From Porphyrobacter sp. ULC335 (lineage in GTDB: Bacteria > Pseudomonadota > Alphaproteobacteria > Sphingomonadales > Sphingomonadaceae), in the NCBI RefSeq assembly GCF_025917005.1, contig NZ_CP078091.1, forward strand, positions 2,418,001-2,482,000: 64,000 bases of DNA. The letters run 5' to 3'. Under the pieces are notes generated by a model, which ran no database searches, was not told the DNA's origin, and saw only the letters and a list, made by a program, of their open reading frames with translations. This document shows, piece by piece, positions 1 through 64,000 of the stretch. The position numbers and the translations under genes are program-made. Position 1 is the first letter of the stretch, and each line of letters opens with the position of its first letter.

Positions 1-53
1 AGGCCGAGCAGCACGCAGGCCTGCCAGCGGCGCATAGTGATAGTCGAGTTCAT
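1..53 (-). CDS. Start of a partial, unidentified protein (runs off the window)
   Basis: On the minus strand an ATG at 51-53 overlaps the TGA of the preceding gene as TGATG. A GGAGG ribosome binding site lies a few bases upstream, inside that preceding gene. About 17 codons are visible, beginning MNSTITMRRWQACVLLG, which looks like the charged start of a signal peptide or membrane segment. The coupling suggests one transcript with the upstream membrane protein. Nothing can be said about function. Confidence 0.55.
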   Translation of the reverse strand, partial: MNSTITMRRWQACVLLG

Positions 54-544
54 CACGAGTCCCTCCAGCGTAGGAATTGAAAAATCACAACAAAGACCAT
101 CATGTAGCCGATCCAGACATACATCAGGGCATCGCCCCAAACGACTTTGTCTGCCATCCAGCGTAGCGACCAGTGAACCTGCTTCGCGTCGGTGTGTCCG
201 GTGGCAAAGTACCATATCCAGCCGAGAATGAAGCAAAGCAGCGGGGTTGCGGCGGTGGCATAGGCCAGCACCACCGAAGTGCGGCGCCACAATTGCTCGG
301 CGTATTCGTCACGCATGAAGCGGGCGCAGATGAGGAACATCGGCACCAGGAACATAAAGACGAGGATCGGGCCGTAGAAGATCGGTACAGCGAAGGTGGG
401 CATGTAATCTTGCGGATCGAACCCGGTCACGCGGCCGACCAGCAGTTCCACGAAGCTGTAGATAATGGCGAAGAACGAGGCGTTCATCAGCCAGAAGTAG
501 GCGCGATAACGAAATTGCCTGTCGATCTTTCCGGTCGATTGCAT
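53..544 (-). CDS. Small integral membrane protein of unknown function (163 aa)
   Basis: I do not recognise the family. The start is taken as the ATG at 544, which gives the sequence MQSTGKIDRQFRYRAYFWLM; the longer upstream extension is Arg/Pro-rich antisense-like sequence. Four hydrophobic stretches are visible, at about residues 15-35, 50-72, 88-112 and 135-157, which suggests a four-helix inner-membrane protein. Many aromatic residues flank the helices. It is translationally coupled (TGATG) to the partial gene at the window edge and lies downstream of urcA on the same strand, so a shared transcript is possible. Function unknown. Confidence 0.7.
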   Translation of the reverse strand: MQSTGKIDRQFRYRAYFWLMNASFFAIIYSFVELLVGRVTGFDPQDYMPTFAVPIFYGPILVFMFLVPMFLICARFMRDEYAEQLWRRTSVVLAYATAATPLLCFILGWIWYFATGHTDAKQVHWSLRWMADKVVWGDALMYVWIGYMMVFVVIFQFLRWRDS

Positions 545-618
545 CGGCGTCCTGTTCCTCGTGCAAAGCTGGTGAAGGGGCGGCGGAGGGGCGGGGCATG
601 CCCCTCCGCCTTTGGGCA

Positions 619-975
619 TCACGCGCCGGGAGTGGCGGCGGGTGATGAGGGGGCCTGTGCGGCAAGGCGCACGCGATCGAGCCGCGCGTTGCCGATGACG
701 ACACGAATGGCGGGCGCAGTCGCTGCCAGCGCGGTCTCGCGGCATTCGCGCTCAAGCCGCAGCGATACGCCATCTCGGCCGCCATTGGCGCAGAGCTGGC
801 GGATCTTGGTGCGCACACGTTCGTCGAGGCGCGCTGCGCCATCGGGGGTAGCCAGATCAAGATCGGAATGAGGGACGTCCACCTCGAAATCGGTCTGGTT
901 TGCGGGATTGGCGAAGACCGCCACCGGGCTGGTGAGAGCGAGCGCGGCGACAGCAAGGGTAAGACGAAGGGACAT
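619..975 (-). CDS. UrcA family secreted protein
   Basis: UrcA-like proteins are small exported proteins of unknown function common in sphingomonads. The ATG at 975 is preceded by AGGAG and starts a clear signal peptide (MSLRLTLAVAALALTSPVAVFA). The mature part carries the family pattern of a Ser/Thr-Pro-(D/E)-G-A-A-R-L-(D/E)-x-R stretch (TPDGAARLDERVRTKIRQLC) and a second Cys further on (ERECRETA), typical of the two-Cys family core. Upstream is a promoter with TTGACA and TATAGT elements inside a set of TGAC repeats, so it is probably regulated. No enzymatic motif is visible. Confidence 0.8.
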   Translation of the reverse strand: MSLRLTLAVAALALTSPVAVFANPANQTDFEVDVPHSDLDLATPDGAARLDERVRTKIRQLCANGGRDGVSLRLERECRETALAATAPAIRVVIGNARLDRVRLAAQAPSSPAATPGA

Positions 976-1027
976 GCGGTTTCTCCTGGGGAGGAAGAGT
1001 GAAGTAAGCCACGACAACCGTCCAAAT

Positions 1028-1104
1028 GTCAGGTTGTCCTGACTATATGTCGCGATTCGCTGACTATGTCAAGACAACCTGACTTTGTGTCACCATAGCC
1101 TGAC
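1028..1104. repeat. Phased TGAC repeats and inverted repeat around the urcA promoter
   Basis: GTCAGGTTGTC at 1028-1038 is perfectly inverted as GACAACCTGAC at 1073-1083, flanking the -35/-10 region. CTGAC occurs at 1039, 1060, 1079 and 1100, spaced 21, 19 and 21 bases, so all copies fall on nearly the same helical face. Two of them form short palindromes, TGACTATGTCA (1061-1071) and TGACTTTGTGTCA (1080-1092). This looks like a multi-site operator between urcA and glyQ. Confidence 0.6.
1042..1072 (-). promoter_or_regulatory. Candidate urcA promoter with 19-base spacer
   Basis: Read on the minus strand, TTGACA (1072-1067) and TATAGT (1047-1042) are separated by 19 bases, and the urcA ATG lies about 60 bases downstream of the expected start. 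A 19-base spacer is longer than the usual 17 and is typical of promoters that need a DNA-distorting activator such as a MerR-type protein; that reading is inference. Confidence 0.5.
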
Positions 1105-1180
1105 CCATCATCGCGGCACTCCCCGTGTTGCTGCGCTGCGGCATTGACGCAAATGGGGTGTTCGGCCATGGCCTGCCGCC

Positions 1181-2110
1181 ATGAGTGCAGCACCCGCTTT
1201 CACCCCCGTAGCCCGCGATCCTGCGCGCTCGTTTCAGGACATGATCCTGACGCTCCATGATTTCTGGAGCGCCAATGGCTGCGTGATTCTGCAACCCTAT
1301 GACATGCGCATGGGCGCGGGCACGTTTCACACGGCAACCACGCTGCGCGCTTTGGGGCCGGAGCCGTGGAATGCGGCTTTTGTGCAGCCCTGCCGCCGCC
1401 CGACTGACGGGCGCTATGGCGAGAACCCCAACCGGCTTCAGCACTACTACCAGTATCAGGTGATCCTGAAGCCCTCGCCGTCTGACATTCAGGAGCTGTA
1501 CCTCCAAAGCCTCGCGGCGATTGGCATTGACCCGCTAGCGCATGACATCCGGTTCGTTGAAGACGACTGGGAAAGCCCGACGCTGGGTGCTTGGGGGCTG
1601 GGCTGGGAGGTCTGGTGCGACGGGATGGAAGTCACCCAGTTTACCTATTTCCAGCAGATGGGCGGCTTTGATTGCAAACCGGTCGCGGGCGAGTTGACCT
1701 ACGGGCTCGAACGGCTCGCGATGTATATTCAGGGCGTCGACAACGTCTATGACCTCGCGTTCAATTCCTCGGGCGTATCCTACGGCGACGTGTTCCTTGA
1801 GAACGAACGCCAGATGTCGAAGTGGAACTTCGAAGTCGCGGATACGGACGCGCTGTTCGACCTCTTCGCCAAGGCCGAGGCCGAGTGCCGCAACGCGCTG
1901 TCCGCTGGCGTGCCCATCGCTGCCTACGAGCAGGCGGTCGAGGCCAGCCATGTATTCAACCTGCTGCAAGCGCGCGGCGTGATCTCGGTGCAGGAACGCG
2001 CCAGCTACATGGGCCGGGTGCGCGACCTCGCGCGTTCGTCCTGCGAGGCTTACGCCGTCAAGATGACACCTGAATGGGAAGCGAAGTATCCGGGATGGAG
2101 TCTCGTCTGA
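1181..2110 (+). CDS. glyQ: Glycyl-tRNA synthetase alpha subunit
   Basis: GlyQ is the class II catalytic subunit that activates glycine and transfers it to tRNA-Gly as part of an alpha2beta2 enzyme in the cytoplasm. The 309-residue product has the characteristic N-terminal core ([12 protein letters not shown], then [15 protein letters not shown] and LRALGPEPW) and the [10 protein letters not shown]-like segment ([17 protein letters not shown]), at full family length. The start at 1181 has no strong ribosome binding site. It precedes glyS with a one-base stop/start overlap (TGATG), so the two subunits are coupled. Identification is secure. Confidence 0.97.
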
Positions 2111-4332
2111 TGGCTGACTTCCTGCTCGAACTGCGCTGCGAGGAAATCCCTGCCCGGATGCAGCCCAAGGCCAAAGAGGATCTGGCGCGGCTGTTTGCCG
2201 ATGCGCTGGCCAAGGCTGGCTTGACGGCAGGTTCGGTCGAAACCTTCGCCACCCCGCGCCGGTTGGCGCTGATTGCCAAGGACCTGCCGCTGGCGACCGC
2301 CGCCGTGAGCGAGGAGACCAAAGGGCCGAAAGTCGGCGCACCGCCGCAGGCGCTCGAAGGATTCCTCCGCAAGGTTGGCCTCACTGCGGAGCAACTGACC
2401 GAGCGTGACGGAGTCTATTTCGCCGTGGTCGAAAAGCCGGGGCGCGAGACCGCAGCAGTGCTGGCCGAAACCATCCCGGCGATCATCCGCGCCTTTCCCT
2501 GGCCCAAATCGATGCGCTGGGGCGCAGCATCGCTCAGCACGGAATCCCTGCGCTGGGTGCGTCCGCTTTCAGGGATCATCGCCTTGCTGGACGGCGCGGT
2601 GGTGCCTTGCGAGATTGACGGGATTGCCAGCGGGCGCACGACGATGGGGCACCGGTTCCATCATTCCGGTCCGGTCGATATCGCCAATGCCGGGGCCTAT
2701 ATCGAAACCCTGCGCGCAGCCCATGTGATCGTCCACTTCTCCGAACGCTGCAAACTGATCCGCGACGGCGCTGCCAAGGCCGCGGCCGTGGCGGGGCTGA
2801 CATTGGTCGAGGACGAAGGCCTCGTAATCGAGAACGCAGGCCTGACCGAATGGCCCAATGTCGGACTCGGAATTTTTGACGAGGCTTTTCTCGATGTTCC
2901 ACCCGAGGTCATCCAGCTCACCGCGCGGGTGAACCAGAAGTATTTCGTCTGTCAGGGGCCTGACGGGAAGCTTTTCAACGCCTTCATTTGCACGGCCAAT
3001 ATCGTCCCGCGCGACATGGGCATAGTGATTGAAGGGAACCATAAAGTCCTCGCCGCGCGGCTATCCGATGCGCGCTTCTTCTGGGAGCAGGATCAGAAGA
3101 CTTCGCTTGAGGATCACGCCAAAAAGCTGGCGCGGATTACCTTCCACGAGAAGCTGGGCACCGTCGCCGACAAGGTTGAGCGGGTGGCAAAGCTGGCGCG
3201 GTGGTTGGTTGAAGAACGCATTGTCATCCCCGCGAACGCGGGGACCCAGAACGGGACAGAGCAACAGGACGCCCTGGGTTCCCGCGTTCGCGGGAATGAC
3301 AAGGAAATTGCGGCGCTCGCCGACATGGCCGAACAGGCCGCGCGCCTGTGCAAGGCTGATCTCGTCACTGAAATGGTCGGCGAGTTCCCCGAATTGCAGG
3401 GCCTGATGGGCGGCTACTACGCCGCGAAGGAAGGCCTGCCGCAGGAGGTCGCCGAGGCAATCCGCGACCACTACAAGCCGGTCGGGCAGGGTGATGACGT
3501 GCCGACGGCTCCGGTGACGGTGGCGGTGTCGCTGGCGGATAAGCTGGATACCATGTTCTCGTTCTTTTCGGTGGAACTGTACCCAACCGGTTCCAAAGAC
3601 CCCTTCGCTCTGCGGCGTGCGATGCTGGGGATCATCGCTACGGTACTTAAGTCCGACCTGCGCGTGCCGTTTACGAAAATTGCCCGAACGCATTACGCTC
3701 TTCCGGACGGCCCGCTCGCGTGGTTCTTGGATTTTCTCGATGAGCGCCTCAAAGTCCAGCAGCGCGAAGCCGGCGTCCGTCACGACCTGATCGACGCGGT
3801 CTTCGCACTCGGGGGCGAGGACGATCTCGTCCGCCTGCTCGCCCGCGTCCATGCGCTCCAAACCTTTGTCACCACCGAGGACGGCACCAACCTCCTCGCA
3901 GGCTACAAGCGCGCGGCGAATATCCTCAAGAAGGAGGATTGGCGCGGGATCGAGGGGGAGATTTCCCAGACCGGCGAGGAAGACCCGCTGGCAATGGTTG
4001 ACGATCCCGATCTCGCGCCGGTAATCGCCGCAAAGATGGCCGAGCGCCATGCGGCAGCCGAGCACCTTACCTACACGCCCGAGCCTGCCGAGCAGGCGCT
4101 GATCGACGCGCTCGACGCCGCCGCGCCTCAGGCCGCCGCAGCGGTCGAGGCCGAACGCTTCGCCGATGCGATGGCCGCGCTCGCGTCCTTGCGCGCGCCG
4201 ATCGACAGGTTCTTTGAAGAGGTGACCGTCAACGCCGACGAGGCCAACAAGCGCGCCGCGCGCCTTGCCCTGCTCGCGCGGTTCCGCGATGCGGTCCACC
4301 GGGTTGCCGATTTCAGCCGGATCGAGGGATGA
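2110..4332 (+). CDS. glyS: Glycyl-tRNA synthetase beta subunit, with an in-frame palindromic repeat
   Basis: GlyS is the tRNA-binding and auxiliary subunit of bacterial glycyl-tRNA synthetase. The start is the ATG overlapping the glyQ stop ([18 protein letters not shown]), the usual GlyS N-terminus. The middle (KYFVCQGPDGKLFNAF, FFWEQDQKTSLEDH) and the C-terminal anticodon-binding-like region (ANILKKEDW to RVADFSRI) match the family. Residues 372-397 are not GlyS-like: they are the translation of a palindromic intergenic-type repeat (3223-3300), adding 26 residues without disturbing frame between RWLVEER and EIAALADMAEQ. The product is 740 aa, slightly long for the family, and probably still functional because glyS is essential. 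Confidence 0.96.
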   Translation: MADFLLELRCEEIPARMQPKAKEDLARLFADALAKAGLTAGSVETFATPRRLALIAKDLPLATAAVSEETKGPKVGAPPQALEGFLRKVGLTAEQLTERDGVYFAVVEKPGRETAAVLAETIPAIIRAFPWPKSMRWGAASLSTESLRWVRPLSGIIALLDGAVVPCEIDGIASGRTTMGHRFHHSGPVDIANAGAYIETLRAAHVIVHFSERCKLIRDGAAKAAAVAGLTLVEDEGLVIENAGLTEWPNVGLGIFDEAFLDVPPEVIQLTARVNQKYFVCQGPDGKLFNAFICTANIVPRDMGIVIEGNHKVLAARLSDARFFWEQDQKTSLEDHAKKLARITFHEKLGTVADKVERVAKLARWLVEERIVIPANAGTQNGTEQQDALGSRVRGNDKEIAALADMAEQAARLCKADLVTEMVGEFPELQGLMGGYYAAKEGLPQEVAEAIRDHYKPVGQGDDVPTAPVTVAVSLADKLDTMFSFFSVELYPTGSKDPFALRRAMLGIIATVLKSDLRVPFTKIARTHYALPDGPLAWFLDFLDERLKVQQREAGVRHDLIDAVFALGGEDDLVRLLARVHALQTFVTTEDGTNLLAGYKRAANILKKEDWRGIEGEISQTGEEDPLAMVDDPDLAPVIAAKMAERHAAAEHLTYTPEPAEQALIDALDAAAPQAAAAVEAERFADAMAALASLRAPIDRFFEEVTVNADEANKRAARLALLARFRDAVHRVADFSRIEG
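3223..3300. repeat. Palindromic repeat element inserted in glyS reading frame
   Basis: The arms at 3223-3249 and 3274-3300 are 27 bases each and match as an inverted repeat at 25 of 27 positions, separated by 24 bases. Outer ends are GTCAT and ATGAC, the hallmark of a repeat family usually found between genes. The element is exactly 78 bases, a multiple of three, and reads V-I-P-A-N-A-G-T-Q to R-V-R-G-N-D in frame. Confidence 0.9.
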
Positions 4333-4369
4333 TCCTCTTCACCGCCCCAACTCTAATGCGGGAACTGCC

Positions 4370-7042
4370 ATGACATTGAAGACGGTCTATGTTTTCGGAG
4401 GCTCGGCCGACCACTCCGATCCGCGCCAGAAGGACAAGACCGTGGCAGGTGGCAAGGGTGCGAACCTTGCCGAAATGGCGAGCATCGGCCTGCCAGTTCC
4501 TCCGGGTTTCACAATCACCACCGAAGAATGTGTGCGTTATCTTCAGGATGGTGCGGATTTCTCCGATGCCCTGCGCACCGCCGTGGCAGAAGCTCTGACC
4601 CATGTCGAAGCCACCGTCGGCAAGCGGTTTGGCGATGCCGCCGATCCGCTGCTGGTCTCGGTCCGTTCGGGCGCACGGGTTTCCATGCCGGGGATGATGG
4701 ACACGGTTCTCAACCTCGGCCTGAATGACGCGACGGTCGAAGGGCTGGCGCAGTCCTCCGGCGACGCGCGCTTTGCCTGGGACAGCTACCGCCGGTTCAT
4801 CCAGATGTACTCGGACGTGGTGCTTGGCATCGATCACGGATTGTTCGAAGAAGCGCTGGAGATCGCAAAGGAAGACAAGGGCTTCTACAACGATACCGAG
4901 ATGGCGGCTGAAGACTGGCAGGCGCTGGTCAGCGAATACAACGGCATCGTTGCGGATGAACTCGGCAGGCCGTTCCCGCAGGATGTGCACGAACAACTGT
5001 GGGGCGCGATCCGCGCCGTGTTCGACAGCTGGGATTCTGACCGCGCCAAGGTCTATCGCCGCTTGAACGATATCCCGGGCGACTGGGGCACCGCAGTCAA
5101 TGTGCAGGCGATGGTGTTCGGCAACATGGGCGAAACCAGCGCCACCGGCGTCGCCTTCACCCGCGATCCCGCAACGGGCAACCGCGCCTACTACGGCGAG
5201 TACCTGATCAACGCGCAGGGCGAGGACGTGGTGGCGGGCATCCGCACGCCGCAATACCTCACCAAAGCCGCGCGCGAGACCGCCGGGGCCAAGCCGCTGT
5301 CGATGGAAGAGGCGCTGCCGGAAGCCTATGGCGAGCTGGCCCGCGTGTTCGATCTGCTCGAGCTGCATTACAAGGATATGCAGGACATCGAGTTCACTGT
5401 GGAACGCGGCAAGCTGTGGATGCTCCAGACCCGCTCGGGCAAGCGCACCGCCAAGGCTGCGCTCAAGATGGCGGTCGACATGGTGGCCGAGGGCCTGATC
5501 GACGAGCGCGAGGCAGTGCGGCGGGTCGACCCGATGGCGCTGGACCAGCTGCTTCACCCGACGCTCGATCCCAAGGCCGTGCGCAATGTGCTGACCACCG
5601 GGCTTCCGGCCTCGCCGGGTGCTGCGGCGGGCAAGATCGTGCTCGACGCCGATACGGCCGAACAATGGGCCGGACGCGGCGAGAAGGTCATTCTGGTGCG
5701 GGTCGAAACCTCGCCTGAGGACATCCACGGTATGCACGCCGCGCAAGGCATCCTGACAGCGCGCGGCGGGATGACTAGCCACGCGGCGGTCGTCGCGCGC
5801 GGCATGGGGCGGCCCTGCGTTTCGGGCGCCGGGGCCGTGTCGATCGACCGGGCGAGCCGCACGCTGCGGATTGGCGCGACCGAGTTGAAGGAAGGCGACG
5901 CCATCACCCTCGACGGGGCGACGGGGAAGGTGATGCTCGGCATCGTCCCCACCGTCGAGCCGGAGCTGGCGGGCGATTTCGGCGTGCTGATGGTGTGGGC
6001 GGACAAGCTGCGGCGCATGAAAGTGCGCACCAATGCAGAAACGCCGGAGGATTGCCGCATGGCGCGCCAGTTCGGGGCCGAGGGCATCGGGCTGTGCCGC
6101 ACCGAGCACATGTTCTTCGAAGCGAGCCGGATCAGCCTGGTGCGCCAGATGATCCTCGCTGATGACGAGGCCGGCCGCCGCCGCGCGCTGGAAAAGCTTC
6201 TGCCCGAACAGCGCGCCGATTTCACCGCGATCTTCGAGGTTATGGCGGGGCTGCCGTGCACCATTCGTCTGCTCGACCCGCCGCTCCACGAATTCCTCCC
6301 CCACGCCGATGAAGACTTCGCAGAGCTGGCTGACGCGACCGGGCTTGGCGTCGATCACCTGAAACGCCGCGCGGGCGAGCTGCACGAATTCAACCCCATG
6401 CTCGGCCACCGCGGCTGCCGCCTTGGCATCACCTATCCCGAAATCTACGAGATGCAGGCACGCGCGATTTTCGAAGCCGTGTGCGCGGTAAAGATCGCGA
6501 GCGGCGCGGCACCCTTGCCCGAAATCATGATTCCGCTGGTCGCTACCAAGCGTGAACTGGCGATCCTGAAGGCGCTGGTCGACAAGACGGCCGAAGCGGT
6601 GTTCGCCGAAGTCGGCACGCGGGTGGAATATCTCGTCGGCACGATGATCGAACTGCCGCGCGCCGCCTTGATGGCGGGCGAGATTGCCGAGGAAGGCGCA
6701 TTCTTCAGCTTCGGCACCAATGACCTCACCCAGACCACGCTCGGCGTGTCGCGCGATGATGCGGCACGGTTCCTTAGCGTCTACGTCGACAAGGGTATCT
6801 TCCCGCGCGATCCGTTCGTCAGCCTCGACATCGAAGGCGTCGGCCAGTTGGTCGAACTGGCAGCGGAGCGGGGTAGGGCGACCCGGCCCGACATCAAGCT
6901 CGGCATCTGCGGCGAGCATGGCGGCGATCCGGCGAGTATCGCCTTCTGTGAGAAGGTGGGACTCGATTACGTCAGCGCCTCGCCTTACCGCGTACCGATT
7001 GCGCGGTTGGCTGCTGCGCAGGCTGCGCTGAAGAAGGCCTAG
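4370..7042 (+). CDS. ppdK: Pyruvate, phosphate dikinase
   Basis: PPDK interconverts pyruvate, ATP and phosphate with phosphoenolpyruvate, AMP and pyrophosphate in the cytoplasm. The 890-residue product has the N-terminal ATP-grasp domain (KTVAGGKGANLAEM, later YFGEY-type YYGEYLINAQGEDVVAG), the swivelling phospho-histidine domain with GGMTSHAAVVARGMG (catalytic His at about residue 471), and the C-terminal PEP-utilising barrel (GIGLCRTEHMF, PMLGHRGCRLGITYPE, SFGTNDLTQ). The start ATG at 4370 was chosen because the family begins with a short lead into YVFGG. It lies 37 bases after glyS on the same strand, an order seen in related alphaproteobacteria. Its TAG overlaps the stop of the converging methyltransferase gene. 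Confidence 0.97.
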   Translation: MTLKTVYVFGGSADHSDPRQKDKTVAGGKGANLAEMASIGLPVPPGFTITTEECVRYLQDGADFSDALRTAVAEALTHVEATVGKRFGDAADPLLVSVRSGARVSMPGMMDTVLNLGLNDATVEGLAQSSGDARFAWDSYRRFIQMYSDVVLGIDHGLFEEALEIAKEDKGFYNDTEMAAEDWQALVSEYNGIVADELGRPFPQDVHEQLWGAIRAVFDSWDSDRAKVYRRLNDIPGDWGTAVNVQAMVFGNMGETSATGVAFTRDPATGNRAYYGEYLINAQGEDVVAGIRTPQYLTKAARETAGAKPLSMEEALPEAYGELARVFDLLELHYKDMQDIEFTVERGKLWMLQTRSGKRTAKAALKMAVDMVAEGLIDEREAVRRVDPMALDQLLHPTLDPKAVRNVLTTGLPASPGAAAGKIVLDADTAEQWAGRGEKVILVRVETSPEDIHGMHAAQGILTARGGMTSHAAVVARGMGRPCVSGAGAVSIDRASRTLRIGATELKEGDAITLDGATGKVMLGIVPTVEPELAGDFGVLMVWADKLRRMKVRTNAETPEDCRMARQFGAEGIGLCRTEHMFFEASRISLVRQMILADDEAGRRRALEKLLPEQRADFTAIFEVMAGLPCTIRLLDPPLHEFLPHADEDFAELADATGLGVDHLKRRAGELHEFNPMLGHRGCRLGITYPEIYEMQARAIFEAVCAVKIASGAAPLPEIMIPLVATKRELAILKALVDKTAEAVFAEVGTRVEYLVGTMIELPRAALMAGEIAEEGAFFSFGTNDLTQTTLGVSRDDAARFLSVYVDKGIFPRDPFVSLDIEGVGQLVELAAERGRATRPDIKLGICGEHGGDPASIAFCEKVGLDYVSASPYRVPIARLAAAQAALKKA

Positions 7043-7806
7043 GTACCGGCGAGGGATCGCCGCCCGGTGAGGGTAATGATCTCGAACGTTTCGGTCACCT
7101 TCCCATCGGCCCCCGCGCGGGCGGCAAAAGCGGTGCGAGCGCGGGCGAGGGCGGCTTTGCCCAGTGGCAAGGCTGGCTTGGCAAGCGCATTGCCCAGCCC
7201 CTGATCGCGAAGGTCACCGATCAGTCGGTCGAGAGTGGAATACCGCACGTTCAGGGTATGGGTATCGACCACAGGGTCCTTCCACCCGGCGCGCTGGAGC
7301 AGGGCCGGGGCTGCGCGAGAATCGACCATCGGGTGCAGCCGTGCGGCCGGCCTGTCCGGCTCGGCCGCCATCATTGCAGCCCGCAAGGCAGGGAGGCTCT
7401 GGCCACCGATGAAGCTGGCGATCACCAACCCGCCCGGCGTCAGCGCATTGCGCAAGTGGATCAGAGCGCCGGGCAGATCATTGACCGCATCCAGCTGGCC
7501 AATGACACCGATGAAGTCGTAGGGACCGCCCGCAAGGGGCTCGGCGGGGTTGGCGGCGGTCTCGACTGCGAGCATCGCACCGTCACGCTCGATATAGGCG
7601 GCTAGTGGCTGGGTACAGGGCCCGATCAGCATCGTCGAGCGTGGTTCGTGCCGGACGAAAGACAGACGATCGATCATGTCATCGGCGATGTCGTGGATCA
7701 GAAATGCCGCCGCATCGGCATGGACTTGCTGGCGATCCGATGAGCGCTGGGCACGTGCGATGCGCCGGCGTTCGGAGAAAATCGTGGGTACCTGGTCGGC
7801 CGTCAT
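7039..7806 (-). CDS. SAM-dependent methyltransferase-like protein (BioC/NDUFAF5-like, degenerate)
   Basis: The 255-residue product resembles the BioC/NDUFAF5-type class I methyltransferases found next to comF in alphaproteobacteria: it opens with IFSERRRIARAQRS, has an ADDMIDRLSFVRHEP segment, and later a motif like LRNALTPGGLVIASFIGG (post-motif II strand). The usual glycine-rich SAM loop is not recognisable: the equivalent stretch reads MLIGPCTQPLAAYIE, so activity is uncertain. The start is the ATG at 7806 rather than a longer frame that would enter the comF upstream region. It is divergent from comF by 55 bases. Target unknown; a role in a respiratory-complex methylation pathway is only a family-level guess. 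Confidence 0.7.
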   Translation of the reverse strand: MTADQVPTIFSERRRIARAQRSSDRQQVHADAAAFLIHDIADDMIDRLSFVRHEPRSTMLIGPCTQPLAAYIERDGAMLAVETAANPAEPLAGGPYDFIGVIGQLDAVNDLPGALIHLRNALTPGGLVIASFIGGQSLPALRAAMMAAEPDRPAARLHPMVDSRAAPALLQRAGWKDPVVDTHTLNVRYSTLDRLIGDLRDQGLGNALAKPALPLGKAALARARTAFAARAGADGKVTETFEIITLTGRRSLAGT

Positions 7807-7861
7807 ACTGACTGCCCTGCCGCGCTTGATTAGAGAGCGCAAGCCATGCGACACTCGCGCA

Positions 7862-8557
7862 ATGGCAGTGGTCGCTCAACTTGCCCGACAATTCGCGCCG
7901 GTGGTGGATCTGCTCTATCCGCCGCGCTGCCCTTCGTGCGGGGGTGCGGTCGCGGCCCAAGACGGGCTGTGTCTGGACTGCTGGAGCACGCTCGATGTTC
8001 CCGACAACACCGACGTGGCGGGCCATGCAGTGCCTGTGCACGCTGCCACCTATTACAATGACACTTCGCGCAGACTTGTGCTGGCTTACAAGCATGGGGG
8101 ACGGATTGCGTTATCGCGGCTGCTTGCCCGGCTCGTCGCGGCGCGCTTGCCCGATCCGCAGCCTGGTGCGAGCCTGCCCGTGCTGGTGCCCGTGCCGCTC
8201 CACCGCTGGCGGCTGTGGCAGCGCGGGTTCAACCAATCAGCGCTTCTGAGCCAGGAGCTTGCGCGGATGGGAAAGGGCGAAGCCGAGGTTGCGGCGCTGG
8301 TCCGCCACAGGCGCACGCCCAATCTCGGCGGTCTGGGCCGCGAAGCGCGCGAGCGAGTGTTGAAGGGCGCGATCCGGATTGATCCTTCGCGCGCGGAGTA
8401 TCTTGCGGGCCGGGATGTGATCCTGGTGGATGACGTGCTGACGAGTGGTGCAACGAGCCGTGCCTGCATTGCCGCGATTGCTACGGCCGGTCCTGCTTCG
8501 ATCGCGGTAGCCTGCTTCGCAAGGGTGGATGAAGGGCACCGGTTTGCCCCACCTTGA
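7862..8557 (+). CDS. ComF family phosphoribosyltransferase-like protein
   Basis: ComF proteins are cytoplasmic phosphoribosyltransferase-fold proteins linked to DNA uptake in competent bacteria, but widespread outside them. The 231-residue product has an N-terminal zinc-ribbon (CPSCGG, then CLDCW) and the PRPP-binding signature VILVDDVLTSGAT near the C-terminus, both expected. The YKHGGR and PVPLHRWRLWQRGFNQ segments are also family markers. The start is the ATG at 7862 close to the first conserved residues. The downstream region carries a hairpin whose terminator-like tail lies on the opposite strand. Confidence 0.9.
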   Translation: MAVVAQLARQFAPVVDLLYPPRCPSCGGAVAAQDGLCLDCWSTLDVPDNTDVAGHAVPVHAATYYNDTSRRLVLAYKHGGRIALSRLLARLVAARLPDPQPGASLPVLVPVPLHRWRLWQRGFNQSALLSQELARMGKGEAEVAALVRHRRTPNLGGLGREARERVLKGAIRIDPSRAEYLAGRDVILVDDVLTSGATSRACIAAIATAGPASIAVACFARVDEGHRFAPP

Positions 8558-8590
8558 AAACATAACGCCCGAGGTCTTTCGACCCCGGGC
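8557..8590 (-). terminator. Intrinsic terminator-like hairpin (minus strand)
   Basis: A ten-pair stem (8590-8581 with 8576-8567) closed by a GAAA tetraloop is followed on the minus strand by GTTATGTTTT. It would end the candidate RNA and does not look like a terminator for comF, because the plus strand lacks a T-run. Confidence 0.5.
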
Positions 8591-8790
8591 GCCACGTGAC
8601 GAAACGGTGCGGATCCACCCTTGCGGGCCGAGGCAGCCACCCCCTAACTTGGCTGCCGGGATCCAATCCCAATCGTTCAACCGGTCGCGCTGGCACCCCA
8701 TTGCCAGTCTGCGGTCCGGTCACCCCCTGAACCTGACACCGGGCGGTGTCATTGTTCGGTTGAGAACCCCTTGCGAGAGTTCCAGCGCTC
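8557..8790 (-). ncRNA. Candidate structured non-coding RNA of unknown family
   Basis: The 382-base gap between comF and hisI has no convincing gene but folds strongly. Perfect or near-perfect stems: 8567-8576 with 8581-8590; 8632-8639 with 8650-8657, enclosed by GGATCC at 8611 and 8659; CTGGCA 8690-8695 with 8702-8707, enclosed by CCGG (8681, 8716) and GTTCA 8675 with TGAAC 8728; TGACACC 8734-8740 with 8745-8751; 8764-8769 with 8777-8782. In two stems the only imperfect pair is G-U on the minus strand but A-C on the plus strand, and the last stem has a GAAA loop followed by UUAUGUUUU only on the minus strand. I could not match it to 6S, tmRNA, SRP, RNase P or a riboswitch. Ends are approximate. 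Confidence 0.5.
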
Positions 8791-8939
8791 TTCTTCCACC
8801 GTGCGGCATCGCGCGGAAGATGAAACAGCAAGCGTGCGCATTTTTTGCAGGCCCCTGTTGTCTGCTTGCAACAATCGTCGCATGAGCGACCCGCTTGCGC
8901 CACATTTGGCGCGGGCCTCTCTCTCCGGAGTTGCACGTT

Positions 8940-9335
8940 GTGACTGATGCATCACTTACCACCGAAGAACGCGAAGGCGGTGCGGTCTTTGCCCCGAAAT
9001 TCGATGCCGCCGGGTTGTTGACGGCGGTCGTGGTTGATCATGCGAGTGGCGAAGTGCTGGTGGTCGCGCACATGAATGCCGAGGCGCTGGAGGCCACGCT
9101 TACCACCGGGAAGGTCCATTTCTGGTCGCGGTCGCGTGGTAAGCTCTGGATGAAGGGCGAGACGTCTGGCCATGTGCTTCAGGTGGAATTGATGCTGGTG
9201 GATTGCGATCAGGACGCTTTGGTTATCCGTGCGGTGCCGGCCGGGCCGACCTGCCATACCGGCGCGCGCAGCTGCTTTTATCGCGCGATTGTTGCGGGGG
9301 AGGGCGGGCCTGTACTGGCTCGTACCGACGCTTGA
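8940..9335 (+). CDS. hisI: Phosphoribosyl-AMP cyclohydrolase
   Basis: HisI opens the purine ring of phosphoribosyl-AMP, the third step of histidine biosynthesis, in the cytoplasm. The 131-residue product has the family motifs [32 protein letters not shown] and the metal-binding CDQDALVIR and [14 protein letters not shown] with three conserved cysteines. The GTG at 8940 is chosen because GGAG sits nine bases upstream (8927-8930) and the longer ATG frame from 8895 lacks family similarity. No other his genes are adjacent, so it stands alone here. Its stop overlaps the -35-like element of the next gene. Confidence 0.95.
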
Positions 9336-9360
9336 CGCTCACGTAAACGTAAGGTAGATA
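9332..9360 (+). promoter_or_regulatory. Candidate promoter and MerR operator, possibly leaderless transcript
   Basis: TTGACG (9332-9337) and TAGATA (9355-9360) are 17 bases apart and bracket ACGTAAACGT (9341-9350), two ACGT half-sites around AA. That site resembles operators described for LiuR-type MerR regulators (from memory). The ATG of the regulator is at 9367, about seven bases after the -10, so the mRNA would have almost no leader. Confidence 0.45.
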
Positions 9361-9366
9361 GCGGTC

Positions 9367-9840
9367 ATGGCAACCGCTCCTGCAACCAACGCCGCTTATG
9401 ATGCACCCAAGGATTCGGGGAGCGAATCGCGCCGCAATGGCGCGCATCTCGACCGTCCCGATGTGCATGAGCGCGAGCATTTCGCGATCTCCGATCTCAC
9501 GTCGGAATTCGGCTGCACCGCCCGCGCACTGCGGTTTTATGAGGATGAAGGGCTGATCAATCCGGCCCGCGTCGGCCTCACTCGCGTCTATTCCAAGCGC
9601 GACCGTGCGCGTCTTGCGTGGATCATGCGCGCGAAGAACGTCGGCTTCAGCCTCACCGAAATTCGCGAGATGATCGATCTCTATGATCTTGACGACGGAC
9701 GCGTCGAACAGCGCCGCGTCACGATCGAGAAGTGCCGCGCGCATGTCGCCAAGCTCAAGGCGCAGCGCGATGATATCGATTCGTCGATCAAGGAACTCAC
9801 CGAATTCGTGGCTGAAATCGAGAAGCTCGATTTGCGTTGA
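9367..9840 (+). CDS. MerR family transcriptional regulator (LiuR-like)
   Basis: The 157-residue protein has a typical MerR N-terminal winged helix-turn-helix after an acidic lead: FAISDLTSEFGCTARALRFYEDEGLINPARVG, then the RVYSKRDRARLAWIMRAKNVGFSLTEI segment. The C-terminal half is a coiled-coil dimerisation helix (VAKLKAQRDDIDSSIKEL). No Cys-rich metal-binding loop is present, which fits the branch that controls fatty or branched-chain acyl-CoA degradation rather than metal resistance. Its promoter carries a likely self-operator, and the acyl-CoA dehydrogenase 54 bases downstream is a likely target. The effector is unknown. Confidence 0.9.
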   Translation: MATAPATNAAYDAPKDSGSESRRNGAHLDRPDVHEREHFAISDLTSEFGCTARALRFYEDEGLINPARVGLTRVYSKRDRARLAWIMRAKNVGFSLTEIREMIDLYDLDDGRVEQRRVTIEKCRAHVAKLKAQRDDIDSSIKELTEFVAEIEKLDLR

Positions 9841-9894
9841 GCCGATGAGGCCACACCATTCGCTAACCTGACTGCTCACTAAAGGGATCATGTG

Positions 9895-11700
9895 ATGCCG
9901 ACATATACCGCGCCAACCCGCGACACGCGTTTCATCGTCAACGAGGTTCTCGACTTGGCGAGCTATGGCAATCTGCCTGGCTTCGAAAATGCTACGCCCG
10001 ATATGATTGACACGGTCATCAACGAGGCAGGCAAGTTCTGCGCCGAGGTGCTCGCGCCGGTCAATCAGGCAGGCGACGAACACGGCTGCACTCGCCACGA
10101 AGACGGCTCGGTCACAACGCCCCCGGGTTTCAAGGATGCCTATAATGCCTATGTTGAAAGCGGTTGGGGTACACTCGCGCAGCCTGAAGAGTTCGGCGGA
10201 CAGGGCCTGCCCCATGTTCTCGGCTTCGTGCTTGAGGAATATTCAGGTACGGCAAACCAGGCATTCGCCATGTATCCCGGCCTCACCGCGGGCGCGATCT
10301 CGGCGATCCTTGCCAAGGGTTCTGACGAGCAGAAGGCGGCCTACGTCCCCAAGATGATCTCGGGCGAATGGTCGGGCACGATGAACCTGACCGAGCCGCA
10401 TTGCGGCACCGATCTGGGTATGATCCGCACAAAGGCTGTACCGAACGGCGACGGTTCCTATGCCATCACCGGTACCAAGATTTTCATCTCGGCCGGCGAA
10501 CATGACCTTACCAGCAACATCATCCACCTCGTGCTGGCCAAGACCCCGGGCGCGCCGGATAGCGTCAAAGGCATCTCGCTGTTCATAGTGCCGAAGTTCA
10601 TTCTCGACGAGAATGGCGAACCGGCAGCGCGCAATGGCGTGACCTGCGGATCGATCGAAAAGAAGATGGGCATTCACGGCAACGCTACCTGCCTGCTCAA
10701 CTATGACGGCGCGACCGGCTACATGGTGGGCGAGGAGAACAAGGGCCTCGCCGCGATGTTCATCATGATGAACGCTGCGCGCCTCGGCGTCGGCATTCAG
10801 GGCTATGCCCAGGCGGAAGTCGCCTACCAGAACGCGGTGAACTACGCGCTTGATCGCCGTCAGGGCCGTGCGCTGACCGGCCCCGCCGATCCGGCGGCGA
10901 AGGCCGACCCGATCTTCGTCCACCCTGATGTGCGACGGATGCTGATGGACGCCAAGGTCTTCACTGAATCGATGCGGGCGCTGTGCCTGTGGGGTGCGTT
11001 GCAGGTCGATCTGACCCACAAGGCGCAAACCCCCGAGGAGCGCGAGCAGGCCGATCTGCTGATCGGGCTGATGACCCCGGTCATCAAGGGCTACGGCACC
11101 GACAAGGGCTACGACATCGCCAACAACATGCAGCAGGTCTTTGGTGGCCACGGCTATGTGCGCGAGTGGGGCATGGAGCAGTTCGTGCGCGATAGCCGCA
11201 TCGCCATGATCTACGAAGGTGCCAACGGCGTGCAGGCGATGGACCTGTGCGGGCGCAAGCTCGCCGCCGGCGGTGGAAAGGCGATCCAGGCATTCTTCGC
11301 GATGATCGACGAGGAAATCGCCGCCGCCAAGCAGGTACCTGAACTGGCTTCGGTTGCAGAGCGGCTCGAAAAGGCGCTGGGCGAGCAGAAGGCGGCAACC
11401 ATGTGGTTCATGCAGAACGCGATGGCCAACCCAAACCACCTCGGCGCGGGCGCGCATCATTACATGCACATCATGGGCATCGTGACGCTCGGCTTCTTCT
11501 GGCTGAAGATGGCCAAGGTCGCTCTGGCCAAGCTGGCAGGCGAGCCGGAGGACAAGGCCTTTTACGAGGCGAAGCTCGTCTCGGCCAATTACTACGCCGA
11601 ACGCTTCCTGCCCGATGCAGGTGCACTGCGCCGCAAGCTGGAAGCGGGCAGCGAATACATGATGAAGCTCCCGGCCGAGGCATTCGCCACCGCCGCTTGA
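9895..11700 (+). CDS. Long-type acyl-CoA dehydrogenase (601 aa)
   Basis: FAD-dependent dehydrogenase introducing a 2,3 double bond into an acyl-CoA. At 601 residues it belongs to the long subgroup related to methylmercaptopropionyl-CoA dehydrogenase (DmdC-like), not the 380-residue short-chain type. Visible motifs: MNLTEPHCGTDLGMIRTKA (flavin region), KIFISAGEHD, YGTDKGYDIANNMQQVFGGHGYVREWGMEQFVRDSR, and IYEGANGVQAMDL, where the Glu is the expected catalytic base. An ATG at 9895 follows AAAGGGA. The adjacent MerR regulator suggests control by acyl-CoA metabolites. Substrate unknown; annotation as dmdC would be over-specific. Confidence 0.93.
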   Translation: MPTYTAPTRDTRFIVNEVLDLASYGNLPGFENATPDMIDTVINEAGKFCAEVLAPVNQAGDEHGCTRHEDGSVTTPPGFKDAYNAYVESGWGTLAQPEEFGGQGLPHVLGFVLEEYSGTANQAFAMYPGLTAGAISAILAKGSDEQKAAYVPKMISGEWSGTMNLTEPHCGTDLGMIRTKAVPNGDGSYAITGTKIFISAGEHDLTSNIIHLVLAKTPGAPDSVKGISLFIVPKFILDENGEPAARNGVTCGSIEKKMGIHGNATCLLNYDGATGYMVGEENKGLAAMFIMMNAARLGVGIQGYAQAEVAYQNAVNYALDRRQGRALTGPADPAAKADPIFVHPDVRRMLMDAKVFTESMRALCLWGALQVDLTHKAQTPEEREQADLLIGLMTPVIKGYGTDKGYDIANNMQQVFGGHGYVREWGMEQFVRDSRIAMIYEGANGVQAMDLCGRKLAAGGGKAIQAFFAMIDEEIAAAKQVPELASVAERLEKALGEQKAATMWFMQNAMANPNHLGAGAHHYMHIMGIVTLGFFWLKMAKVALAKLAGEPEDKAFYEAKLVSANYYAERFLPDAGALRRKLEAGSEYMMKLPAEAFATAA

Positions 11701-11721
11701 GTTTGGGCTGAATAGCTAAAG

Positions 11722-11766
11722 AAAAGGGCCGTCCTGCGATCTGCGGGGCGGCCCTTTCGCTTTTGG
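11722..11766. terminator. Bidirectional intrinsic terminator
   Basis: AAAGGGCCG and CGGCCCTTT arms form a strong hairpin, followed by T-rich sequence on the plus strand (TTTCGCTTTT) and, read backwards, on the minus strand (TTTTCTTTAG). It separates the converging acyl-CoA dehydrogenase and M20 genes. Confidence 0.8.
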
Positions 11767-11770
11767 CGCC

Positions 11771-13276
11771 TTACTTTGAGGCCTCTTCGGCAATCACGTA
11801 GAGGTAGTCGATATAGCCCATCGTGACTTCATCAAGGCCGGATACCTTCGGATCGCTGCTTTCGATCAGGAACCATTCGTTGGGAGCATGTGCGCCACCC
11901 CCGCGGCCCAAGCCGAATTGCGAAGCTGGGAGGCTGAGCGGCGGCCCGTTGAAGATCACCCCTGGCCAGCTCCCGGCGTTGCGGGGACGGATGGTGTAGG
12001 GGATGCCCTTTTCGTCGAAGAGCCGCTTCTGCGCGCGGATCAGCACGCTGTCCTCGGCGGTTTCGTTGGGCCCATAGCCGCCCGAGACCGTCACCCGCAC
12101 GTCATCAAAGCCGCGCTTGGCGAGGTGTGCCTGCAATTTGCTGACCGCCTCGGACTTGGTCATATTGGGGACAAGCCGGAATTCCAGTTTTGCCTCGGCG
12201 CGGCCGGGCAGGACCGTCTTGCCGCCTTCTCCCGTATAGCCCGAAACAAGGCCCTGAATGTTGACGGTAGGCTGCGAGAAGAACCGCTCTAGGCTGGTGG
12301 TATAGTCCTCGTCATCAATCCAGCGACCGACGCCGAGAAGTGCTTTCTCCTGCGCTTCCAGTTCCGGCTTCGCGCTCTGTGCGATCAGCTCTCTCTGCCG
12401 CGCGGTCAGTGGCTGGACGTTCTCGAACCAGCCGTCGATTGCGGGGGTGTGCCCGTCATCGGCAACCAGCGTATCGAGCGCCTTGACGAGCCGCCATGCC
12501 GGGCTCTCGATCCGCGCATAGTTGGAGGAGTGGATATCGGTCTTGGGATATTTGTCCGAGGTCTCTCCGCCCACCACGAGCTGGAATTCGACCGCGCCCT
12601 TGGCTCCCAGCGTGATGCCGGCACTGCCGTCGCGGTTCTGGTTGGCGGATGGGATGAACACGCCGACCGCCTTGGCGAGCGCGGCCTGCACCTCGGGTAC
12701 GGCTACGACCTGATCGAAGTGGGTCGAGGCAACCTCTTCCTCGCCCTCTGCTACCAGCACCAGATTGACGGGGAGTGGGTGGCCACTGGCCTGGATTGCC
12801 TTGATCGCCGCGAGGAAGGCCATCTGCGGCCCCTTCTGGTTGACCACGCCGCGACCGACGATGCTCAAGCCTTCACCGGGGCGTTCGACCAGCTTGGCAT
12901 CGAGTGGGGGTGAATTCCATTCTGCGGGATCGAACTGCTTCACGTCATACATGAAGTAGATGCCGACCGTGATCTTGGCTCCCGCATCGAGCGTCGCGAA
13001 CACCGCAGGGACGCCATCGGTGGGGATGATCTTGGCCTGCTGGAAGCCCGCATCCAACGCGAGCTTTCGCATATATTCAGCGCCCTCGGGCGTGCCGCGC
13101 TTCTCGGCCGCAATGGTGGGGAGGGCGACCCAATCCTGAAGGGCTTTCACGGTTTCATCGTGCTGGGCGTCAACCACAGTGACGAGCCGATCGCGCGCGG
13201 GTGTCTCCGCCGCTGCATGCCCCGCCACCAGCGCAAGCGCCGCCACCATACCAAATCCGCTCAACTGTCGCATCAT
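11771..13276 (-). CDS. Exported M20-family metallopeptidase homologue with altered metal ligands
   Basis: The 501-residue product starts with a signal peptide (MMRQLSGFGMVAALALVAGHAAAE) and has the M20 fold. Motifs in order: IYFMYDVKQFDP where the family normally has GHxDV; IVGRGVVNQKGP where it has GxGxxDxKG; VAEGEEEVAS with the usual paired Glu; and a final GGGAHAPNEWF His. The first zinc-ligand His is thus Met and the bridging Asp is Asn, while the two Glu and last His remain. I recall a subgroup with these same substitutions, so it is probably not a decayed gene but a variant with reduced or different metal use. Periplasmic location is likely; substrate unknown. Confidence 0.8.
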   Translation of the reverse strand: MMRQLSGFGMVAALALVAGHAAAETPARDRLVTVVDAQHDETVKALQDWVALPTIAAEKRGTPEGAEYMRKLALDAGFQQAKIIPTDGVPAVFATLDAGAKITVGIYFMYDVKQFDPAEWNSPPLDAKLVERPGEGLSIVGRGVVNQKGPQMAFLAAIKAIQASGHPLPVNLVLVAEGEEEVASTHFDQVVAVPEVQAALAKAVGVFIPSANQNRDGSAGITLGAKGAVEFQLVVGGETSDKYPKTDIHSSNYARIESPAWRLVKALDTLVADDGHTPAIDGWFENVQPLTARQRELIAQSAKPELEAQEKALLGVGRWIDDEDYTTSLERFFSQPTVNIQGLVSGYTGEGGKTVLPGRAEAKLEFRLVPNMTKSEAVSKLQAHLAKRGFDDVRVTVSGGYGPNETAEDSVLIRAQKRLFDEKGIPYTIRPRNAGSWPGVIFNGPPLSLPASQFGLGRGGGAHAPNEWFLIESSDPKVSGLDEVTMGYIDYLYVIAEEASK

Positions 13277-13361
13277 CCGCTCTCTCCCCCGGAATGTCAG
13301 GGTAGAGGTAACACCTGCCAGTGCTTTCGCAACGGCTTTGGCAGGGACGGGAGCTTGAGCT

Positions 13362-13934
13362 CTATTCGAAGCGGCCCATCATCCGCTGCGAGCTGGCCTT
13401 GACCTTGATGCTTTTCGGCGGCGCAGCGGGTCGCTCCCAGAGGCTTGCCGACCGGGCAGCGGCCGGACGCGGGCGCGTTGGCACCGTTGCGGAGGCGGGT
13501 GCGGGGGTAGGGGCGGGTGTCTCCATAACCGGTTCAGGATCGGGCTCCAGTTCCGGTTCGGGTTCGGGCGCTGCTGGTTCGGGTTCAGGCGCCGCCACTT
13601 CGGGTTCCGGCTCAGGCTCGGGCTCGGGAACAGGTTGGGGAGCAGGTGCGACCGGCTTGGCAGGCGCGACTTCGGCAGCAGCTTGTGCCGGTGCCTGTGC
13701 AACAGGAGCGGGAGGCGGAACTGGAGCGGGCGCGGGCGCGGCGGGTTCATCTCCCTCTGCCGCGCCGGCGAGGATCTTCGCCGCCACTTCCTCGATCGTC
13801 CCGACAACCAGCAGTGGCTGCCCGCCAACGATGCCAACATTGGTCTGGCCGTTCTCGCCCGTGCGGAGCCAGGCGACGTTCTCGGCCACGACGAGATAAT
13901 TTCCGCCGCGCGATTCGAGCTTGATGAACTTCAT
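13362..13934 (-). CDS. Pro/Glu-rich protein with FlbD-like N-terminal domain
   Basis: The first 55 residues (MKFIKLESRGGNYLVVAEN, then a TNVGIVGG hairpin and IEEVAAKIL) have the size and pattern of the small FlbD-like beta domain. The remainder is low complexity: a Pro-Ala stretch, then many Glu-Pro pairs (about residues 95-135), then a Pro/Thr/Ala tail ending in a basic segment. Such EP-rich linkers span distance in TonB-like or polar proteins. No signal peptide. The role is unknown, and the N-terminal similarity is a pattern-based call. No flagellar gene is nearby. Confidence 0.7.
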   Translation of the reverse strand: MKFIKLESRGGNYLVVAENVAWLRTGENGQTNVGIVGGQPLLVVGTIEEVAAKILAGAAEGDEPAAPAPAPVPPPAPVAQAPAQAAAEVAPAKPVAPAPQPVPEPEPEPEPEVAAPEPEPAAPEPEPELEPDPEPVMETPAPTPAPASATVPTRPRPAAARSASLWERPAAPPKSIKVKASSQRMMGRFE

Positions 13935-14043
13935 GGGCGCCGTTTCCCGATCAGCTACGCAATTGCGTGAATATCGAAACTCGGGAATAACACGGAGCGG
14001 GTTAAGGAATCGGTTTACGCCATTAGCGGAAAAGCAGTTTCGC

Positions 14044-14751
14044 TCAGAGCGGCGGAGGCGCGACTTCGTCGATCAGGCCCAGTAATGCCGCCCAAGACTG
14101 GCGGTCGGCAGTGGCGTGGTAGGCGGGATTGGCGCTGCCGTCGGGGTTAAGGAGGTTGGTGAAGCCATGATCCACGCCCGCAAATGACATGAATTGCCAG
14201 TCTGCCCCGACCCGGTCCATCTCCTCCCAGAAGGCCAGAACCTCAGTGCGCGGCACGAGCCAGTCCACATCGCCATGGCACACAAGGATACGGGGAGCGA
14301 TGGGTGCGGTCGCCGGCAAGGGCGTTGCGAGCAAGCCATGGAAGCTGGCGACCAGCGCTAGGTCCGCGCCGTCGCGCGCAAGTTCCAGCACCGACATCCC
14401 GCCGAGACAGAACCCGATCGCAATCATCGGCAAGCCGGGGGCTATATCGGCCAGCTTTGTCAGTGTTGCCCGCAATCGCTTGCGCATTGCCACGGGATCG
14501 GCGCGCAGACTGAGCATCGCAGCAAGCGCAGTATCGGCATCATGAGGGGAGTCCGGCCCATAGAAGTCGCCGACGAAGGCCACGCAGCCCGCCTCTGCGA
14601 GCGCAAGCGACTTCGCTTCGACTGCGGGCGTGGTGTTCATGTAAGTCGGGAACACCGCCACCGCGGCCCGCGCTTCGCCTGATGGCCGCGCTAGCCAACC
14701 GGTCAGCGGCGTCGCCCCGTCGGCATATTCAATACGCTCGATCACGCTCAC
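14044..14751 (-). CDS. Dienelactone hydrolase family protein
   Basis: Alpha/beta hydrolase of 235 residues. The nucleophile elbow [13 protein letters not shown] carries Cys, as in dienelactone hydrolases, and the catalytic Asp and His are likely in [10 protein letters not shown] and AGVDHGFTN. The [13 protein letters not shown] region is also typical. The start is a GTG whose first bases overlap the cysK stop (GTGA), so it is translationally coupled as the last gene of an MFS-cysK-hydrolase operon. Substrate unknown; many such proteins are not in aromatic degradation. Confidence 0.88.
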
Positions 14752-15668
14752 TCCACCGGCAGGAAGTCAGGCACCGAGAGATAGCGCTCACCGGTGTCGT
14801 AGTTGAAGCCGAGCACGCGCGAGCCAGCGGGCAGCTCAGGAAGCTTTGAGGCGATGGCGGCAAGCGTAGCGCCCGAGGAAATACCAACCAGCATCCCTTC
14901 TTCGCGGGCCGCGCGGCGGGCCATTTCCTTGGCTTCCTCAGCATCAACCTTGATCGCGCCGTCGATGACGTTGGTGTGGAGGTTCCCGGGGATGAAGCCT
15001 GCGCCGATACCCTGAATCGGGTGTGGACCGGGCTGACCGCCATTGATCACGGGCGAGAGCGCGGGCTCTACGCCATAGGCCTTCAATGCCGGCCAATGCT
15101 TCTTCAGTTCCTCGGCGCATCCGGTCAGGTGACCGCCAGTACCCACGCCGGTTATCATCACATCAATCGGCGAATCGGCAAAGTCGGCAAGGATTTCATG
15201 CGCAGTGGTGCGCGCGTGGATCGCGGGGTTGGCAGCGTTATCGAATTGGCTCGGCATCCACGCTCCGGCGGTTTGAGCGACCAGTTCCATAGCGCGCTCG
15301 ATCGCGCCCTTCATGCCGCGTTCCCGGGGCGTGAGGTCGAAGCTCGCACCATAGGCCAGCATCAACCGGCGGCGCTCGATCGACATCGATTCGGGCATCA
15401 CCAGCACCAGCTTGTAGCCCTTGACCGCAGCGACCATCGCCAGCCCGATCCCGGTGTTGCCGCTGGTCGGCTCGACAATGGTGCCGCCGGGCTTGAGTGC
15501 ACCGCTCGCTTCTGCGTCCTCGACCATGGCGAGCGCGATGCGGTCCTTGATCGACCCGCCGGGATTGGCGCGTTCGGACTTCACCCAGACATCGTGATCG
15601 GGAAACAGCCGGGCGAGGCGGATATGCGGGGTGCCGCCGATGGTGGCGAGGATGTTGTCAGCCTTCAT
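14748..15668 (-). CDS. cysK: Cysteine synthase (O-acetylserine sulfhydrylase)
   Basis: PLP enzyme joining O-acetylserine and sulfide to cysteine. The 306-residue product has the PLP lysine in [12 protein letters not shown] (Lys41), the [14 protein letters not shown] phosphate/substrate loop, the [11 protein letters not shown] phosphate-binding loop and [14 protein letters not shown] at 15668, overlapping the upstream MFS stop by four bases (ATGA). The annotated frame could be extended upstream but that part is antisense-like. A cysteine synthase between a transporter and a hydrolase is unusual for a housekeeping copy; specialised use is possible but not shown. Confidence 0.95.
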
Positions 15669-16930
15669 GTCGATACCTCTTTCTTGAGCTCTTGCGGCTC
15701 GAAGCTGCGGGCGCGGCGCAGTTCGGGGAAGTACCACGCCCAGATCAATGTCACGAATATCGCACCCGCACCGCCGAATACAACCGCTCCGACCGCTCCG
15801 AGGAGCGCTGCGGCAAGACCCGACTGCATCTCGCCCAATTCGTTGGAGGCAGAAATGGCAAGCCCGGAGATCGACGACACTCGGCCGCGCTTGTCGTCTG
15901 GCGTGAACAACTGGACCAGCGAACTGCGAATGAAGACCGAAACCATATCGACAGCGCCCATCGCCGCGAGGATTGCCAGCGACACGATGAAGCTGCGCGA
16001 AAAGGCAAAGGCAATCGTCAGCGCTCCAAAGCCCGCGACGGCCCAGAGCATCTTGACCCCGACCTCGCGTTGGAGCGGGCGGAACGACAGCCACAGCGCG
16101 ACGCTTGCCGCGCCCAGCGCCGGAGCTGCACGCATCAGGCCCAGACCCTCCGGCCCCACAAACAGGATGTCGCGCGCAAATACCGGTAGCAGCGCAGTCG
16201 CTCCGGCCAGAAGCACGGCAAACAGATCGAGCGTGATGCACCCCAGCAGGAACCGCTCGCGCCAGACATAAGCCAACCCCTCGCCAATCTGCTTAACCGG
16301 CTTCAATGGCGGCCCCTCATGCTTGGCACGGATCGGGCGAACGGTCAGGATGAGAAGCATCGCCGCCCCGAGCAGAACCGCCGAAAGCGCGTGGGGCAGC
16401 CATTCGGCCTGCGCGAAGATCAGTCCGCCCACTGCGGGACCCGCCACGCTCGCGGTTTGCCAGGCGATCGAGGAGAGCGCGATGGCGCGCGGCAGCAGTG
16501 CAGGGGGCACAATGTTGGGAGCAATCGCGCTCATCGACGGCCCAACAAACACCCGCGCCGCGCCATGCGCTGCGGCGAGCGCGAACAGGATCGGCAAGGT
16601 TAGCGCATCAGTCCATGTCGTGATCGCCAGAACCACTGCCACGCACCCGTCGATACCATTGGCAAAGGCCGCGACATGGCGCCGGTCGAACCGGTCGGCG
16701 GCAAGGCCGGCAACCGGCGTAAGCAGGAATAGCGGGACGAATTGCGCAAGGCCCAGCAAGCCAAGCTGGAACGAAGCTTCGGCCACGCTCATCCCGTAAT
16801 CGTCGCGCGCGATCGCGTAGAGCTGGTAGCCGAGCAGCACCACCATCGACATCGTGGCGAACACGCCCATGAAGCGGGCTAGCCAGTAACGCCGGTAATC
16901 ACCGATCTGGAGCGGGGAGGTGGGTTCCAT
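15665..16930 (-). CDS. MFS transporter of the EntS-like (MFS_3) type
   Basis: The 421-residue inner-membrane protein has about 12 hydrophobic segments and the features of the MFS_3/EntS exporter branch: [16 protein letters not shown] near the N-terminus, [12 protein letters not shown] in the first cytoplasmic loop, and [15 protein letters not shown] in the second half. It is the first gene of a coupled operon (overlapping stops and starts with cysK, then the dienelactone hydrolase). Export of a thiol, cysteine derivative or small metabolite is conceivable, but the substrate cannot be read from sequence. Confidence 0.88.
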
Positions 16931-17006
16931 CGTGCCAGCGCCATGGCAGGCGTTTGCGATGCTGCCAAGCTGGCGAAACTTGCCGCCCTGTCAGCCAGGC
17001 TATTCC

Positions 17007-17345
17007 TTAGCGGGAACGGCGCAGGCGCGGGTTGGGCTGAAGCTGGTCGATAATTGCAACGAAATCGTCGAGCCGGATGATCCGTTCGAACTGGAAGCCG
17101 GCGCGGGTATCGCGCGTCCATATGACATAGGCTTCGATGCGGCCCACCACGGGCAAGCGGATGATGATGCGGTCACCGCGTTGCAGTTGGCCCGCATTGT
17201 CGACCATGAAGCCATGGGCGGACAGGTTGCAGATGTGCAGGTGCAGGTCGCCGTGCACGAAGTGCTCGACGATTGCGGGAAAATCGACCGGATGCCGCGC
17301 CGCTCGGCGCAGATCGGTCACACTGAGGTTAGCTCCACCCGACAC
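17007..17345 (-). CDS. PilZ domain protein, single domain
   Basis: The roughly 110-residue protein carries both c-di-GMP binding motifs of PilZ domains: an RxxxR element (RRAAR) at the start and the NLSAHG version of (D/N)xSxxG about 30 residues on, then the VVGRIEAYVIWTRD strands. Start is uncertain: GTG at 17345 has GGAAGGA nine bases upstream, and an in-frame GTG at 17321 has GGAG nine bases upstream. No partner domain is fused, so it probably acts as a c-di-GMP-dependent adaptor. Target unknown. Confidence 0.88.
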   Translation of the reverse strand: MSGGANLSVTDLRRAARHPVDFPAIVEHFVHGDLHLHICNLSAHGFMVDNAGQLQRGDRIIIRLPVVGRIEAYVIWTRDTRAGFQFERIIRLDDFVAIIDQLQPNPRLRRSR

Positions 17346-17424
17346 GCGCTGCGATCCTTCCGTCCGCTTGGGCCAAGTGGACGAGATGCCGCAGAAAGGC
17401 TGACAATTGGTAAAGGCCGCGCCC

Positions 17425-18654
17425 TTAGCGTTGAACCAGTGCGTGCCGCTTCTTGCCGAGGCTGAGGCGCAGGGCCTGCCCTTCGACGGGAAGCACGAGG
17501 TGAGCAGGGTCGGTAACGGTCTCGCCTTCGAGCTTCACGGCACCCTCCGCCAGCTTCCGTTTGGCCTCGCCATTCGAGGTGGTCAGCCCGATCTCCGTCA
17601 GCAGCGCGGCCATGCGCATACCTTCCGCGCCAACCGAGAGCGTGGGCAAATCTTCGCCTGCGCCGGACCCGGCAAAGGTTTCGCGGGCGGTGGCTTCGGC
17701 GCGGGTCGCTGCGTCTTCTCCGCGGACAAGCGCTGTGACTGCGTTGGCGAGGACCACCTTGGCGGCATTTACCTCTGCACCTTCAAGCGCTTCCAAGCGG
17801 CGAATCTCATCAAGTGGCAGGTCGGTGAACAGGCGCAGGAACTTGCCGACATCGCGGTCATCGACGTTCCGCCAGTATTGCCAGAAATCGTAGGCGGGAA
17901 GCTGGTCCTCATTGAGCCAAACCGCGCCCGCAGCGGTCTTGCCCATCTTGGCGCCATCGGCCGTCGTCAGCAGCGGGGTGGTGAGGCCGAACAGGTCGGT
18001 CCCGTCCATGCGCCGGCCAAGTTCGATCCCGTTGATGATATTGCCCCACTGATCGGAGCCGCCCATCTGCAGCCGCACGTCAAGTTCACGCGACAAGTGC
18101 CTGAAATCGTAACCCTGCAAGATCATGTAGTTGAATTCGAGGAAGGTCATCGGCTGTTCGCGCTCAAGCCGCAGCTTCACCGAATCAAAGGTCAGCATCC
18201 GGTTGACTGTGAAATGCGTGCCCACCTGCTGGAGCATCTCGATGTAGCCCAACTGGCCCAGCCAATCGTGGTTGTTGACCATCACGGCATCGGTAGGGCC
18301 GTCGCCGAATTTCAACAGCTTGTCGAAGACAGTGAAGATCGACCGGATGTTCGATTCGATGGTTTCGTCGGTGAGCATCTTGCGGCTCTCGTCACGTCCC
18401 GTCGGATCGCCGATCCGTGTCGTGCCGCCGCCCATCACGACGATCGGCTTGTGCCCCGTTTGTTGCAGGCGCCGCAGCATCATGATCTGCACCAGGCTGC
18501 CGATATGCAGCGAAGGCGCAGTTGCATCGAATCCGATATAGCCCGGCACAACCTGCTTGGCGGCCAAGGCATCAAGCCCGGCTGCATCGGTCAGCTGGTG
18601 GATGTAGCCACGCTCGTCGAGCAGGCGGAGAAGGGCGGATTCGTAGGTGCTCAT
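17425..18654 (-). CDS. tyrS: Tyrosyl-tRNA synthetase
   Basis: Class I aminoacyl-tRNA synthetase charging tRNA-Tyr. The 409-residue product has the HIGS motif at about residues 50-53, the tyrosine-specificity region around [14 protein letters not shown] and [27 protein letters not shown], a KMSKS-type loop reading KMGKT, and a C-terminal S4-like RNA-binding domain ([19 protein letters not shown]). Length and order match bacterial TyrRS. It stands alone; the DOMON gene is divergent from it by 77 bases. Confidence 0.97.
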
Positions 18655-18731
18655 GGGCAGCGCCCCTACCAGCGCCTTGGCTTTACGGGAAGTGGCTTGC
18701 CCGAGGCAGGGCGAGGGGGCAGACAGATGCG

Positions 18732-19247
18732 ATGCACCCGTTGATGCTCCATGTCGCCTGCGACCTCGGCCCGATCCGCGCCGTGACCGCGTCTGTCACC
18801 GCCACGCCTAATGGCTGCGAGGCCGAATTCCGGCTCGAAGGGATGGTTCCGGCGACTATCGTGCCGCCCCCCGCCAAGGCTGAGCGGATGGACAACCTGT
18901 GGCAGACCACCTGCTTCGAGATTTTCTGGCAGCCGCTCGGCGGAACAGCCTATCGCGAGTTCAATCTTTCGCCTTCAGGGCGCTGGGCCGCCTATGATTT
19001 CGATTCGTTCCGCGAAGGCATGCGCGACGCTCCAGTCAGCGCCATCGCCATCGCCTGTTCGCATGACGACGCCGGGCTTGTTCTCAAGGCCAGCATCGCC
19101 GCCGATCTGCCCACTCCCGCGCAAGTGGCACTCAACGCGATCGTCGAGCATGCCAACGGAGCCAAGCAATATTGGGCGCTCGCCTTCCCGCCGGGGAAGC
19201 CGGAATTCCATTCCGAAGCCAACCGCCAACTGATCCTGGAGCGCTAG
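18732..19247 (+). CDS. DOMON-like domain protein
   Basis: The 171-residue product matches the small DOMON-like family seen in sphingomonads: [32 protein letters not shown] followed by a beta-rich C-terminal half ending [11 protein letters not shown]. The beta-sandwich resembles sugar- or haem-binding DOMON domains. No signal peptide is visible, so it is probably cytoplasmic. The ATG at 18732 is used; an ATG five bases earlier is out of frame. Its TAG overlaps the stop of the converging TspO gene (CTAG shared). Function unknown. Confidence 0.8.
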
Positions 19248-19747
19248 CTTGCAGCAGCCTCGCGACCAAACGGACGGTTCAACTGCACAATTTTGAGGTT
19301 CAGCACGAAGGCAAAGCTGACCCAGATGAAGTAGGGTACATTGAGCCAGCCTGCGAAGCTGTCACCAATGATGCGTGGCAGAACGACCATCAGGGCGACC
19401 ACCGAAAGCCACAGGAACACATTCTCTGCCAGCGCCCAGTCTGGCCGCTTCAGTTTGAAGAACAGCGGCGACCACAGGAAGTGGAACACGAAATTGGCAA
19501 TGAAAAGCAGCCACACGGCGGCACGCGCTTCGGGTGAAGGGGCCTGAGTCAAGCCGATGTAGAAGCTCCACCCCGCCAGCCCGAGGATGATTGTCCAGGC
19601 TGGGCCGAACAACCAATCAGGCGGCTGCCACGGCGGCTTGCGCAGATCACTATACCATTGGCCGATGTCGGTAAGCACGCCACCCGCACCGCCGAGGATG
19701 ATCGCCCACCCTGCGGCGATGGCTACTGGTGTCCAATCAATTTCCAT
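19244..19747 (-). CDS. TspO/MBR family membrane protein
   Basis: A 167-residue, five-helix protein of the TspO family. The signature WYSDLRKPPWQPPDWLFGPAWT is present, as are the Trp-rich helices (FHFLWSPLFF, PYFIWVSFAFVLN). In alphaproteobacteria TspO binds porphyrins and modulates pigment or stress gene expression. No photosynthesis genes are in the window, so a pigment role here is not supported. The C-terminus overlaps the DOMON gene stop. Confidence 0.92.
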   Translation of the reverse strand: MEIDWTPVAIAAGWAIILGGAGGVLTDIGQWYSDLRKPPWQPPDWLFGPAWTIILGLAGWSFYIGLTQAPSPEARAAVWLLFIANFVFHFLWSPLFFKLKRPDWALAENVFLWLSVVALMVVLPRIIGDSFAGWLNVPYFIWVSFAFVLNLKIVQLNRPFGREAAAS

Positions 19748-19836
19748 GGCCCCTTAACAACACGACAGGGCGCAATGTTCCCAAACACCCGCAAAGCGAT
19801 TGCCTTTGCTGCCGCACTGATCCAACGCTTGGTCCT

Positions 19837-21036
19837 ATGAAGACAGGTATCGACCGGCTGCTTGCCGACCCCGAACTCCTCCGACAGCTCAAGGGCCGCC
19901 GCGTCGCTTTGGTAGCGCATCCCGCGAGCGTGACGGCAGATCTTACGCACAGCCTTGATGCACTGATTGCGGCGGGGGTGCAGATCAACAGCGCCTTTGG
20001 TCCGCAGCATGGGCTGAAGGGCGACAAGCAGGACAACATGGTCGAGACCGCGGACGAGATGGATCCGCGCTACGGCATCCCGATCTTCTCGCTCTATGGC
20101 GAGGTGCGTCGACCGACAGGACAGATGATGTCCAGCGCGGATGTGTTCCTGTTTGATCTCCAGGATCTGGGCTGCCGGATCTACACCTTCGTCACCACCT
20201 TGCTGTATTTGCTGGAGGAAGCGGCCAAGGCGGGGAAGGAAGTCTGGGTGCTCGATCGGCCCAATCCGGCCGGCCGCCCGGTTGAGGGCACGCTGCTGAT
20301 CCCCGGCCAGGAGAGCTTTGTCGGTGCCGCCCCGATGCCGATGCGCCACGGCCTCACCATGGGAGAAATGGGCCACTGGTTCATCGAACACTTCAGCCTC
20401 GACGTCGTTTACAAGGTGGTGTCGATGGAGGGCTGGCGTCCCGACGATACTGACGGCTTTGGGTGGCCGACGTCACGCCTGTGGATCAACCCCTCGCCCA
20501 ATGCCGCCAACGTCAACATGGCGCGCTGCTACGCTGGCACCGTGATGCTGGAAGGCACAACGCTGTCCGAAGGGCGCGGCACTACCCGCCCGCTCGAGGT
20601 TCTGTTCGGCGCGCCGGATGTGGACGCGGGCGGGGTGCTCAAGGTGATGAACAAGCTCGCGCCCGAGTGGCTGGCGGGCTGCGCGATCCGCGAATGCTGG
20701 TTCGAACCGACTTTCCACAAACACTCAGGAAAGTTGTGCAATGCATTGATGATGCACGCGGAAGGTGCGTTCTACGATCACCATGCATTCAAGCCGTGGC
20801 GCCTTCAGGCACTGGCGTTCAAGGCAATCCGGTTGCTCTCTCCCGATTACCCGCTGTGGCGGGACTTCCCTTACGAATACGAACTGACCCGGCTCGCAAT
20901 TGACGTCATCAACGGCGGCCCAGCCCTGCGCGAGTGGGTCGACGACCCATCCGCCCGGCCCGACGATCTTGACGCCATGACGTCACATGATGAAGCCGCC
21001 TGGGTTGCCGAAGTTCGACCGCATCTGCTTTACTGA
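19837..21036 (+). CDS. DUF1343 / NamZ-like exo-N-acetylmuramidase
   Basis: The 399-residue protein matches the DUF1343 family, in which NamZ removes terminal N-acetylmuramic acid from peptidoglycan fragments. Markers include VALVAHPASVTADLTHSLDAL, GPQHGLKGDKQDNM, the DLQDLGCRIYTFVTTLLY block, VLDRPNPAGR and the late TFHKHSGKLCNALMMHA. No signal peptide is visible from the chosen ATG at 19837, so it may act in cytoplasmic muropeptide turnover. An MFS transporter follows 84 bases downstream on the same strand, which would fit uptake or recycling of cell-wall sugars (inference). Confidence 0.9.
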   Translation: MKTGIDRLLADPELLRQLKGRRVALVAHPASVTADLTHSLDALIAAGVQINSAFGPQHGLKGDKQDNMVETADEMDPRYGIPIFSLYGEVRRPTGQMMSSADVFLFDLQDLGCRIYTFVTTLLYLLEEAAKAGKEVWVLDRPNPAGRPVEGTLLIPGQESFVGAAPMPMRHGLTMGEMGHWFIEHFSLDVVYKVVSMEGWRPDDTDGFGWPTSRLWINPSPNAANVNMARCYAGTVMLEGTTLSEGRGTTRPLEVLFGAPDVDAGGVLKVMNKLAPEWLAGCAIRECWFEPTFHKHSGKLCNALMMHAEGAFYDHHAFKPWRLQALAFKAIRLLSPDYPLWRDFPYEYELTRLAIDVINGGPALREWVDDPSARPDDLDAMTSHDEAAWVAEVRPHLLY

Positions 21037-21119
21037 ATGACGCCACTCCGGCACGGGATCTCCCGGCCGCGGATCACCAGGATGACGGAGCAACCGTCAC
21101 CGATGGGAGAGAACAGAAC

Positions 21120-22412
21120 ATGGCAACCGCGGCAGCGAGCGGTACGGGTACGCAATCCGTGAGGCTGACCCTGTGGGTGCTGCTTACGGTTTACATCTTC
21201 AATTTCATCGACCGGCAGATCGTCAACATCCTCGCCGAGCCGATTGCCCGCGATCTCGACCTCAACGACACCCAGATCGGGTTGATGACCGGGTTGGCGT
21301 TTGCGCTGTTCTACACCGTGCTGGGCATCCCCATCGCGCGCTTTGCGGATCGCGGGACAACAAGCCGCCCGCGGCTCATCGCCGTGGCGCTGGGGCTGTG
21401 GTCGGCCATGACCGCCCTGTGCGGCGTGGCGCAGAACTTCGCGCAACTGCTGCTTGCGCGGATCGGCGTGGGCGTGGGCGAGGCAGGCTGCACACCCCCG
21501 GCACACTCGCTGATCAGCGACATGGTGCCCCCTGAAAAGCGCAGTTCGGCGCTCGCGTTCTACTCGCTCGGCATACCGGTGGGCACCTTGCTCGGCATGG
21601 TGATTGGCGGAACGCTGGCTGACCGGCTGGGCTGGCGCGAGGCGTTCGTGGTGGTCGGTCTTCCAGGGGTCGCGCTGGCATTGGTGGTGTGGTTCGTCCT
21701 CAAGGACCCGCGCCGCAGTGACGCCGCGACGATCTTGCGCAATGCCAGCCAACCCGCCGCGCTGCCGCTGCGTCAAGCAGTGGCTGAAGTCATGCGATCG
21801 CGCGCCTTTGTGCTGCTGCTGTTCGCTGGCTCCGCGGCGTCATTCCTCGCTTACGGCAAGACCACTTGGACGACGATCTTCTTCCAGCGCACTCACGATC
21901 TGACGCCCGGGCAGGTGGGGCTGTGGTTCGGTCTGCTGGCAGGGGTGGGGGGAATGCTGGGCACATGGCTCGGCGGCTATCTGGCTGACCGTTTCGGTGC
22001 CAAGAACCGCCGCCACGTGCTGAGCGCGCCTGCGATCGGCATGGCGCTGGCAGTGCCGCTGGCGATCCTTGCGTATCATGCGCCAAGCTGGCCTATGGCA
22101 CTCGCGCTGCTCTTCGTCCCGACCGTGTTCAATTCGTTCTACTACGGCCCGACCTATTCCGCGGCACAGGGCCTGGTGCCGGTGCGGGCGAGGGCGATTG
22201 CTGCGGCGACGCTCTTGTTCTTCCAGAACCTGATCGGGCTGGGTCTGGGGCCGCTGTTCTTCGGGATGCTGTCCGACTGGCTGCAGCCGGTCTACGGCGC
22301 GGATTCGGTCCGCTACGTGCTCTACGGCGCGGCGGTGCTGGGGCTGGTGCCGGCGTTCTTCTTCTGGCGGTGCAGCCTGCATTTGGATGCGGAACTGGAC
22401 CGCAAGGGGTGA
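21120..22412 (+). CDS. MFS transporter (spinster-like)
   Basis: The 430-residue product has 12 predicted helices and the spinster-like signature: FNFIDRQIVNILAEPI in the first helix, ARFADRGTTSRPRLIAV in the first loop, and LLARIGVGVGEAGCTPPAHSLI in helices 4-5. GGGAGAG precedes the ATG. It probably shares a transcript with the NamZ-like gene upstream. The exact substrate is not readable; family members move lipids, sugars or organic acids. Confidence 0.88.
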   Translation: MATAAASGTGTQSVRLTLWVLLTVYIFNFIDRQIVNILAEPIARDLDLNDTQIGLMTGLAFALFYTVLGIPIARFADRGTTSRPRLIAVALGLWSAMTALCGVAQNFAQLLLARIGVGVGEAGCTPPAHSLISDMVPPEKRSSALAFYSLGIPVGTLLGMVIGGTLADRLGWREAFVVVGLPGVALALVVWFVLKDPRRSDAATILRNASQPAALPLRQAVAEVMRSRAFVLLLFAGSAASFLAYGKTTWTTIFFQRTHDLTPGQVGLWFGLLAGVGGMLGTWLGGYLADRFGAKNRRHVLSAPAIGMALAVPLAILAYHAPSWPMALALLFVPTVFNSFYYGPTYSAAQGLVPVRARAIAAATLLFFQNLIGLGLGPLFFGMLSDWLQPVYGADSVRYVLYGAAVLGLVPAFFFWRCSLHLDAELDRKG

Positions 22413-22464
22413 GGCTGGACGCTGGCGGCGAGGTCTACTTGCTCTCAGCCGGATCGTCGCTTGG

Positions 22465-23187
22465 CTACGGCATCCAGCGCGCCTCACCGGGCAGCGGCGT
22501 CCGCAGGCTCACAGCCCACTTCCTGCCGCCAATCTCGACCGCTCCGCGCGGCTTGCGGGTTTCGAGAAACGCCATCAGCGCCTCCTTGTCGCTGATCGGG
22601 ACGAACAGGCTGTAGCTGTCACCGCGTTGCACCGTGGCCGGGTGATCGAGGCCCGGCCATGTCTCCGGCCAGATGATCGAAGCCTCGGGCGCGTATTCGT
22701 AAGGCCAGATCATCACTTCGATTGCCTCCGGTTCCCACACCTTGGCATCAGGGCTCTGGTACTCGCTCAGCAGGGTGATCATGGTAAGAAGCTTGTCGCC
22801 GCGATCGCCGCGTTTGCGATGGCGTGACGTCGCGCCATAGGCCATCACCGCCTGCTTGGTACGGAAATCAATGATGATCGACGAAGGCTGATCCGTGACG
22901 TTGGTATAGTCTGTGTGTTCCTTGATCCCCGCCAGACGGACCTTGGCGGCCAGCGCGGCGCTGTCGGCGGGTGCCAGGGTCACGGACTGATAGCCTGCAT
23001 CGGTCCGATAGATCACCGTCCCGTCTTGGTAGAGCACGAAGCGCGTAGAGTCCGAGCCGATCACCATCGTCCAGGGGTCAGTCTCGATATAGACAATCAC
23101 AGGCTCGGCATTGGCTGAGGGCGGATTTGCGAGGGCGGGTGCCGCCAGCACCACTGCCACTAGCGCAGCGACCAGCCTGCCAAGCAT
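22465..23187 (-). CDS. Exported protein of unknown function (240 aa)
   Basis: Signal peptide at the chosen ATG (MLGRLVAALVAVVLAAPALA); a longer upstream frame lacks one. The mature part has a beta-rich domain (DPWTMVIGSDSTRFVLYQDGTVIYRTDAGY), then a segment with KLLTMITLLSEY and Trp-rich WPYEYAPEASIIWPETWPGLD. I do not recognise the family beyond 'conserved exported protein'. The ATG overlaps the TAA of the small gene upstream as TAATG, so the two are co-translated and probably act together in the periplasm. Confidence 0.75.
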   Translation of the reverse strand: MLGRLVAALVAVVLAAPALANPPSANAEPVIVYIETDPWTMVIGSDSTRFVLYQDGTVIYRTDAGYQSVTLAPADSAALAAKVRLAGIKEHTDYTNVTDQPSSIIIDFRTKQAVMAYGATSRHRKRGDRGDKLLTMITLLSEYQSPDAKVWEPEAIEVMIWPYEYAPEASIIWPETWPGLDHPATVQRGDSYSLFVPISDKEALMAFLETRKPRGAVEIGGRKWAVSLRTPLPGEARWMP

Positions 23188-23543
23188 TATCGCCGCTCGC
23201 TCAGCGGCATAACCAGCATTGGCCCATCGGACGGTGCCGGGAGCGGACGGATGTCGGCGGGATTGCCGGCGGTGACCATGACCGAGCATCCGGCCTCTCT
23301 GCGGTCGACGGCATAGATGTGGTAGGGTTTGTCAGGCGAGGCCGGTTCGCGGTCCAGCAGCGGCGGCATGCCCGCCTTCTCCCGCGCCTGCGTGATGACG
23401 TCACGACATTGCCTGTCGGATGGCGTGACGGACTGTGCTGCGGGCGTGGCTGCTTGCGCCTGAGAGTCGGGATCCGAAGGCGGCGGAGCCTCGGCAGCGG
23501 TGACAAGCGCGAGTGCGGCGAGCGGCAAGGTGATCGGTTGCAT
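23187..23543 (-). CDS. Small exported protein (118 aa)
   Basis: A short signal peptide (MQPITLPLAALALVTAAEA) precedes a Pro/Ala-rich linker and a compact domain with two cysteines (SDRQCRDVITQAREKAGMPPLL and EAGCSVMVTAGNP). It is coupled by TAATG to the following exported protein. Family unknown. Confidence 0.7.
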   Translation of the reverse strand: MQPITLPLAALALVTAAEAPPPSDPDSQAQAATPAAQSVTPSDRQCRDVITQAREKAGMPPLLDREPASPDKPYHIYAVDRREAGCSVMVTAGNPADIRPLPAPSDGPMLVMPLSERR

Positions 23544-23599
23544 GGCGTTCTCCTCGGGCCGAGGAATACCACGATTCCAAGCGGTTCAGAAGACCCTGA

Positions 23600-24784
23600 T
23601 CAAGCCCCGTGCTTCCGGCTCAACTCCCGCATGGCGTCATCCAGCCCGTCGAGCGTCAGCGGGTACATCCGGTCGTTGACGATCTGCTTGATCATCTTGG
23701 TCGACTGGGAATAGCCCCACTGCTTTTCCGGCACAGGATTAAGCCACACTGTCGCGGGGTAGGTGTCAGCCACGCGCTTCAACCACACCGCGCCCGCTTC
23801 CTCGTTCATGTGCTCGACCGAGCCGCCGGGATGGGTGACCTCGTAAGGGCTCATCGCGGCATCGCCGACGAACACGATCTTATAATCGTGGCCGTATTTG
23901 TGGAGCACATCCCAGGTTTTGGTGCGCTCCTGCCAGCGGCGCTTGTTGTCTTTCCACACGCCTTCGTAAAGGCAGTTGTGGAAGTAGAAGAACTCCATGT
24001 TCTTGAATTCGCTGGTGGCCGCGCTGAACAGCTCCTCGACCAGCTTGATAAAGGGGTCCATCGATCCGCCGACGTCGAGGAACAGCAGCAGCTTGACGGC
24101 ATTGCGGCGCTCGGCGCGCATGTGGATGTCCAGCCAGCCTTGCTTGGCCGTCCCCTTGATCGTGGCGTCAATGTCGAGCTGATCCTGCGCGCCTTCGCGG
24201 GCGAAGCGGCGCAGACGGCGCAGCGCCATCTTGATGTTGCGGGTGCCGAGTTCCTTGGTGTTGTCGAGGTTCTTGAACTCGCGCTTTTCCCAGACCTTGA
24301 TCGCCTTGCCGTGCCGCGCCTCGCCGCCGATGCGCACGCCTTCGGGGTTATAGCCCGAATTGCCGAAGGGCGAGGTGCCGCCGGTGCCGACCCACTTGTT
24401 GCCGCCCTGGTGGCGCTTTTCCTGCTCTTCGAGCCGTTTTTTGAGCGTCTCCATGATCTCGTCCCAGTCACCCAGCGACTTGATCTTCTCCATCTCCTCG
24501 GGCGTCAGGAACTTCTCGGCGACGGCCTTCAGCCAGTCTTCGGGAATGTCGACGGGGTTCTGGCCGTAATCGGTCATGATCCCTTTGAAGACCTTGTGGA
24601 ATACCTGGTCGAACCGGTCGAGCAGGCCTTCATCCTTCACGAAGGTGGCGCGGGAGAGGTAGTAGAACGCCTCGGGCGTCTGGTCGATCACGTCCCGGTC
24701 CAGCGCCTCAAGCAGCGTGAGGTGCTCCTTGAAACTGGCGCCGATCCCGGCCGCGCGAAGCTCGTCGATGAAATTGAAGAACAT
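23600..24784 (-). CDS. VWA domain protein, CoxE-like
   Basis: CoxE-like proteins pair with MoxR AAA+ ATPases in protein or cofactor maturation. The 394-residue product begins FFNFIDELRAAGIGASFKEHL, has a charged middle (EKIKSLGDWDEIMETLKKRLEEQEKRHQGG), and a C-terminal von Willebrand A domain with LLLFLDVGGSMDPFIKL, the family's DxGxS form of the MIDAS, plus VFVGDAAMSPYEV. A MoxR ATPase lies 2.1 kb away on the same strand, separated by a chemotaxis receptor on the opposite strand and a GFA gene, so it is not one simple operon. Client unknown. Confidence 0.88.
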   Translation of the reverse strand: MFFNFIDELRAAGIGASFKEHLTLLEALDRDVIDQTPEAFYYLSRATFVKDEGLLDRFDQVFHKVFKGIMTDYGQNPVDIPEDWLKAVAEKFLTPEEMEKIKSLGDWDEIMETLKKRLEEQEKRHQGGNKWVGTGGTSPFGNSGYNPEGVRIGGEARHGKAIKVWEKREFKNLDNTKELGTRNIKMALRRLRRFAREGAQDQLDIDATIKGTAKQGWLDIHMRAERRNAVKLLLFLDVGGSMDPFIKLVEELFSAATSEFKNMEFFYFHNCLYEGVWKDNKRRWQERTKTWDVLHKYGHDYKIVFVGDAAMSPYEVTHPGGSVEHMNEEAGAVWLKRVADTYPATVWLNPVPEKQWGYSQSTKMIKQIVNDRMYPLTLDGLDDAMRELSRKHGA

Positions 24785-24915
24785 GGGCGGTTGCTTAACC
24801 CGCTGGTGGGGGCCTGACCAGCCTCATTCTTGGCAGGTGAGGCCCGTCCGCTTAACCCTTCACTTACCATCCTGCGGCTAGATGTTCCTCACACAAAACA
24901 AGGGCCGCCGCCGCA

Positions 24916-26316
24916 ATGCAACAGATCGCCATCGACACCGCCAACGCCCAAGCCTTGGCGATGATCCCCGAAAGCTGCGGCGCGGTGACGGTGGGGTGCA
25001 CCGATGTGGCCGGGGTGGTCGAGGCGGTGATCGCTTCGTCCAAGTCCCTGCGTTCCGAGCACGAGGCGCTGGCCGAGACGGTCCGCGCCCTGGAAGCTGA
25101 CCAGAACAAGGTCGCCGAAGCGAGCGACGAAGCGCGCCTGCTGTCCGAACGCGCGATCGAGCGCCTGTCGGAAGGCACTGCGCTGATCCAGTCCTCGCTG
25201 GGCCAGATCGCCTCGCTGATCGAGCTGGTCGACACCCTCGGCCAGCACGTCACCAGCTTCTCGGCCGCGATGGAGCAGGTGCGCCGTTCTGCACAGGATA
25301 TTGATAATATTGCCGAAACGACCAACATCCTTGCACTCAACGCCACGATCGAGGCGATGCGGGCAGGGGACGCTGGCCGCACTTTCGCGGTGGTCGCCGC
25401 CGAGGTGAAAAGCCTGGCCAGCGACACCCGCAAGGCGACCGAGGAAATCGCCGCCACTATCGACGCTCTCGGCGGAGAAGCTGAGGAGATGATTGGGCGG
25501 ATCGAAGCCGGGTCGAAATCCAGCGGCGATGCCCGCGCTTCGGTGGCCCGGATCGAGAGCACCATCACCAATGTCGGCGCTCTGGTGGAGGAGGTCGACA
25601 AGCAGAATGACGTCATCGCCCGTTCGACCGGCACCATTTCCGGCCACGTCGATAAAGTCCAACGCGTCCTGACCGGATACGACGCCGCGTCGCGCAAGAA
25701 CGAAGATCGCCTACACGGTGCCCATCGCAAGATGGAAGAGCTTGAAATCACGGCTTCCGAGATGTTCGACCGCATCGTCCACGCCGGGCTCAGCCCCGAG
25801 GACAGCGCGATGGTCTCTCAGGCGCAGGCGATGATGAAGGAGCTTGCCGCGCATACCGAGGCTGCACTGGCGAGTGGCAAGATCAGCACATCGGCGCTGT
25901 TCGATACCGACTACCTTCCCGTCCCCGGCACCAATCCGCAGCTCTATCGCACCCGCCTGACCGACTGGGCCCATGCCGAGTGGCGTCCCTTCCTCGACCG
26001 AGCAAAAGCCAGCGATTCCCGTGTCTTGGCGGCCGCCTGCACCGACATGAACGGGTTCCTGCCGACCCACCTGACCGAGCGTTCGCGCAACCCCACGGGC
26101 GATCTCAACCACGACACCCAATTCTGCCGCAATGGCCGGATCATGCTGGAGGCGATCGACCGCAAGGCCAAGATTTCCAGCGCGCCCTACATGATGGCGG
26201 TCTATCGCCAGGAGGGCGATGGGGATTCCTACGTGGTGGTCAGGAACGTCTATGTCCCGCTGATCTTCGGCGGCCGCCGCTGGGGCGATTTTGAACTGGC
26301 TTACAGCTTCGACTGA
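24916..26316 (+). CDS. Soluble methyl-accepting chemotaxis protein
   Basis: The 466-residue protein has no transmembrane segment or signal peptide. A signalling coiled coil occupies about residues 30-280, with the hairpin tip [31 protein letters not shown], where CheA and CheW bind. The C-terminal part (from about residue 330: [23 protein letters not shown] to [18 protein letters not shown]) matches the sensory-like domain found in cytosolic alphaproteobacterial receptors. It is therefore a cytoplasmic receptor sensing an internal state. No che genes are nearby. It diverges from the CoxE-like gene by 131 bases. Confidence 0.92.
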
Positions 26317-26325
26317 ACCGCCGCT

Positions 26326-26355
26326 TGCGCAATGTTTCACGCGAAACATTGCGCA
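26326..26355. promoter_or_regulatory. parS-like palindrome (possible ParB site)
   Basis: TGTTTCACGCGAAACA at 26333-26348 differs from the bacterial parS consensus TGTTTCACGTGAAACA at one base. It sits in a larger 30-base palindrome with 15-base arms and a single mismatched pair. It lies between converging genes and has no T-run, so it is a poor intrinsic terminator. Confidence 0.5.
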
Positions 26356-26371
26356 GCCTCCGCCCTTAAGG

Positions 26372-26413
26372 GGGGTCTAAGAGGGGTCTAGAGGGGGTCT
26401 AAGCCGGCTCTAA
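26372..26413. repeat. Four-copy 11-bp periodic repeat
   Basis: GGGGTCTA recurs at 26372, 26383 and 26394, and a diverged copy GGCTCTA at 26406. TCTA begins at 26376, 26387, 26398 and 26409, exactly 11 bases apart, about one helical turn. It lies 23 bases after the parS-like palindrome and just before the GFA gene stop. Confidence 0.6.
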
Positions 26414-26419
26414 CCGCAT

Positions 26420-26893
26420 TCAAACCTGCGGTGGAGCGGCGCGAGCGTGGGGGTGCCTCGGCGGCATTTCCGCAGAACCCGGCCCGCCCTCAAGCACGGT
26501 CATGCCAGCGGGAAAAGGCGCCCAGCTAGGCGCGCTTGCACCCCAGATGATCGTCGTTGGTGGGCAGATTTCGGGATCGTCGAGCGTGCCTGCGCGCACC
26601 CGCATCGGCTGCTTTGGGCCGACGACGGTGCGACTGAACATCTGCGCGCCGCAGACCTTGCAGAACCCCCGCTCCACGGTGTTGCCGCTGTCGGCGACAA
26701 GGCGCAGGAGCGTCATCTCGCCTTGATAAGTGACGGCTTCCTCGTCGAACAGGACGTTGACCGTCGCCATGCCGCTGGCGATCCGCTGGCAATCGCGGCA
26801 CCAGCAAAAGCGAGCGCCCTGCGGCTCAGCGGCTATCGTGAAGCGCACTGCGCCGCACAGACAGCCGCCGGTATGGGCGCCTTGCCGGATCAC
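26420..26893 (-). CDS. GFA-family (glutathione-dependent formaldehyde-activating) protein
   Basis: The 157-residue product has the GFA cysteine pattern: CLCG at the start, then CWCRDC, then CKVCGAQ, which bind two zinc ions. The family name comes from enzymes that speed formaldehyde-glutathione adduct formation, but most members have unproven roles. It begins with a GTG 12 bases after the moxR stop, so it is probably cotranscribed. The C-terminus is unstructured and Arg/Pro-rich. Confidence 0.85.
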   Translation of the reverse strand: MIRQGAHTGGCLCGAVRFTIAAEPQGARFCWCRDCQRIASGMATVNVLFDEEAVTYQGEMTLLRLVADSGNTVERGFCKVCGAQMFSRTVVGPKQPMRVRAGTLDDPEICPPTTIIWGASAPSWAPFPAGMTVLEGGPGSAEMPPRHPHARAAPPQV

Positions 26894-26905
26894 CGCGCGC
26901 CGGTT

Positions 26906-27763
26906 TCAGCTCGGGTTGCGCCGCGCCATGAACGCGAGCCGCTCGAACAGCATGATGTCCTGCTCGTTCTTCAGCAACGCGCCGTGCAGCGGCGGGATCG
27001 CGCTGGCCGGATTGCTGCTCTGCAACACTTCCAGCGGCATGTCCTCGTTGAGCAGCAGCTTCAGCCAGTCGAGCAACTCGCTGGTCGAAGGCTTCTTCTT
27101 GAGGCCCGGCACTTCGCGCAGGTCGTAGAAGATATCCATTGCCTTCTTCACCAGCACCTTCTGGATGCCGGGGAAGTGGACGTCGATGATCTCCTGCATC
27201 GTCTCGCGGTCGGGGAACTTGATGTAGTGGAAGAAGCAGCGGCGCAGGAAGGCGTCGGGCAGCTCCTTTTCATTGTTCGAGGTGATGACGACGATCGGGC
27301 GCTCCTTGGCCTCGATCCGCTCCTGCGTTTCGTAAACGTCGAAGCTCATGCGGTCGAGTTCCTGAAGCAAGTCGTTCGGGAACTCGATATCGGCCTTGTC
27401 GATCTCGTCGATCAGCAGCACGGGCAGTTGCGGGGCGGTGAAGGCCTCCCACAGCTTGCCCTTCTTGATGTAGTTGCGGATGTCGTGGACGCGCTCTTCG
27501 CCCAGCTGGCCATCGCGCAGACGCGCCACGGCGTCATATTCATACAGGCCCTGATGCGCCTTGGTGGTGGACTTGATGTTCCACTCGATCAGCGGGGCGT
27601 TCAGCGCCTTGGAGATTTCATGCGCCAGCACGGTCTTGCCGGTGCCGGGCTCGCCTTTGACCAGCAGCGGGCGGCGCAGCGTCACGGCAGCATTGACGGC
27701 GACCTTCAGGTCTTCGGTCGCGATATAGGACTTGGTGCCTTCAAAACGCTGCTGATCGGTCAT
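26906..27763 (-). CDS. MoxR family AAA+ ATPase
   Basis: The 285-residue ATPase has Walker A GEPGTGKT (residues 37-44), Walker B LLIDEIDKAD (near 116-122), sensor VVITSNNEKELPDAFLRRCFFHYI and the usual C-terminal lid. MoxR proteins act as chaperones with a VWA partner, here probably the CoxE-like protein at 23600-24784. GFA follows at 12 bases. An 81-base gap separates it from the upstream beta-lactamase-fold gene. Confidence 0.92.
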   Translation of the reverse strand: MTDQQRFEGTKSYIATEDLKVAVNAAVTLRRPLLVKGEPGTGKTVLAHEISKALNAPLIEWNIKSTTKAHQGLYEYDAVARLRDGQLGEERVHDIRNYIKKGKLWEAFTAPQLPVLLIDEIDKADIEFPNDLLQELDRMSFDVYETQERIEAKERPIVVITSNNEKELPDAFLRRCFFHYIKFPDRETMQEIIDVHFPGIQKVLVKKAMDIFYDLREVPGLKKKPSTSELLDWLKLLLNEDMPLEVLQSSNPASAIPPLHGALLKNEQDIMLFERLAFMARRNPS

Positions 27764-27844
27764 GGGTTTTCCTGTGAGACTGAATTTCGACGCGCAGCGA
27801 TAAGGCGCAGGCGGCGCGGGTGCAAGAGGGTGGGGCCTCTCGGT

Positions 27845-29146
27845 TTAGCGAGGGAGGAGCAGGATACGCTGGGCGATGGAGAGGAACTTGCCGTCATCCA
27901 CCACGGCGGCCGCATTGTTCCACCCGGCCGTCAACACCCAGTCGCGCCCGGCCTGATCCGTGAGCAGCCATGTAAGGTTGATCACGCCCGGCTCGCTGCC
28001 GCCTTTGTAGCCGATATAGCGCCAGTTGGCCTTGATCGCCGGCGTTGCCGAGGGACTGATCGCCATGATTGCGAAGGCCTTTGGGTCGGCGGTGCGGCGC
28101 ATATGGGCGAACAGGCCGGCAAGATCGGCGGGCGAGGCAAACCATTCGACATCGATCGCCTTGGGGCCTTGGGTGAAGGCGGCGTTGACCTCATCAAGCG
28201 AAGGCGGCGCATCGGCGTTCAAGACGTCAAGCGCATCCTGCGCGGCAAGCGGTCCACTGCGCCAGCGATCAAGAACCCCGGCGTCGCTGGCCTTCAGGGT
28301 GAAGAATTCGCGGGTGGTGAGGAAAGGGGTGTTGGCGGCAGGGTTGCTGTGCCCGCTTTCGCGCATCAGGTTCATGATACGGGCCTTGCCCAGCACCACG
28401 ATCAGCTGGTCAGTCGCGGTGTTGTCGCTGATCGAGATCATCAGGCTGGCGAGGGTGTGGAGCGAAACCGGCGAACCCTCGGGCCAGTCCTGCAACTGCC
28501 CGCTGGGATAGCTCTTTTCGGTTAGCAGCACGACGTCAGACCACTTGCGCCGGCCCGCCTTCACATCCTCGGCCAGCGCCGCCAGCACATACAGCTTGAA
28601 GGCCGATCCCAGCGCAAGGGGCTGGTCGGCGTTGAGAGCAATCACCGGCGTTCCGCCCAGCGGGCCGAACCATGCATTGACCATGCCGGGTAGCGCGGCA
28701 AGATCAGCCGAGATCGCCTGCGGCGTATCGCCCGCCACGGCAAGCGCATCGATAGAGGTGAAGCGCAATTCGTTGATGCGGTTATCATTTGCGGGATCAA
28801 TCGCGATGCCGCCCTTGGCCAACCCGCGCTCGAAACGGATTTCAAGCGCCGCTCGCGTCCCGTCGCGCGGGGCAAGCAGGGACACCTCGACCGCCGCGCC
28901 GAACTGTGCGGTGAAGTTCGCGCTCAACGCCTTGATCTGCGCGTCGGCGACAGCGGCGCGGAAGCCTTGCGTGAACAGATCGGCGGGTTCGGCCTTGCCA
29001 TTGAGCAGCGCCACGACCTGATCGGCGCGGATTTCCAGCTGGGTCTGTTCAACGGCGGCGGTCGGCGCGGTCTGCGCAGCCAGCCCGGCGGCGGGCAGGG
29101 CCAGCACCCCAAGAGCGAGCGAGGCAAGGATCTGGCGCTTCATCAT
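27845..29146 (-). CDS. Exported class A beta-lactamase-fold serine hydrolase
   Basis: The 433-residue product has a signal peptide (KRQILASLALGVLALPAAGLAA), a DUF-like N-terminal region and a penicillin-recognising fold in the C-terminal half. The SxxK motif is SAFK (GSAFKLYVLAAL), the second element is SDN (ISDNTATD), and KGGSEPG stands for KTG. GGGAG is best spaced for the second of two adjacent ATGs (29143); both are possible. The long extra N-terminal domain differs from ordinary beta-lactamases, so it may be a cell-wall or esterase enzyme rather than a resistance gene. Confidence 0.85.
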   Translation of the reverse strand: MMKRQILASLALGVLALPAAGLAAQTAPTAAVEQTQLEIRADQVVALLNGKAEPADLFTQGFRAAVADAQIKALSANFTAQFGAAVEVSLLAPRDGTRAALEIRFERGLAKGGIAIDPANDNRINELRFTSIDALAVAGDTPQAISADLAALPGMVNAWFGPLGGTPVIALNADQPLALGSAFKLYVLAALAEDVKAGRRKWSDVVLLTEKSYPSGQLQDWPEGSPVSLHTLASLMISISDNTATDQLIVVLGKARIMNLMRESGHSNPAANTPFLTTREFFTLKASDAGVLDRWRSGPLAAQDALDVLNADAPPSLDEVNAAFTQGPKAIDVEWFASPADLAGLFAHMRRTADPKAFAIMAISPSATPAIKANWRYIGYKGGSEPGVINLTWLLTDQAGRDWVLTAGWNNAAAVVDDGKFLSIAQRILLLPR

Positions 29147-29263
29147 TCTCTCCCGGAACACTGTTTGATTATCAATGCCAAGCGCAAGGTGCCACGAAGT
29201 TTCCCCACATGCCAGCGCGCCGCAATGATGGACATGCGCGCGGCCAATCGGCAGGGACAGGAC

Positions 29264-30451
29264 ATGGGTTGGGATGTTCTTCGCAAGGCAGAATGGCTTG
29301 GGGAAAGCCGCGCGCGTGGTTACCTGGTGCTGCTCGCACTGGCGCAGGCTGGCATGCTGGTTTTCCTGCTGGCGACGGCCAGGAACGGGATCGACCGCAA
29401 CGGATTTCTGATCGGCACGGATTTCATAAGCTTCTGGACATCGGGCCGGATGCTGATGGCTGGAGCGAACGTCTATGACGTCTCCGCCCATATTGCCTCC
29501 CAGCGCGAACTTTACACGCTGCCGGGCGAATACACCGCGTTCTTTTACCCGCCGAGCTTCCTGCCCTTCGTCTGGCCACTGGGCTTCATGGGCTATTTCC
29601 CGGCGCTGGCGATGTGGCTGCTGGTCACAGGGGCGGCTTGGCTGGCGGCAATGCGGGCGTGGTTCGCCGCGCTCGGGCTGAAGGGGCCGGCGCTGGTGCT
29701 GCTCTGCGCCTTTCCGCCGCTGATGATCACCCTGACGCATGGGCAGACGTCATTTCTGGTGGCGGCATTGCTTGGCGGCGGCTTGCTGTTGGTGCCGAAC
29801 CGGCCCTGGCTAGCGGGCGTGCTGATCGGGCTGGCGACGATCAAGCCGCAGTTCGGCCTGCTGGTGCCGGTGGCTTTGCTGGCAAGCGGACAGTGGCGGA
29901 CGATTGCGGGCGCCGGTGCATCGGCGCTCGCCCTTGCTGCGCTCGCCGCACTCGCCTTCGGGCCGCAGGTGTGGGGCGATTGGCTCGCCATCACCCAGAC
30001 CGCTGGAGACGCGACCGACAGCGGCTCGATCGGCTTTGCCAAGATGGTGAGCCTGTTTGCGGGCCTGCGTCTGGTCGGGGTGCCGAGCGGGCTGGCGATG
30101 GCCGCGCAGCTTGGCCTCACGCTGGCGGTGGCGGCAGTGGTTGCGATGGCCTGCTGGCGGCGGAGCTTCACTCCGGGGCACGCCGCGCTGGTGCTGGCCG
30201 GCGCGCCGCTGGCGACGCCTTTCGTGCTCGATTACGACATGCTGCTGACCGCGTTCCCGCTTGCCTACCTGTTCGCGCAGACGCGGGAGCGGGGCTTTGC
30301 CGATTGGGAACGCATCACTATCGCCGCGGTCTTCGCAGCGGGAGTCTTCGCACGCCCGCTTGCGATCAGCACCAGCGTGCCGATTATGCCGCTGTTGCTG
30401 ATTGCGCTGTTTGTGGCTGTCTGGCGGCGGGTGCGGGCTGAGGCTGCTTAA
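29264..30451 (+). CDS. Glycosyltransferase family 87 (DUF2029) membrane protein
   Basis: The roughly 395-residue protein has about 10-12 hydrophobic helices and DUF2029/GT87 markers: DFISFWTSGRMLMAGANVYD (acidic catalytic loop), FFYPPSFLPFVWPL and LIGLATIKPQFGLL. GT87 enzymes transfer sugars from polyprenyl-phosphate donors on the periplasmic side. The ATG at 29264 follows AGGGA at good spacing; in-frame ATGs at 29225-29234 would extend it. It ends one base before the parE stop on the other strand. Acceptor unknown. Confidence 0.88.
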   Translation: MGWDVLRKAEWLGESRARGYLVLLALAQAGMLVFLLATARNGIDRNGFLIGTDFISFWTSGRMLMAGANVYDVSAHIASQRELYTLPGEYTAFFYPPSFLPFVWPLGFMGYFPALAMWLLVTGAAWLAAMRAWFAALGLKGPALVLLCAFPPLMITLTHGQTSFLVAALLGGGLLLVPNRPWLAGVLIGLATIKPQFGLLVPVALLASGQWRTIAGAGASALALAALAALAFGPQVWGDWLAITQTAGDATDSGSIGFAKMVSLFAGLRLVGVPSGLAMAAQLGLTLAVAAVVAMACWRRSFTPGHAALVLAGAPLATPFVLDYDMLLTAFPLAYLFAQTRERGFADWERITIAAVFAAGVFARPLAISTSVPIMPLLLIALFVAVWRRVRAEAA

Positions 30452-30452
30452 T

Positions 30453-32453
30453 TCACGCGTCGATCAGATCGCGGTCGATCTCGCCCGCACGGTTCTGGAT
30501 GAAGTTGAAACGGTGTTCGGGGTTGCGGCCCATCAATTCATCGACAAGTCGCGCCACGCCTGCGCGATCTTCAAATTCCTGCGGCAGGGTGATGCGGATC
30601 AACCCGCGCGTTTCGGGCGCCATGGTGGTTTCGCGCAATTGCTGCGGGTTCATTTCGCCGAGGCCCTTGAAGCGTGACACTTCGACCTTCTTGCCCTTGA
30701 ACACGCTCGCTTCCAGTTCGGCGCGGTGCGCGTCGTCGCGGGCGTAGCGGCTCTCCTTGCCGGCGGTGAGGCGGTAGAGCGGGGGCTGGGCGAGGAACAG
30801 GTGCCCGCGCTTCACGATGTCGGGCATTTCCTGGAAGAAGAAGGTCATCAGCAGCGTGGCGATATGCGCGCCGTCGACATCCGCGTCGGTCATGATGATG
30901 ATGCGGTCGTAACGCAGATTGTCGGCGTTGCAGTCCTTGCGGGTGCCACAGCCCAAAGCGAGCGCAAGGTCGGCGATTTCGCTGTTCGCGCGGATCTTGT
31001 CGGCGGTGGCGCTGGCGACGTTGAGGATTTTGCCGCGGATCGGGAGGATCGCCTGCGACTTGCGGTCGCGCGCCTGTTTGGCGCTGCCACCTGCGGAATC
31101 GCCTTCGACGATGAACAGCTCGGTCTCGCGGTCGCCTTCACCGCTGCAATCGGTGAGCTTGCCGGGCAGGCGCAGCTTCTTTGCGTTTGTGGCGCTTTTG
31201 CGCTTGATCTCGCGCTCCTGCTTGCGCTTGAGGCGCTCGTCCATGCGCTCCATCACCTCGCCGAGCAGCGCCTTGCCGCGCTCCATGTTGTCGGTGAGGA
31301 AGTGGTCGAAATGATCGCGGATCGCGTTCTCGACCAGACGCGCAGCCTCGGGCGAGGTGAGGCGGTCCTTGGTCTGGGACTGGAACTGCGGATCGCGGAT
31401 GAAAACGCTGAGCATCACCTCGGCGCCGGTCATCACGTCATCGGCGGTGATGTCCTTGGCCTTTTTGGCGCCGACCAGCTCGCCAAAGGCGCGAAGTCCG
31501 CGGGTCAGCGCGGTGCGCAGGCCTTGCTCGTGCGTGCCGCCATCGGGGGTGGGCACGGTGTTGCAATACCAGCTTGTCGAACCGTCCGAGTAGAGCGGCC
31601 AGGCGATCGCCCATTCGGCGCGGCCTTGTCCGATGCCGTCGATGACGGGGAAATCCTGCGAGCCGGTGAAAGGCTGGGCGGTAACGCATTCGCGCGCGCC
31701 GACCTGTTCGGCCAGATGATCGGCAAGACCGCCGGGGAACTTGAACACGGCTTCTGCCGGCACATCCTCGGAAGCGAGCGACGGCGCGCATTTCCAGCGG
31801 ATCTCGACACCGGCGAACAGATACGCCTTGGACCGCGCCAGCTTGAAAAGGCGCTTGGGGTTGAAGCTGCGATCACCGAAGATCTCGGGATCGGGGACGA
31901 AAGTCACCGTCGTGCCACGCCGGTTGGGCGTCGGGCCGAGGTTCTGGATCGCCCCCTGCGTCACCCCGCGCGAGAACTCCTGCGCGTAAAGCTGCTTGTC
32001 GCGCGCCACTTCGACCCGCGTATGGACCGACAGCGCATTGACCACGCTCACGCCCACGCCGTGCAGACCGCCGCTGGTCGCATAGGCCTTGCCCGAGAAC
32101 TTGCCGCCGGAGTGCAGCGTCGAAAGGATCACCTCCAGCGTCGACTTGCCGGGAAATTTGGGATGCTCGTCCACCGGGATGCCGCGGCCGTTATCGGCGA
32201 CCGACAGGCGATTGCCCTCGTCCAGTCGCATCTCGATCCGTGTCGCATGGCCCGCGACTGCCTCGTCCATCGCGTTGTCGAGCACTTCGGCGGCGAGGTG
32301 GTGGAAGGCGCGGTCATCGGTGCCGCCGATATACATGCCGGGACGGCGGCGGACGGGCTCCAGCCCCTCCAGCACCTCGATGGCCGAGGCGTTGTAATCG
32401 CCGCTGGATGTTGGCGTGTTGGCGAAGAGATCGTCGGGAGTGGGGTCTGCCAT
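30453..32453 (-). CDS. parE: DNA topoisomerase IV subunit B
   Basis: ATPase subunit of topoisomerase IV, which decatenates chromosomes after replication. The 666-residue product has the GHKL ATPase (LEPVRRRPGMYIGG, DNGRGIPVDEHPKF, HSGGKF, GGLHGVGVSVVNALS) and the Toprim domain (EGDSAGGSAKQARDRKSQAILPIRGKILNV and DADVDGAHI). The GTRKDCNADNLRYDRII segment fits ParE rather than GyrB, and no gyrB N-terminal insert is seen. It converges with the GT87 gene with a one-base gap. parC is not in the window. Confidence 0.95.
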   Translation of the reverse strand: MADPTPDDLFANTPTSSGDYNASAIEVLEGLEPVRRRPGMYIGGTDDRAFHHLAAEVLDNAMDEAVAGHATRIEMRLDEGNRLSVADNGRGIPVDEHPKFPGKSTLEVILSTLHSGGKFSGKAYATSGGLHGVGVSVVNALSVHTRVEVARDKQLYAQEFSRGVTQGAIQNLGPTPNRRGTTVTFVPDPEIFGDRSFNPKRLFKLARSKAYLFAGVEIRWKCAPSLASEDVPAEAVFKFPGGLADHLAEQVGARECVTAQPFTGSQDFPVIDGIGQGRAEWAIAWPLYSDGSTSWYCNTVPTPDGGTHEQGLRTALTRGLRAFGELVGAKKAKDITADDVMTGAEVMLSVFIRDPQFQSQTKDRLTSPEAARLVENAIRDHFDHFLTDNMERGKALLGEVMERMDERLKRKQEREIKRKSATNAKKLRLPGKLTDCSGEGDRETELFIVEGDSAGGSAKQARDRKSQAILPIRGKILNVASATADKIRANSEIADLALALGCGTRKDCNADNLRYDRIIIMTDADVDGAHIATLLMTFFFQEMPDIVKRGHLFLAQPPLYRLTAGKESRYARDDAHRAELEASVFKGKKVEVSRFKGLGEMNPQQLRETTMAPETRGLIRITLPQEFEDRAGVARLVDELMGRNPEHRFNFIQNRAGEIDRDLIDA

Positions 32454-32510
32454 GGGCGGGCTTATAAGCCCGCGCGTTCATCCCTCACAAGCCACCACGG
32501 GGTGTTTTGC

Positions 32511-33701
32511 TCACTTGCCGAAGCCGGTCGGCGCGGGATCGACGGGTGTCACCTCGCCACCTCTGATTTCGCGAACTTCCAGGGCGCGCTCAACCACGCC
32601 GTTCCGGCCGAAGCGGAAGGCCCCGTCCACCCCGAGGAAGCCGCCGCGATCATAAAGCTCGTTTTTGGGGAAGGGTGTGCCGACCTTCCAGTCCCGCGCC
32701 ACGCGCAAGGTCAGCAACACGGCATCATAACCGAGCGTGGCGACACGGTGAGGCTGCGCGCCGAAGCGGGCGGAGTAGCTGTCGGCAAAGCGGGCATAAC
32801 GCTGGTCGGAAACGGCGGCGAACAGCGCTCCTTCAAGCCCCGGCGCGCGGGTAAGCGATGCCTCGCCGCTCCACAGCTCGGTGCCGAGGATGCGGGCGCG
32901 ATTGCGGGAAGACTTGTTGAGCTCGCCCGCCGCGTCGATGCCGAGCCGTGCGCTATCGGCGATCAGCACGGTGTCATAGCCGCCGGCCGCACGCAGACGC
33001 GCAGCCGCGCTGACGATCGAGGTGTTCCCGCGCGCATAGCTTTCCTGTCGCACCAGCGATCCGCCAAAGTCACGCAAGGCGTTCTCCAGCGACGAAAGCG
33101 CGCGGGTGCCGTAATCGCCTTCAGGCGCGAGCACCGCGAAACGCGCCGCGCCCTTGCCGCGGGCATATTGAACAGAGCGGCGGATCGATTGTTCGGGCAT
33201 GTGCCCGATCACGAACACATCGACGCTAGCAGCGCTTGCATCATTGGCGAAGGCAATCACCGGCACCCCGGCCGGGCGCGCGGCGGCCTGCACGGCTGGT
33301 ACGGCATCGGCGGTCAGCGGGCCGAGGATCAGCTTGTTGCCATCGGCAATCGCCTTGCGCGCCGCAGTCGCGATGCCATCGGAGGTATCATAGCTGGTGA
33401 TGCGCAGATTATCCGCGCCGGTATCCAGCAGCGCCATGGTGGTGGCGTTGGCGATAGCCTGACCGACGGGCGCGGTATCCCCGCTCATCGGCACGAGCAG
33501 CGCAATGCGATGCCGGCCGGTGTCGGTCGGCAAGGCCGTCGCCGAAGGTTCAGGCGCGGGGGCAGGGTCCGGTGCGGTAGCGACATCGGCCTTGGGGGTG
33601 ACCGAGCACCCCGCCGCAAGCAAAGCAGCGCTGCCGAGCGCAAGATTGCGCCCCGCGCGGCCAAACCGTTCGGCCCAATTCGCCTTTTGCGAAAGCTTCA
33701 T
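32511..33701 (-). CDS. Penicillin-binding protein activator, LppC/LpoA-type lipoprotein
   Basis: The 396-residue product begins with a lipoprotein signal (LALGSAALLAAGC, lipidated Cys at about 32), a short Pro-rich tether, and a periplasmic-binding-protein fold: IALLVPMSGDTAPVGQAI, LILGPLTADAVPAVQ, VLAPEGDYGTRAL, LGYDAVLLTLRVARDW. In gammaproteobacteria LpoA activates PBP1A; in alphaproteobacteria it is found next to rsmI and yraN, as here. Its ATG is only 26 bases from the divergent rsmI start. Confidence 0.9.
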   Translation of the reverse strand: MKLSQKANWAERFGRAGRNLALGSAALLAAGCSVTPKADVATAPDPAPAPEPSATALPTDTGRHRIALLVPMSGDTAPVGQAIANATTMALLDTGADNLRITSYDTSDGIATAARKAIADGNKLILGPLTADAVPAVQAAARPAGVPVIAFANDASAASVDVFVIGHMPEQSIRRSVQYARGKGAARFAVLAPEGDYGTRALSSLENALRDFGGSLVRQESYARGNTSIVSAAARLRAAGGYDTVLIADSARLGIDAAGELNKSSRNRARILGTELWSGEASLTRAPGLEGALFAAVSDQRYARFADSYSARFGAQPHRVATLGYDAVLLTLRVARDWKVGTPFPKNELYDRGGFLGVDGAFRFGRNGVVERALEVREIRGGEVTPVDPAPTGFGK

Positions 33702-33727
33702 TCTTGCCGACCCCTCAACCGTGCGCC

Positions 33728-34600
33728 ATGGACCGATCCGTGAGACCCATGGAGCAACCATCCATTCCCGCGTGGGAACCCGTCCCCGGGCTGTATATCG
33801 TTGCGACCCCGATTGGCAATCTCGGCGACATCACGCTGCGGGCGCTTTCGGTGCTGGGCGGAGCAGCCCTGATTGCGTGCGAGGACACGCGCGTCACCGG
33901 CAAGCTCCTGAAATATTTTGGTATAAAAGCCCGGCTGCAAAGGTTGGACGATCATGCCCCGCCCGAGGTGCGTGCGCGGATCATCGACGAAGCGAGGCAT
34001 ACAGCGGTTGCGCTGGTCAGCGATGCGGGAACGCCGCTGATTTCCGATCCGGGCTATCGTCTGGTGCGCGAGGCGAAGGCGGCTGGCGTGACCGTGACAA
34101 GCATCCCGGGCGCCTGCGCAGCGGTCTCGGCGCTCGCCATCGCGGGCCTGCCGAGCGACCGGTTCCTGTTCGCAGGCTTCCTGCCGGTCAAGGACAAGGC
34201 CCGGCGCGAGGTGCTGGAAGGGGTAGCGGAGGTTTCTGCCACGCTGGTTTTCTACGAAACCGCACCCCGGCTTGAACGTTCGCTGCTGGCAATTGCCGAT
34301 CTGTGGCCGACGCGCGAGGTGGCAGTGGCACGCGAAATCACCAAGCTGCACGAAGAATGCCGCAGCGGCACCGCGGCCAGCCTCGCCGCGCATTACGCCG
34401 CGCACCCGCCCAAGGGCGAGATCGTGCTGTTGATCGGCCCTCCGGCCCAAGAGGAAGCGCCGGTTCTTGATACCGATGCGCTGCTGCGTGCGGCGCTGGC
34501 CGATGCGGGGCCGGGCAAAGCTGCGGGCGTGGTGGCCAAGGCGACCGGCATCGACCGCGCGGTGCTCTATGCCCGCGCGCTGGAACTGAAGGGAGAGTGA
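33728..34600 (+). CDS. rsmI: 16S rRNA (cytidine1402-2'-O)-methyltransferase
   Basis: RsmI methylates the 2'-O of C1402 in the 16S decoding centre. The 290-residue product opens VPGLYIVATPIGNLGDITLRAL, the family hallmark, and continues with CEDTRVTGKLLKYFGI, VALVSDAGTPLISDPGYRLVREA, the TLVFYETAPRL strand and AREITKLHEEC. The ATG at 33728 is used; another at 33749 fits equally well and neither has a strong ribosome binding site. Its last bases overlap the yraN GTG (GTGA). Confidence 0.96.
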   Translation: MDRSVRPMEQPSIPAWEPVPGLYIVATPIGNLGDITLRALSVLGGAALIACEDTRVTGKLLKYFGIKARLQRLDDHAPPEVRARIIDEARHTAVALVSDAGTPLISDPGYRLVREAKAAGVTVTSIPGACAAVSALAIAGLPSDRFLFAGFLPVKDKARREVLEGVAEVSATLVFYETAPRLERSLLAIADLWPTREVAVAREITKLHEECRSGTAASLAAHYAAHPPKGEIVLLIGPPAQEEAPVLDTDALLRAALADAGPGKAAGVVAKATGIDRAVLYARALELKGE

Positions 34601-34974
34601 CCTCGCCGCGCACCCCTGATGCGCGGCGCGAAGCCGACAGCCGGGGCCGCGAGGGCGAGGCCGAGGCGGCGATGTTCCTAACCCAGATCGGCTGGCGGAT
34701 CGTGGCCGAGCGGGTGAAGACCAAGGCAGGCGAGATCGACCTCGTTGCCAAGCGGACCGGGCTGGTCGCCTTCGTCGAGGTCAAATGGCGCGCGCGGGCC
34801 GCCAGTCTTGCCGATGCGATCGACGAGCGGCGTCTGACACGGGTGGCGGCGGCAGCGGAATCGGTGATGCATCTCTATGCGACCGAGGGCGAGGATATCC
34901 GCATCGACGTCATCCTGCTTGCGCCGGGCCGAAAGCCGACCCACATCGAAAACGCATGGATGCCCTTCGGCTGA
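34597..34974 (+). CDS. YraN family protein (UPF0102)
   Basis: The 125-residue protein has the YraN nuclease-like fold: REGEAEAAMFLTQIGWRIVAERVKTKAGEIDLVAKRTGLVAFVEVKWR, where GEIDLV and FVEVKxR match the PD-(D/E)xK core with D, E and K in place. Begins with GTG overlapping the rsmI stop. The family is linked to DNA or RNA processing, but the substrate is unproven. Order lppC/rsmI-yraN-gshB is conserved in related genomes. Confidence 0.93.
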   Translation: MTSPRTPDARREADSRGREGEAEAAMFLTQIGWRIVAERVKTKAGEIDLVAKRTGLVAFVEVKWRARAASLADAIDERRLTRVAAAAESVMHLYATEGEDIRIDVILLAPGRKPTHIENAWMPFG

Positions 34975-34992
34975 TCCTTCGGAGTTGAATGA

Positions 34993-35961
34993 ATGACATT
35001 GCGCGTCGCCGTCCAGATGGACCCCATCGACCGGATCAACATTGCGGGCGACAGCTCGTTCGCGCTGATGCTGGCTGCGCAGGCGCGCGGGTACGCGGTC
35101 TTCGAATACAACGTCGAAAGCCTGACGCTGGACGAGGACGACCGCCTGTTCGCCCACGCCTTCCCGGTGACCGTCCAGCGCGTCGAAGGCGATCATTTCA
35201 CGCGCGGAGAGCAGGTGCGGCTCGACCTCGGCAAGGATGTCGACGTTGTACTGATGCGGCAGGACCCGCCGTTCCACATGGGCTACATCACCGCCACCCA
35301 CTTGCTGGAGCGGATCGCAGCCGAGACGCTGGTGGTGAATGATCCCGCCAATGTCCGAAATTCGCCTGAAAAGGTGATGGTGCTGAACTACCGCCGCTTC
35401 ATGCCGCCGACGCTGGTGACGCGCTCAGTCGACGAAGTGCGGCGCTTCATGGCGAAGCATGGCGCGATTGTGGTCAAACCGATCCACGGCAACGGCGGCA
35501 AGGCGATCTTCCGCATCGGTGAGAATGCGGAGAACCTCACCGCCCTGTTCGAAGTGTTCAACCAGACCTGGCCCGAGCCGCACATGGTGCAACCCTTCCT
35601 CCCCGAGGTGGCGCAGGGTGACAAGCGCATCGTGCTGATCGACGGCGAGGTCGCGGGGGCGATCAACCGCATTCCGGGGGAGGGAGAGTTCCGCTCCAAC
35701 CTCGCGATGGGCGGCAGCGCACAGGCGACGCAGCTGACCGAGCGGGAACAGGAAATCTGCGCGGCGCTCGGCCCGGATCTGAAACGGCTCGGCCTCACCT
35801 TCGTTGGCATCGATGTGATCGGGGGTAAGTGGCTGACCGAGATCAACGTCACCTCGCCGACCGGCATCGTGGCGATTGACCGGTTCAACAACACTGATAC
35901 GGCGGGGATGATCTGGGATGCGATCGAACGGCGCCTGACCGAGCGCCGGAACGCGGCCTGA
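34993..35961 (+). CDS. gshB: Glutathione synthase
   Basis: ATP-grasp ligase joining gamma-glutamylcysteine and glycine to glutathione. The 322-residue product has QMDPIDRINIAGDSSFALM (family start), VVLMRQDPPFHMGYI, NYRRFMPPTLVT, VVKPIHGNGGKAIF (ATP loop) and GIDVIGGKWLTEINVTSPTGI. It follows yraN by 18 bases and precedes dedA by 29 bases on the same strand. gshA is not visible in the window. Confidence 0.96.
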   Translation: MTLRVAVQMDPIDRINIAGDSSFALMLAAQARGYAVFEYNVESLTLDEDDRLFAHAFPVTVQRVEGDHFTRGEQVRLDLGKDVDVVLMRQDPPFHMGYITATHLLERIAAETLVVNDPANVRNSPEKVMVLNYRRFMPPTLVTRSVDEVRRFMAKHGAIVVKPIHGNGGKAIFRIGENAENLTALFEVFNQTWPEPHMVQPFLPEVAQGDKRIVLIDGEVAGAINRIPGEGEFRSNLAMGGSAQATQLTEREQEICAALGPDLKRLGLTFVGIDVIGGKWLTEINVTSPTGIVAIDRFNNTDTAGMIWDAIERRLTERRNAA

Positions 35962-35990
35962 TATCCTCTCAAGCGAATTGACCGAGACCC

Positions 35991-36614
35991 ATGACAGACT
36001 TCCTCCTCGAACTGCTCGACAAAGGCGGCTACATCGGCATCTTCTTCCTGATGATGGCCGAAAACGTGTTCCCGCCGATCCCCTCCGAGGTGATCATGGG
36101 CGGCGCGGGCCTGCTGGTCGCCAAGGGGCAGATGACCTTCGGCGCGGTGTGGGTCGTCGCCACTGCCGGAACGGTCGCCGGCAATCTGTTCTGGTACTGG
36201 ATCGGGGTGCGTTGGAGCGAGGAACAACTCAAGGCGATCATCGACCGCTGGGGCCGCTGGCTGACCTTCGAATGGGACGAATTCACCAAGGCGCGCAACA
36301 TCTTCCGCAAGTATGGTGACTGGATCGTCTTCCTGCTGCGCTTTTCGCCGATCCTGCGCACCATCGTCTCACTGCCTGCGGGGCTGGCGGGGATGAAGCT
36401 GTGGCGCTTTGTGCTGTTCACGGCGCTCGGTTCGGCGATCTGGAACGGCATCCTGATCTTCGGAGGCCAGGCGCTTGAGCCGCTCGTGGACCGGTTCGAG
36501 AAGCTGGCGGGCTACGGCGTGGTCGCCTTCGTCCTCGCCGGAGTGGCGTTCTATATCTACCGCGTGGTGACGTGGAAGCCGGTCAAGGCGCACGAGGCAG
36601 AGGATCAGGCCTGA
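35991..36614 (+). CDS. DedA family inner-membrane protein
   Basis: The 207-residue protein has the DedA/SNARE-associated pattern: FFLMMAENVFPPIPSEVIMGGAGLL, WYWIGVRW and the FRKYGDWIVFLLRFSPILRTIVSLPAGLAGM block with its conserved Arg and Pro residues. DedA proteins are half-transporters involved in lipid or undecaprenyl-phosphate flipping and proton balance. It ends immediately before the xerC stop on the opposite strand. Confidence 0.93.
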   Translation: MTDFLLELLDKGGYIGIFFLMMAENVFPPIPSEVIMGGAGLLVAKGQMTFGAVWVVATAGTVAGNLFWYWIGVRWSEEQLKAIIDRWGRWLTFEWDEFTKARNIFRKYGDWIVFLLRFSPILRTIVSLPAGLAGMKLWRFVLFTALGSAIWNGILIFGGQALEPLVDRFEKLAGYGVVAFVLAGVAFYIYRVVTWKPVKAHEAEDQA

Positions 36615-37508
36615 CTATCCTCTGGGATGGGCTTTCCGATAATTCTCCAGCAGGCTCGCCGCATCGACGCGGGTGTAGATCTGGGTCGATCCCAGTGATG
36701 CGTGCCCGAGCAATTCCTGCAAGCTCCTGAGATCCGCTCCCGCGCTCAGCAGATGCGTCGCGAAGGAATGCCGCAGAGCGTGGGGCGTAGCCGTATCGGG
36801 CAGGCCGAGCGCGCGGCGCGCCTGTGCCATCGCCCGCTGCACCATGCCGGGCGATAGCGGCCCACCCTTCGCGCCGCGAAACAGCGGTTCAGCGGGGGTG
36901 AGGGGCCACGGACAGCCCCGCACATATTCCGCAATTGCCGCACGCGTGATCGGCAGCACCGGCACGACGCGCTGCTTGCCGCCCTTGCCGGTGACTTGCA
37001 GCACCTCACCCGCCGCCGCCGCGTCGCGTCCGGTCAGTGACAAAGCCTCGGCGATCCGCAGGCCTGATCCATACAGGAGCAACAGCACCGCCCGGTCGCG
37101 CGCGCCGATCCAGTCTTCTGCCGCCAGGTCATCGACATGGTCGGCGAGGTTTATCGCCTCGTCAGGTGTGACGGGGCGGGGCAGGCCCTTCTTGATACGG
37201 GGGCCGCGCAGACGGGGGGCGGCAGGATCGGGATCGCCGCTCTGCTGGCGGGCGAAGGTGATGAACGCCTTGCACGCCGAGAGTTCGCGCGCGGTACTGG
37301 CGTTGCCCAAACCTTCGGCACGGCGCGCGGCGAGGAAATTGCGCAGATGATGCGCTTCGATCCTGGCGACGGCGGGCCAATCCTCAAGCGCGTTTGCGCC
37401 CACCAATCGCGCGGCCACAGCAACATAGGCGCGCACTGTATGGGGCGAACGCCTGCGGTTATCGGCAAGATGCCTCTGCCATGTGCTCAAAAGATCGGCA
37501 GCGCTCAT
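36615..37508 (-). CDS. xerC: Tyrosine recombinase XerC
   Basis: XerC acts with XerD at dif sites to resolve chromosome dimers. The 297-residue product has the SAM-like core-binding N-terminus and all catalytic residues: Arg in GSGLRIAEALSL, Lys in KGGKQR, His-x-x-Arg in HALRHSFATHLL, His in LLGHASLGSTQIYTRV, and the nucleophile Tyr in QIY. It is coupled to hemW by a four-base stop/start overlap. XerD and a dif site were not seen in the window. A XerC call over XerD rests on size and context. Confidence 0.93.
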   Translation of the reverse strand: MSAADLLSTWQRHLADNRRRSPHTVRAYVAVAARLVGANALEDWPAVARIEAHHLRNFLAARRAEGLGNASTARELSACKAFITFARQQSGDPDPAAPRLRGPRIKKGLPRPVTPDEAINLADHVDDLAAEDWIGARDRAVLLLLYGSGLRIAEALSLTGRDAAAAGEVLQVTGKGGKQRVVPVLPITRAAIAEYVRGCPWPLTPAEPLFRGAKGGPLSPGMVQRAMAQARRALGLPDTATPHALRHSFATHLLSAGADLRSLQELLGHASLGSTQIYTRVDAASLLENYRKAHPRG

Positions 37509-38656
37509 GCCGCAACCAGCGTATCGGCCACCACCTCGCCGAGCAGCGCGTCAAGCACACCGCGCCCCGCCGGTGCCACCCCGATGCGCGTGCCGTCCTG
37601 CCACATCAGGCCAAGGCTCACGAGGCGGGCGAGAGCGGCTTCCTCGATCAGCCCCGCACGGGGAAGCGCGAAACGGGCCGATAGCGCGGCCAGATCCAGC
37701 CCTTCGGTAAGGCGCAGCCCCATCAACAGCGCCTCGGCCGCCTGATCGGACACCGTCAGCGTGCGCGCTTCGGCGATACCGTTGCCTTGCCGATCGACTG
37801 CCGAGAGGAAGTTCTCCGGCTTCTTGTGCCGCACCGTGGCGATACCGCCTCTGCGTCCATGCGCGCCGGGGCCGATCCCGGCATAATCCTGATATCGCCA
37901 ATAGACGAGGTTGTGGCGGCTTTCCTCGCCCGCGCGGGCATGATTGCTCGTTTCGTAGGCAGGCAGACCGGCAGCTAGGGATAATTCCTGAGTGATGTCG
38001 AAAAGTTGGGCAGCCTCGTCATCATCGAGCGGGACGAGCCGTCCGCGCCGCACATCGCTGGCAAAGCGCGTGCCCGGTTCGATGGTCAGCTGGTAGAGTG
38101 AAAGATGCCCGGTCCCGAACCCGAGTGCGCGGGTCAGGCGATCGTGCCACAATTCGGGCGTATGGCCGGGCAGGGCGTAAATGAGGTCAAAGCTGACCCG
38201 CCGGAAATGCGCCTGCGCGGTGTCGAGCGCGGCCAGCGCCTCATCCGCTCCGTGCAGCCGCCCGAGAAAGCGCAGTTCCGCATCATCCAACGACTGCACG
38301 CCCAGCGACACACGGTTGATCCCTGCGGCCGCCAGCGCGGCGAAATTCGCGGCTTCGACAGAGGAAGGGTTGGCCTCCAGCGTGATCTCTATGTTCGGAT
38401 CGAACCCCCACAATCGCTCCGCTTCGGCCAGCAGCGCGGCGACCAGCGCAGGCGGCATCAGCGATGGCGTGCCGCCCCCGAAGAAGATCGAAGTCAGCGC
38501 TTCCCCGCCAGCCACCTCGGCCTCGGCGCGCATGTCGGCAATCAGCGCCGCCTGCCACCCGGCGACATCCACACTGTCACGGACGTGCGAGTTGAAGTCG
38601 CAATAGGGGCATTTCTTCGCGCAGAAGGGCCAGTGGATGTAAAGCGCACGCGCCAC
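37505..38656 (-). CDS. hemW: Radical SAM haem chaperone HemW
   Basis: HemW is an oxygen-independent coproporphyrinogen oxidase relative now viewed as a haem chaperone. The 383-residue product has the radical SAM cluster FCAKKCPYCDFNSH (Cys at about 12, 16 and 19), FFGGGTPSLM, the EANP motif and the HemW-type C-terminus with the HNLVYW segment. GTG start. In other alphaproteobacteria it follows rdgB, but here a CAP-domain gene on the opposite strand lies between them. Confidence 0.95.
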   Translation of the reverse strand: MARALYIHWPFCAKKCPYCDFNSHVRDSVDVAGWQAALIADMRAEAEVAGGEALTSIFFGGGTPSLMPPALVAALLAEAERLWGFDPNIEITLEANPSSVEAANFAALAAAGINRVSLGVQSLDDAELRFLGRLHGADEALAALDTAQAHFRRVSFDLIYALPGHTPELWHDRLTRALGFGTGHLSLYQLTIEPGTRFASDVRRGRLVPLDDDEAAQLFDITQELSLAAGLPAYETSNHARAGEESRHNLVYWRYQDYAGIGPGAHGRRGGIATVRHKKPENFLSAVDRQGNGIAEARTLTVSDQAAEALLMGLRLTEGLDLAALSARFALPRAGLIEEAALARLVSLGLMWQDGTRIGVAPAGRGVLDALLGEVVADTLVAA

Positions 38657-38690
38657 GGTGGGAATTTTCAGCCTCGCTTAATCGTTACGG

Positions 38691-38696
38691 GATAAT
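38691..38696 (+). promoter_or_regulatory. Possible -10 element of the CAP gene
   Basis: GATAAT lies eight bases before the ATG at 38705, so transcription could begin at or next to the start codon. No convincing -35 is found at 17 bases. Weak call. Confidence 0.25.
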
Positions 38697-38704
38697 TCGT
38701 TCTC

Positions 38705-39265
38705 ATGCGGAGTATCTCGTTCGTGTCCACCATCATCCGGCTCGCCGCGCTGGCGCTGCTTATGACAGCCGCGCCCGCGCTGCCGCAAGCGTCTCGCTAT
38801 CCTTCACCCGAGCAGCGCGACTGGCTGGCCGCGCATAACCTTGCCCGCGATGATGTGGGCGTCGCGCCGCTGGTGTGGAGCGACCGGCTGGCGCGCGACG
38901 CGCAGGGATGGGCCGATCATCTTGCCGCGCGCAATCTCTATGACCATGCCTCACTAGACCAGCGCAAGGGGCAGGGTGAAAATCTGTGGCGCGGTCCGCG
39001 CGATCAGTGGTCGCCGTGGGAAACCGTGGGCTTCTTCGTCGAGGAGAAGCGCCATTTTCGCCCCGGCAACTTCCCCGACGTGTCGCGCACCGGGCGATGG
39101 GCCGATGTGGGACACTACACCCAGGTGATCTGGCCGCAGACCCGCGAGGTCGGCTGCGCCATCTCCCGCACGCGCGATGATGAAGTGCTGGTGTGCCGGT
39201 ACTGGCCTGCGGGAAATATCTGGGGCCAGCGCATCGACCCCGGCGAACACATCGCCCGCCGCTGA
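38705..39265 (+). CDS. Exported CAP (SCP/PR-1) domain protein
   Basis: The 186-residue protein has a signal peptide (LAALALLMTAAPALPQA) and the CAP fold: HNLARDDVGVAPLVWSDRLARDAQGWADHL, ENLWRG, GHYTQVIWPQTREVGCAI and CRYWPAGN. The GHYTQVIW and paired cysteines are family signatures. CAP proteins have been proposed as lipid or sterol binders, proteases or inhibitors; function here is unknown. It sits on the opposite strand between rdgB and hemW, which are adjacent in many relatives. Confidence 0.9.
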   Translation: MRSISFVSTIIRLAALALLMTAAPALPQASRYPSPEQRDWLAAHNLARDDVGVAPLVWSDRLARDAQGWADHLAARNLYDHASLDQRKGQGENLWRGPRDQWSPWETVGFFVEEKRHFRPGNFPDVSRTGRWADVGHYTQVIWPQTREVGCAISRTRDDEVLVCRYWPAGNIWGQRIDPGEHIARR

Positions 39266-39268
39266 CGG

Positions 39269-39895
39269 TCAGCCGAACTGTTCGGCAACTAGCTTCGCAA
39301 AGGCATCGGCGCGGTGGCTGATGGCGTGCTTTTCTTCGGGCGTGATTTCGGCAAAGGTCTGGCTGCGGCCCGTGGGCACGAACACCGGATCATAACCGAA
39401 GCCCAGTGTACCGCGCGGCGGCCAGGTGAGCGCCCCTTCGCAGCGGCCCTCATAGATCGCATATTCGCCATCCGGCCACGCCAGCGCCAGCACGCAATGG
39501 AACGCGGCGGAACGGTCAGTCTCGGGGCCTTGCTCGGCGAGCAGCCCTTCAACCTTGCCCATCGCCATGTACCAGTCACGCCCCGGTGCGCCCTCGAACC
39601 ATTGCCGCACCGCCCAGTCGGCGGTGTAGACACCCGGTCGCCCGCCGAGCGCGGCGACGGTGAGGCCGCTGTCATCCGCCAGCGCCGCCAGCCCCGAAGC
39701 CTCCGCCGCAGCCCGCGCTTTAAGCAGCGCGTTCTGGGCGAAAGTCGTGCCGGTCTCGTCCGGTTCAGGCAGGCCCAGCGATCCGGCAGAGAGGCACTTG
39801 ACCCCATAGGGATCGAGCAGCGCCGAAATCTCCTTCAGCTTGCCCGCATTATGCGTGGCAATCACCAGAGAACCGGAGCCGAGCCGGCGTGTCAT
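39269..39895 (-). CDS. rdgB: Non-canonical purine NTP pyrophosphatase (RdgB/HAM1)
   Basis: The 208-residue enzyme hydrolyses dITP, XTP and ITP to keep damaged purines out of [18 protein letters not shown], the [25 protein letters not shown] core and [31 protein letters not shown] match the family. It overlaps rph by four bases (ATGA), the usual pairing. The CAP gene converges on it three bases away. Confidence 0.96.
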
Positions 39896-40605
39896 TTCAC
39901 CGCGTCCAATTGCGCGGCGAAGATCCGGTCGCAGCCGATGCGGGCAAGGCGCAGGAGGCGCAGCAGCGCTTCCTCGTCATAGGTCGCACCTTCGGCGGTC
40001 GCCTGCACTTCGGCGATCTTGCCGCCTGACAGCAGCACGAAATTGCCATCGGCCTCGGCGTTCGAATCCTCGTCGTAATCGAGGTCGAGCACCGGGTTGC
40101 CCTTGAAGATGCCGCAGGAAATGCCCGCGACCTGCGCAGTGATCGGATCGTGCTTGATATCGCCCGAGGCCATCAGTCCATTGATGGCGAGCCGCAGTGC
40201 GATCCACGCACCGGAAATCGCCGCCGTGCGCGTGCCGCCATCGGCCTGGATCACATCACAGTCGAGCGTGATCTGACGCTCGCCCAACTTCTGCAAATCT
40301 ACCACCGCGCGCAAAGAACGCCCGATAAGCCGCTGGATTTCCTGCGTACGGCCAGATTGCTTGCCCTTGGCCGCTTCACGCTGCCCCCGGGTGTGCGTGG
40401 CGCGCGGGAGCATCGAATATTCGCCCGTCACCCAGCCTTCGCCCTTGCCGCGCAGCCATGGCGGGACGCCCTTTTCGACGCTGGCGGTGCACAGCACCTT
40501 GGTGTCGCCGAAGCCGATCAGCACCGATCCCTCCGCGTGACGGGTAAAGCCGGTCTGAATCGTGATGGCGCGCATTTCATCGGGCGCGCGTCCTGAAGGG
40601 CGCAT
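39892..40605 (-). CDS. rph: Ribonuclease PH
   Basis: The 237-residue phosphorolytic exoribonuclease trims tRNA 3' ends. [11 protein letters not shown], the phosphate-binding region around [15 protein letters not shown] and [19 protein letters not shown] are family motifs, and the acidic [16 protein letters not shown] is a PH-type active-site segment. Divergent from hrcA across 110 bases. Full length. Confidence 0.96.
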
Positions 40606-40715
40606 AAGGTGTTCCTTTTGTGGTCGGGCAACGCGCTAGAAGAAAGTGCAGGCGTTCGACAAGCTTGAGGCGAAGGGAAATTGAGAAAGTTGGCGATAGG
40701 GCTTAGCATTCCCCC

Positions 40716-41759
40716 ATGACCTCGCTTCCCGTTACCGAACTGACCCAGCGCGCGCGCGACATTTTTCAGCGCGTGGTCGAGGGATATATCGACAGCGGGC
40801 AGCCGGTGGGTTCCAAGACGCTGGCGGCGGATGGCACGCTGAACCTCTCTCCTGCCTCGATCCGTTCTGTGCTTGCCGATCTGGAGACCGCAGGCCTGCT
40901 CGCCGCGCCGCATACCAGCGCGGGGCGGATGCCGACTGACGCGGGACTCAGGATATTCGTCGACGGTATGATGCGCGTCTCCGAGCCCACTGCCCAGGAG
41001 CAGGCGACGATCGAGGCGCGACTGGCCGAGGCGGGGCCGGTGGAAGCTGCGCTCAAGCAGGCATCGGCGATCCTGTCCGACCTGTCGGGCGCGGCGGGGA
41101 TGGTGCTGGTTGCCCCGCGCGAACAGCGGCTTGCACAGTTCAGCATGGTCGATCTGGGGCAGGGTCGCGCGCTGGCCGTGCTGGTGGGGGAGGACGGCGG
41201 GGTCGAGAACCGCGTGCTCAATATCGGCGGCGCGATCAGCCCCGGATCGCTCGACCGGGCGAGCAATTACATAACCGCACGCCTCGCGGGCCGGACGCTG
41301 GCCGAAGCGGCGCAAGCCATGCGGACCGAGATAACCGCCGGCAAATCGCAGCTCGACGATGCCTCGCGCGATCTGGTCGAGCGCGGGCTTGCCGTGTGGA
41401 GCGAAGATGCCGCCGCCCGCCCCGTGCTGATCGTGCGCGGCGCGGCCAACCTCCTCGATGAAAGCGCCGTTGGCGATATCGAGCGGGTGCGCAGCCTGCT
41501 CGAAGATCTCGAGAACAAGCAGTCGGTTGCCGAACTGCTCGATTCGGCGCGCGAGGCCGAGGCGACCCGTATTTTCATCGGCTCCGAGAACCGCCTGTTC
41601 GCGCTTTCGGGTTCCAGCGTCATCGCCTCGCCCTACCGCGATCGCGAGGGGCGGGTGGTCGGCGTGCTGGGCGTGATCGGCCCCACGCGGTTGAATTACG
41701 CGCGCGTTGTCCCCATGGTAGATTTAACCGCCCGTTCGCTGGGCAAGCTCATCGCTTGA
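40716..41759 (+). CDS. hrcA: Heat-inducible transcription repressor HrcA
   Basis: HrcA represses heat-shock operons by binding CIRCE elements. The 347-residue product has the N-terminal winged helix (LTQRARDIFQRVVEGYIDSGQPVGSKTLA, NLSPASIRSVLADLETAGLLAAPHTSAGRMPT) and the inducer-binding-like C-terminal half ending YARVVPMVDLTARSLGKL. No full CIRCE (TTAGCACTC inverted) lies upstream: only a TTAGCA half-site at 40703. grpE follows by 17 bases. groESL is not in the window. Confidence 0.96.
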   Translation: MTSLPVTELTQRARDIFQRVVEGYIDSGQPVGSKTLAADGTLNLSPASIRSVLADLETAGLLAAPHTSAGRMPTDAGLRIFVDGMMRVSEPTAQEQATIEARLAEAGPVEAALKQASAILSDLSGAAGMVLVAPREQRLAQFSMVDLGQGRALAVLVGEDGGVENRVLNIGGAISPGSLDRASNYITARLAGRTLAEAAQAMRTEITAGKSQLDDASRDLVERGLAVWSEDAAARPVLIVRGAANLLDESAVGDIERVRSLLEDLENKQSVAELLDSAREAEATRIFIGSENRLFALSGSSVIASPYRDREGRVVGVLGVIGPTRLNYARVVPMVDLTARSLGKLIA

Positions 41760-41776
41760 ATGGAAAAAACAGAGAC

Positions 41777-42346
41777 ATGACCGAGAATGGAAAGCCGCTG
41801 GATCAGGCGGTTGAAGACGAATTGAAGGGTGTGCCCGAGCATCTTCGCGAAGGCGGGGACGAAGCCGACCAGATGGCCGAAGCGCTCGAATCGCTGCGCC
41901 GCGATCTTGAGAACGCCAAGCAGGAAGTGCTTTATGCGCAGGCCGAGACCCAGAACGTGCGTCGCCGCCTCGAGCGCGAGAAGGACGAAGCGCGCGCCTA
42001 TGCCGCGACCGGCTTTGCCCGCGATATCCTGAGTGTCGCCGACAACCTGTCACGCGCGGTGCAGGCGATTCCGGAAAGCCTGCGCGCCGATGATACGATG
42101 AAGGGTCTGGTGATCGGTCTGGAAGCCACCCAGCGCGAGCTGGAAAAAGTCTTCGCCAGCCACGGCATCACCCGGATCGCCGCCGTCGGCCTGCCGCTCG
42201 ATCCGAACCAGCATCAGGCGATGCTCGAAGTGCCGACCACGGACCATGAGCCGGGCACGGTCGTCTCGGAAATGCAGGCCGGTTGGATGATCAAGGACCG
42301 CCTGCTGCGCGCCGCGATGGTGGCGGTGGCAAAGGCGCCGGATTGA
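41777..42346 (+). CDS. grpE: Nucleotide exchange factor GrpE
   Basis: GrpE releases ADP from DnaK. The 189-residue product has the long N-terminal coiled coil (LENAKQEVLYAQAETQNVRRRLEREK) and the beta-wing C-terminus (GLPLDPNQHQAMLEVPTTDHEPGTVVSEMQAGWMIKDRLLRAAMVAVAK). ATG at 41777 chosen; a TTG overlapping the hrcA stop is less likely. The CobT-like gene begins five bases after its stop. Confidence 0.96.
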   Translation: MTENGKPLDQAVEDELKGVPEHLREGGDEADQMAEALESLRRDLENAKQEVLYAQAETQNVRRRLEREKDEARAYAATGFARDILSVADNLSRAVQAIPESLRADDTMKGLVIGLEATQRELEKVFASHGITRIAAVGLPLDPNQHQAMLEVPTTDHEPGTVVSEMQAGWMIKDRLLRAAMVAVAKAPD

Positions 42347-42350
42347 CCGA

Positions 42351-43289
42351 TTGATAGGTGAGGGGCTCCTTCTTGGCGCGCTGATCTGGTTGCTGGGTGC
42401 CGCTTTCATCCGGTCCCGAAAGCCGGACCAAAAGTCGGCACCCGATCCACCGGAGCCTTTCTACCACCCTTACACTACAGCGTTTGACCGCGTGTGCCGC
42501 GGCGGGGAGCTGCGGGGCCTACTGGCTGCGGAAGGCCGCGTTCTCGGCGCAGGGCGAGCGGTCGGCTCGCCCGACCCCGAGGAGCGGCAGCGCCAGTTCA
42601 ATGAAGCCCATGCGCGCGCGAAAGCCGAGGGGGTCGGCCTGCCCGATTGCCACGGCGCTGCCATATGCATCCTGCTCGACCAGTCTGGCTCGATGGCACC
42701 GACAATGGCGCGCGTTGCAGGAGAATTGCTGGCTGTACTGGAATGCCTTGAGGAGGCTGGCGCGGATGTAATGCTGGCGGGCTTTACCACGGTCGGATGG
42801 AAAGGCGGGCAATCGCGTGCGGCCTGGGAAGGCGAGGGAAGCCCGCCCTATCCCGGGCGGCTGTGCGATCTGCTCCACGTGATCTATTCGGACTTCGGGG
42901 AGGCCAGCACTCCTGCGCTCTTTGCCCCGCTGCTCGAGCCTGCAATCTTTTTCGAGAATGTCGATGGCGAGGCTATTCAATGGGCCGAACAGCAATTGCT
43001 GGCTCACCTTTCCGAGCGGCGCTGCCTGATCGTGGTCAGTGACGGCGCGCCAGTCGACGACAGCACGCTTGCCGTAAACGGGCCGAATTTCCTTTGGCGA
43101 CACCTTGTCGATAACGTCAGCGCCCTACGTCGGGGCAAGGCGATCTCTCTTGGCGGAGTGGGAATCGATCATGATGTGGCAAGCGTCTATCCGGCTGCAC
43201 GGCTGGTGACCTGCGAAGGCGGACTTGCCACGGCCATTGGAGAGATTGCCACGGAGTTGCTTGGCGAACATGCCCCGCCTTCCGACTGA
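42351..43289 (+). CDS. Solitary CobT-like von Willebrand A protein
   Basis: The 312-residue product begins at a TTG and has an N-terminal hydrophobic segment (LLLGALIWLLGAAFI), then a VWA domain strongly like the C-terminal domain of aerobic cobaltochelatase subunit CobT: ICILLDQSGSMAPTM (canonical DxSGS MIDAS), AGFTTVGWKGGQSRAAW, PGRLCDLLHVIY, FFENVDGEAIQWAEQQLL and VVSDGAPVDDSTLAVN. The charged N-terminal half of true CobT is absent, and no cobalamin gene is nearby. It follows grpE by five bases, so it may be co-expressed with heat-shock genes. Function unknown; cobalt insertion is unlikely. Confidence 0.85.
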   Translation: MIGEGLLLGALIWLLGAAFIRSRKPDQKSAPDPPEPFYHPYTTAFDRVCRGGELRGLLAAEGRVLGAGRAVGSPDPEERQRQFNEAHARAKAEGVGLPDCHGAAICILLDQSGSMAPTMARVAGELLAVLECLEEAGADVMLAGFTTVGWKGGQSRAAWEGEGSPPYPGRLCDLLHVIYSDFGEASTPALFAPLLEPAIFFENVDGEAIQWAEQQLLAHLSERRCLIVVSDGAPVDDSTLAVNGPNFLWRHLVDNVSALRRGKAISLGGVGIDHDVASVYPAARLVTCEGGLATAIGEIATELLGEHAPPSD

Positions 43290-43356
43290 GTCCACCAAAT
43301 GCCCCTGCGCATGGGTACGATGACGACGGTGACGAATACCGCGTGCGCTGCCCCAA

Positions 43357-43881
43357 CTAGGCAGGCTGGAACGGCAGAATGGCGGTGTAGGTTGCAAAGC
43401 TTGGCGCTCCGGCAACCTCCACCCCTTCGCGCAGCAGGAACGCGTGCCGCACAATCTCGGCCTGCTGCTCAATCCCGTATCGCTCCAGCGACCAGCCCGG
43501 TTTCAGCGCATAATCATAACGGCACCACGGGTGGCGGCGGAACACGAGGTGCCAGCGACCAAGCCGCTGTGCCTGCCACACATGCACCATCTCGTGGATG
43601 AAATGCGCCTGCGCGTCGAGGTCGGCTCCGGCGAAGTCGTCGCAGTAATGCTCGGCGTGCGGGTGGAAATGCAGGTGGCCCATCGGGGCCATGGTTACGG
43701 TGCGCGGTTGCAGGGGGAAAAACTTGCGGCGCTGGATCGTCACCTTCGCATAATCGATTGCCGCACCGAACATCGAGCGGGCGAGGGCGACCTCTCCGGT
43801 GGTGAGCGAACGTGCGCCGCCGACCGGGCAGGCAGGGGCGGGGGCCGGAACGACCTCCGCTCCGCCTGAACCGGTCAGCAC
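43357..43881 (-). CDS. vgr-related zinc metalloprotease-like protein
   Basis: The 174-residue product has HFIHEMVHVWQAQRLG, an HExxH zinc motif, near the middle and an LEQQAE-type Glu-rich helix (YGIEQQAEIVRHAF) later that could give the third ligand. This is the small sphingomonad family usually named 'vgr related protein'; it is not a T6SS VgrG. The GTG at 43881 gives the longest form; a later start near MFGAAIDYAKVTIQ is possible. It lies five bases after the PCu(A)C gene stop on the same strand. Confidence 0.75.
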   Translation of the reverse strand: MLTGSGGAEVVPAPAPACPVGGARSLTTGEVALARSMFGAAIDYAKVTIQRRKFFPLQPRTVTMAPMGHLHFHPHAEHYCDDFAGADLDAQAHFIHEMVHVWQAQRLGRWHLVFRRHPWCRYDYALKPGWSLERYGIEQQAEIVRHAFLLREGVEVAGAPSFATYTAILPFQPA

Positions 43882-43886
43882 CTTTT

Positions 43887-44381
43887 TCAGCGTTCGTCCC
43901 CGGCTGCCCGTACCGGCGCGTCAACGGTGGCGGTGGTTCCGTTGGATAGGGTCAGCGTCACCTTGGCCGTGCCACCCGCCTTCAGCGCGTCAGTCGGCTC
44001 CATCGCCATCACGTGCAGCCCGCCCGGCGCAAAACTCACCGGCGTGCCCTCTACCAGCTGGATCGGACCCGCCATCGTCATCTGCATCTTGCCCGCGCTT
44101 TCGGCATAGTCGTGAATCATGGTCATGCCCGCACCTTCGACTTCAACGTCATCGAGGGTTACGCCCGGCGCTCCGCTGTAGGACAGATCGAAATAGACCG
44201 CCGCCGGGTTCCCCGCGACAGGCGGAAGCACCAGGCGAGCATTGCTAACGGTCAGTCCGGCCGTCGCCGCAGGGCTTGCAGTCTCCTCGCCGGGCGCGTC
44301 ACCCTGCTGCGAACAGGCAGCAATGCCGGGCAGCAAAGCGACAGCGAATACCGCCAGCGCGGCGTTGCGGATCGAATTCAC
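43887..44381 (-). CDS. PCu(A)C family copper chaperone lipoprotein
   Basis: PCu(A)C proteins hold copper in the periplasm for cytochrome oxidase. The 164-residue product starts with a GTG eight bases after GGAG, then a lipoprotein signal with Cys in LPGIAACS. The domain shows MIHDYAESAGKMQMTM, the GGLHVMAM ligand pair and a final beta-strand (VTLTLSNGTTATVDAP), the family's Met/His metal site. The vgr-related gene follows at five bases; a functional link is not established. The start lies about 50 bases from the dnaK promoter on the opposite strand. Confidence 0.88.
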   Translation of the reverse strand: MNSIRNAALAVFAVALLPGIAACSQQGDAPGEETASPAATAGLTVSNARLVLPPVAGNPAAVYFDLSYSGAPGVTLDDVEVEGAGMTMIHDYAESAGKMQMTMAGPIQLVEGTPVSFAPGGLHVMAMEPTDALKAGGTAKVTLTLSNGTTATVDAPVRAAGDER

Positions 44382-44428
44382 GGTCTCGTCTCCTTGTGGA
44401 ATGGCAACAAATCTAGAGGGGGCGCTCT

Positions 44429-44456
44429 CTTGTGCCAAGCGAAAGCACACCTATAT
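44429..44456 (+). promoter_or_regulatory. RpoH-type heat-shock promoter of dnaK
   Basis: CTTG at 44429-44432, a 17-base spacer and CCTATAT at 44450-44456 match the alphaproteobacterial RpoH consensus CTTG-N17-CYTATNT. The start of transcription would fall near 44463, giving a leader of about 90 bases before the dnaK ATG. Confidence 0.65.
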
Positions 44457-44549
44457 CGCCCTCACAAACGAGCCGCCAAGTTGCTTTGCCGATAACCGGG
44501 AAGCCGAAGGCAGCGGTGTCCAACAATTGTCCTTATGGATGGGGAAACA

Positions 44550-46472
<1,923 letters not shown>

Positions 46473-46563
46473 CGCCCCGATGCAACCCGACGCCCCGTCG
46501 CTTCGTCCGGATCACGCATCCGGCGCGGCGGCGGGCGAAGGTCACGGGGAATAGGTCAGAGCC

Positions 46564-47712
46564 ATGTCCAGCGCCCAATCCGATTACTACGCAACGCTCG
46601 AAGTCTCCCGCGATTGCGACGGGGCGACGCTCAAGAGCGCCTATCGCAAACTCGCCATGAAGTTTCACCCGGACCGCAATCCGGGCGACGCCGGTGCCGA
46701 AGCCAAGTTCAAGGCGATCAGCGAGGCCTATGATTGCCTCAAGGACCCGCAAAAGCGCGCGGCCTATGACCGCTATGGCCACGAGGCCTTCACGCAGGGA
46801 ATGAACGGCGGGGGAGGCGGCGGTCCGTTTGGCGGGCGCGGCGGTGACGGCTTTGCCGATATCGGCGACATTTTCGAAACGATCTTCGGCAGCGCCTTTG
46901 GCGGCGGTGGCGGCGCACAGCGCCAGCAGAACCGGCGCGGCGCGGACTTGCGGTACGACATGCAGGTCACGCTCGAAGAGGCTTTCCACGGCAAATCGAC
47001 CGAGATCGAGATCGAAGTCTCGCAATCCTGCGACACCTGCGATGGCACCGGCGCCACGCCGGGCACCAGCGAACGCCAGTGCAACCTGTGCCACGGCATG
47101 GGTTCAGTGCGTGCCAAGCAGGGCCTGTTCGTGATCGAGCGCCCGTGCCCGACCTGTAATGGACGCGGCAAGGTGATCGAGAACCCGTGCCGCGTGTGCC
47201 GCGGCGAAGGACGGGTCGACAAGGCCCAGACCCTCAAGGTCGATATTCCAGCAGGTGTCGATACCGGCACCCGCATCCGCCTGTCCGGCAAGGGCGAGGC
47301 AGGCCAGCGCGGCTCGCCAGCGGGCGATCTGTACATCTTCCTCCACGTCAAACCCCACCCGCTGTTCGAGCGCGAAGGCACGACGCTGGCCACCCGCGTT
47401 CCGGTGAGCTTCACCACCGCGGCGCTGGGCGGTGTGGTCGAGATCCCCGATCTGGATGGCTCGACCAATCGGCTCGAAATTCCTGTCGGGATCCAGTCGG
47501 GCAAGCAGCTGCGCATTCGCGGGGCCGGCATGCCGGTGCTGCAAGGGCGCGGGCGCGGTGATCTGGTGGCCGAGATCGTGGTCGAAACGCCGACCAAGCT
47601 TTCCCGCCGCCAGAAGGAGCTGCTCGAAGAGTTCAAAGCGACCGAGACGGGCGATGAATGCCCTGAAAGCCGCGGCTTCTTCAACAAGCTCAAGGACGCG
47701 TTCGGCAGCTGA
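46564..47712 (+). CDS. dnaJ: Chaperone DnaJ (Hsp40)
   Basis: The 382-residue co-chaperone has the J domain (YYATLEVSRDCDGATLKSAYRKLAMKFHPDRN with HPD), a Gly-rich linker (GGGGGGPFGGRGGDGF), four CxxCxGxG repeats (CDTCDGTG, CNLCHGMG, CPTCNGRG, CRVCRGEG) and the C-terminal substrate domain. It follows dnaK on the same strand. The 91-base spacer contains CCGGAT and ATCCGG as a small inverted repeat, not a clear terminator. Confidence 0.97.
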   Translation: MSSAQSDYYATLEVSRDCDGATLKSAYRKLAMKFHPDRNPGDAGAEAKFKAISEAYDCLKDPQKRAAYDRYGHEAFTQGMNGGGGGGPFGGRGGDGFADIGDIFETIFGSAFGGGGGAQRQQNRRGADLRYDMQVTLEEAFHGKSTEIEIEVSQSCDTCDGTGATPGTSERQCNLCHGMGSVRAKQGLFVIERPCPTCNGRGKVIENPCRVCRGEGRVDKAQTLKVDIPAGVDTGTRIRLSGKGEAGQRGSPAGDLYIFLHVKPHPLFEREGTTLATRVPVSFTTAALGGVVEIPDLDGSTNRLEIPVGIQSGKQLRIRGAGMPVLQGRGRGDLVAEIVVETPTKLSRRQKELLEEFKATETGDECPESRGFFNKLKDAFGS

Positions 47713-47717
47713 GGCGC

Positions 47718-48338
47718 GTGTTACCCTCGCTCCTCATCATCGACGATTTCCTGAGTGATCCCTATGCGGCGCGGCGCGCGGCGCTGTCTCTCGAATATGA
47801 TCCGGCAAAGCAGCACGGGAATTTCCCGGGCCTCAATTCCTCCGCGCCGCTCGATTCCGCGCCGATCGATGCGGCAGTCTCGCGGCTGCTCGGCGTGAAA
47901 CTTGGCCCGGCACCCGGCACCCAGCACGGGCATTGCCGTCTCACCCGCAAGGGCGCGAAGGGCAAAAGCGGGGTGCATATCGATCCCGCCGCCTACTCGG
48001 GCATCCTTTACCTCTCACGTCCGGAGGATTGTGCAAAGCCTGACGCGGGCGGCACCGATTTCTTCCGCCACAAGCGGACCGGAATGGAAGCCGTCCCGCA
48101 GGACCCGGTGAAGATCGCCGCCTCGGGATATGATGATATCAACGCGCTGGTCGAGGATGTGGTCAACCGCGACACCACGAACCCCGCCAAGTGGGAGCGC
48201 ACCATGCGCGTGCCTGCGCGCTTCAACCGGCTGCTGCTGTTCTCGCCCTGGCAATTTCACAACGCCGCGCCCGGCTTCGGCACGGCGGCGGAGGATGCGC
48301 GGCTGGTGATGCTGCTGTTCTTCGGGGCGGCTGCCTGA
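47718..48338 (+). CDS. DUF6445-like putative 2-oxoglutarate/Fe(II) oxygenase
   Basis: The 206-residue protein resembles DUF6445 proteins, thought to be dioxygenase-like. IIDDFLSDPYAARRAAL opens it; HIDPAAYSGILYLS carries an HxD pair and PWQFHNAAPGFG the later His of a double-stranded beta-helix Fe site. GTG start five bases after dnaJ, so coexpression with the chaperone pair is likely. It converges with the patatin gene. Substrate unknown. Confidence 0.75.
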   Translation: MLPSLLIIDDFLSDPYAARRAALSLEYDPAKQHGNFPGLNSSAPLDSAPIDAAVSRLLGVKLGPAPGTQHGHCRLTRKGAKGKSGVHIDPAAYSGILYLSRPEDCAKPDAGGTDFFRHKRTGMEAVPQDPVKIAASGYDDINALVEDVVNRDTTNPAKWERTMRVPARFNRLLLFSPWQFHNAAPGFGTAAEDARLVMLLFFGAAA

Positions 48339-48342
48339 GGCG

Positions 48343-50652
48343 CTACCCCATCCGCTCGCGCACCTCGAGCCGGATTTCGTCGAGCAACCAGCGCTGGCAC
48401 CGCCCGGCGATCTCTTCTTCCTCCAGCACCGCCAGAAACACCGATCGTTTCGCCGCCCGCACCACCTCGGCAGAAACGCCGCCGGTGACGGTTGAGGCGA
48501 CAAGGTCGATCATCCGCTCGGCCCCGTGCAGGCGGCCCCAGAGGTAATCATTCTCCCGGTAATCGCGGCTGAAGAACGCGCCGAAATTGTAGAACTCGAT
48601 ACCCCTGAGCGTCGCCGCCGTCCCGCCCTCGCGGATCGAACGCGCGTCATCGGGAGAGATGCGGTCGATCTTGACCGGATTGAACTCGTCCAGCCCTTCA
48701 CGGCGGGATAGCGGGAAGATAACGACGTCGTAGAAGGGAAAGCCGAGATAGGTCAGCAGCATCCGCCGCTTGAGGTTTTTCGGCATGTCTTCGAGCGCGT
48801 CGATCAGCAGCTCTTCGGCGGCCAGATCGGTCGCGGGGAGCAGACGCTGCGTCGCAAGGAAATCGAGCACCGCACCGGGCTGTTGGAGACTGTTCGCCGC
48901 CAGTTCGCGGAATGCTGCTGAGCGCAGAACATCCTCGTCCGCGTGATAATAAAGCGCGAGAATCTCGTAGAGCCGGTCCCGCGCGCGGTCGAGAACGTCC
49001 TCGGCAATGTCGGGATCCTGCTGCCAGTCGCGCGCAAGCTTGCGGGCAAGAAGCTGCAACCGGCGGATGCGGAAGCCGGTGTCATGCGCGCGGAAGAAGG
49101 CAATGGCCGCCGCGGTCGCGCCGCCATGTGCGTCGGTCAGCCCGTCGATCCCCCGCGCTTCCAGCTCACAGCGCAAAGCGTGGATCAACGGTGCGGGGTC
49201 GGCCCGGCCTTGTCCTGCGGCCTTCAGGGTAAGCCGCGCAAGCTGATCGAGGATACCGTCGAACTTGGTCAGGGCATAGGCGCCAAAGGCATAGCCTGCC
49301 CGCTCGGCTGCGGCCTGCTGGGCCTTGGCCCGCCACCCTGCGAGCCGCTTGGGCGTCGGCCGGTCGAGCAGGAAGGTAAAGCCGAACAGCTTCTCAACGG
49401 CGCGGTCGATATCGCTTTGGAGGTCCATGACGATGCGCTTGAACCGCGCCGCGTCGCGCGATTGCTGCTCGATCCGTTCCAGATCGTCCCGGATCGGTTG
49501 TTCGCGCGGGATCGTGGAGAGCGAGCCGAAGATGGCGCCGAAGAACCCCACCTCGCGGATCCGGGTGCCGGGTGCCGGGCCAGAGCCGTCAGGGCGCGGA
49601 TCGAGATAGACGAAGCGGCGATCAACCTCGCGCTGGGCAGGGCGGCCGTGGAGCGCACTGAGCGCAGCGCCAAAGGGCGCGTTGACCAGCACCGCGCCGT
49701 CGATCAGCGCCACCTGGCCAATACTCCCACGCGCGACATGGGTGGGCATGGTGCGCGCAAGAAAGGCCCCCCGCGTGGCCCAATGGTGCCCCTCTTGCTC
49801 GGCGAGCCTGTCGATCTCGGCGAGGGTAAGTGGCGGAAAGGCTCCGGGAAAGCTCGCGGTGGCCCGGGCGGCCAGCACCAGTTCGAGCGGATCGGCGAGC
49901 ACCGCGCCATCACCCACCCGCGCGCGGAAATTGATCGGCAGGCGATGCTCGGTCTCCTCGACTTGCGGAGGCGAGTTCAGGCGCAGCGTTTCGGGATGCC
50001 CGCGAAAATCGGTGACGGTCACCGCCAGATCGACAGGATAACCTGCCGGCAGCAGCGGGATACCGTCGCCTTCTTCGGTCATCCGCTGGAAGGCCTCGAA
50101 CAGCATTGCCGAAAAGCGCGCGCCCGAAAACGGCGGGCTGAACCAGCGCCCGCGTACCAGACGGGAAACCTTGGCCCGCACTTCAGCGCGGGTCTCGGGA
50201 GAGACGGTCGCGCTGACAGCATTGCCGGGGCGCGACAGGAACCATTCCGCAATCGGCTGCGCCCACAGCTTGGCATATCGCCACATGGGCTCGGCATCGG
50301 GATCGGTGAGTTCGCTGACATCGGCGTTGGTCAACCACAGGTCCGTCAGCGGTTCGAGGCTGTGTCCGCCGTGAATCGCATGGGCGAGGAATACCGCATT
50401 GATCCCCCCCGCGCTCGCGCCGGTCAGAATGTCCGGCAGCACCCGCACCTGCAGCCCGTAGTCGCGCTCAACCACGCGCAGAAACTCGCGGTAGGCCTCC
50501 GCCACGCCGTCGAGTTGTGTCGCAGCAGGATGGTGAAAGGCGCGGCTCGCCCGGGCGAGGTGCCACACCTCCTTGGTGATGCCATGCATATAGACCGCGA
50601 GGCTGACGCCGCCGTAACACACTAGAGCAAGGCGCAGTTCTTTCTGGCGCAT
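48343..50652 (-). CDS. Patatin-like phospholipase, large form (769 aa)
   Basis: The N-terminal third is a patatin domain: LALVCYGGVSLAVYMHGITKEVW (oxyanion region), DILTGASAGGINAVFLA with the GxSxG nucleophile, and DGAVLVNAPFGAA with the catalytic Asp. The remaining 450 residues are helical and of the large patatin (DUF3376) architecture, with no visible membrane span. It is much longer than the plant-type 380-residue proteins. ATG at 50652 used (a GTG six bases earlier is possible). The gene stands alone, divergent from radA. No partner genes of a CBASS-type defence system are adjacent. Confidence 0.88.
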   Translation of the reverse strand: MRQKELRLALVCYGGVSLAVYMHGITKEVWHLARASRAFHHPAATQLDGVAEAYREFLRVVERDYGLQVRVLPDILTGASAGGINAVFLAHAIHGGHSLEPLTDLWLTNADVSELTDPDAEPMWRYAKLWAQPIAEWFLSRPGNAVSATVSPETRAEVRAKVSRLVRGRWFSPPFSGARFSAMLFEAFQRMTEEGDGIPLLPAGYPVDLAVTVTDFRGHPETLRLNSPPQVEETEHRLPINFRARVGDGAVLADPLELVLAARATASFPGAFPPLTLAEIDRLAEQEGHHWATRGAFLARTMPTHVARGSIGQVALIDGAVLVNAPFGAALSALHGRPAQREVDRRFVYLDPRPDGSGPAPGTRIREVGFFGAIFGSLSTIPREQPIRDDLERIEQQSRDAARFKRIVMDLQSDIDRAVEKLFGFTFLLDRPTPKRLAGWRAKAQQAAAERAGYAFGAYALTKFDGILDQLARLTLKAAGQGRADPAPLIHALRCELEARGIDGLTDAHGGATAAAIAFFRAHDTGFRIRRLQLLARKLARDWQQDPDIAEDVLDRARDRLYEILALYYHADEDVLRSAAFRELAANSLQQPGAVLDFLATQRLLPATDLAAEELLIDALEDMPKNLKRRMLLTYLGFPFYDVVIFPLSRREGLDEFNPVKIDRISPDDARSIREGGTAATLRGIEFYNFGAFFSRDYRENDYLWGRLHGAERMIDLVASTVTGGVSAEVVRAAKRSVFLAVLEEEEIAGRCQRWLLDEIRLEVRERMG

Positions 50653-50725
50653 GCACACTGTCTAGCGGGCAAGTCGTTAGCAATGCAATTGCGTTCGTCA
50701 TCTGTTCTCGTTATGCCGCGCATCT

Positions 50726-52093
50726 ATGGCAAAATCGAAACGCCGATATGTGTGTCAGGAATGCGGCTCGGTCTCGCACCGCTGGCAGGGGCAATGCGCC
50801 GACTGCGGGCAGTGGAACACGCTGATCGAGGATGTGCCCGCAACGGTGTTCTCGCAGAAGCACGACCTGTCGAGCGGCGGGCGCAATGTTGCCTTCGAAC
50901 CCCTGAATGCTCCCACCAAGCTGCCGGTCAGGAAGTCGACCGGCCTTGCCGAGTTCGACCGGGCGCTGGGCGGCGGGCTGGTGCCGGGCAGCGCAGTGCT
51001 GCTGGGCGGGGACCCGGGCATCGGGAAGTCGACGCTGCTGCTGCAATGCGCCGCCACCATCGCGCGCGGCGGCAATGATGTTGTCTATGTCAGCGGAGAG
51101 GAGGCGGCCGGGCAGGTCCGTCTGCGCGCTTCGCGCATGGGCGTGGCCGATGCGCCAATCCGACTCGCTTCGGAAACATCGGTGCGGGATATTCTGACGA
51201 CGCTGGGGCAGGGCGAGCCGCCCGCGCTGCTGGTGATCGATTCGATCCAGACGATGCATTCCGACACCATCGAAGGCGCCCCCGGCACTGTCTCGCAGGT
51301 GCGCGGCTGCGCGCTGGAACTGATCCGCTATGCCAAGGAAAGCGGCTGCGTGGTGGTGCTGGTCGGCCATGTCACCAAGGACGGCACCATTGCCGGCCCG
51401 CGCGTGCTGGAACACATGGTCGATGTCGTGATGAGCTTCGAGGGGGAGCGCAGCCACCAGTACCGCATCCTGCGCGCGCTCAAGAACCGCTTCGGCGCGG
51501 TGGACGAGATCGGGGTCTTCGCGATGGCGTCCGAAGGGCTGGAGGAAGTCGCCAACCCCTCTCTGCTGTTCCTTTCCGGCCGCGAGACGCCGCTGGCGGG
51601 CAGCGCGGTGTTCCCGGCGCTGGAGGGCACGCGGCCGGTTCTCGTGGAAATTCAGGCGCTGATCGTCCGCCTGCAATCAGGCGCGACCCCGCGCCGTGCC
51701 GTCGTGGGTTGGGACAGCGGGCGGCTGGCGATGCTGCTTGCCGTGCTGGAATCGCGCTGCGGGCTGAATTTTTCCTCGGCCGAGGTCTATCTCAACATCG
51801 CGGGCGGATATCGCCTCACCGACCCGGCGGCAGACCTCGCCGTTGCTGCTGCGCTGGTCTCGGCGCTGGCCGATCGGCCACTGCCGGACAAGACAGCATG
51901 GTTCGGCGAAGTCAGTCTTGCAGGCGAGATTCGCCCGGTCGCCCACGCCCCGCTGCGGCAGCGTGAGGCAGCCAAATTGGGCTTTGCGCGCTGCTATGGG
52001 CCTGCGAGTGCGGCAGCGGGAAGCGCTGGTGCGGACTATCACGGGCTTGCTGCGCTTGCGAACGTCGTTGACCAGGTGATGGGCAGCGCATAA
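50726..52093 (+). CDS. radA: DNA repair protein RadA
   Basis: RadA aids branch migration in recombination repair. The 455-residue product has the N-terminal zinc finger (CQECGSVSHRWQGQCADCG), Walker A GGDPGIGKST, the RadA-specific KNRFG (LKNRFGAVDEIG) and a Lon-like C-terminal domain. ATG at 50726. cvpA follows by 12 bases. Confidence 0.96.
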   Translation: MAKSKRRYVCQECGSVSHRWQGQCADCGQWNTLIEDVPATVFSQKHDLSSGGRNVAFEPLNAPTKLPVRKSTGLAEFDRALGGGLVPGSAVLLGGDPGIGKSTLLLQCAATIARGGNDVVYVSGEEAAGQVRLRASRMGVADAPIRLASETSVRDILTTLGQGEPPALLVIDSIQTMHSDTIEGAPGTVSQVRGCALELIRYAKESGCVVVLVGHVTKDGTIAGPRVLEHMVDVVMSFEGERSHQYRILRALKNRFGAVDEIGVFAMASEGLEEVANPSLLFLSGRETPLAGSAVFPALEGTRPVLVEIQALIVRLQSGATPRRAVVGWDSGRLAMLLAVLESRCGLNFSSAEVYLNIAGGYRLTDPAADLAVAAALVSALADRPLPDKTAWFGEVSLAGEIRPVAHAPLRQREAAKLGFARCYGPASAAAGSAGADYHGLAALANVVDQVMGSA

Positions 52094-52105
52094 TCGTCGC
52101 ATCCC

Positions 52106-52651
52106 ATGGACGGTCTCGACATCATCATCGCTATCATCGTCGGCGTAGCTGCCATCGGCGGCTTCATGCGGGGGCTGGTGCAAGAGGTTCTCTCGCTCGC
52201 CTCGTGGATCATGGCAGCCTTTGCGCTCCATATCCTCCACCCGGCGTTGACCGACGGGCTGCGCAGTTTTTACCGCGCGGAACCGGCGGTCTCGCTGCTG
52301 GCTTTCGTGCTGCTGCTGTTGATCCCCTATGCCGCGATGAAGGTCATTATCGGCAACGCCAGCGGCGCTTCGGACGGGGCAGTGCTCGGGCCGATCGACC
52401 GTGTGCTCGGCTTCGGCTTTGGCGCGATCAAGGGCGCGTTGATCGCGGTCTTCGCTTTTGCGCTGCTCGCCACCGGATTTGATGAGAGCTGGGGCTACAA
52501 AGGCCGCCCGCAATGGATCACCGGCGCGCGCACCTATGCCGCCATCGACGCTTTCTCGCGCCAGCTGGTTCCGGAAATTGCCGTGCGGCGTGATCGGCTT
52601 CGCGGCGAGGCTGACGCGCGGGAGGACGCCTTGTCCGAAATCACGGGTTAA
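52106..52651 (+). CDS. CvpA family membrane protein
   Basis: The 181-residue protein has the CvpA pattern of several helices with a conserved Gly-rich start (MDGLDIIIAIIVGVAAIGGFMRGLVQEVLSLASWI). Family members affect envelope integrity or colicin V export. A charged cytoplasmic tail (RRDRLRGEADAREDALSEI) closes it. It is between radA and the Fe-S scaffold on the same strand. Confidence 0.9.
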   Translation: MDGLDIIIAIIVGVAAIGGFMRGLVQEVLSLASWIMAAFALHILHPALTDGLRSFYRAEPAVSLLAFVLLLLIPYAAMKVIIGNASGASDGAVLGPIDRVLGFGFGAIKGALIAVFAFALLATGFDESWGYKGRPQWITGARTYAAIDAFSRQLVPEIAVRRDRLRGEADAREDALSEITG

Positions 52652-52656
52652 GCAGT

Positions 52657-53097
52657 GTGACGGCACGGGTATCGTCAAAGCTGTATTCGCCCGAACTGCT
52701 CGGTCTGGCGACCGGCCTTGCGAACTTTCCTCTGACCGGAGATCTGCCCCTGACATCCGAGGCGCGTTCGCGCAGCTGTGGGAGTGTGATCGCAATCGGG
52801 CTTGCGCTGGACGACAGGGGCTTGGTTTCAGGGGTGGGCATGAAAGTCAGCGCCTGCGCCATCGGACAGGCCTCCGCCGCCCTGCTGGCGCTATCGATCA
52901 GGGGCAACAATCCCGGCAGCGTGATCCTGACTGCGCAAGGCCTTGCAGCGTGGCTGGCGGGCGAGGGTGAATTGCCTGCATGGCCGGGGATCGCAGCGCT
53001 TGTTCCCGCGCGTGACCATCCCGGCCGCCACGGCGCGCTTCTATTGCCGTGGAAGGCTGCAAGCGAGGCGCTTTCAAGCGAGGCGGCGCGCGGCTAG
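52657..53097 (+). CDS. NifU-like iron-sulfur cluster scaffold, third Cys missing
   Basis: The 146-residue protein matches the sphingomonad scaffold family related to the NifU/IscU N-terminal domain: SRSCGSVIAIGL and VSACAIGQASAALLAL provide two of three cluster-ligand positions. The third (RxxC before LPW in IscU) is RHGALLLPW here, so that Cys is Gly. Cluster binding may therefore differ or be lost. GTG start at 52657, five bases after cvpA. It precedes the MHS transporter. Confidence 0.8.
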   Translation: MTARVSSKLYSPELLGLATGLANFPLTGDLPLTSEARSRSCGSVIAIGLALDDRGLVSGVGMKVSACAIGQASAALLALSIRGNNPGSVILTAQGLAAWLAGEGELPAWPGIAALVPARDHPGRHGALLLPWKAASEALSSEAARG

Positions 53098-53148
53098 GGA
53101 CTTGAGGCAATAAGGTCGCGGCCGCGCGATAAAGGGGATGTAAGGGAC

Positions 53149-54780
53149 ATGTCAGAAGCGCAGGCGCTCACGGACCGCGAGCCGAGCGAAAAAGAAATCC
53201 GGCTGGTGATCGGCGCATCATCGGCGGGGACCATTTTCGAATGGTACGATTTCTTCATCTACGGCACGCTCGCCTACATCCTGAAAGACGCCTTCTACGC
53301 CACCGATAACGAGACGCTGGGTCTGCTGCTGGTGTGGTCGACCTTCGCGGTGGGCTTTGCCTTCCGCCCGCTGGGCGCGGTGCTGTTCGGCTTTCTGGGC
53401 GACAAGCTGGGGCGTAAATACACCTTCCTCGTCACCGTCACGCTGATGGGCATTGCGACGGCGGGCGTCGGCCTGATCCCCACAGTAGACAGTATCGGCA
53501 TGGCAGCGCCGATCATCGTCATCCTGCTGCGCGTGTTGCAAGGCCTTGCACTGGGCGGGGAATATGGCGGCGCGGCGATCTATGTCGCCGAACACGCCCC
53601 GCCGGAAAAGCGCGGCTTCTACACCAGCTTCATCCAGGCGAGCGTGGCGGGCGGCTTTGTCCTTTCGATCATCGTCGTGCTGGCCTGCCGCGCGCTGATC
53701 CCGGCAGAGGCTTTCGCCGCATGGGGCTGGCGCGTGCCGTTCCTCCTGTCGATAGCGCTGCTCGCGATCTCGCTGTGGATGCGGTTGAAGCTGTCCGAAA
53801 GCCCGGTGTTCCAGGCGATGAAGGCGGCCGGGGAAACCTCGGGCAACCCCTTCATCGAAAGCATGACCTATCCCGGCAATCCCAAGCGGCTGTTCGTCGC
53901 CCTGTTCGGGATCACCGGCATCCTGACGACCGTCTGGTACACCGGTTTCTTCTCGGCAATGAGCTTCCTGCGCGGACCGATGCATGTCAACGATCTGACG
54001 GTCGAACTGGTGCTTCTGGTCTCGGGCCTGATCGTGATGAGTTTCTACGTCATCATCGGCAAGTGGTCCGACCGGGTAGGCCGCAAGAAGCCGATCATCA
54101 TCGGCGCGGCTCTTACGCTGGTGCTGTTGTTCCCGCTGTTCTGGCTGATGGGAAGCTTTGCCAACCCGCAGCTCGCCGAAGCGGCCGAGCGCACGCCGGT
54201 GGTGGTGAGCGGGCCTGCCTGCGAGACGGATCCCTTTGCCGAGCTGTTCCAGCGCGATCAGACCGATTGCGGCAAGGTGCTCGAGACGCTGACCGCTTCA
54301 GGCGTTCTCTACACCCTGACTCCCGGCGAGACGCTGAGCCTGACAGTGGGCGGCAATCCGGTCGCGATGGATCCTGCATGGTTCACAGATGGCGCAGCGC
54401 GGCGCGCGGGGCTGCAAGCGGGGCTGGGGCAGTACGGCTTCGACTTTGCCAAGCAGCAGCCGCCGATGGCCAATGTCATCGGGATTGTCGGCGTGCTGCT
54501 GGCACTGGGGATGCTCTCGGCGCTGACATACGGCTCGGTCGCGGCGCTGCTGTCCGAGATGTTCCCGCCGCGTATCCGCTATTCCTCCATGTCGATCCCC
54601 TACCACATCGGGGCTGGCTATCTCGGCGGGTTCCTGCCGCTGATCGCGGGCGTGATCGTGGCGCGCACCGGCGATATCTATTCAGGCCTGTGGTATACTT
54701 GGGCGGTGGTCGCCTTTGGCCTTGCGGTCGCATGGTGGGGCCTGCCTTCGGGACCGCCGCGGGACTTTGCCGATGATTGA
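53149..54780 (+). CDS. MHS family MFS transporter with an extra loop domain
   Basis: The 543-residue transporter has the MHS signature: GTIFEWYDFFIYGTLAY at the start, GFAFRPLGAVLFG, and GLALGGEYGGAAIYVAEHAP. Usual MHS proteins are about 440 residues. Roughly 100 extra residues lie between later helices (from about 345), containing two cysteines (GPACETDPF and QTDCGKVLE) and little hydrophobicity. This may be a periplasmic domain held by a disulfide. The stop overlaps the alr start by eight bases. Substrate (osmolyte or organic acid) unknown. Confidence 0.87.
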   Translation: MSEAQALTDREPSEKEIRLVIGASSAGTIFEWYDFFIYGTLAYILKDAFYATDNETLGLLLVWSTFAVGFAFRPLGAVLFGFLGDKLGRKYTFLVTVTLMGIATAGVGLIPTVDSIGMAAPIIVILLRVLQGLALGGEYGGAAIYVAEHAPPEKRGFYTSFIQASVAGGFVLSIIVVLACRALIPAEAFAAWGWRVPFLLSIALLAISLWMRLKLSESPVFQAMKAAGETSGNPFIESMTYPGNPKRLFVALFGITGILTTVWYTGFFSAMSFLRGPMHVNDLTVELVLLVSGLIVMSFYVIIGKWSDRVGRKKPIIIGAALTLVLLFPLFWLMGSFANPQLAEAAERTPVVVSGPACETDPFAELFQRDQTDCGKVLETLTASGVLYTLTPGETLSLTVGGNPVAMDPAWFTDGAARRAGLQAGLGQYGFDFAKQQPPMANVIGIVGVLLALGMLSALTYGSVAALLSEMFPPRIRYSSMSIPYHIGAGYLGGFLPLIAGVIVARTGDIYSGLWYTWAVVAFGLAVAWWGLPSGPPRDFADD

Positions 54781-55828
54781 TACTGGGTCGCTCCAGCCCC
54801 CTGCCAGCCTGCGTTTGACGGTCGATACGGATGCCTTGGCGGCCAATTGGCGTGCCTTGGACAGCCTGTCCGGGACCGCCCAGGCCGGCGCTGCGGTAAA
54901 GGCAGACTGCTACGGGCTGGGCGTCGACACCTGTGTTCCGGCCTTGCGCGATGCTGGGTGCGAAACCTTTTTCGTCGCGCATTGGAGCGAGGTCGCTGGC
55001 GTGACCGCCCATGTACCCGGCGGGCAGGTGGCAGTGTTGCACGGTGTCCTCAACGAGGCCGACTGCGCCTATGCCCGCGCGACCGGAGCCGTGCCTGTCA
55101 TCAACTCGCTTGAACAGGCCGCGCTATGGACTGCCAGCGGGGGAGGGCGCTGCCACCTGATGGTGGATACCGGCATCAACCGCCTCGGCATTTCGCTCGA
55201 TGAAGTCAGCGATGCGGCGATCGCCGCGCTCCATGTCGACATTCTGATGAGCCACCTTGCTTGCGCGGACGAGACAACGTCGATGAACCGGATGCAGGCA
55301 GAACTGTTGCGCGAGGCCGCCGGGATTGTTGAACACCGGCGACTAAGCCTTGCCAATAGCGCCGGTATCGCACTTGGGCCGAACTTCGCTTTCGACCTCA
55401 CCCGCCCGGGCCTTGCGCTTTACGGCGGCGTCCCGCGTGCGGAACTCGCAGACCAAATCCGCCCTGTCGTGCAGGTCGAGGCGCGTCTGTTGCAATGCCG
55501 CAAACTCGCTCCGGGCGAGGGCGTGGGCTACAATGCGACCTTCATCGCACCCACACATATGCAGGTCGCCACTGTGTCGATTGGCTATGCCGACGGTTTC
55601 CTGCGCCAACGCGGTCCGGGCAATGCGCTCACCCATCAGGGCCGACCGTTGCAGATCCTTGGCAAGGTCTCGATGGACATGGTCGTGGTCGATCTGTCGC
55701 AGGCGCCCGATTTGCGCGCTGGCGACTGGCTGCAAGTGCCCTGGAACATCGCCGATGCTGCGCAGCAAAATGCTCTTTCGCCATATGAAATGCTTACAGT
55801 AATCGGCAGACGGTTGCGCCGCGGTTGA
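54773..55828 (+). CDS. alr: Alanine racemase
   Basis: PLP enzyme making D-alanine for peptidoglycan. The 351-residue product has AAVKADCYGLGV (PLP Lys at about 43), SIGYADGFLRQ (the catalytic Tyr) and ILGKVSMDMVVVDLS. The ATG at 54773 lies inside the MHS transporter end (eight-base overlap), implying coupled translation. A transporter of the MHS type next to alr hints that alanine or another amino acid may be handled together, but that is inference. Confidence 0.94.
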   Translation: MIDTGSLQPPASLRLTVDTDALAANWRALDSLSGTAQAGAAVKADCYGLGVDTCVPALRDAGCETFFVAHWSEVAGVTAHVPGGQVAVLHGVLNEADCAYARATGAVPVINSLEQAALWTASGGGRCHLMVDTGINRLGISLDEVSDAAIAALHVDILMSHLACADETTSMNRMQAELLREAAGIVEHRRLSLANSAGIALGPNFAFDLTRPGLALYGGVPRAELADQIRPVVQVEARLLQCRKLAPGEGVGYNATFIAPTHMQVATVSIGYADGFLRQRGPGNALTHQGRPLQILGKVSMDMVVVDLSQAPDLRAGDWLQVPWNIADAAQQNALSPYEMLTVIGRRLRRG

Positions 55829-55894
55829 TTGCACCGACCGACGTTGTTGCACCGCAGCTTGTGCAGGTGCTAAGATGATGCACAAAGCATCATC
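55829..55894 (+). promoter_or_regulatory. Candidate phaR operator region
   Basis: TTGCACCG repeats at 55829 and 55847 (18 bases apart); the second forms TGC-ACC-GCA. A perfect inverted repeat GATGATGC (55874) and GCATCATC (55887) with a five-base loop follows. PhaR proteins bind TGC-rich sites and often repress their own gene, so self-control is plausible. Confidence 0.4.
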
Positions 55895-55912
55895 CATCGG
55901 GGTCAAAAAACA

Positions 55913-56500
55913 ATGGTCGGCAGGTCAAAAGCGGCAACGGGCGAAGCGGGTGATGCGATCATCATCAAGAAATACGCCAACCGGCGTCTCTACAACACGG
56001 CCTCGTCCAGCTACATCACGTTAGAGGATCTTGCCCGGATGGTGCGCGAGAATGTCGATTTCCAGGTGCTTGACGCCAAAAGCGGTGACGACATCACTCA
56101 CGCGATCCTGACCCAGATCATCATGGATGAAGAAGCGAATGGCGAGCAGATGCTCCCGGTCAGCTTCCTGCGCCAGCTGATCGGCATGTACGGCAATTCG
56201 ATGCAGGCGATGATGCCGTCATACCTCGAAGCCAGCATGGCGAACTTCCGCGACAATCAGACCAAAATCCGCGAGGCCTTCGAAAAGGGTCTGAGCGCAA
56301 CGCCCTTCGCCGCGATCCATGAAACCAATATGGCGATGATGCGCGCTGCGGCCGATGTGTTCTTGCCGGGCCTCGGCAAGGCCAAGGACAAGCCCGCCGC
56401 CAAGCCAGCGGCTCCGGTTTCGGAACCCCGCGACGAGATCGCCGCGCTGCGCGAACAAATGGCCGCGATGCAAAAGAAGCTGGACGATCTGAGCAAATAG
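55913..56500 (+). CDS. phaR: Polyhydroxyalkanoate synthesis repressor PhaR
   Basis: The 195-residue protein opens with the DNA-binding domain IIIKKYANRRLYNTASSSYITLEDLARMVRENVDFQVLDAKSGDDIT, followed by the PHB-granule-binding region (LIGMYGNSMQAMMPSYLEASM) and a Pro/Ala tail with a coiled-coil end. It senses PHB granules and represses phasin and phaR genes. No phaABC or phasin genes are in the window, so it is an isolated regulator here. Confidence 0.94.
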   Translation: MVGRSKAATGEAGDAIIIKKYANRRLYNTASSSYITLEDLARMVRENVDFQVLDAKSGDDITHAILTQIIMDEEANGEQMLPVSFLRQLIGMYGNSMQAMMPSYLEASMANFRDNQTKIREAFEKGLSATPFAAIHETNMAMMRAAADVFLPGLGKAKDKPAAKPAAPVSEPRDEIAALREQMAAMQKKLDDLSK

Positions 56501-56558
56501 CGCGAAGCGCCGCGCGCCAGCGGCAACAGCGCCGCCCGTTCAAGCAGGAAGTCAATCC

Positions 56559-58103
56559 GTGTCCCAGATCCGCCACGCGCTCACCGTCAAGCGCGAAGAC
56601 GACTTTGCCAAATGGTATCAGGAGGTGATCAGCGCCGCCGACCTCGCCGAGGAATCGGGCGTGCGCGGCTGCATGGTGATCAAGCCGTGGGGCTATGGCA
56701 TCTGGGAACGCATCCAGCGATTGATGGATGACCGGATCAAGGCTGCGGGTGTGCAGAACTGCTACTTCCCCCTGTTCATCCCGCTTTCCAACTTCACCCG
56801 CGAGGCCGAGCATGTCGAAGGCTTTGCCAAGGAAATGGCGGTCGTCACCCATCACCGCCTGATTGCGGACGGCAAGGGCGGGCTTATCCCCGATCCCGAA
56901 GCCAAGCTGGAAGAGCCGCTTGTGGTTCGTCCCACGTCAGAAACCATCATCGGCGATGCGATGGCGCGCTGGGTGCAGAGCTGGCGCGATCTGCCGCTGC
57001 TCACCAACCAGTGGGCCAACGTCGTCCGCTGGGAGATGCGCACGCGGATGTTCCTGCGGACCAGCGAATTCCTTTGGCAGGAAGGCCATACCGCGCACGA
57101 GAACCGCGAAGATGCGCTGGCGGAAACGCACCGCGCTTTGGAAATGTACCGCGCCTGCGCCGAGGATGATCTTGCGCTGCCCGTGATCGCTGGCGAAAAG
57201 CCCGAGAACGAGCGTTTCCCCGGCGCGGTCGAGACCTGGTCGATCGAAGCCATGATGCAGGACGGCAAGGCGCTCCAAGCGGGCACCAGCCACTACCTCG
57301 GCACCAATTTCGCCCATGCGGCGGGCATCCAGTATCAGGACCGCGAGGGCAGCCAGCAATATTGCCACACCACCAGCTGGGGTGTCTCCACGCGGCTGAT
57401 CGGCGGCGTCATCATGACCCACGGCGACGATGATGGCCTGCGTGTGCCGCCCGCGATTGCGCCGCAGCAGATTGTCATCATCCCGATGCTGCGTGAGGCT
57501 CCGGAAGACGCCGAGCTGATCGCCTATTGCGAGACCGTGCGTGCCGCTCTCGCCGCGCAAACCGCGCTGGGCGAACGCGTTCGCGTGCTGCTCGATGTGA
57601 AGCCGGGCAAGGCAGCGGCCAAGCGCTGGGATTGGGTGCGCAAGGGCGCACCTGTCATCATCGAAGTCGGCCCGCGCGATATGGCCGAGGGCAAGATCGC
57701 CGTGCTGCGCCGCGACCAGCTGTGGAACGCCGCGAACGGCAAGCCCGCCTTCACCTATCCCGCCCACGCCGATTTCGTGGGTGAGGCTGGCGGGGTGCTC
57801 GAAGCGATCCAGTCATCGCTTTACGAGGAAGCCAAGGCCCGTCGCGATGCCAACATCACCCGAGGGGTGACCGAGTGGCAGGCGGTGGCAGACCACTTCG
57901 AAAAGGGCGGCAAGTATCCCGGTTGGGTCGAGGTCGAGTGGGCCAAGCCCACCGGAGCGGCGCTGGACGCCGTGGTCGAGAAGCTGAAGGCGCTGAAGCT
58001 CACCATCCGCAACGTGCCCCGCGGCGGCGAACCGGCCAGCGGCGCCTGCATCTTCACCGGCGCACCGGCGACCGAGCGCATCCTGGTGGCGCGCGCCTAC
58101 TAG
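56559..58103 (+). CDS. proS: Prolyl-tRNA synthetase, archaeal/eukaryotic type
   Basis: The 514-residue class II enzyme charges tRNA-Pro. Unlike the 570-residue E. coli type it lacks the editing insert. It has MVIKPWGYGIWERIQRLMDDRIK, VVRPTSETIIGDAMARWV (motif 2 region), RMFLRTSEFLWQEGHTAHENREDA (motif 2), QAGTSHYLGTNFA and the C-terminal tail ending in the Tyr-containing LVARAY. This is the ProS type 3 architecture. GTG start follows AGGAAG at good spacing. Whether a second ProS exists cannot be seen. Confidence 0.93.
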   Translation: MSQIRHALTVKREDDFAKWYQEVISAADLAEESGVRGCMVIKPWGYGIWERIQRLMDDRIKAAGVQNCYFPLFIPLSNFTREAEHVEGFAKEMAVVTHHRLIADGKGGLIPDPEAKLEEPLVVRPTSETIIGDAMARWVQSWRDLPLLTNQWANVVRWEMRTRMFLRTSEFLWQEGHTAHENREDALAETHRALEMYRACAEDDLALPVIAGEKPENERFPGAVETWSIEAMMQDGKALQAGTSHYLGTNFAHAAGIQYQDREGSQQYCHTTSWGVSTRLIGGVIMTHGDDDGLRVPPAIAPQQIVIIPMLREAPEDAELIAYCETVRAALAAQTALGERVRVLLDVKPGKAAAKRWDWVRKGAPVIIEVGPRDMAEGKIAVLRRDQLWNAANGKPAFTYPAHADFVGEAGGVLEAIQSSLYEEAKARRDANITRGVTEWQAVADHFEKGGKYPGWVEVEWAKPTGAALDAVVEKLKALKLTIRNVPRGGEPASGACIFTGAPATERILVARAY

Positions 58104-58139
58104 CTTGCGCCTAGGCAGGCAGGCGGGCAGACAGGGCGC

Positions 58140-59510
58140 ATGATCAAACATGCTCTGCTGCTCACCGCCGTCCTCGCCGCCCCGCTCGCTGCCCAGACAC
58201 ATCCTGCTGAAGCCGTCTCCGAAGATCGCCTGAAAAGCGATGTCGAAAAGCTCGTCAGCTTCGGCACGCGGCACACGTTGTCATCGCAGACCGATCCCGA
58301 ACGCGGCATCGGCGCAGCTGTCGATTGGGGGCTGGCGGAGTTCAAGCGTATCGGCGCGACATGCGGCGGCTGTCTTGAGGTGCTCCCCGTTGGCGAAACC
58401 GTCACCGGCCCGCGTGTCCCAACACCCACGCTGGTGCGCAACGCCGTCGCCATCCAGCGCGGCAGCGAGCGGCCGAACGAGGTCGTGATCGTGCAGGGGC
58501 ATATCGACAGCCGCGTTACCGACGTAATGGACGCGACCTCCGACGCGCCCGGCGCCAATGACGACGGCAGCGGCACCGCTCTGGTGATCGAAGCCGCGCG
58601 GGTACTGAGCGGGACGAAGTACCCCACCACCATCATCTACGCGCTGCTCTCGGGCGAGGAGCAGGGACTCCACGGCGGCCAGATCCTCGCCAATTGGGCC
58701 GAGGCGCAGGGCTTCACGGTGAAGGCCGTGCTCAACAACGACATCATCGGCAATTCCTGCGGTTCGGACGGATATTGCGAGCCCAAGGTCGTGCGCGTCT
58801 TCTCCGAAGGCCCGCGCGCTGACCTGACCGACCGGCTGCGCGCCGCGCAGACGCGCTTCGGCGGCGAGAACGATACGCCCTCGCGCAACCTTTCGCGCTG
58901 GGTGGCGGGGTTGGCAGAGAAGCACCCTGACGGCCTGCAAGTCCGCCAGATCTGGCGCACCGACCGCATGGGCCGCGGCGGGGATCAGGTGCCGTTCCTT
59001 CAGAAGGGCTACCCGGCGATCCGCTTTTCGGTGGGGGTCGAGGATTACGACCACCAGCATCAGGACCTGCGCACCGAGAACGGCGTGGTCTACGGCGACA
59101 CCATCGACGAGATGGATTTCGCCTATCTCGCCGGGGTGACGAAGCTGAACGTGCGGGCGCTGGATGCATTGGCGCGGGCGCCGATGCCGCCCAAGGTGAC
59201 GGTGAATGCGGCGGTGAGGGTGGATACCGAAATCAAATGGAACAGGGTGCCCGGCGCTTGGGTCTACCAGATCCGCAAACGCCGAACGGATGAACCGGGT
59301 TGGCACACGGGGTCCGATGGTTTCGCGAGTATCGACACGCCAGCCATCGGCAAACCCGAAGTGCAGCAGAACGGCGAAACTCTCGATCATGTCGCCAAGG
59401 TGCGCGGTGATGACTGGATGTTCGGCGTTGCGGCTTGCGCGGGCGAATGGTGCTCGCCGGTTTCCAGCGCCGTCCCCGGCGGTGCCTTCGAGCCGGTGGG
59501 GAAGGAATAA
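58140..59510 (+). CDS. Exported M28 family metallopeptidase
   Basis: The 456-residue product has a signal peptide (KHALLLTAVLAAPLAAQ) and M28 zinc ligands in order: VVIVQGHIDSRV, PGANDDGSGTALVIEAARVL, LSGEEQGLHGG and LNNDIIGNSCG, then a late His. It is an aminopeptidase-type fold. A beta-rich C-terminal domain (VRVDTEIKWNRVPGAWVYQIRKR) resembles a fibronectin-like add-on. It is followed by a palindromic repeat and rnr. Confidence 0.9.
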   Translation: MIKHALLLTAVLAAPLAAQTHPAEAVSEDRLKSDVEKLVSFGTRHTLSSQTDPERGIGAAVDWGLAEFKRIGATCGGCLEVLPVGETVTGPRVPTPTLVRNAVAIQRGSERPNEVVIVQGHIDSRVTDVMDATSDAPGANDDGSGTALVIEAARVLSGTKYPTTIIYALLSGEEQGLHGGQILANWAEAQGFTVKAVLNNDIIGNSCGSDGYCEPKVVRVFSEGPRADLTDRLRAAQTRFGGENDTPSRNLSRWVAGLAEKHPDGLQVRQIWRTDRMGRGGDQVPFLQKGYPAIRFSVGVEDYDHQHQDLRTENGVVYGDTIDEMDFAYLAGVTKLNVRALDALARAPMPPKVTVNAAVRVDTEIKWNRVPGAWVYQIRKRRTDEPGWHTGSDGFASIDTPAIGKPEVQQNGETLDHVAKVRGDDWMFGVAACAGEWCSPVSSAVPGGAFEPVGKE

Positions 59511-59515
59511 ACCTT

Positions 59516-59629
59516 CGTCATTGCGAGGAGCCGCAGGCTCCGTGGCAATCCATGGACCGGCGGCGCGCCTTGACGAAACAGCAGTCCATGGATTGCTTCC
59601 CCCGGCTCAAGGCCGGGGTCGCAATGACG
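59516..59629. repeat. Palindromic intergenic repeat element
   Basis: CGTCATTGCGA at 59516-59526 is inverted as TCGCAATGACG at 59619-59629. Inside lie GGAGCC-GCA-GGCTCC (59527-59541) and GCAATCCATGGAC (59545-59557) inverted as GTCCATGGATTGC (59584-59596), and a CCCGGC-TCAA-GGCCGGG hairpin. It has the nested structure of an intergenic repeat widely seen in alphaproteobacteria and differs from the repeat in glyS. Confidence 0.85.
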
Positions 59630-59654
59630 AGGCTTATGGGTTAGGGCCGTTGCC

Positions 59655-61964
59655 ATGCCCAAGCCCACCAAACTCCCCCAGGGAATGCCGAGCGCGCAAC
59701 AGGTGCTCGACTTCATCCAGTCCTCCGATATCCCCGCCGGTAAGCGCGAGATTGCCAAGGCCTTCGGGCTGAAGGGGCAAGAGAAGATCAAGCTCAAAGC
59801 CCTGCTCAAGGACATGGCCGAGGACGGGTTGATCGACGGCAAGAAAAGCGCCTTCCACCGCATGGGCGGGGTGCCGAAGGTCACGACACTCAAGATCGTC
59901 GCCATCGAAGACGGCGATCTGATCGCCGAGCCCGACAATTGGGACCCCGAAGCCCCCGGCAAGCCGCCGCGCCTCACGATCCGCGAACCGCGTCCGAAGC
60001 CAGGCATGAAGCGGCCGCCTGCCCTGAAGCGCGGTGACCGGGTGCTGGCCCGCACCGAGGAGACCGAAACAGGCTTGCGCGCGCATGTGATGAAGAAGCT
60101 CCCCTCGCGCACCGAGGGGCTGATGGGCGTGGTCGAGATCGACAAGACCGGTAAGGCGTGGCTCGCACCGATCGACAAGCGCGTGCGCCAATCCACACCG
60201 ATTGCCGATCGCGGCGAGGCCGAGGCGGGCCAGCTGGTCATCGCCGAACGTGTCGGCCGGTCAGACCGTGCAGGCGTGAAGGTGGTCGAGGTGGTGGGTG
60301 ACCCGCTCGCCCCGCGCAGCTTCAGCCTGATCGCAATTGCCAAGCACGGCATCCCAAACGTTTTCCCTGAAGAGGTGCTGGAAGAAGCCCCGCGCGCCGC
60401 CAAGCTGAAGCTGTCCGAAAAGACCCGCGAAGACCTTCGGCACCTGCCGATCGTCGCCATCGACCCCGCCGACGCGCGGGACCATGATGACGCGATCTGG
60501 GCCGAACCGGACGGGCAGGGCGGGTTCAACGCGCTCGTCGCCATTGCCGATGTCAGCTTCTACGTCCGTCCCGGCTCCGCGCTCGACCGCGAGGCAAGAA
60601 TGCGCGGCAACTCGGTCTATTTCCCCGACCGCGTGGTGCCGATGCTGCCCGAAATCCTGTCCGCCGATGTCTGCTCCCTGAAGGAAGGCGAGGACCGTGC
60701 GGCGATGGCCTGTCACCTGCACATCAATGCAGACGGCAAGGTATCGAGCTTCCGCTTCACCCGCGCGCTGGTGCGGATCGCGCACAACATCGCTTACGAG
60801 GATGCGCAAAAGGCGGTCGATAGCGGCACCCCGCCGGAATATCTCGCCAACCTGTGGGACGCATGGAAGGCGCTTTCTGCCGCCCGCGACGCGCGTGATC
60901 CCTTGGCGTTGGAACTGCCCGAGCGTCGCGTGGTGCTCGATGCCAAAGGCCAGATCGCCGAAATCGCCATTCGTGAACGCCTCGACGCGCACCGCGTGGT
61001 CGAGGATTTCATGATCGCCGCAAACGTCGCCGCCGCCAAGGCACTCGAAGCCAAGACCGCCCCTGTCGTCTACCGCATCCACGAGCCACCGAGCCGCGAG
61101 AAGCTGATCGCGCTGCGCGATTACCTCGCCACGATGGGCAAGAAGCTGGCGCTGGGTCAGGTGGTGACGCCGGGCCTGTTCAACCGCATGCTCAAGGACG
61201 TCACCGACGAGGCGGAAAAGGCGCTGGTGATGGAGGCGGTGCTGCGCAGCCAGACGCAGGCCTATTATGGCCCCGCCAATGCCGGACACTTCGGCCTGAG
61301 CCTCGGATCATACGCGCACTTCACCTCGCCGATCCGCCGCTATTCCGATCTGCTGGTGCACCGTGCGCTGGTCGACGCCTACAAGCTGGAACAGCCCGCC
61401 CCGCCGGGCTCGCTCCCCGCCACATCGGGCCTGTCTGACCGTGACCGCGCCAGCCTGCAACAGGTCAGCGACGCCATCAGCCAGACCGAACGCCGCGCGA
61501 TGGAGGCCGAGCGTGATACCATCGACCGTTATGTCGCGGCCTGGCTCTCGGCGCGGGTGGGCGAGGTGTTCGATACCCGCATCACCGGCGTGCAGGCCTT
61601 CGGCTTCTTCGCCACCATCGTCGGGCTGGGCGGGGACGGGCTGGTGCCGATCTCGACACTGGGGGGCGAGTATTTCCGCCATGACGAAGCCGCGCAGGCG
61701 CTGGTCGGCAGCGACAGCGGCACGACCTTTGCCAGCGGTGACCGGCTGAAGCTGAAACTCGCCGAAGCCAATCCGCTGACCGGCGCACTGAAGTTCGTGC
61801 TGCCGGATGCGGATGCGGGACGGATCGACGCACGCGGCGCGCGTCCCGATGCCCAAACCGACAATCGCAAGCGTGGCCCTGGCGGGCCAAGAAAGGCGGG
61901 CAAGTTCATGGTCGGCCAGCGCGGTCGTCCGGGCAATATCCGCCATCAGGGGCGCAAGAAGTAG
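59655..61964 (+). CDS. rnr: Ribonuclease R
   Basis: RNase R is a 3'-5' exoribonuclease able to degrade structured RNA. The 769-residue product has an N-terminal winged helix (VLDFIQSSDIPAGKREIAKAFGL), cold-shock-like domains, the RNB domain (VVAIDPADARDHDDAIWAEP with the acidic metal ligands, HRALVDAYK) and an S1 domain (TRITGVQAFGFFATIVGLGGDGLVPISTL), ending in a basic tail. Full length. It converges with the usp gene by three bases. Confidence 0.95.
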   Translation: MPKPTKLPQGMPSAQQVLDFIQSSDIPAGKREIAKAFGLKGQEKIKLKALLKDMAEDGLIDGKKSAFHRMGGVPKVTTLKIVAIEDGDLIAEPDNWDPEAPGKPPRLTIREPRPKPGMKRPPALKRGDRVLARTEETETGLRAHVMKKLPSRTEGLMGVVEIDKTGKAWLAPIDKRVRQSTPIADRGEAEAGQLVIAERVGRSDRAGVKVVEVVGDPLAPRSFSLIAIAKHGIPNVFPEEVLEEAPRAAKLKLSEKTREDLRHLPIVAIDPADARDHDDAIWAEPDGQGGFNALVAIADVSFYVRPGSALDREARMRGNSVYFPDRVVPMLPEILSADVCSLKEGEDRAAMACHLHINADGKVSSFRFTRALVRIAHNIAYEDAQKAVDSGTPPEYLANLWDAWKALSAARDARDPLALELPERRVVLDAKGQIAEIAIRERLDAHRVVEDFMIAANVAAAKALEAKTAPVVYRIHEPPSREKLIALRDYLATMGKKLALGQVVTPGLFNRMLKDVTDEAEKALVMEAVLRSQTQAYYGPANAGHFGLSLGSYAHFTSPIRRYSDLLVHRALVDAYKLEQPAPPGSLPATSGLSDRDRASLQQVSDAISQTERRAMEAERDTIDRYVAAWLSARVGEVFDTRITGVQAFGFFATIVGLGGDGLVPISTLGGEYFRHDEAAQALVGSDSGTTFASGDRLKLKLAEANPLTGALKFVLPDADAGRIDARGARPDAQTDNRKRGPGGPRKAGKFMVGQRGRPGNIRHQGRKK

Positions 61965-61967
61965 CGC

Positions 61968-62420
61968 CTAGGCCTGATGATCGCTTGTGGTCTCGTCGTA
62001 ATCGGCGGGGATGATGTACAGGGGGCAGGGCAAGCTGCCCGCCGCGGCCGAGAAATGCGTCACCAGCGGTCCGGGAGCAGCGCCCTTGGCCGCACCCAGC
62101 ACGAGTGCAGCGACCTCCTTGTGCTCGGCCAGGAATTCGCTGACGATCTTCTGCCCTTGGCCGATCTTGACCGAAATGGTCGGCATGATCCCGCTTTCGG
62201 CGAGGAGATTGCCGGCAACGCCATGCGCCAGCATCTCGGCCCGGTCGCGGGCTTCGGCCTCGATCGTGGCCTGCACCGCGCCGAACGCGCTGAAATTCTG
62301 CTGCGGCACCAGCGCCAGCAGATGCACCGCACCACCGACCGCCACCGCGCGGCGCGCGGCATAACGCAAGGCGGAAGTCGCCTCCTCGCTCTCGTCGATG
62401 ATGACCAGAAATGTGCGCAT
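61968..62420 (-). CDS. Universal stress protein, UspA family
   Basis: The 150-residue single-domain protein has a UspA fold: FLVIIDESEEATSALRYAARRA with the acidic nucleotide site, and LVLGAAKGAAPGPLVTHFSAAAGSLPCPLYIIP. The GxxGx9GS loop of ATP-binding USPs is only partly present (GAAKGAAPG to SAAAGS), so nucleotide binding is uncertain. Divergent from the E2 gene across 148 bases. Confidence 0.9.
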   Translation of the reverse strand: MRTFLVIIDESEEATSALRYAARRAVAVGGAVHLLALVPQQNFSAFGAVQATIEAEARDRAEMLAHGVAGNLLAESGIMPTISVKIGQGQKIVSEFLAEHKEVAALVLGAAKGAAPGPLVTHFSAAAGSLPCPLYIIPADYDETTSDHQA

Positions 62421-62521
62421 GTTGTCAGCCCCGTAAGGCGTCAGGGTATCAATGCATTCGTATGGATTGGCAAGTCCCCCGCGATTTGCTCCGATTCTGG
62501 CCCTTGCCCGACGCTAGGGAA

Positions 62522-62540
62522 TTGGCCAGAGAACGGCCAA
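62522..62540. promoter_or_regulatory. Inverted repeat upstream of the E2 gene
   Basis: TTGGCC (62522-62527) and GGCCAA (62535-62540) form a perfect six-base inverted repeat with a seven-base gap, 28 bases before the E2 ATG. It may be an operator for the divergent usp/E2 pair. No -10/-35 pair was clearly identified. Confidence 0.35.
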
Positions 62541-62568
62541 GGATCGTTTACGGGAGTTGCAACGGATC

Positions 62569-63978
62569 ATGGCCTTGGACATCAGGATGCCGGCTTTGTC
62601 GCCCACCATGGAAGAAGGCACGCTCGCGCGCTGGCTGGTAAAGGTTGGCGATACGGTGCGATCGGGCGACGTGATGGCCGAGATCGAAACCGACAAGGCG
62701 ACCATGGAGTTCGAAGCGGTCGATGAAGGCGTGATCGCCGAAATCCTCGTGTCCGAAGGCAGCGAAGGCGTGAAGGTCGGCGCAGTCATCGCCAAGCTGA
62801 CGGTCGAGGGCGAGGACGCCGCACCTGCGCCCGCACCTGCCGCTGCGGCCGAGGCCCCGGCGGCTGATGGCCCGGCAGCGACCCCGACAGCGAAGAAGCT
62901 TGCCGAACAGAACGGCATTGATCTTTCGAGCCTCACCGGCACCGGCCCCAAGGGCAAGATCACCAAAGAAGATGTCGAGGCCGCGATTGTCGCTGGCGGC
63001 GGCTCGCCAGCGCCTGCGCCGGTGCAAGCCCCTGTGGCTTCGGCAGCGGCTGCGCCCGCTCCGGCGGCGACAGGAGAGCGCGTCATCGCCTCGCCCCTCG
63101 CCAAGCGGATTGCGGCGGACAAGGGCATCGATCTGGCACTTGTGAAGGGCACCGGTCCGAATGGGCGGATCGTCAAGGAAGACGTGGAAGGCTTCACGCC
63201 TGCGGCTGCTGTGGCTGCAGCACCGGCGGCGAGCGCTGCTCCCGCTGCGGCATCGACGGCTGCGCCGGCCCCCGCCATCGAAGGCGGCGCGCCCTTTGCC
63301 GAGGAAAAGCTCTCCGGCGTGCGCAAGGTTATCGCCCGCCGCCTGACCGAGAGCAAGCAGACGGTCCCGCACTTCTATCTCACCATCGACATCCGGCTCG
63401 ATCCGCTGCTCGAACTGCGCGCGCAGCTCAACAAGTCGCTGGAGCCCGATGGTGTGAAGCTCTCGGTCAACGACCTGCTGATCAAGGCGCTCGCCCGCGC
63501 GCTGATCCGCGTGCCGCAGTGCAATGTCAGCTATCATGGCGACACGCTGCGCCGGTACAGCCGCGCCGATATCTCTGTGGCAGTGGCCGCGCCTTCGGGC
63601 CTGATCACGCCGGTGATCACCAATGCCGATACCAAGGGCCTCGCCGCGATCTCGACCGAGATGAAGACGCTCGCGGGCAAGGCGCGCGATGGCAAGCTGA
63701 TGCCGCACGAATATCAGGGCGGCACTGCGAGCCTCTCCAACCTCGGCATGTTCGGGATCAAGCAGTTCGACGCGGTGATCAACCCGCCGCAGGGCATGAT
63801 CCTCGCGGTCGGGGCGGGCCAACAGGCGCCCTATGTGGTCGATGGGGAGATCAAGGTCGCGACGGTGCTCCATGCCTCGGGCAGCTTCGACCACCGCGCC
63901 ATCGACGGGGCGGACGGGGCGCAGCTGATGGAGGCGATCAAGCAGCTGGTCGAGAACCCGATGGGGCTGGTGGTGTGA
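62569..63978 (+). CDS. Pyruvate dehydrogenase E2 (dihydrolipoyl acetyltransferase) with two E3-binding domains
   Basis: E2 transfers acetyl groups from lipoate to CoA in the pyruvate dehydrogenase core. The 469-residue product has one lipoyl domain ([22 protein letters not shown], Lys43 in [12 protein letters not shown]), two successive peripheral subunit-binding domains (about residues 105-140 and 174-209) joined by Ala/Pro linkers, and the acetyltransferase domain ending [14 protein letters not shown], with catalytic His at about 442 and Asp at 446. One such binding domain is usual. ATG at 62569 chosen; GGGAG is 12 bases upstream. E1 genes are not adjacent in the window. Confidence 0.95.
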
Positions 63979-64000
63979 TTGATGCTGGAGTCGGTCGGCC

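Follow-up and report, generated by a model that had tools for sequence, protein, structure and literature searches.

An in-frame REP dimer in glyS of Porphyrobacter sp. ULC335 lies at a codon that holds palindromes of several families across sphingomonads

In a stretch of 64,000 nucleotides from Porphyrobacter sp. ULC335 (the window; contig NZ_CP078091.1, positions 2,418,001 to 2,482,000), a palindromic repeat lies inside the coding sequence of glyS, which encodes one subunit of an essential enzyme and is present in this genome as a single copy. In-frame selfish repeats have been recorded in Rickettsia and, here and there, in genes of other organisms, and this locus bears on how they enter genes and on whether the sites that they enter are reused. 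The features concerned are collected in Table 1; the gene at 4370-7042 is presumed to be pyruvate phosphate dikinase-like.

Table 1. Coordinates of the insert, its host gene, the control genes and two further insert sites in the window.
Feature	Position	Strand	Basis
glyS, glycine--tRNA ligase beta subunit, 740 aa, host gene	2110..4332	+	ORF + Pfam
78-bp REP dimer, codons 372-397 (VIPANAGTQNGTEQQDALGSRVRGND); palindrome extends 3221-3302	3223..3300	+	
Left REP half, TGTC-tagged, loop GAAC, tail CCA	3223..3247	+	pattern match
Right REP half, inverted	3276..3300	-	pattern match
glyQ, alpha subunit, control gene	1181..2110	+	
Presumed pyruvate phosphate dikinase-like gene, control gene	4370..7042	+	
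glyS site 3, residues 611-650, where relatives have a second insert site; repeat-free here	3940..4059	+	
glyS site 0, residues 283-294, around beta-hairpin turn; empty here	2956..2991	+	

The glyS insert and its sister copies

A reading of the sequence alone had proposed a palindromic repeat of a usually intergenic kind that adds residues to GlyS without breaking its frame, and analysis of the insert bore this out. The insert opens codon 372 with its base at position 3223 and closes codon 397 with that at position 3300, giving exactly 26 codons with no stop or frameshift, and the surrounding inverted repeat has 29-nt arms (3221-3249 and 3274-3302) that are 93% complementary. The predicted RNA fold of positions 3215-3308 had an energy of -57.8 kcal/mol in comparison to -28.9 for shuffled sequences (z -8.6), and none of 200 shuffles folded as low. 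A 25-nt REP pattern allowing up to three mismatches matched twice in the 64-kb window, both times in the glyS insert, where 0.01 matches were expected. The insert at 3223-3300 is thus confirmed as an inverted pair of CGTC/TGTC-type REPs lying in frame inside glyS. None of the seven Rfam matches to positions 2900-3600 reached the gathering score; they were to five microRNA families, a snoRNA and Ms1. A plasmid search returned four weak records, one of them under ileS of Sphingopyxis indica.

The host gene encodes a full GlyS beta subunit (PF02092, E 1.3e-182). It is the single GlyS match in its genome (3.62 Mb, one contig), where no dimeric GlyRS scored above the curated cut-off, and the gene does not look like the second copy that would have counted against the earlier reading. 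That reading took the insert for a probable surface loop, and an AlphaFold2 model of GlyS (mean pLDDT 89.7) agrees as to the loop, with residues 372-397 in a predicted loop between helices 352-368 and 397-413 that is modelled at low confidence (block pLDDT 69, 48 and 74). A Foldseek search matched the model to E. coli GlyRS bound to tRNA (7yse). According to the passages compared of the E. coli report (PMC9908026), the HD domain of that enzyme contacts the acceptor stem and U73, with C74 at Thr406 and Gln409. By alignment these two residues correspond to residues 427 and 430 of the GlyS encoded in the window, 30 residues past the end of the insert, a placement that would put the insert in the HD domain.

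Further copies were sought in the same genome and were found. At up to two mismatches the REP pattern yielded 16 half-sites (a reversed control pattern yielded 0). Three sister dimers, at 746448, 1069754 and 2212193, measure 78, 78 and 77 bp and have an arm layout similar to that of the glyS copy. Judged from stop-to-stop ORFs only, these sister dimers seem to be intergenic or to sit at the edges of genes. In comparison to all three, both loops of the glyS copy are changed and its arms are still complementary (GAAC/GTTC versus GAAA/TTTC). The matched changes in the two glyS arms, at window positions 3237 and 3286, are of the sort seen in quasi-palindrome correction or with a different source copy.

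The passages compared of Di Nocera 2013 (PMC3733652) describe CGTC-1 repeats as having a CGTC or TGTC end, an 8-bp stem with complementary AT first, a 4-nt loop and a CCA tail, and as forming head-to-head dimers, mostly in alphaproteobacteria. The glyS insert fits this family in its end motif (TGTC at 3222-3225, inverted at the other end), its GAAC loop, its CCA tail and its repetition as inverted dimers, with four dimers of 77-78 bp in the genome counting the glyS copy, but one outer pair is off, as seven of eight stem pairs form by eye and the outermost A stands opposite C. CGTC repeats are also described there as lacking associated transposase genes (PMC3733652). A search of the window's genome for Y1_Tnp, the only transposase class searched, gave no match, and RAYT was rejected as the mover of the dimers in this genome on that ground; Y1_Tnp was present in three of the 37 genomes searched in the genus. 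At 2755680-2756119 of the window's genome (G000, locus L243), two places are 100% identical over 36-41 nt to one arm of a differently classed (D-type) insert found in glyS locus L102, and another family able to enter glyS is therefore present in this genome.

Insert sites in glyS and control genes

The insert site was compared over 110 aligned GlyS rows, comprising the window gene, 80 named loci and 29 further loci; L006 and L007, which are copies of the window locus, were left out. Site 1 was measured as the residues from V372 to the AEQ helix, right after RWLVEEGI. In the sphingomonad clade, which has 98 rows, it was filled in 49, with 16-65 residues, while the remaining 49 held 8-14 residues; outside this clade none of the 12 rows was filled (10 of other alphaproteobacterial groups; 8-12 residues). 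Within the window's genus 12 of 28 rows were filled, with inserts from six bins. These bins are peptide patterns of our own making, and the seven bins together hold 45 of the 49 inserts: A (REP, 19), D (10), F (7), C (4), B (2), E (2) and G (1). The four remaining inserts are unassigned. B and C may be related, as may D and E, and at least five bins are unrelated as DNA when judged by eye. The site-1 codon is a recurrent landing site for several palindrome families.

The earlier reading had asked whether the insertion is private. On the tree its nearest neighbours (L109 and L110) have no insert at site 1, and the objection that all close relatives carry the same conserved segment therefore fails. 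In kind, however, the insert is not wholly private: L106, a congener further off, carries a CGTC-type dimer that resembles it, inserts of some sort fill this place in half of the sphingomonad rows, and 30 of the 49 inserts fall outside the window's bin. As in insertions of Rickettsia palindromic elements (RPE), the window insert is in frame in a single, intact and presumably functional glyS and is absent from close homologues.

Most of the inserts fold strongly, with 41 of 49 at z < -3 in comparison to 2/110 and 0/109 control segments from the same genes (60 shuffles each); eight inserts missed this threshold, five of which were not below -2. Elsewhere in glyS, z < -3 was reached by 3/90 segments of a hypervariable loop and by 21/56 segments at site 3. 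Filled alleles of different bins often share flanks that are absent from empty alleles (VT before and LAD[LM]AEQ after the insert), which leaves room for their descent from a single old filled allele whose core was replaced, instead of from many fresh insertions. Comparison with L109 or L110 gave no clean empty-site junction and no target-site duplication.

Several site-1 inserts are repeated in their own genomes. Used as queries, the inserts of L039 and L049 had 61 and 108 own-genome matches (both strands counted), and the arms of the L102 insert occurred at 11 further places in its genome (G001). The L039 insert opens with the 3' end of a tRNA-Asn (28 nt, 96%) and continues as a REP dimer; the tRNA gene that it matches lies on another contig, where that REP does not follow it. 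The corresponding first 30 nt of the L049 insert, which look similar, had no own-genome match at E 0.5, and a tRNA origin is confirmed for L039 only. Rfam searches of L039, L049, L032 and L048 gave no tRNA match and nothing above the gathering score.

The frequency of such repeats was then compared between genes, a strong inverted repeat being defined as ungapped with a score of 15 or more and counted within matched gene spans. They were present in 41 of 110 glyS genes and in no codon-shuffled glyS. The 52 repeats in glyS were concentrated at site 1 (34) and site 3 (14), with two at site 0 and two elsewhere; in a few relatives site 0 holds a palindrome or a repeat-like peptide. By the same rule, genes from the genus carried them in 2/30 (ileS), 0/30 (pheT) and 0/30 (alaS) cases. 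None was found in glyQ over 107 loci (94 kb), one in the presumed dikinase-like gene over 96 loci, many of which only partly cover the gene (190 kb), and 51 in the remaining 234 kb of flanking sequence of the same loci, in which genes and spacers are pooled. In ileS, a shared site after the motif QWFVPMD carries a repeat-like insert, of type A, B, C or D, in seven of 29 readable genes by eye (L128, L140, L145, L149, L151, L152 and L153; the thirtieth, L132, had no motif match). The other ileS rows hold a non-repeat loop of seven residues or longer, and this site is empty in the ileS of the window's genome (L148). The difference between seven of 29 by eye and two of 30 by rule indicates that the strict inverted-repeat rule undercounts. 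Overall, the insert pattern does not extend to long genes in general, and glyS is not the only gene that shows it.

Some other variable stretches were also noted. Window positions 3652-3729 (GlyS residues 515-540) form a mostly non-palindromic hypervariable loop whose length and sequence vary widely between species. Over residues about 486-575, distances were nearly uncorrelated with those of the rest of GlyS (r -0.05 to 0.1), as if shuffled between genera, in a test that left out the 12 rows outside the clade and seven partial rows. The genus ileS set (L127-L156) has an apparent extra variable stretch at blocks 661-710 of an alignment that included a few antisense frames, and at L199 an inverted repeat sits at the upstream end of the alaS frame, beyond the matched span.

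Apparent turnover at site 1 and copies in several genes

The distribution of inserts was mapped on a GlyS tree built by a quick method from 557 conserved columns without the variable sites, using all 110 rows, partial ones included. Ten site-1 labels required 50 changes in comparison to a shuffled mean of 50.1, with 108 of 200 shuffles as low, a comparison in which the small bins leave little power. When empty rows were scored against the rest, 31 changes were required (shuffled mean 37.0; 14 of 500 shuffles as low), 19 of them forced by well-supported branches. Presence or absence at site 1 is weakly clustered on the GlyS tree, and the site appears to have been gained, lost and swapped repeatedly while glyS stayed open.

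Two Sphingobium genes with inserts of different bins, L073 and L076, are 97% identical just upstream, 59-75% in the middle and 87-97% at 150-360 columns further on, their difference being confined to the insert and its edges. In L112, alignment segments at residues 361, 371 and 401 are 97%, 78-89% and 80-87% identical to L019 (Novosphingobium) and L030 (Allopontixanthobacter) in comparison to 53-60%, 43% and 60% to the congeners, L109 and L110; on either side of this region the congeners are the more similar ones. The foreign-like empty-site segment spans about 100 bp, and these identities suggest that L112 is one clear case of a bounded cross-genus import of a short site segment. The empty-site segment of L053 resembles Qipengyuania from residue 361 on, but it was rejected as a second short-tract import, as downstream windows also lean to the other genus and the tract is unbounded.

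A subfamily of 75 bp, or 25 codons, is read in one frame (VTPAKAG...PASAGMT) and occurs in several genes. In genome G016 it lies in glyS, ileS and valS, with 73, 73 and 71 of 75 positions identical in pairwise comparison (95-97%), while the 60-bp flanks of these copies share 17-23 of 60 positions and no other full-length match in this genome exceeds 79% identity. Copies so alike in unrelated surroundings within one genome require real movement. A blended peptide of the element had matches in 51 of 396 genomes of the order. Among 32 loci (30 from this order-wide peptide search and two others, with L258 and L276 apparently in one genome), 18 had ORFs of at least 350 codons with a repeat-like peptide. 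Fifteen of these were glyS (7), ileS (4), uvrA (3) and valS (1), one was aminotransferase-like with its match at the very start and below family cut-offs, and two matched no NCBIfam family. The other 14 loci had shorter ORFs only or, at L286, a match within a 776-codon frame, and copies outside long genes are therefore common too. In genome G063, the 75-bp copies at L254 and L262 lie outside long ORFs and that at L267 lies inside an ORF. In-frame REP-type elements are found at about the same place in the uvrA genes of L258, L284 and L290.

Candidate explanations and known systems

We consider it probable that a TGTC/CGTC-type REP dimer entered glyS in frame and was tolerated in a predicted permissive loop with fast palindrome turnover. 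Translation of the dimer would yield a flexible loop, one of a small number of permissive positions in long sphingomonad genes (glyS, ileS, valS and uvrA) that would take several kinds of palindrome, which may enter, be replaced by another palindrome and be lost at such a rate that the enzyme tree keeps little trace. The loop would be disordered and harmless, selection would mainly filter for an open frame, and a copying process other than RAYT would move the dimers. How we weigh this and the following readings depends on the copies in glyS, ileS and valS and on the counts. A possible, if not favoured, history is that one ancient filled allele spread by homologous recombination and that its core was later converted by other palindromes, with few true insertions. 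The flanks shared by filled alleles would fit such a history, as would the L073/L076 difference, limited to a middle stretch between flanks of high identity, and the cross-genus resemblance of L112 (short) and L053 (unbounded downstream); however, the nearly identical elements with unrelated flanks in three genes of G016 speak against it, and the window insert resembles dimers of its own genome in length and layout. It is rather unlikely, in our view, that the synthetase and uvrA loops are true recombination hotspots, in which palindromes provoke repair or capture that copies in available hairpin DNA (REPs, other repeats and in one case a tRNA 3' end) and in-frame cassettes pass from one essential gene to another within a cell, and from genus to genus.

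The inserts may alternatively be selected for, either because loop diversity is useful in synthetase genes or because a hairpin in the mRNA is, through slower translation or a more stable transcript. The 15 of 18 long ORFs with the 75-bp element that are glyS, ileS, valS or uvrA could be read in this way, as could the filling of half of the rows and the presence in GlyS of another hypervariable loop with surroundings shuffled relative to the rest; but the other half of the rows, some of them close to filled rows on the tree, hold no insert, and the peptides, for which there is no known phenotype, share nothing beyond their palindrome coding, leaving selection an unlikely cause. We hold it improbable that a dedicated mobile element targets the synthetase and uvrA loops by sequence. 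The high-identity copies of G016 all lie in glyS, ileS and valS and other full-length matches there stay at or below 79%, and the last three bases of the ATCGTC present at many empty sites, GTC, are also those with which CGTC elements begin, which could indicate such targeting. Different families at the same site, however, cannot all be explained by a single target specificity, and the G063 copies outside long ORFs or in another ORF, together with CGTC repeats having no known transposase in the passages compared (PMC3733652), also count against it. That the glyS copy is damaged or the insert an assembly artefact is scarcely credible: nothing was found in favour of either, while the frame is open, the gene is the single match and matches Pfam over its full length, and 49 rows have open in-frame inserts at the same place.

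If a probable insertion and turnover of tolerated palindromes is accepted, one codon of an essential enzyme that holds several palindrome families over dozens of species, with near neighbours differing, makes rates, mechanism and cost testable in culturable bacteria. It suggests a route by which essential proteins acquire new loops, and it cautions against taking loops of this sort for conserved protein sequence.

REPs inside genes, including tRNA synthetases of two sphingomonads, are already in print; the two, E. lithoralis and S. alaskensis, we take to be sphingomonads. Passages of Di Nocera 2013 (PMC3733652) report REPs inside the ORFs of uvrA (O. terrae and Thioalkalivibrio) and of tRNA synthetases (X. 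oryzae, E. lithoralis and S. alaskensis), and a REP at about the same site in recB of two Xanthomonas species, whereas REPs in other genes that share a functional category are said to differ in position. The passages of that paper compared here mention neither the use of one codon by different families nor its turnover on a tree, and neither near-identical copies in three synthetases nor exchange between genera. The QMITEs of Coxiella are small inverted-repeat elements that extend or enter ORFs, some in frame, and no shared landing codon is reported for them in the passages compared (PMC5896051); they are set apart by this description and not by a sequence comparison. None of the titles and abstract openings listed in literature searches reports palindromes at a shared glyS codon, and the occurrence of different families at one codon, their turnover and the copies in three genes are apparently new.

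A REPIN consists of two inverted REPs as a unit. The glyS dimer shares this unit with REPINs, which go with RAYT, but its own genome has no Y1_Tnp match and few copies. The classic case of in-frame palindromes in protein genes is reportedly that of the RPEs (Ogata 2000, 2002). The comparison with Rickettsia made in the sequence-only reading is apt, as the passages compared of Di Nocera 2013 equate the CGTC-1 repeats of R. conorii with RPE-6 (PMC3733652). The hosts of RPEs are obligate intracellular bacteria, whereas the hosts here are sphingomonads in which one site is used by several families.
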